NCBI GenBank assembly: GCA_015233705.1
Contig: JADFXE010000033.1
Span: 1-11,309, forward strand
Direction of reading: 5' to 3'
Length of the DNA: 11,309 nt
Origin: Candidatus Omnitrophota bacterium
GTDB taxonomy: Bacteria; Omnitrophota; Koll11; Zapsychrales; Fredricksoniimonadaceae
The translations under genes and the position numbers were made by a program. Position 1 is the stretch's first letter. Each line of letters begins with the position of its first letter. Of this stretch, positions 1 through 11,309 are shown in pieces. The notes below the pieces were generated by a model. The model saw only the letters and a list, made by a program, of their open reading frames with translations. It did no database searches and was not told the DNA's origin.

Positions 1-61
1 AATCTTCCAGGAAATGGGCGGGCGATTTGAGCGAATAAGCCGTCCCAGCCGCTGAAAGCAT
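1..61 (-). CDS. Possible start of an unidentified gene (partial)
   Basis: An ATG at 61-59 opens a minus-strand frame that stays open to the window edge and would begin MLSAAGTAYSLKSPAHFLED. It lies 17 bases after the comEA-like stop and on the same strand, which fits the last visible gene of the operon. There is only a weak purine-rich stretch (AAGAAGA) upstream, and 20 codons are too few to recognise a family. A competing reading is the tail of a plus-strand gene ending in TGA at 53-55. I cannot decide between them from this fragment. Confidence 0.25.
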   Translation of the reverse strand, partial: MLSAAGTAYSLKSPAHFLED

Positions 62-78
62 TAACCCAAATTGTCTTC

Positions 79-462
79 TTATTTTCTGCTGACAGCTGAC
101 TGCTGACCGCTGACTCCAGACTGCCGATTCACTTTCAAGCACCCCTCCAGCCTCCGCCACTTTCCTTTGGATATGCCGGCAGCTATGCGCACGTCTTCCA
201 GCGTCTTGAACGGTCCGTTCGCTTTACGATAATCAATAATCGCATGCGCCGTCGTTGGATTCATCCGCGGCAGCGCAACGAGATCCTCGAAAGATGCTGT
301 ATTGACATTCACGCGGGGAAAAAAGGATGGATCATCGAGGATGTGAAGGACCCTGACCCGGTCCCCATGGCCTTTCAGGGACAGGTCAAGGCCCAATCCG
401 GCAACAATGACCAGGCCGACAAAAAGAAAGACCTGACGCTCCTGCTGAGTAAGGTGGATCAT
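79..462 (-). CDS. comEA: ComEA-like helix-hairpin-helix DNA-binding protein
   Basis: This is a 127-residue protein with one N-terminal membrane segment (about residues 11-25, FLFVGLVIVAGLGL) and a short linker. A ComEA-type helix-hairpin-helix domain follows at about 51-111: 'VNVNTASFEDLVALPRM', then 'AHAIIDYRKANGPFKTLEDV'. ComEA-family proteins bind double-stranded DNA non-specifically at the outer face of the membrane during natural transformation. This copy lacks the SLBB domain of the longer Gram-positive form, so a minimal ComEA role is likely but not certain. The last ten codons or so (about 117-126) come from a heptanucleotide repeat array, giving an unrelated tail '[13 protein letters not shown]'. 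The ATG at 462 has AGGAG 16 bases upstream, which is too far to be a normal ribosome site, so the start is not firmly set. It lies 86 bases after the helicase gene. Confidence 0.8.
   Translation of the reverse strand: MIHLTQQERQVFLFVGLVIVAGLGLDLSLKGHGDRVRVLHILDDPSFFPRVNVNTASFEDLVALPRMNPTTAHAIIDYRKANGPFKTLEDVRIAAGISKGKWRRLEGCLKVNRQSGVSGQQSAVSRK
87..114 (-). repeat. Heptanucleotide repeat array A (4 units), comEA 3' end
   Basis: On the plus strand there are four tandem heptamers NGCTGAC with N = T, A, T, C. On the coding minus strand this reads GTCAGCN. The array sits in frame at the very end of the comEA-like gene, just before its stop at 79-81. The order of the variable base (T-A-T-C) is the same as in array D inside leuS. 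Confidence 0.85.
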
Positions 463-548
463 ACAACCCCGGGCAATGCTCCTGACGGGGCGGGAAAGGC
501 ATGGAAGGTGTCAGAATAATATCAAGGAAACGGCGGGTTGTCAAAAGA

Positions 549-2231
549 TCAAAACAACTTCATCTGATCCCGCTCCGGATCGCGGTGGAACTTGCGGGCC
601 TTTTCTTGCTCGTAGGCCTTGAGTTCCTCCTCGATATCGGCGAGAAAGCGCGACGGCGCCAGCTCAGCGGTCTGGCCGTAAATGAGGCGCCTGTGCGCAC
701 GAACCAAGTACAGCTCCTCCCTGGCCCGCGTCATGCCGACGTAAAACAGCCGGCGTTCCTCCTCAAGGTCCGAGGAAAAGAATTCCAGGTCCAGCGGCAG
801 AAGCCCTTCCTCGCAACCGACGATAAAGATGACCGGGAACTCCAGGCCCTTGGCCGCGTGAAGCGTCATCAGCGAAACCTTTTCGGCCCTGGCCAAATAA
901 CAATCCTCCGGCGTCTGCAGCGCCAGGACGTCGAGGAATTCAGCGACAGTCGCCGCCTCTTTGGCGATCGCCTGAAAATACTCCCAATGTTCGTTCAGTG
1001 CAGCGTCTTTCTTCCTGAGCGCCATGAGCGCCGCCAGCGGACCAGCGGCGGACGCGGACGATTTGAGCGCTGCGCGGGTTTCCGAACTCAGCTTCAGCGC
1101 CTTGTCGCCGGAAACCTGATACGGCACGCCCAGCCGGGACAGCGCCTCGGCGATCGAGCGGCCCTGCGCGTTCAACCGGTAGAGGACCGCGATATCGGCG
1201 AACGACCGCACCGCCGCCTCTTCCGTCACGCGGCCGGAGTTACGCGAAAAGTTGCTTGTGCCGCCGACGATCTTTTCGATCGAGTGTGCGATATATTCGG
1301 CCTCCGCCCTGTCCGTGACGCAGGCGTGGATCTTCAACAGCCCTTTGGCATGGATCTCGGCTATCAATTCCGAGACCGGAAAACGGGCGCCCTTCCCAAT
1401 CACCTGACCAGTCGCCTCCAGAAGATTGCCGCAGGAGCGGTAATTGCGGGACAGCTCAAGGACTTTTGCCAGCGAGAATGTGCGGACGAACGAATGAAAA
1501 AATCCCACGTCACTCCCGCGAAAGCCGTAGATCGCCTGGTTAGGGTCACCGATCGCGGTCAGCTGAACGCCGTCGCCGACAAGTTCCCGCAGAAGCGACT
1601 CCTGGACCGCGCTCACATCCTGAAACTCATCAACCAGGATAAAACGGTACATCCGGCGGACCTGTGCGCGAATATCCGCCTCATCCCGCAGCAGGAGAAC
1701 CGCATCGCGCAGGATATCATCGAAATCGACCAAGGACTTGTCGCGCAACATCTGGCGAAAAGCACTGATCTGGGGATCAGCCGTCTCTGTGTCAGCAGTC
1801 GCTTTCCAGTCAGCGATCTTTTTGAGGATGCGGCCGCGCTCAGCCCGGGAACGCTCAGGCCAGAAATCTTTCGCCAGCGTCTCGATCTCGTCTGGCGAGA
1901 CAATGGAAAAGGTCAGCGGGAATTTCAAACGGTCGGCATAACAACGGAGAAGACGCAAACTGAAGGCATGGAACGTCCCGACCTCGACCTGCGACTTGAG
2001 ATCAACACCCAGCTCGCGCAGGCGCCGGGACATCTCATCAGCTGCCTTGTTGGTAAAGGTAATGGCCAGGATCTTTTCTGTGGGCTGGAGATCCTGCGTC
2101 AGGCGTTGGATGCGATGCGTCAGGGTCTTGGTCTTGCCGGTGCCGGGTCCGGCGACGATAAGAAGATGCGAGCCGTCATGATCAACGGCCGAACGCTGCT
2201 CGACATTAAGTGCCGCTGGCGCTGAAGCCAT
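549..2231 (-). CDS. uvrD: UvrD/PcrA-type superfamily 1A DNA helicase, short form
   Basis: This is a 3'-5' DNA helicase/translocase of the UvrD/Rep/PcrA family, acting in repair. Visible motifs in order: Q motif LNVEQRSAV (8-16), Walker A AGPGTGKT (27-34), motif Ia 'AITFTNKAADEM', motif II 'VDEFQDVS', motif III 'IGDPNQAIYGFRGSD', motif IV 'LSRNYRS', motif V 'MTLHAAKGLEFPVIF', and motif VI 'ERRLFYVGMTRAREELYL'. At 560 residues it is clearly shorter than UvrD/PcrA (about 720). The region between motifs IV and V (2B) is reduced and the C-terminal Tudor-like part is missing. It ends instead in QMKLF, matching the QxxLF sliding-clamp binding consensus. I chose the ATG at 2231 because AGAGG lies 5 bases upstream; a GTG at 2234 is the alternative. 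The start overlaps the UPF0316 stop (TGATG), so translation is probably coupled. Confidence 0.93.
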   Translation of the reverse strand: MASAPAALNVEQRSAVDHDGSHLLIVAGPGTGKTKTLTHRIQRLTQDLQPTEKILAITFTNKAADEMSRRLRELGVDLKSQVEVGTFHAFSLRLLRCYADRLKFPLTFSIVSPDEIETLAKDFWPERSRAERGRILKKIADWKATADTETADPQISAFRQMLRDKSLVDFDDILRDAVLLLRDEADIRAQVRRMYRFILVDEFQDVSAVQESLLRELVGDGVQLTAIGDPNQAIYGFRGSDVGFFHSFVRTFSLAKVLELSRNYRSCGNLLEATGQVIGKGARFPVSELIAEIHAKGLLKIHACVTDRAEAEYIAHSIEKIVGGTSNFSRNSGRVTEEAAVRSFADIAVLYRLNAQGRSIAEALSRLGVPYQVSGDKALKLSSETRAALKSSASAAGPLAALMALRKKDAALNEHWEYFQAIAKEAATVAEFLDVLALQTPEDCYLARAEKVSLMTLHAAKGLEFPVIFIVGCEEGLLPLDLEFFSSDLEEERRLFYVGMTRAREELYLVRAHRRLIYGQTAELAPSRFLADIEEELKAYEQEKARKFHRDPERDQMKLF

Positions 2232-2806
2232 CACTTCCTCTTGAAGAAAGTGAGCGAACGGCGCTGTTGCGATGCCGGGAAGAAACCGCCGCCGACCTCG
2301 CGGATATCCTCGAGTGTATAAAAGGCATCGGACCGCACGCTCTTAATAAGATTGATGACCGACTTGGCGTCCCTGCGCTTGACGATCGAAAAGATGATGT
2401 CAGCCGCGCCTTCAACGCCGTGGCCGGACATGATGGTGGCGCCGTTGCCGTTCTTCTGCAGGGCCGCGACGATCTCCCTGCCGTTCTTGTTGACCATGAT
2501 ACGGATGATCTGCGCGCCGGAGGCCATCCGCTCCTCGATCCACATCCCGACGTAATTTCCGGTCGCGAACCCGCCGGCATAGGCAAAGAAGCAAGCGACG
2601 TTGGGCAGATGTGCAATGACCTGGCGTGCGACCAGAAGCCAGATCGATACTTCAAAAAACCCCAGAACGGAGGCCGTGAACTTGCGGCCCCGGCCGATCA
2701 TCATGATGCGCAGGGTGTCGAGCGACATGTCCAGGATCCGCGCCGCAAATATCAGCGCCGGAAGGATGCCGTAGGTGAACAAATTGGAATCAAGAAAACT
2801 GTGCAC
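2231..2806 (-). CDS. UPF0316 family membrane protein (DUF5698/DUF2179)
   Basis: This is a 191-residue protein with about three hydrophobic N-terminal segments ('YGILPALIFAARILDMSL', 'FTASVLGFFEVSIWLLVARQ', 'CFFAYAGGFATGNYVGMWIE'), followed by a soluble domain of about 100 residues. That layout fits UPF0316 (YebE-like) proteins, with a DUF5698 membrane part and a DUF2179 cytosolic part. The biochemical function of the family is not established; DUF2179 is thought to be a small ligand- or protein-binding domain. The start is a GTG at 2806 with AGGAG 5 bases upstream, an excellent ribosome site. It is unexpected between two repair genes: the helicase start overlaps its stop, so they are co-translated, but I see nothing that says why. 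The C-terminus is basic ('QQRRSLTFFKRK'). Confidence 0.85.
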   Translation of the reverse strand: MHSFLDSNLFTYGILPALIFAARILDMSLDTLRIMMIGRGRKFTASVLGFFEVSIWLLVARQVIAHLPNVACFFAYAGGFATGNYVGMWIEERMASGAQIIRIMVNKNGREIVAALQKNGNGATIMSGHGVEGAADIIFSIVKRRDAKSVINLIKSVRSDAFYTLEDIREVGGGFFPASQQRRSLTFFKRK

Positions 2807-2819
2807 GGAAACTCCTGAA

Positions 2820-2869
2820 GTCAGCTGTCAACAGTCAGCCGTCAGCAGATTTGTCAGCTGACTGCTGAC
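2820..2869. repeat. Heptanucleotide repeat array B: inverted pair between endoQ and UPF0316
   Basis: Four heptamers GTCAGCN (N = T, then a variant GTCAACA, then C, A) run from 2820 to 2847. A five-base spacer (GATTT) follows, then units in the opposite orientation (AGCTGAC, TGCTGAC) to 2869. GTCAGCAG (2841-2848) can pair with CTGCTGAC (2862-2869), giving an 8-bp stem with a 13-base loop. This is the only array in the window outside a gene and the only one holding both orientations. It fills most of the 66-base gap between the two genes. Confidence 0.85.
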
Positions 2870-2872
2870 TTT

Positions 2873-4159
2873 CTAAAATAATTCAATCTGCCCCTCGATC
2901 TGCTTGCGCTCACCTTCGCCGAAGATCTTGACCGTGCCAAACTCGCCGTCATAGCCGGCCGCGATCGACACTTTCCCGGCACGCATCCGCTTGATCCCTT
3001 CGGCCAGAACATCCCCGCCGACGGCCTGGATCTCTTTCAACGGAAAATCCATGAGGATCTTCAGCTCCGGCCCCAGACGGGTGAGCATGTCAAGATACAC
3101 GGCCTGGACCTGCTTGGAGGCCTTGCCCACGTCCCTGGCCTCGGCAATGACCTCCTCCAGGGGGATCAGACTGAAAAACGGCCGCGAACGCGGTGCCTTC
3201 TCGCCTTCAGGCCTCACCGCCAGTTCCTCGACGCGCGCCATGACGCCGACCGTCACCGGCTTGCCGCACGAGGGGCACAGACCCTTGTTCTTGATCGTCT
3301 CTTTGGGATGGAGCCTGACTTTGCAGGCCGCGTGTCCGTCGAAATGGTACTTGCCTTCCTCTGGGAAGAATTCGATCGTGGATTTGAATCCCTGGTCTTT
3401 CTTCTCCGACAGCGCGCGAAAAATACCGTCGTAGGAGAAATCACAATCAAAGATGTTCGCCTCGCGCGCCAGCTTGGAGGCTGAATGCGCGTCGGAGTTA
3501 GACACGAGAACGAACGGGTCGAGTTCCTTCAGGCGCCAGTTCATGACCGGATCCGACGACAAGCCGGTCTCGAGCGCATAAATATGTTTGGTCAGGTCCT
3601 CGTAACACTCCTCGATCGAATCAAAACCGCTTTTGGAACCCAGGACCGAGAACCACGGCGTCCAGATATGCGCCGGAATGAAAAGCGTCTTGGGATCGCA
3701 CTCCAGGCTGATCGCCAGAAGGTCTTTGGCATCCAGTCCCAGGATCGGCCGGCCGTCGGACTTGATATTGCCGATAGCATCGATCTTCTTCTGGAACTTG
3801 CGGGCCGCCTCCAGGCTGGAGAAAATGACGACGTTGTGAACCTTGCGGACCTTGTCGCCTTTCTTGTAAATGCAGGAGATCTCGGTCGACAGGATGAAAC
3901 GCACCTCACCCTTACAGGAGGCAGGAACCTCCCGGGCCGGTACGCCGGTAAACTTGTCTTTCAGACGAAAGAATCCGGCCTCGGCCGGTTCCAGTTTTTC
4001 TGCGATTTCATCGAGCCACTGCGGATGGATGCAGTCGCCGGTGCCCACGACCTGCAGGCCCTTGCGCTGGGCCCACAGCCAAAGGTTCTCCGGCGACAGG
4101 TCGCTGGACGTGGCGCGAGAGTAACGGGAATGGATATGCAAGTCAGCAATGAATTTCAT
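2873..4159 (-). CDS. endoQ: Endonuclease Q (EndoQ), PHP-domain repair nuclease
   Basis: EndoQ cuts DNA on the 5' side of deaminated bases (deoxyuridine, deoxyinosine, deoxyxanthosine) and abasic sites. It is known from Thermococcales/methanogens and from some bacteria such as Bacillus pumilus. The 428 residues match the family length. The N-terminal PHP metal centre is visible: DLHIHSRYS (H8, H10), GTGDCIH (D42, H45), E93, H108, 'IPAHIWTPW' (H164) and 'SNSDAHS' (D223, H225). A zinc-binding module follows: H276/C279 with C295-P-S-C298, then 'VTVGVMARVEELA'. The protein ends in QIELF (424-428), matching the clamp-binding consensus QL[SD]LF; archaeal EndoQ likewise docks on PCNA through its C-terminus. 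The ATG lies 2 bases after the toxin stop, with no good ribosome site of its own, which suggests translational coupling. Its stop is followed by repeat array B. Confidence 0.93.
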   Translation of the reverse strand: MKFIADLHIHSRYSRATSSDLSPENLWLWAQRKGLQVVGTGDCIHPQWLDEIAEKLEPAEAGFFRLKDKFTGVPAREVPASCKGEVRFILSTEISCIYKKGDKVRKVHNVVIFSSLEAARKFQKKIDAIGNIKSDGRPILGLDAKDLLAISLECDPKTLFIPAHIWTPWFSVLGSKSGFDSIEECYEDLTKHIYALETGLSSDPVMNWRLKELDPFVLVSNSDAHSASKLAREANIFDCDFSYDGIFRALSEKKDQGFKSTIEFFPEEGKYHFDGHAACKVRLHPKETIKNKGLCPSCGKPVTVGVMARVEELAVRPEGEKAPRSRPFFSLIPLEEVIAEARDVGKASKQVQAVYLDMLTRLGPELKILMDFPLKEIQAVGGDVLAEGIKRMRAGKVSIAAGYDGEFGTVKIFGEGERKQIEGQIELF

Positions 4160-4161
4160 GG

Positions 4162-4575
4162 TCAGACCAGAAAAGAATGCTTAAAGATATCTTTGGCGCA
4201 GGACATCAATTTCTTGTCCGCTGTCAGGAACCCATCAGCGTCCCACAACACAGCGGCTCCCACATGAATGGCATCCAGGGACCGCAAGGTAAACCGGTCA
4301 AGGACCCTGATCGATTCGGCTTCCACATCGGCACTCCACGGAACAATATGCGCTGCCCGCAGATCCTGCTCGATCTGCGGCCAAATAAGACGGAACGCCG
4401 CAAGCGTCAGCCTTCCTTCCAGACGGTGGCGACGCAAAACATGAAAAACCTCGACACGCACAAGCGGAGAAAAGGCCACATCACCGGCATCGCCCAAAAG
4501 ACGCTCAACCTCTGCTGTTCCGGTCTCTTCAATATATCTTTTGACGAACGCGGACGTGTCGACGAACAATCTCAA
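4162..4575 (-). CDS. vapC: PIN-domain toxin (VapC-like ribonuclease)
   Basis: This 137-residue protein is a single PIN domain, the endoribonuclease fold of VapC toxins. The acidic active-site residues are in the expected places: D6 ('LFVDTSAFVKRY'), E42 ('VRVEVFHVL'), D101 ('SLDAIHVGAA') and D120 ('FLTADKKL'). I use a TTG start at 4575. AGGAGG lies 7 bases upstream, the next codons read straight into the PIN motif, and the TTG overlaps the antitoxin stop as TTGA. A longer open frame upstream reads through the antitoxin gene and is not needed. VapC toxins cut tRNA or rRNA; the target here cannot be read from sequence. EndoQ starts 2 bases downstream. Confidence 0.9.
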   Translation of the reverse strand: MRLFVDTSAFVKRYIEETGTAEVERLLGDAGDVAFSPLVRVEVFHVLRRHRLEGRLTLAAFRLIWPQIEQDLRAAHIVPWSADVEAESIRVLDRFTLRSLDAIHVGAAVLWDADGFLTADKKLMSCAKDIFKHSFLV

Positions 4576-4811
4576 AACCGTTCCTCCTGGCGCAGCTTGA
4601 TGACCATTTCTGAGGCCGAAAGCCCGGGACCCTTCAATTTCACACGCTTGATCTTCCGTTTCCAACCCTGCGTCTTTTCCGCTCCCCAGTGGGGAATGAT
4701 CTCAGCCACCGGCTTGTCGCGCTCCATGATCACAAAACGCTCGCCCTTCTTAACGCTCCCCAGATACTTCGCGAAATGATGCGTCAACTCCCTGACATTG
4801 ATGGCAACCAT
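4572..4811 (-). CDS. Phd/YefM-type antitoxin
   Basis: This 79-residue protein has an N-terminal Phd/YefM DNA-binding fold ('INVRELTHHFAKYLGSVKKG', then 'ERFVIMERDKPVAEIIP'). It also has a charged C-terminal tail, the usual site of toxin neutralisation. The ATG at 4811 has AGGAGG 8 bases upstream. Its stop overlaps the TTG start of the PIN toxin by four bases, the classic coupling of an antitoxin-toxin pair. By analogy with the family, the complex should bind the palindrome just upstream and repress its own promoter. Confidence 0.88.
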   Translation of the reverse strand: MVAINVRELTHHFAKYLGSVKKGERFVIMERDKPVAEIIPHWGAEKTQGWKRKIKRVKLKGPGLSASEMVIKLRQEERF

Positions 4812-4832
4812 ATTGTCATCCTCCTAGCGAAA

Positions 4833-4862
4833 AGCATAACATATGTTAGACAACTTGTCTAA
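4833..4862 (-). promoter_or_regulatory. Candidate promoter of the toxin-antitoxin/repair operon
   Basis: Read on the minus strand, TTAGAC (4862-4857) and TATGCT (4838-4833) are separated by 18 bases, an acceptable sigma-70-like -35/-10 pair. Transcription would start close to 4826, just ahead of the antitoxin ribosome site. The -35 box lies inside the palindromic operator, so repressor binding would block polymerase. No other convincing promoter was seen before endoQ. Confidence 0.5.
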
Positions 4863-4865
4863 CAT
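4843..4865. promoter_or_regulatory. 23-bp perfect palindrome, likely antitoxin operator
   Basis: ATGTTAGACAA and TTGTCTAACAT form 11-bp perfect arms around a single central C. The palindrome lies about 30 bases upstream of the antitoxin ATG and overlaps the candidate -35 box. This is the expected place and shape for the operator of a Phd-type antitoxin. The assignment to this repressor is inferred from position. Confidence 0.7.
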
Positions 4866-4906
4866 TCTGCGCGCCGGCGGCGGCACTCTTCCATAGCCGC
4901 GTCCTT

Positions 4907-4922
4907 CGCCAGAGTACTGGCG
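4907..4922 (-). terminator. Short hairpin downstream of the serpin gene
   Basis: CGCCAG and CTGGCG form a 6-bp perfect stem with a 4-base loop, about 11 bases after the serpin stop. An overlapping alternative hairpin (GGCGG/CCGCC, with loop TGAT) uses part of the same sequence. Neither is followed by a U run, so this is at best a weak or factor-dependent terminator. Confidence 0.25.
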
Positions 4923-4932
4923 GATCACCGCC

Positions 4933-6114
4933 TCACTGCGCTGCCGGGTCCGTGACGCGGCCCATGAACAGGATCTGGCCGGAACGGCGGTCCTGGATCA
5001 TAAAAATGAACGGCCGGTCCGCGTAAAAGACCTTGGGTGGAGCCTCTTCTAAAAACACCGCCTTATCTTCCATCGTTACCGCTGTCGCGGCGGCAGCCTC
5101 GGTTCCCTCTTCATTGACCTTGATCCACGCCTTATGGTACACCGCTCCGATATATAGATCCGGCTTGCCGGTCATTCCGGAAAAGTCGGCTCCCTGACCA
5201 AAAGCACTCGCCATGCCCAAAGCTTTCAGATCATCGCTCAGCTCTGATCCTTCTCCAAATTCAAAACTTGGCAAAGATACGCTCACCTTCTCCGGCGCCA
5301 TCTTGACCTGCCAGGCCCCGGCCGCAAGCGCGGCCGCCGTCCTGTCTTTGGGAAGAATGACGATCATGGACAGCTCATCACCCTTATAAGGAAGCTCCAG
5401 GAACTGCGCCGCATCATTCTCACCGTACGCGAAGCTATCGAGCTTATGCATCATGGCCACGTCCTTGAAAGTCTCCGGCGAGAGCCAAAATGCGCTTAGG
5501 GTGGTCTGGGACTTGTCAAAGGCCGTCTGCCACTGCCCCTTAAAATACACCGCGTTCGTCAGCACCAGACGCGTTGAGGAATTCAGACTGCGTTCAGGCA
5601 GAAGATCCTTAATGCGGTCCCGGGTCTGTTCGGCAACCCAACTGTTGATCGTGATCCGTGAATTCTCGGCATCAGCAAAAAAATCCAAGCTGCGCGCCTC
5701 GCCACCGTAAACCGTCTTGACCATCTTCAGATAATCCGGCAGGAACGAAAAACCTTTCTGCGCCCACAGGGCATTGGCCATCGTCAGCTCGAACAGCGGA
5801 TCCTCGACGTTCAGCCGTCCGATCATCTCCGATGTCGCAGCACGACGCGCCGCATCATCAGCGGAAAAACCCAGGACAGTGCGCATCTCATCCGCCGTCT
5901 TACCGCGCGCGCCTTCGTATGTCATGCCCAGCGCCGTTGCCAGGCTGTACGGCGAGAAAAAGACATTGCCGCCCCTGGCCGCATAACGCTGATAAAGATT
6001 AAAGGCAAACTGGTTATTGGACTCCGACAGCGTTGCCAACGTCTGCGCCGATACATTCCCGCCGACGCCCGCCAAGGCCACGATCACAACACAAAAGGCC
6101 CAAAACTTTCTCAT
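4933..6114 (-). CDS. Secreted serpin (serine/cysteine protease inhibitor)
   Basis: This 393-residue protein starts with a signal peptide (MRKFWAF..., hydrophobic core about 6-18) and a likely cut after VSA (residue 23), so it acts outside the cytoplasm. The rest is a full serpin fold: 'NVFFSPYSLATALGMTYEGA' near the N-terminus, 'LTNAVYFKGQWQTAFD' in the middle, and 'ADRPFIFMI' near the end. The reactive-loop hinge EEGTEAAAAT (335-344) keeps the small residues of an inhibitory serpin, which traps a protease by loop insertion. The P1 residue is somewhere near 348-355; K351 is one candidate. I chose the ATG at 6114 because GGGGA lies 6 bases upstream and the signal peptide begins there; the frame extends 16 codons further upstream without support. 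Serpins are scattered and uncommon in bacteria. The start codon overlaps the stop of a broken deoC tail (ATGA). Confidence 0.95.
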   Translation of the reverse strand: MRKFWAFCVVIVALAGVGGNVSAQTLATLSESNNQFAFNLYQRYAARGGNVFFSPYSLATALGMTYEGARGKTADEMRTVLGFSADDAARRAATSEMIGRLNVEDPLFELTMANALWAQKGFSFLPDYLKMVKTVYGGEARSLDFFADAENSRITINSWVAEQTRDRIKDLLPERSLNSSTRLVLTNAVYFKGQWQTAFDKSQTTLSAFWLSPETFKDVAMMHKLDSFAYGENDAAQFLELPYKGDELSMIVILPKDRTAAALAAGAWQVKMAPEKVSVSLPSFEFGEGSELSDDLKALGMASAFGQGADFSGMTGKPDLYIGAVYHKAWIKVNEEGTEAAAATAVTMEDKAVFLEEAPPKVFYADRPFIFMIQDRRSGQILFMGRVTDPAAQ

Positions 6115-6158
6115 GCCATTCCCCGTTTTTTCGCCTCGTTCATGATCGCTTCCGTCGA
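6111..6158 (-). pseudogene. Broken second copy of the deoC 3' end
   Basis: Read on the minus strand these bases give STEAIMNEAKKRGMA-stop, against ATEAIMEEAKKRGF-stop at the end of deoC. On the plus strand, 28 of 31 bases match between 6127-6157 and 6883-6913, and 17 are identical in a row (6141-6157 and 6897-6913). No further deoC sequence is present. The fragment's TGA overlaps the serpin ATG (ATGA). This suggests that deoC once ran directly into the serpin gene before the methyltransferase segment came between them. Confidence 0.6.
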
Positions 6159-6183
6159 CCAAGCATTGGCGAATCCCAATCCA

Positions 6184-6828
6184 TCAAAGATTAACGGCCT
6201 CAACGTAAACACTCCCAGGAGAACGCTCAGAAAGATCTAATGCTCCCGGATTAGAAATCCTCGTTGTCCCGGCCTCCATAACCCGAGGATCAGAAAAACT
6301 AGCCGTGGCCAAAACACGACATAACGATGTGCTGTCGTACATCCATTGATGATTCCTCTGCCCAGCGAGAAAGTATTTTATCCGCGCCAAGAAAGATCGC
6401 GGCATTGGCGCAGACAATAAAGTCTCTCGAATAAATTCATCCGCATCTCCAGATGTCACGTACTGTTCAACGAGCCATTTTAAGTCAGGAACAACAATTC
6501 TTATTATCCCTCCCGGACATAATACCCGCTGGCTTTCTCTCAAGAAGACACCAACTTCTGCTTCAGAAAGATGCTCCAACATATGTGACGTGTACAACAC
6601 TTCAACAGATTGGTCTCTTAACGGAATATGTCTAACGGCATCCGCATAGCCAATCTGATGCTTTTCTGCAAACCCTATAAATTCCTGTTGCCCCTTATTC
6701 AGCCCCCTCATTTTCTTAAGAGCCGACACCAATAAGGGCCATTGAGCAAGTCGAACGCTTAATGAATTATCAAAATTCTTCCAACCCGCCGTCGGCGTCT
6801 GACCACAGCCAATATTGACCCTGTCCAT
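6184..6828 (-). CDS. Class I SAM-dependent methyltransferase
   Basis: This 214-residue protein has the SAM-binding motif VNIGCG right at the N-terminus (4-9), 'LYTSHMLEHLSEAE' (78-91) and 'RVLCPGGIIRIVVPDLKWL' (101-119). It fits the Methyltransf_11 type and resembles the small predicted methyltransferases often found with sugar or glycan genes. The substrate cannot be told. The ATG has AGGAGG 4 bases upstream. Base composition is clearly lower than in the neighbours: a hand count of 6241-6840 gives about 46% GC against the mid-50s or more in deoC and leuS. Together with the flanking deoC direct repeats, this points to recent arrival by transfer. It lies 41 bases after deoC on the same strand, so it is probably read from the same transcript. 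Confidence 0.87.
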   Translation of the reverse strand: MDRVNIGCGQTPTAGWKNFDNSLSVRLAQWPLLVSALKKMRGLNKGQQEFIGFAEKHQIGYADAVRHIPLRDQSVEVLYTSHMLEHLSEAEVGVFLRESQRVLCPGGIIRIVVPDLKWLVEQYVTSGDADEFIRETLLSAPMPRSFLARIKYFLAGQRNHQWMYDSTSLCRVLATASFSDPRVMEAGTTRISNPGALDLSERSPGSVYVEAVNL

Positions 6829-6869
6829 AAATCCTCCTTTTAGCCCAGCCTAAGCATGAGTCGCCTATG

Positions 6870-7580
6870 TTAAAATCCTCTTTTCTTCGCCTCTTCCATG
6901 ATCGCTTCCGTCGCGGTTGCGCCAATCCGTGTGCAGCCGAGCTCGCGGAATTTCAAAAGATCATCCAGCGTGCGAATGCCACCGGCTGCCTTGATCCTGA
7001 TAAACGCCGCGCAATGCTGGCGCATCAGTCGCACCTGCGCTTCAGTCGCGCCCTTGTAGTTGTAGTCACCGCTCGGGAGTTTCACAAAACCGTAACCGGA
7101 GGAAGTCTTCACAAAAGCCGGACGAACATCGTTACAGATCTCACACAACTTGATGATTTCAGCGTCAGTCAGAAAATCATTCTCAAAGATAACTTTCAGC
7201 GCCGCGCTCTTCCTGGCGCAGGCCTTCTGAAGAAACTCGATCTCGGCTTTAACATAATCCCACGCGCCGCTCTTGACCTTGCCGATATTGACAACCATAT
7301 CGATCTCGGCGGCACCGGCCTCAAGCGCCTCCTGCGTCTCGCGAAGCTTCACCGAGGTCATGCTGTTGCCGTGCGGAAAACCCACGACCGCGCAGATCAG
7401 GACCGATGATCCCTTGAGCAAGGGCTTAACCTGGGGGATCGAATATGGCTTCACGCACACGGTCGCAACGCCGTGCTTTACGGCAATTTGGCAGCCGGCT
7501 GCTATTTCCGCATCCGTCATCGTCGGATGCAAGAGCGAATGATCGATCATTTGAGCAATGTCACGCAAACTTACAACCAT
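6870..7580 (-). CDS. deoC: Deoxyribose-phosphate aldolase
   Basis: DeoC splits 2-deoxy-D-ribose 5-phosphate into glyceraldehyde 3-phosphate and acetaldehyde, in deoxynucleoside breakdown in the cytoplasm. The 236 residues fit the class I aldolase family. The Schiff-base lysine is K158 in 'AFVKTSSGYG', and the second active-site lysine is K197 in 'RIKAAGGIR'. D94 is in 'EIDMVVNIG', and 'CAVVGFPHG' is also present. The ATG at 7580 is preferred because GGAGG lies 5 bases upstream; a GTG two codons earlier overlaps that ribosome site. No other nucleoside-catabolism gene is nearby. Its last codons are duplicated 740 bases downstream, next to the serpin gene. Confidence 0.96.
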   Translation of the reverse strand: MVVSLRDIAQMIDHSLLHPTMTDAEIAAGCQIAVKHGVATVCVKPYSIPQVKPLLKGSSVLICAVVGFPHGNSMTSVKLRETQEALEAGAAEIDMVVNIGKVKSGAWDYVKAEIEFLQKACARKSAALKVIFENDFLTDAEIIKLCEICNDVRPAFVKTSSGYGFVKLPSGDYNYKGATEAQVRLMRQHCAAFIRIKAAGGIRTLDDLLKFRELGCTRIGATATEAIMEEAKKRGF

Positions 7581-7617
7581 AAGCACCTCCCGTAAAAAGT
7601 GAAGACCAAAAACTCTT

Positions 7618-7743
7618 TTAACCCAGATTTTTCAGTAGCACAATTTTGTCGACGATGCCGCTTGCACAAAATTGTGCGGATGAAAAATCGTCGGCTTCCA
7701 CAGTGTTCTCGTCAAGAAAAGCCGGGGTTATCCCGCATGCCAT
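7618..7743 (-). CDS. Possible 41-residue small ORF inside the structured gap
   Basis: An ATG at 7743, with AGGA 3-4 bases upstream, opens 41 codons ending in TAA at 7618. The peptide begins MACGITPAFLDENTVEADDF and ends 'GIVDKIVLLKNLG'. It sits between leuS and deoC on their strand. I recognise no family. Against coding: the frame contains the whole 64-base palindrome, and its third-position composition is not as GC-rich as in the neighbours. For coding: plausible start, ribosome site and fairly normal amino-acid make-up. Comparative data would decide. Confidence 0.3.
   Translation of the reverse strand: MACGITPAFLDENTVEADDFSSAQFCASGIVDKIVLLKNLG
7626..7689. repeat. 64-base near-perfect palindrome
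   Basis: The 12-bp perfect arms GCACAATTTTGT (7638-7649) and ACAAAATTGTGC (7666-7677) enclose a 16-base loop. Outside them, after a 3-base mismatch on each side (GTA/GGA), the 9-bp perfect arms GATTTTTCA (7626-7634) and TGAAAAATC (7681-7689) continue the stem. Twenty-one of 24 stem positions pair. It may be a REP- or MITE-like element or a strong RNA hairpin; no transposase is nearby. Confidence 0.85.
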
Positions 7744-7795
7744 AATTCCTATTGAGAAATGCGGGTTCAAAACCGTCAAAGCAAAGCCCCGACTT
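7719..7795 (-). other. Nested stem structure downstream of leuS
   Basis: As minus-strand RNA, AAGUCGGGG (7795-7787) pairs with CCCCGGCUU (7727-7719) over 9 bp with one G-U pair. Inside it, CCCGCAU (7765-7759) pairs with AUGCGGG (7738-7732). The G-U pair exists only in the minus-strand RNA; the plus strand has an A-C mismatch there, so a minus-strand transcript fits better. The outer stem is followed by UUCUUG. It could be a leuS terminator, a leader element for deoC, or part of a repeat. The possible small ORF starts in the inner loop, so the stem could control its translation. Confidence 0.4.
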
Positions 7796-7806
7796 CAACT
7801 ATTTTG

Positions 7807-10308
7807 CTAAACAACAATGCTCACAAGTTTGTTCGGCACGACGATGAATTTGCGGATCTCTTTGCCAGCGATATGGCGCTGGACCGATTCATCAGCGAGC
7901 ACGATCGGACGCAGGAGCGCCTCATTGGCATCGCGCGGGACCGTGAACTCACCCCTCACCTTGCCGTTAACCTGAGCCACGATCTTGACCGTGTCAGTCT
8001 TGAGCGCTGACTCATCAAATTTCGGCCAGGGCTCGAAGGCCGCGCTCGGCTGACGGCTGACGGCTGACAGCTGACCTTCAGTCTTTCCCATCATCTCCCA
8101 CAGCTCCTCGGCAAAATGCGGCACGAACGGCGCCATGAGAAGAAGAACCGTCTCAAGCGATTTATTCAAGAGCGCCTGCTTAGCCTGCGCACCCTCGGGG
8201 ACCTGATACTTGTCCACCGCATTCATGAGCACCATGACCGCGGAAAGCGCTGTGTTGAACTTGAACCCGCCCTCCATGCTCTCGGTGACCTTCTTGATCG
8301 CGGCGTTACGTTCAAACTCAAGTTTCTTATCCTCATCGTCTGCTGACAGCTGACTGCTGCCCGCTGACTTATATCTGTTCTCCAGCGCGCAAAAGACACG
8401 GTTCAGAAAACGCCAGTTACCCTCGAGCCCGGCCGGGTTCCATTCCAGCTGATCCTCCGGCGGAGCGGCAAAGAGGATGAACATCCTAAGCGTGTCCGCG
8501 CCGAACCGGCTGATGACCTCATCCGGGTCAACAACATTGCCCTTGGACTTGGACATGACCTCGCCTTCCTTGAGCACCATGCCCTGCGTGAGCAGCCGCG
8601 TGAACGGCTCATCGCAACTGACCAGCCCCAGGTCCTTGAGGAACTTGGTGAAAAAGCGCGAATACAGCAAATGCAGGATCGCGTGCTCGATCCCGCCAAT
8701 ATACTGATCGACCGGCATCCAATAGGCGGCCTTGCCCTGATCAAAGATCTTCTGGTCATTGTGGGCGTCGCAATAGCGCAGGAAATACCACGACGAATCG
8801 AAGAAAGTCGCCATGGTATCCGTCTCCCGACGGGCATCAGCGCCGCACTCGGGGCACTTGACCTCAACAAAGGCCTTGACCTTGGCCAGCGGACTGCCGC
8901 CTTCACCGGTAATCGGCGCGTCCTTGGGAAGCTCGACCGGCAGATCCTTCTCCGGCACCGGAACGATGCCGCAGGTCTTGCAATAGATCATGGGGATCGG
9001 CGCGCCCCAGTAACGCTGACGGGAAATGAGCCAGTCGCGCAGACGCCAGTGGACCGACACGCGGCCCATCTTGTTGGCCTCCATCCACTCGGAGATCTTC
9101 TTCTTGGCCTCTTCGCTCGGCAGGCCGTCAAATTGTTTGGAATTCACAAGCGCGCCGGTTTCCTCAAAAGCCTTGGTCATGGTCTCCGGTGTTGCCCCCG
9201 CGCTTGCTGGGTCTTGAATGACCACGCGCATCAGCAGTTTGTGCTCGCGGGCGAACTCGAAGTCACGCTGATCGTGCGTCGGCACCGCCATGATCGCGCC
9301 AGTGCCATACTCCATAAGAACATAATCGCCGATCCAGACCGGAATGGTCTCGCCGTTAACAGGATTTACCGCATATCCGCCGGTAAAAACGCCTTCCTTG
9401 CGATCCTCACCCGACATGCGCAGCGACTTGGAGGTATTGGCCGCCTTCTCAACGAACGCCGCGACCGCCTTTTCCTGCGGCGTGCCTTTGGACAGCTTCG
9501 CAACCAGAGGATGCTCGGGCGCCAGCGTCACATAGGTCGCACCGAAAATGGTGTCAGGCCTCGTCGTGAAGACCGTGATCACATCCCCCGAACCTTTGAC
9601 CTTGAAATAAATATCCGCGCCAAAACTCTTGCCGATCCAGTTCTCCTGCATGGCCACGACCCGCGACGGCCAGTCATTGAGCTTCTTCAGGTCCGCCAAC
9701 AGCGGCTCGGAATAATGCGTGATCTTCAGATACCACTGCTCAAGATCCTTCTGCACCACCTCGTTCTTACAGCGCCAGCAGGCATTGTTGATGACCTCTT
9801 CGTTGGCAAGCGTGGTCTGACACGACGGGCACCAGTTGACCGGCGAGCCCTTCTTGTAGGCCAGGCCCTTCTCGAACATCTTGATGAAGATCCACTGGTT
9901 CCACTTGTAGTAGGAGGCATCGCACGTCGCCAGCTCCCGGTCCCAATCGTAGGAAAAACCCATCTTGCGCAGGCCGGAACGCATGTCGTCGATGCACTTG
10001 TAAGTCCATTCGCCGGGCGACACGCCGCGCTTGATCGCCGCGTTCTCCGCCGGCTGGCCAAAGGCGTCGTAGCCCATGGGATGCAGGACATTATAACCGC
10101 GCATCATCTTGTAACGGGCGATCACATCCGCGATGGTGTAGTTGCGAACGTGACCCATGTGGATCTTGCCCGACGGATAAGGGAACATCTCAAGGACGTA
10201 ATACTTCTCCTTTTTGCCATCCGCCTCGGCGCGAAAAATCTTCTTCTCTGCCCAGTATTTCTGCCACTTGTCCTCGATCCGCTTGATGTCATTGGTTGTG
10301 TACGGCAT
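7807..10308 (-). CDS. leuS: Leucyl-tRNA synthetase
   Basis: This enzyme charges tRNA-Leu with leucine; it is a class Ia synthetase in the cytoplasm. The 833 residues fit the family. Visible in order: '[17 protein letters not shown]' with the HIGH motif HMGH (50-53); a zinc module with two CxxC pairs ('NWCPSC', 'ACWRCK'); the inserted CP1 editing domain ('[15 protein letters not shown]', '[15 protein letters not shown]'); the catalytic core ('[12 protein letters not shown]'); the KMSKS loop VMSKS (584-588); and the C-terminal '[15 protein letters not shown]'. I chose the ATG at 10308 (MPYTTNDIK) because AGGA lies 5-6 bases upstream; the frame runs 16 codons further without support. Two oddities: heptamer repeat arrays are inserted in frame at about residues 647-656 and 745-754, and the usual DAFGLPAEN reads DAFGQPAEN. 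It starts 10 bases after the zinc-ribbon gene. Confidence 0.97.
8048..8075 (-). repeat. Heptanucleotide repeat array C (4 units) inside leuS
   Basis: On the plus strand there are four heptamers NGCTGAC with N = G, G, G, A. It is in frame and encodes '[11 protein letters not shown]' at about residues 745-754, between the C-terminal helix bundle and the '[12 protein letters not shown]' segment. The coding strand carries GTCAGCN, the orientation that makes no stop codon. Confidence 0.85.
8341..8368 (-). repeat. Heptanucleotide repeat array D (4 units) inside leuS
   Basis: On the plus strand there are four heptamers NGCTGAC with N = T, A, T, C; the third unit carries one change (TGCTGCC). It is in frame and encodes '[10 protein letters not shown]' at about residues 647-656, at the start of the anticodon-binding domain. 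The order of variable bases equals that of array A. Confidence 0.83.
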
Positions 10309-10318
10309 ATCTTTCCTT

Positions 10319-10513
10319 TTAGAACATACTGATAATAAAACTGATCGCGAGCACAAGCGCGATGCTTATCCAGATCCATTTCCCCACCGGCCCGCGCATC
10401 CTGCCCAGAAATCCGGAACTCGAACGATTCAGGGAATTGCCGCAAAAATGGCACAACAGCGCCTCTTCATCATAGATAAGGTTCCTGCAATGCGGGCACA
10501 TCATTTCTGACAT
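10319..10513 (-). CDS. Small zinc-ribbon membrane protein
   Basis: This 64-residue protein has a zinc-ribbon knuckle pair, C6-P-H-C9 and C21-H-F-C24, followed by a linker rich in Ser/Gly/Arg and one C-terminal membrane segment (about 46-64, '[19 protein letters not shown]'). It is presumably anchored with the zinc ribbon in the cytoplasm. No specific function can be assigned. It is directly upstream of leuS, whose ribosome site overlaps the end of this gene, so the two are co-transcribed. There is no clear ribosome site before its ATG; the upstream region is AT-rich (ATATAT, TAATAT). Confidence 0.8.
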
Positions 10514-10681
10514 GGCCGATATATTATCATAAAAATAAAACTTCTATAATATTAAAGTGCCGCAAACAAAATATTCTTTCTTCGCGACCTTAAGTCATTG
10601 GTAGCAAACGCTTTAAAATCAAGGCGCCTTGCCCCGGCCCATTGGCACGGCCAGCAGCCATGTTTTATACTTACTCCACGT
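10514..10681. promoter_or_regulatory. Divergent intergenic region
   Basis: This 168-base gap lies between the minus-strand zinc-ribbon/leuS operon and the plus-strand secreted-protein gene. The half nearest the zinc-ribbon gene is AT-rich and must hold that operon's promoter, although no single -35/-10 pair stands out. The other half is GC-rich and carries the plus-strand promoter described separately. No palindrome of note was seen. Confidence 0.5.
10642..10671 (+). promoter_or_regulatory. Promoter of the secreted-protein gene (leaderless mRNA)
   Basis: TTGGCA (10642-10647) and TATACT (10666-10671) are spaced 18 bases apart, close to the sigma-70 consensus at both boxes. Initiation about 7 bases after the -10 box falls near 10678-10679, leaving only 3-4 bases before the ATG at 10682. 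That fits the absence of any ribosome site there. Confidence 0.55.
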
Positions 10682-11309
10682 ATGATCCCGTATAAAAATC
10701 AGACCTTTAAGCGCATAGCAGCAATGGTGCTTCTCCTGGCCTTTCTGGCGAACACCCTTTTGCCCGCGCCGGCCCTGGCCCAGGTCATCGTGCCGGCCCT
10801 GCCTGCGCTTGCCAGCCCGAACTTTGCCCCCACGCTTCTTAAGGGTGTGATTGTGGACGCGAAGGATCCGTACCGGTTTGAGTTTATTGTAGATAAAGGA
10901 AGTGCCGAAAAGTCCGCGGTCAGCAGTCAGCAGTCAGCAGATTTGAAATCAATTTCCCAGCGCCTAATTAAGTATTTTCTCGCCGCGCTGACAACGCCTG
11001 AGAACGACCTGTGGGTCAACCTTTCACCGCTGGAGAAAGACCGCATCGTGGCGCCGGCCTTTGGCCAGACCACGATGGGCCGCGACCTGCTGGCGCAGGA
11101 CTATCTACTCAAGCAGATCACGGCATCCCTCCTCCATCCGGACAGCGACACCGGCAAAAAATTCTGGGCCGAGGTCTACCAGAAGGCCCACGAAAAGTTC
11201 GGGACCATCGACATTCCCGTTGACGCCTTCAACAAGGTCTGGATCTCGCCGGACAAGGCCCGGATCTACACCAACGGCAATAAGGCCTACATCGTCAGCT
11301 GCCGGATGA
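10682..11309 (+). CDS. Large secreted Omnitrophota-type protein, N-terminal part (partial)
   Basis: The frame opens at the ATG at 10682 and runs past the window edge (209 codons seen). It begins with a clear signal peptide: K5, K10, R11, then 'AAMVLLLAFLANTLLPAPALA' with a likely cut after ALA (residue 33). The mature part includes 'LLKGVIVDAKDPYRFEFIVD', 'LIKYFLAALTTPENDLWVNL', 'MGRDLLAQDYLLKQ' and 'FNKVWISPDKARIY'. From memory this matches a family of secreted proteins of unknown function common in Omnitrophota. A heptamer repeat array is inserted in frame at about residues 80-87, between the 'FEFIVD' and 'RLIKYFLAAL' segments. There is no ribosome site; see the promoter entry. The function is unknown. 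Confidence 0.85.
   Translation, partial: MIPYKNQTFKRIAAMVLLLAFLANTLLPAPALAQVIVPALPALASPNFAPTLLKGVIVDAKDPYRFEFIVDKGSAEKSAVSSQQSADLKSISQRLIKYFLAALTTPENDLWVNLSPLEKDRIVAPAFGQTTMGRDLLAQDYLLKQITASLLHPDSDTGKKFWAEVYQKAHEKFGTIDIPVDAFNKVWISPDKARIYTNGNKAYIVSCRM
10912..10940 (+). repeat. Heptanucleotide repeat array E inside the secreted-protein gene
   Basis: Three perfect units GTCAGCA (10919-10939) follow one degenerate unit (GTCCGCG). It is in frame and encodes 'SAVSSQQSAD'. The array ends in GTCAGCAGATTTG, the same 13 bases found in array B at 2841-2853. The orientation on the coding strand is again GTCAGCN. Confidence 0.83.

Follow-up and report, generated by a model that had tools for sequence, protein, structure and literature searches.

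Background

Short tandem heptamers, known as STRRs, occur at dispersed sites in filamentous cyanobacteria. A second point of reference are the REP and BIME sequences with their RAYT genes, a system which comprises solo ends, doublets and a gene situated between inverted ends. Heptamers have furthermore been reported from Geobacter metallireducens, as four-heptamer elements (GGACCGG, 49 copies) and as paired class 3 sites of five MTYCTGA heptamers (PMC2700814), and from Beggiatoaceae, where TAACTGA forms dispersed direct repeats of two to six copies (PMC4679880). All these dispersed heptamers of cyanobacteria, Beggiatoaceae and Geobacter are described, and their cause is not agreed. A tandem heptamer, GACAGAT, is also part of the 23S rRNA IVS of Coxiella burnetii, a 428 nt sequence with a 28-bp terminal inverted stem and an S23p/IVP open reading frame (ORF) beside which the repeats are located; the account of this IVS in PMC4990558 does not tie the heptamers to dispersed arrays. 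The IVP/S23 protein, termed functionally uncharacterised (PMC11270868), corresponds to the family PF05635 (23S_rRNA_IVP, "four helix bundle protein"; TIGR02436).

Here we study GTCAGCN arrays in a stretch of 11,309 nt from a member of the Omnitrophota, hereafter the window, together with arrays and PF05635 genes in other genomes. The link between dispersed heptamer arrays and PF05635 genes is, by the matches listed in the open-access literature, a new result.

Results

GTCAGCN arrays of the window

A first-pass annotation of the window described five GTCAGCN arrays, four of them within genes, and this description is borne out by the motif count, Tandem Repeats Finder and the ORF map (Table 1). 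The two-unit motif GTCAGCNGTCAGC has 11 matches on both strands, as against 0/200 for dinucleotide-preserving shuffles of the window, and Tandem Repeats Finder reports rows of period 7 (or 14) for each of the array stretches, in array B on the + arm only. The unit number, previously put at about 3-6, can be narrowed to four cores in each array, to which array B adds a short inverted arm. This array, the sole doublet, is situated between ORFs 2231-2806 and 2873-4159, and the remaining four all lie in sense to their ORF. The host of array E, ORF 10598-11308(+), runs off the window and is a member of a large Omnitrophota family.

Table 1. Location and context of the GTCAGCN arrays and of the LeuRS gene in the window
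Feature	Position	Strand	Description
Array A	88..114	-	four GTCAGC cores; in the C-terminal codons of HHH/ComEA-like ORF 79-462(-)
Array B, + arm	2820..2846	+	four cores, one GTCAAC; intergenic
Array B, inverted arm	2857..2869	-	two cores; head-to-head doublet with + arm
Array C	8049..8075	-	four cores; LeuRS loop, about nine residues longer than in most relatives
Array D	8342..8368	-	four cores, one GGCAGC; another LeuRS loop, equal in net length to that of most relatives
Array E	10912..10938	+	four cores, the first GTCCGC; N-terminal part of ORF 10598-11308(+)
LeuRS gene	7807..10356	-	arrays C and D inside; Pfam matches and homologues; 10308 is the likelier start

The order of variable bases is identical in arrays A and D, as noted before, and over all five arrays the sharing of variable bases is modestly above chance (permutation 0.014); the copying of whole arrays that had been deduced from the A/D identity is suggestive at best, because some identical variable-base triple appears in 9.6% of permutations. 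At gathering thresholds no Rfam family matches the window, and the arrays do not lie at a 23S rRNA insertion site. PF05635 likewise has no match, neither in the 10 window ORFs scanned nor by profile search of window ORFs of at least 40 aa, and since there is no IVP gene between them, the window arrays are classed as solo ends at most.

Arrays in related genomes

The GTCAGCN arrays are lineage-specific: the comparisons proposed with the annotation find them, as such, lacking in the orthologues compared and in 8 related genomes. For array A, the orthologue of ORF 79-462 in G322, the closest relative examined, is without the array. The LeuRS loops that hold arrays C and D contain other heptamer arrays in relatives, with units that differ between related genomes. 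As both arrays occupy loops of varying length among relatives (alignment of the first 55 of 120 listed proteins, from 7,997 scored), their tolerance in an essential enzyme, which had been considered rare, is less odd than claimed. In G322 the slot of array D is taken by an array of GACGTNN units, and the left end of an IVP element with GACGTNN-unit ends begins 4 nt after LeuRS, its IVP gene having an internal stop.

Architecture of PF05635 elements

PF05635 loci are elements of ~480 bp, in which one IVP gene lies between inverted tandem-array ends, and this architecture is present in several phyla. The loci are the best-scoring ones and others taken in score order, and hence a non-random sample; L410, below the family cut-off, was excluded from one batch of 30 loci, and two loci near contig ends were skipped. 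A period-7 array is found at a distance of up to 170 nt in 18/30 PF05635 loci (13 genomes), and in these 30 loci the score of the left flank against the inverted right flank is 17.2 within and 8.1 between loci, 0/20,000 permutations being as high. Of 102 IVP loci, 58 of which come from genomes without Omnitrophota label, 54 have adjacent period-7 arrays, followed by period 8 (15 loci), with period 14 as a multiple in 49. Inverted ends above threshold were detected in 75 of 100 loci (two of the 102 have too short a flank), compared with 0.7% of mismatched pairs and 15/100 in a direct-orientation control. The corresponding figures are 25/38 in a further set (mismatched 2.4%), 10/13 in an additional set without mismatched control, and 13/14 for plasmid loci (13 cyanobacterial; mismatched 9.9%), the latter being 14 of 30 matches listed from 44 records. 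Between roughly one quarter and one third of the IVP loci lack clear ends.

The terminal repeats mostly consist of 4-5 tandem copies (49 of 108 end arrays have four units and 26 have five) of a unit of usually 7 nt, in which changes are piled at one or two positions. Ends of the TCAGC type occur on IVP genes at L342, L350, L423, L541, L548 and L573, and one element of G070 ends in GACAGAA/GACAGAT. Exact GTCAGCN ends are on none of the IVP genes examined, and the 553 kb examined from 58 viral contigs that carry GTCAGCN x4 contain no IVP gene, so that the unit found in the window is tied to IVP elements indirectly. Element boundaries in pairs of related IVP loci are mixed: L392 and L393 share long flanks, and in other pairs similarity stops at the repeats or close to them, on one side or on both, an insertion event or empty site being resolved in none of them.

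Solo copies, doublets in head-to-head arrangement and pairs that flank a gene recall the anatomy of REP, BIME and RAYT, and the arrays could accordingly be REP-like ends moved by a RAYT-type Y1 (HUH) transposase, with IVP genes as passengers or other users of similar ends. Y1_Tnp is indeed present in 17 of 20 genomes, including the array-bearing G126, G304 and G340, in which PF05635 has no match. However, an adjacent period-7 array was seen at 0/30 Y1_Tnp loci, which leaves a Y1 transposase unsupported as partner of the arrays, and G152 and G302 carry arrays without a Y1_Tnp match. We regard this explanation as unlikely.

Solo arrays and element ends

Within single genomes, solo arrays match the ends of IVP elements. 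When those up to 300 nt from an IVP gene are omitted, such matches are found for 48 of 62 solo arrays in G070 (5.8 expected), 4/6 in G322 (0.2 expected) and 1/2 in G388 (0.1 expected); with some IVP-flanking arrays included the counts are 50/64, 4/6 and 2/3. Arrays have the unit of a resident IVP element in G070 and G322. At the level of genomes, PF05635 is present in 51/57 array-bearing and in 28/57 other genomes (Fisher 4.4e-6), six of the 57 array-bearing ones having no match. In a phylum survey of 30 array loci, the examined flanks of one contain an IVP gene, which is non-adjacent. Similarity of IVPs and of their end repeats is overall uncorrelated (Spearman 0.038, 364/2000 permutations as high), end repeats being common to close relatives only.

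Arrays could alternatively be sites of a DNA- or RNA-binding regulator, multiplied through selection on expression, a view put forward for those of Geobacter (PMC2700814) and Beggiatoaceae (PMC4679880). A set unit number and conserved cores would suit a multimeric binder, and in one genome TAACTGA arrays mainly precede start codons (PMC4679880). The regulator reading is nevertheless improbable: arrays lie inside ORFs (4/5 in the window, 19/69 in G070), their unit differs between related genomes at one slot, and IVP genes are flanked by inverted end pairs.

Period, unit number and variable positions

Period 7 is the favoured tandem period in the related genomes (in one period-preference test the shuffle preserved base composition only), and an identical unit recurs at unlinked sites. 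The TCAGC runs of G070 comprise 2 units in 5 cases, 3 in 5, 4 in 3, 5 in 14, 6 in 2 and 10 in one, and in some G070 arrays the sequence drifts from one end to the other. Variation is concentrated in two of the seven phases, both in genome arrays (0.88 vs 0.70 expected) and in end arrays (0.91 vs 0.72). The variable phases show no excess of contiguity in end arrays (0.708 vs 0.711 permuted) and some in genome arrays (0.766 vs 0.691), so that a "five-base core plus two-base spacer" is established for the G070 TCAGC arrays only. Independent heptanucleotide microsatellites generated by replication slippage, their 7 nt set by polymerase contact length (PMC4679880 reports this proposal), would fit the preferred period and the drift along some G070 arrays but are very unlikely and were set aside, since run lengths peak at 4-5 units instead of falling off steadily from 2, the units are not homogeneous, with changes largely confined to two phases, one and the same unit, which also matches IVP ends, stands at unlinked sites, and these ends occur as inverted pairs; the preference for period 7 together with the mostly 4-5 units in the related genomes thus counts against simple slippage.

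Discussion

We consider it probable that the GTCAGCN arrays of the window represent the terminal repeat of very small PF05635 mobile elements in solo form. The annotation had read them as a repeat that spreads rather than one made by slippage in place; this is supported by orthologues without GTCAGCN arrays and, in the related genomes, by a preferred size and families that match mobile ends, but the reading was incomplete in that it missed the element behind the arrays, for which the evidence points to PF05635 elements. The window genome would then contain, now or in the past, an IVP element whose ends are GTCAGCN-like. Solo arrays may have been produced by mobilisation or deletion of ends, like REP sequences around RAYT genes, and arrays in genes would persist only in length-tolerant loops and in a stop-free orientation. 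Both solved relatives of the IVP protein, 2gsc and 2rld, have five chains per entry, and a putative IVP pentamer could bind the array with one subunit per unit, a proposal by which 4-5 units would be favoured and the bases between cores left free. As the searches made found no catalytic domain in the IVP protein, the chemistry would fall to a different enzyme; by analogy with the related Avd protein, this could be a reverse transcriptase.

More generally, and tentatively, IVP/S23 genes might represent widespread minimal mobile elements without transposase, whose ends are read by a five-bundle ring with one repeat per subunit and which borrow the chemistry of another enzyme; STRRs, the heptamer sites of Geobacter and the 23S IVS heptamers might then be their solo arrays. 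If the element reading is true, stray element ends would give a cause to bacterial repeats that had none, the IVP protein would have the repeat as its target and leave the repeats as footprints, protein and repeats both becoming testable, and new in-frame loop insertions in enzymes, here in LeuRS, would gain a named source.

Among known systems, the Avd protein of diversity-generating retroelements is a distant relation of the IVP protein: the NCBIfam Avd model matches one of three scanned IVPs with an E value of 5.8e-6, and 4DWL and 2GSC are noted as homologous (PMC10053308). Such retroelements combine a reverse transcriptase with a template/variable repeat pair. Rickettsia palindromic elements, which are palindromic in-frame inserts with a family sequence of their own, resemble the arrays in being inserted into genes. 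The ends of REP/RAYT systems consist of one hairpin, whereas IVP ends are tandem short units, and the gene between the ends is here IVP and not Y1, whose loci are without period-7 arrays. With the 23S IVS, IVP elements share the protein family, a similar length, inverted ends and tandem heptamers, with GACAGAT present at the ends of one G070 element as well; in contrast to the IVS, which resides in 23S rRNA, the window arrays are found in and between protein genes. The Beggiatoaceae repeat, when reversed, reads TCAGTTA and thus starts with TCAG as do TCAGC-type units, but lies mainly between genes and ahead of start codons, unlike the window arrays; the main text of PMC4679880 makes no mention of four helix, S23 or intervening. 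The STRR parallel drawn in the first-pass annotation is apt, as heptamer arrays of like build flank IVP genes in inverted pairs on cyanobacterial plasmids. The window, too, has tandem units of 7 nt at a number of unlinked sites (five in 11.3 kb), although STRRs are mostly intergenic, four of the five window arrays lie in ORFs, and the plasmid IVP ends have units other than GTCAGCN, e.g. GGGAACA and TCAGRAK. The Geobacter sites, interpreted in PMC2700814 as regulator sites, resemble the arrays in having 4 or 5 heptamers and in being located both in genes and between them, and their class 3 unit, when reversed, is TCAGRAK, the unit of IVP ends on Nostoc, Aulosira and Trichormus plasmids.

Heptamer arrays of the window

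The first-pass annotation had reported five GTCAGCN arrays, four of them inside genes, and both counts hold. Each array consists of four GTCAGC cores with one variable base between cores, and the four that lie in open reading frames (ORFs), two of them in that of LeuRS, all run in sense; read on the opposite strand, the unit includes TGA. The pattern GTCAGCNGTCAGC has 11 matches in the window against none expected, with which the result of Tandem Repeats Finder is concordant. The intergenic array B possesses an inverted arm and is therefore a head-to-head doublet. Most LeuRS relatives of the window carry the label Omnitrophota, while one close relative (protein P0018, from a contig of genome G302) is labelled Elusimicrobia.

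Other features of the window and of the compared genome G070
Position	Feature	Observations
2873-4159	ORF, putatively a bacterial repair enzyme of EndoQ type	Similar to archaeal Endonuclease Q structures (5zb8, E 3.4e-50); no Pfam match; conserved among kin (66-86%)
4933-6162	Serpin gene (Pfam E 6.5e-114)	Present in G302 and G322 too; adjoins the same gene cluster
7626-7689	24-nt inverted repeat in the LeuRS-DeoC spacer	88% complementary, without heptamer array; spacer IVP-bearing in G322 and G388
10598-11308	ORF, member of a large paralogous family	No Pfam or NCBIfam match; N-terminal part matched in all 32 of the family's genomes that were searched, between 2 and 70 times in each, in open frames of up to ~4,000 residues
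L197:13858-13894 (G070)	Heptamer array in frame within a 260-residue ORF	Looks by eye like HisF; would be another enzyme, besides LeuRS, that carries such an array

Arrays as probable ends of IVP elements

The finding of interest is the probable link between GTCAGCN-type arrays and elements encoding a PF05635 protein (23S_rRNA_IVP, 'four helix bundle protein'; hereafter IVP). In G070, two segments run from a forward to an inverted TCAGC array, each encodes a PF05635 protein, and they resemble each other more than their adjoining sequence does. Among a first 30 PF05635 loci, from the 13 genomes (of 20) that had PF05635 matches, 18 had a period-7 array at most 170 nt away, compared with 0 of 30 Y1-transposase loci. 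Left flanks scored on average 17.2 against the inverted right flank of their own locus and 8.1 against those of other loci; none of 20,000 permutations reached that value, and in 21 of the 30 loci the left flank scored best with its own partner. A larger set comprised 102 IVP loci, 44 of them from Omnitrophota and 58 from elsewhere. An array adjoined the gene in 54, and 75 of the 100 loci having both flanks showed inverted ends at or above threshold, against 0.7% of mismatched pairs and 15/100 in a direct-orientation control. Inverted ends were likewise found in 25 of a further 38 loci (arrays in 25; 2.4% mismatched), in 10 of another 13 (a count without mismatched control), and in 13 of 14 plasmids, 13 of them cyanobacterial and one from Azospirillum, where the mismatched rate reached 9.9% because some plasmids have a unit in common. 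The repeat unit varies between elements: 47 of the 75 inverted-end loci have period 7, and others read by eye as units of 6, 8, 9 or 10 nt. Four units make up 49 of 108 end arrays and five units 26; the median element length is 476 bp (n=72).

Solo arrays, which have no IVP gene beside them, belong to IVP elements of their own genome. When arrays lying 300 nt or less from an IVP gene were excluded and the others compared with all 75 ends, the best-matching end came from the same genome for 48 of 62 arrays in G070 (5.8 expected), 4 of 6 in G322 (0.2 expected) and 1 of 2 in G388 (0.1 expected). A case with direct bearing on the window arrays is provided by G322, the closest relative examined, whose LeuRS is 86% identical to that of the window: a GACGTNN unit is common to an array inside LeuRS and to an IVP element that has its left end 4 nt past LeuRS and an internal stop in its gene. 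The LeuRS-DeoC spacer of G388 also holds an IVP element, a different one with GTCATAN ends. Of 57 genomes that carry TCAG-type arrays, 51 contain PF05635, compared with 28 of 57 genomes that do not carry them (Fisher 4.4e-6). The reversed control pattern scored high in genomes G258 (27+29) and G025 (15+24), both evidently rich in heptamer arrays of a different unit.

Lineage specificity and strength of the link

The window arrays are lineage-specific. GTCAGCN arrays of three units numbered zero in eight related genomes. Orthologues were compared slot by slot, on the gene content and order common to the window and the contigs G322:C25 and G302:C5; none of the arrays compared was present as such in either, the match at slot E (the site of array E) in G322 being a paralogue with masked bases. 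The proposal of a spreading, STRR-like repeat was thus right in kind, given this absence from orthologues and the match of solo arrays to IVP ends of their own genome. The LeuRS loops that hold arrays C and D (slots C and D) are not vacant in every relative: G388 has GTCAGAC units in slot D and ACGTCNG-like units in slot C, and G322 has GACGTNN units in slot D. A degenerate GTAGGNN run was read by eye in slot E of G302. In the 55 LeuRS relatives that headed a list of 120, protein patterns suggest more heptamer arrays at both loops. These loops are variable in length anyway, so that selection for tolerated sites can account for the coincidence of slots.

Several results weigh against the IVP link. 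PF05635 was not found in 6 of the 57 array-bearing genomes, its search gave no match in the array-bearing G126, G304 and G340, and there was no IVP gene in 553 kb examined from 58 viral contigs with GTCAGCN x4; in a phylum survey, one of 30 array loci had an IVP gene, non-adjacent. IVP similarity and repeat similarity show no overall correlation, although close IVP pairs from different genomes (loci L392/L393, L442/L449 and L335/L383) have units in common. Exact GTCAGCN ends occur on none of the IVP genes examined, the nearest being of TCAGC type (L342, L350, L423, L541, L548, L573) or with GTCAGTG/GTCAGCG units (L322), and the step from such arrays being IVP ends to these five being IVP ends is therefore one that we infer. 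A PF05635 element is the likely source of the window arrays.

Period, size and possible mechanism

Simple slippage is disfavoured by array sizes, which peak at 4-5 units, and by changes confined mainly to two of the seven phases: among 111 genome arrays from six sources (some IVP ends among them), 42 have five units and 39 four, and changes cluster at those two phases. Nine period-7 arrays, and none of periods 4-6 or 8-12, were found in the window and 12 related loci (74.6 kb). The 254 kb of G322 contain 6 period-7 arrays versus 0 in a composition-preserving shuffle, and the 800 kb of G070 contain 69, with 12 of period 10 and 0-3 at each other period within 4-13. TCAGC runs of G070 comprise two (5 runs), three (5), four (3), five (14), six (2) or ten (1) units. 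The most frequent form, TCAGC-YN-TCAGC-YN-TCAGC-YN-TCAGC-YN-TCAGC (33 nt), has flanks that, by eye, are not common between copies, except in one duplicated segment.

The solved relatives of PF05635 proteins, 2gsc and 2rld, have five chains each, and a cited reference refers in its title to the quaternary structure of five four-helix bundles. By analogy, a ring of IVP subunits might bind one short core per subunit, which would favour 4-5 evenly spaced cores with the other bases free and matches the observed arrays. Avd, a partner of reverse transcriptase, is distantly related to the IVP protein (relationship noted in PMC10053308), which makes it a reasonable guess that a polymerase borrowed from elsewhere could serve the element.

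Comparison with known systems

An earlier survey notes IVP genes among cas genes. On three cyanobacterial plasmids (L452, L454, L456), an IVP gene lies between cas6 and cas4 (two plasmids) or between cas10 and a cmr3-family gene (one). Inverted arrays flank the gene in L454, whereas the inverted repeat around it is short in L456 and weak in L452; insertion seems likely here, not a CRISPR role. A link of IVP genes to dispersed heptamer arrays was not found in searches of the open-access literature, and the main text of the TAACTGA paper (PMC4679880) lacks the terms four helix, S23 and intervening. The Coxiella 23S IVS is described as ending in a 28-bp stem, with GACAGAT heptamers in tandem next to its S23p ORF (PMC4990558), and an IVP element of G070 has GACAGAA/GACAGAT ends. 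Geobacter metallireducens is described as having four-heptamer elements within genes and paired five-heptamer sites (PMC2700814); the five-heptamer unit, reversed, is TCAGRAK, the IVP-end unit on plasmids of Nostoc, Aulosira and Trichormus.
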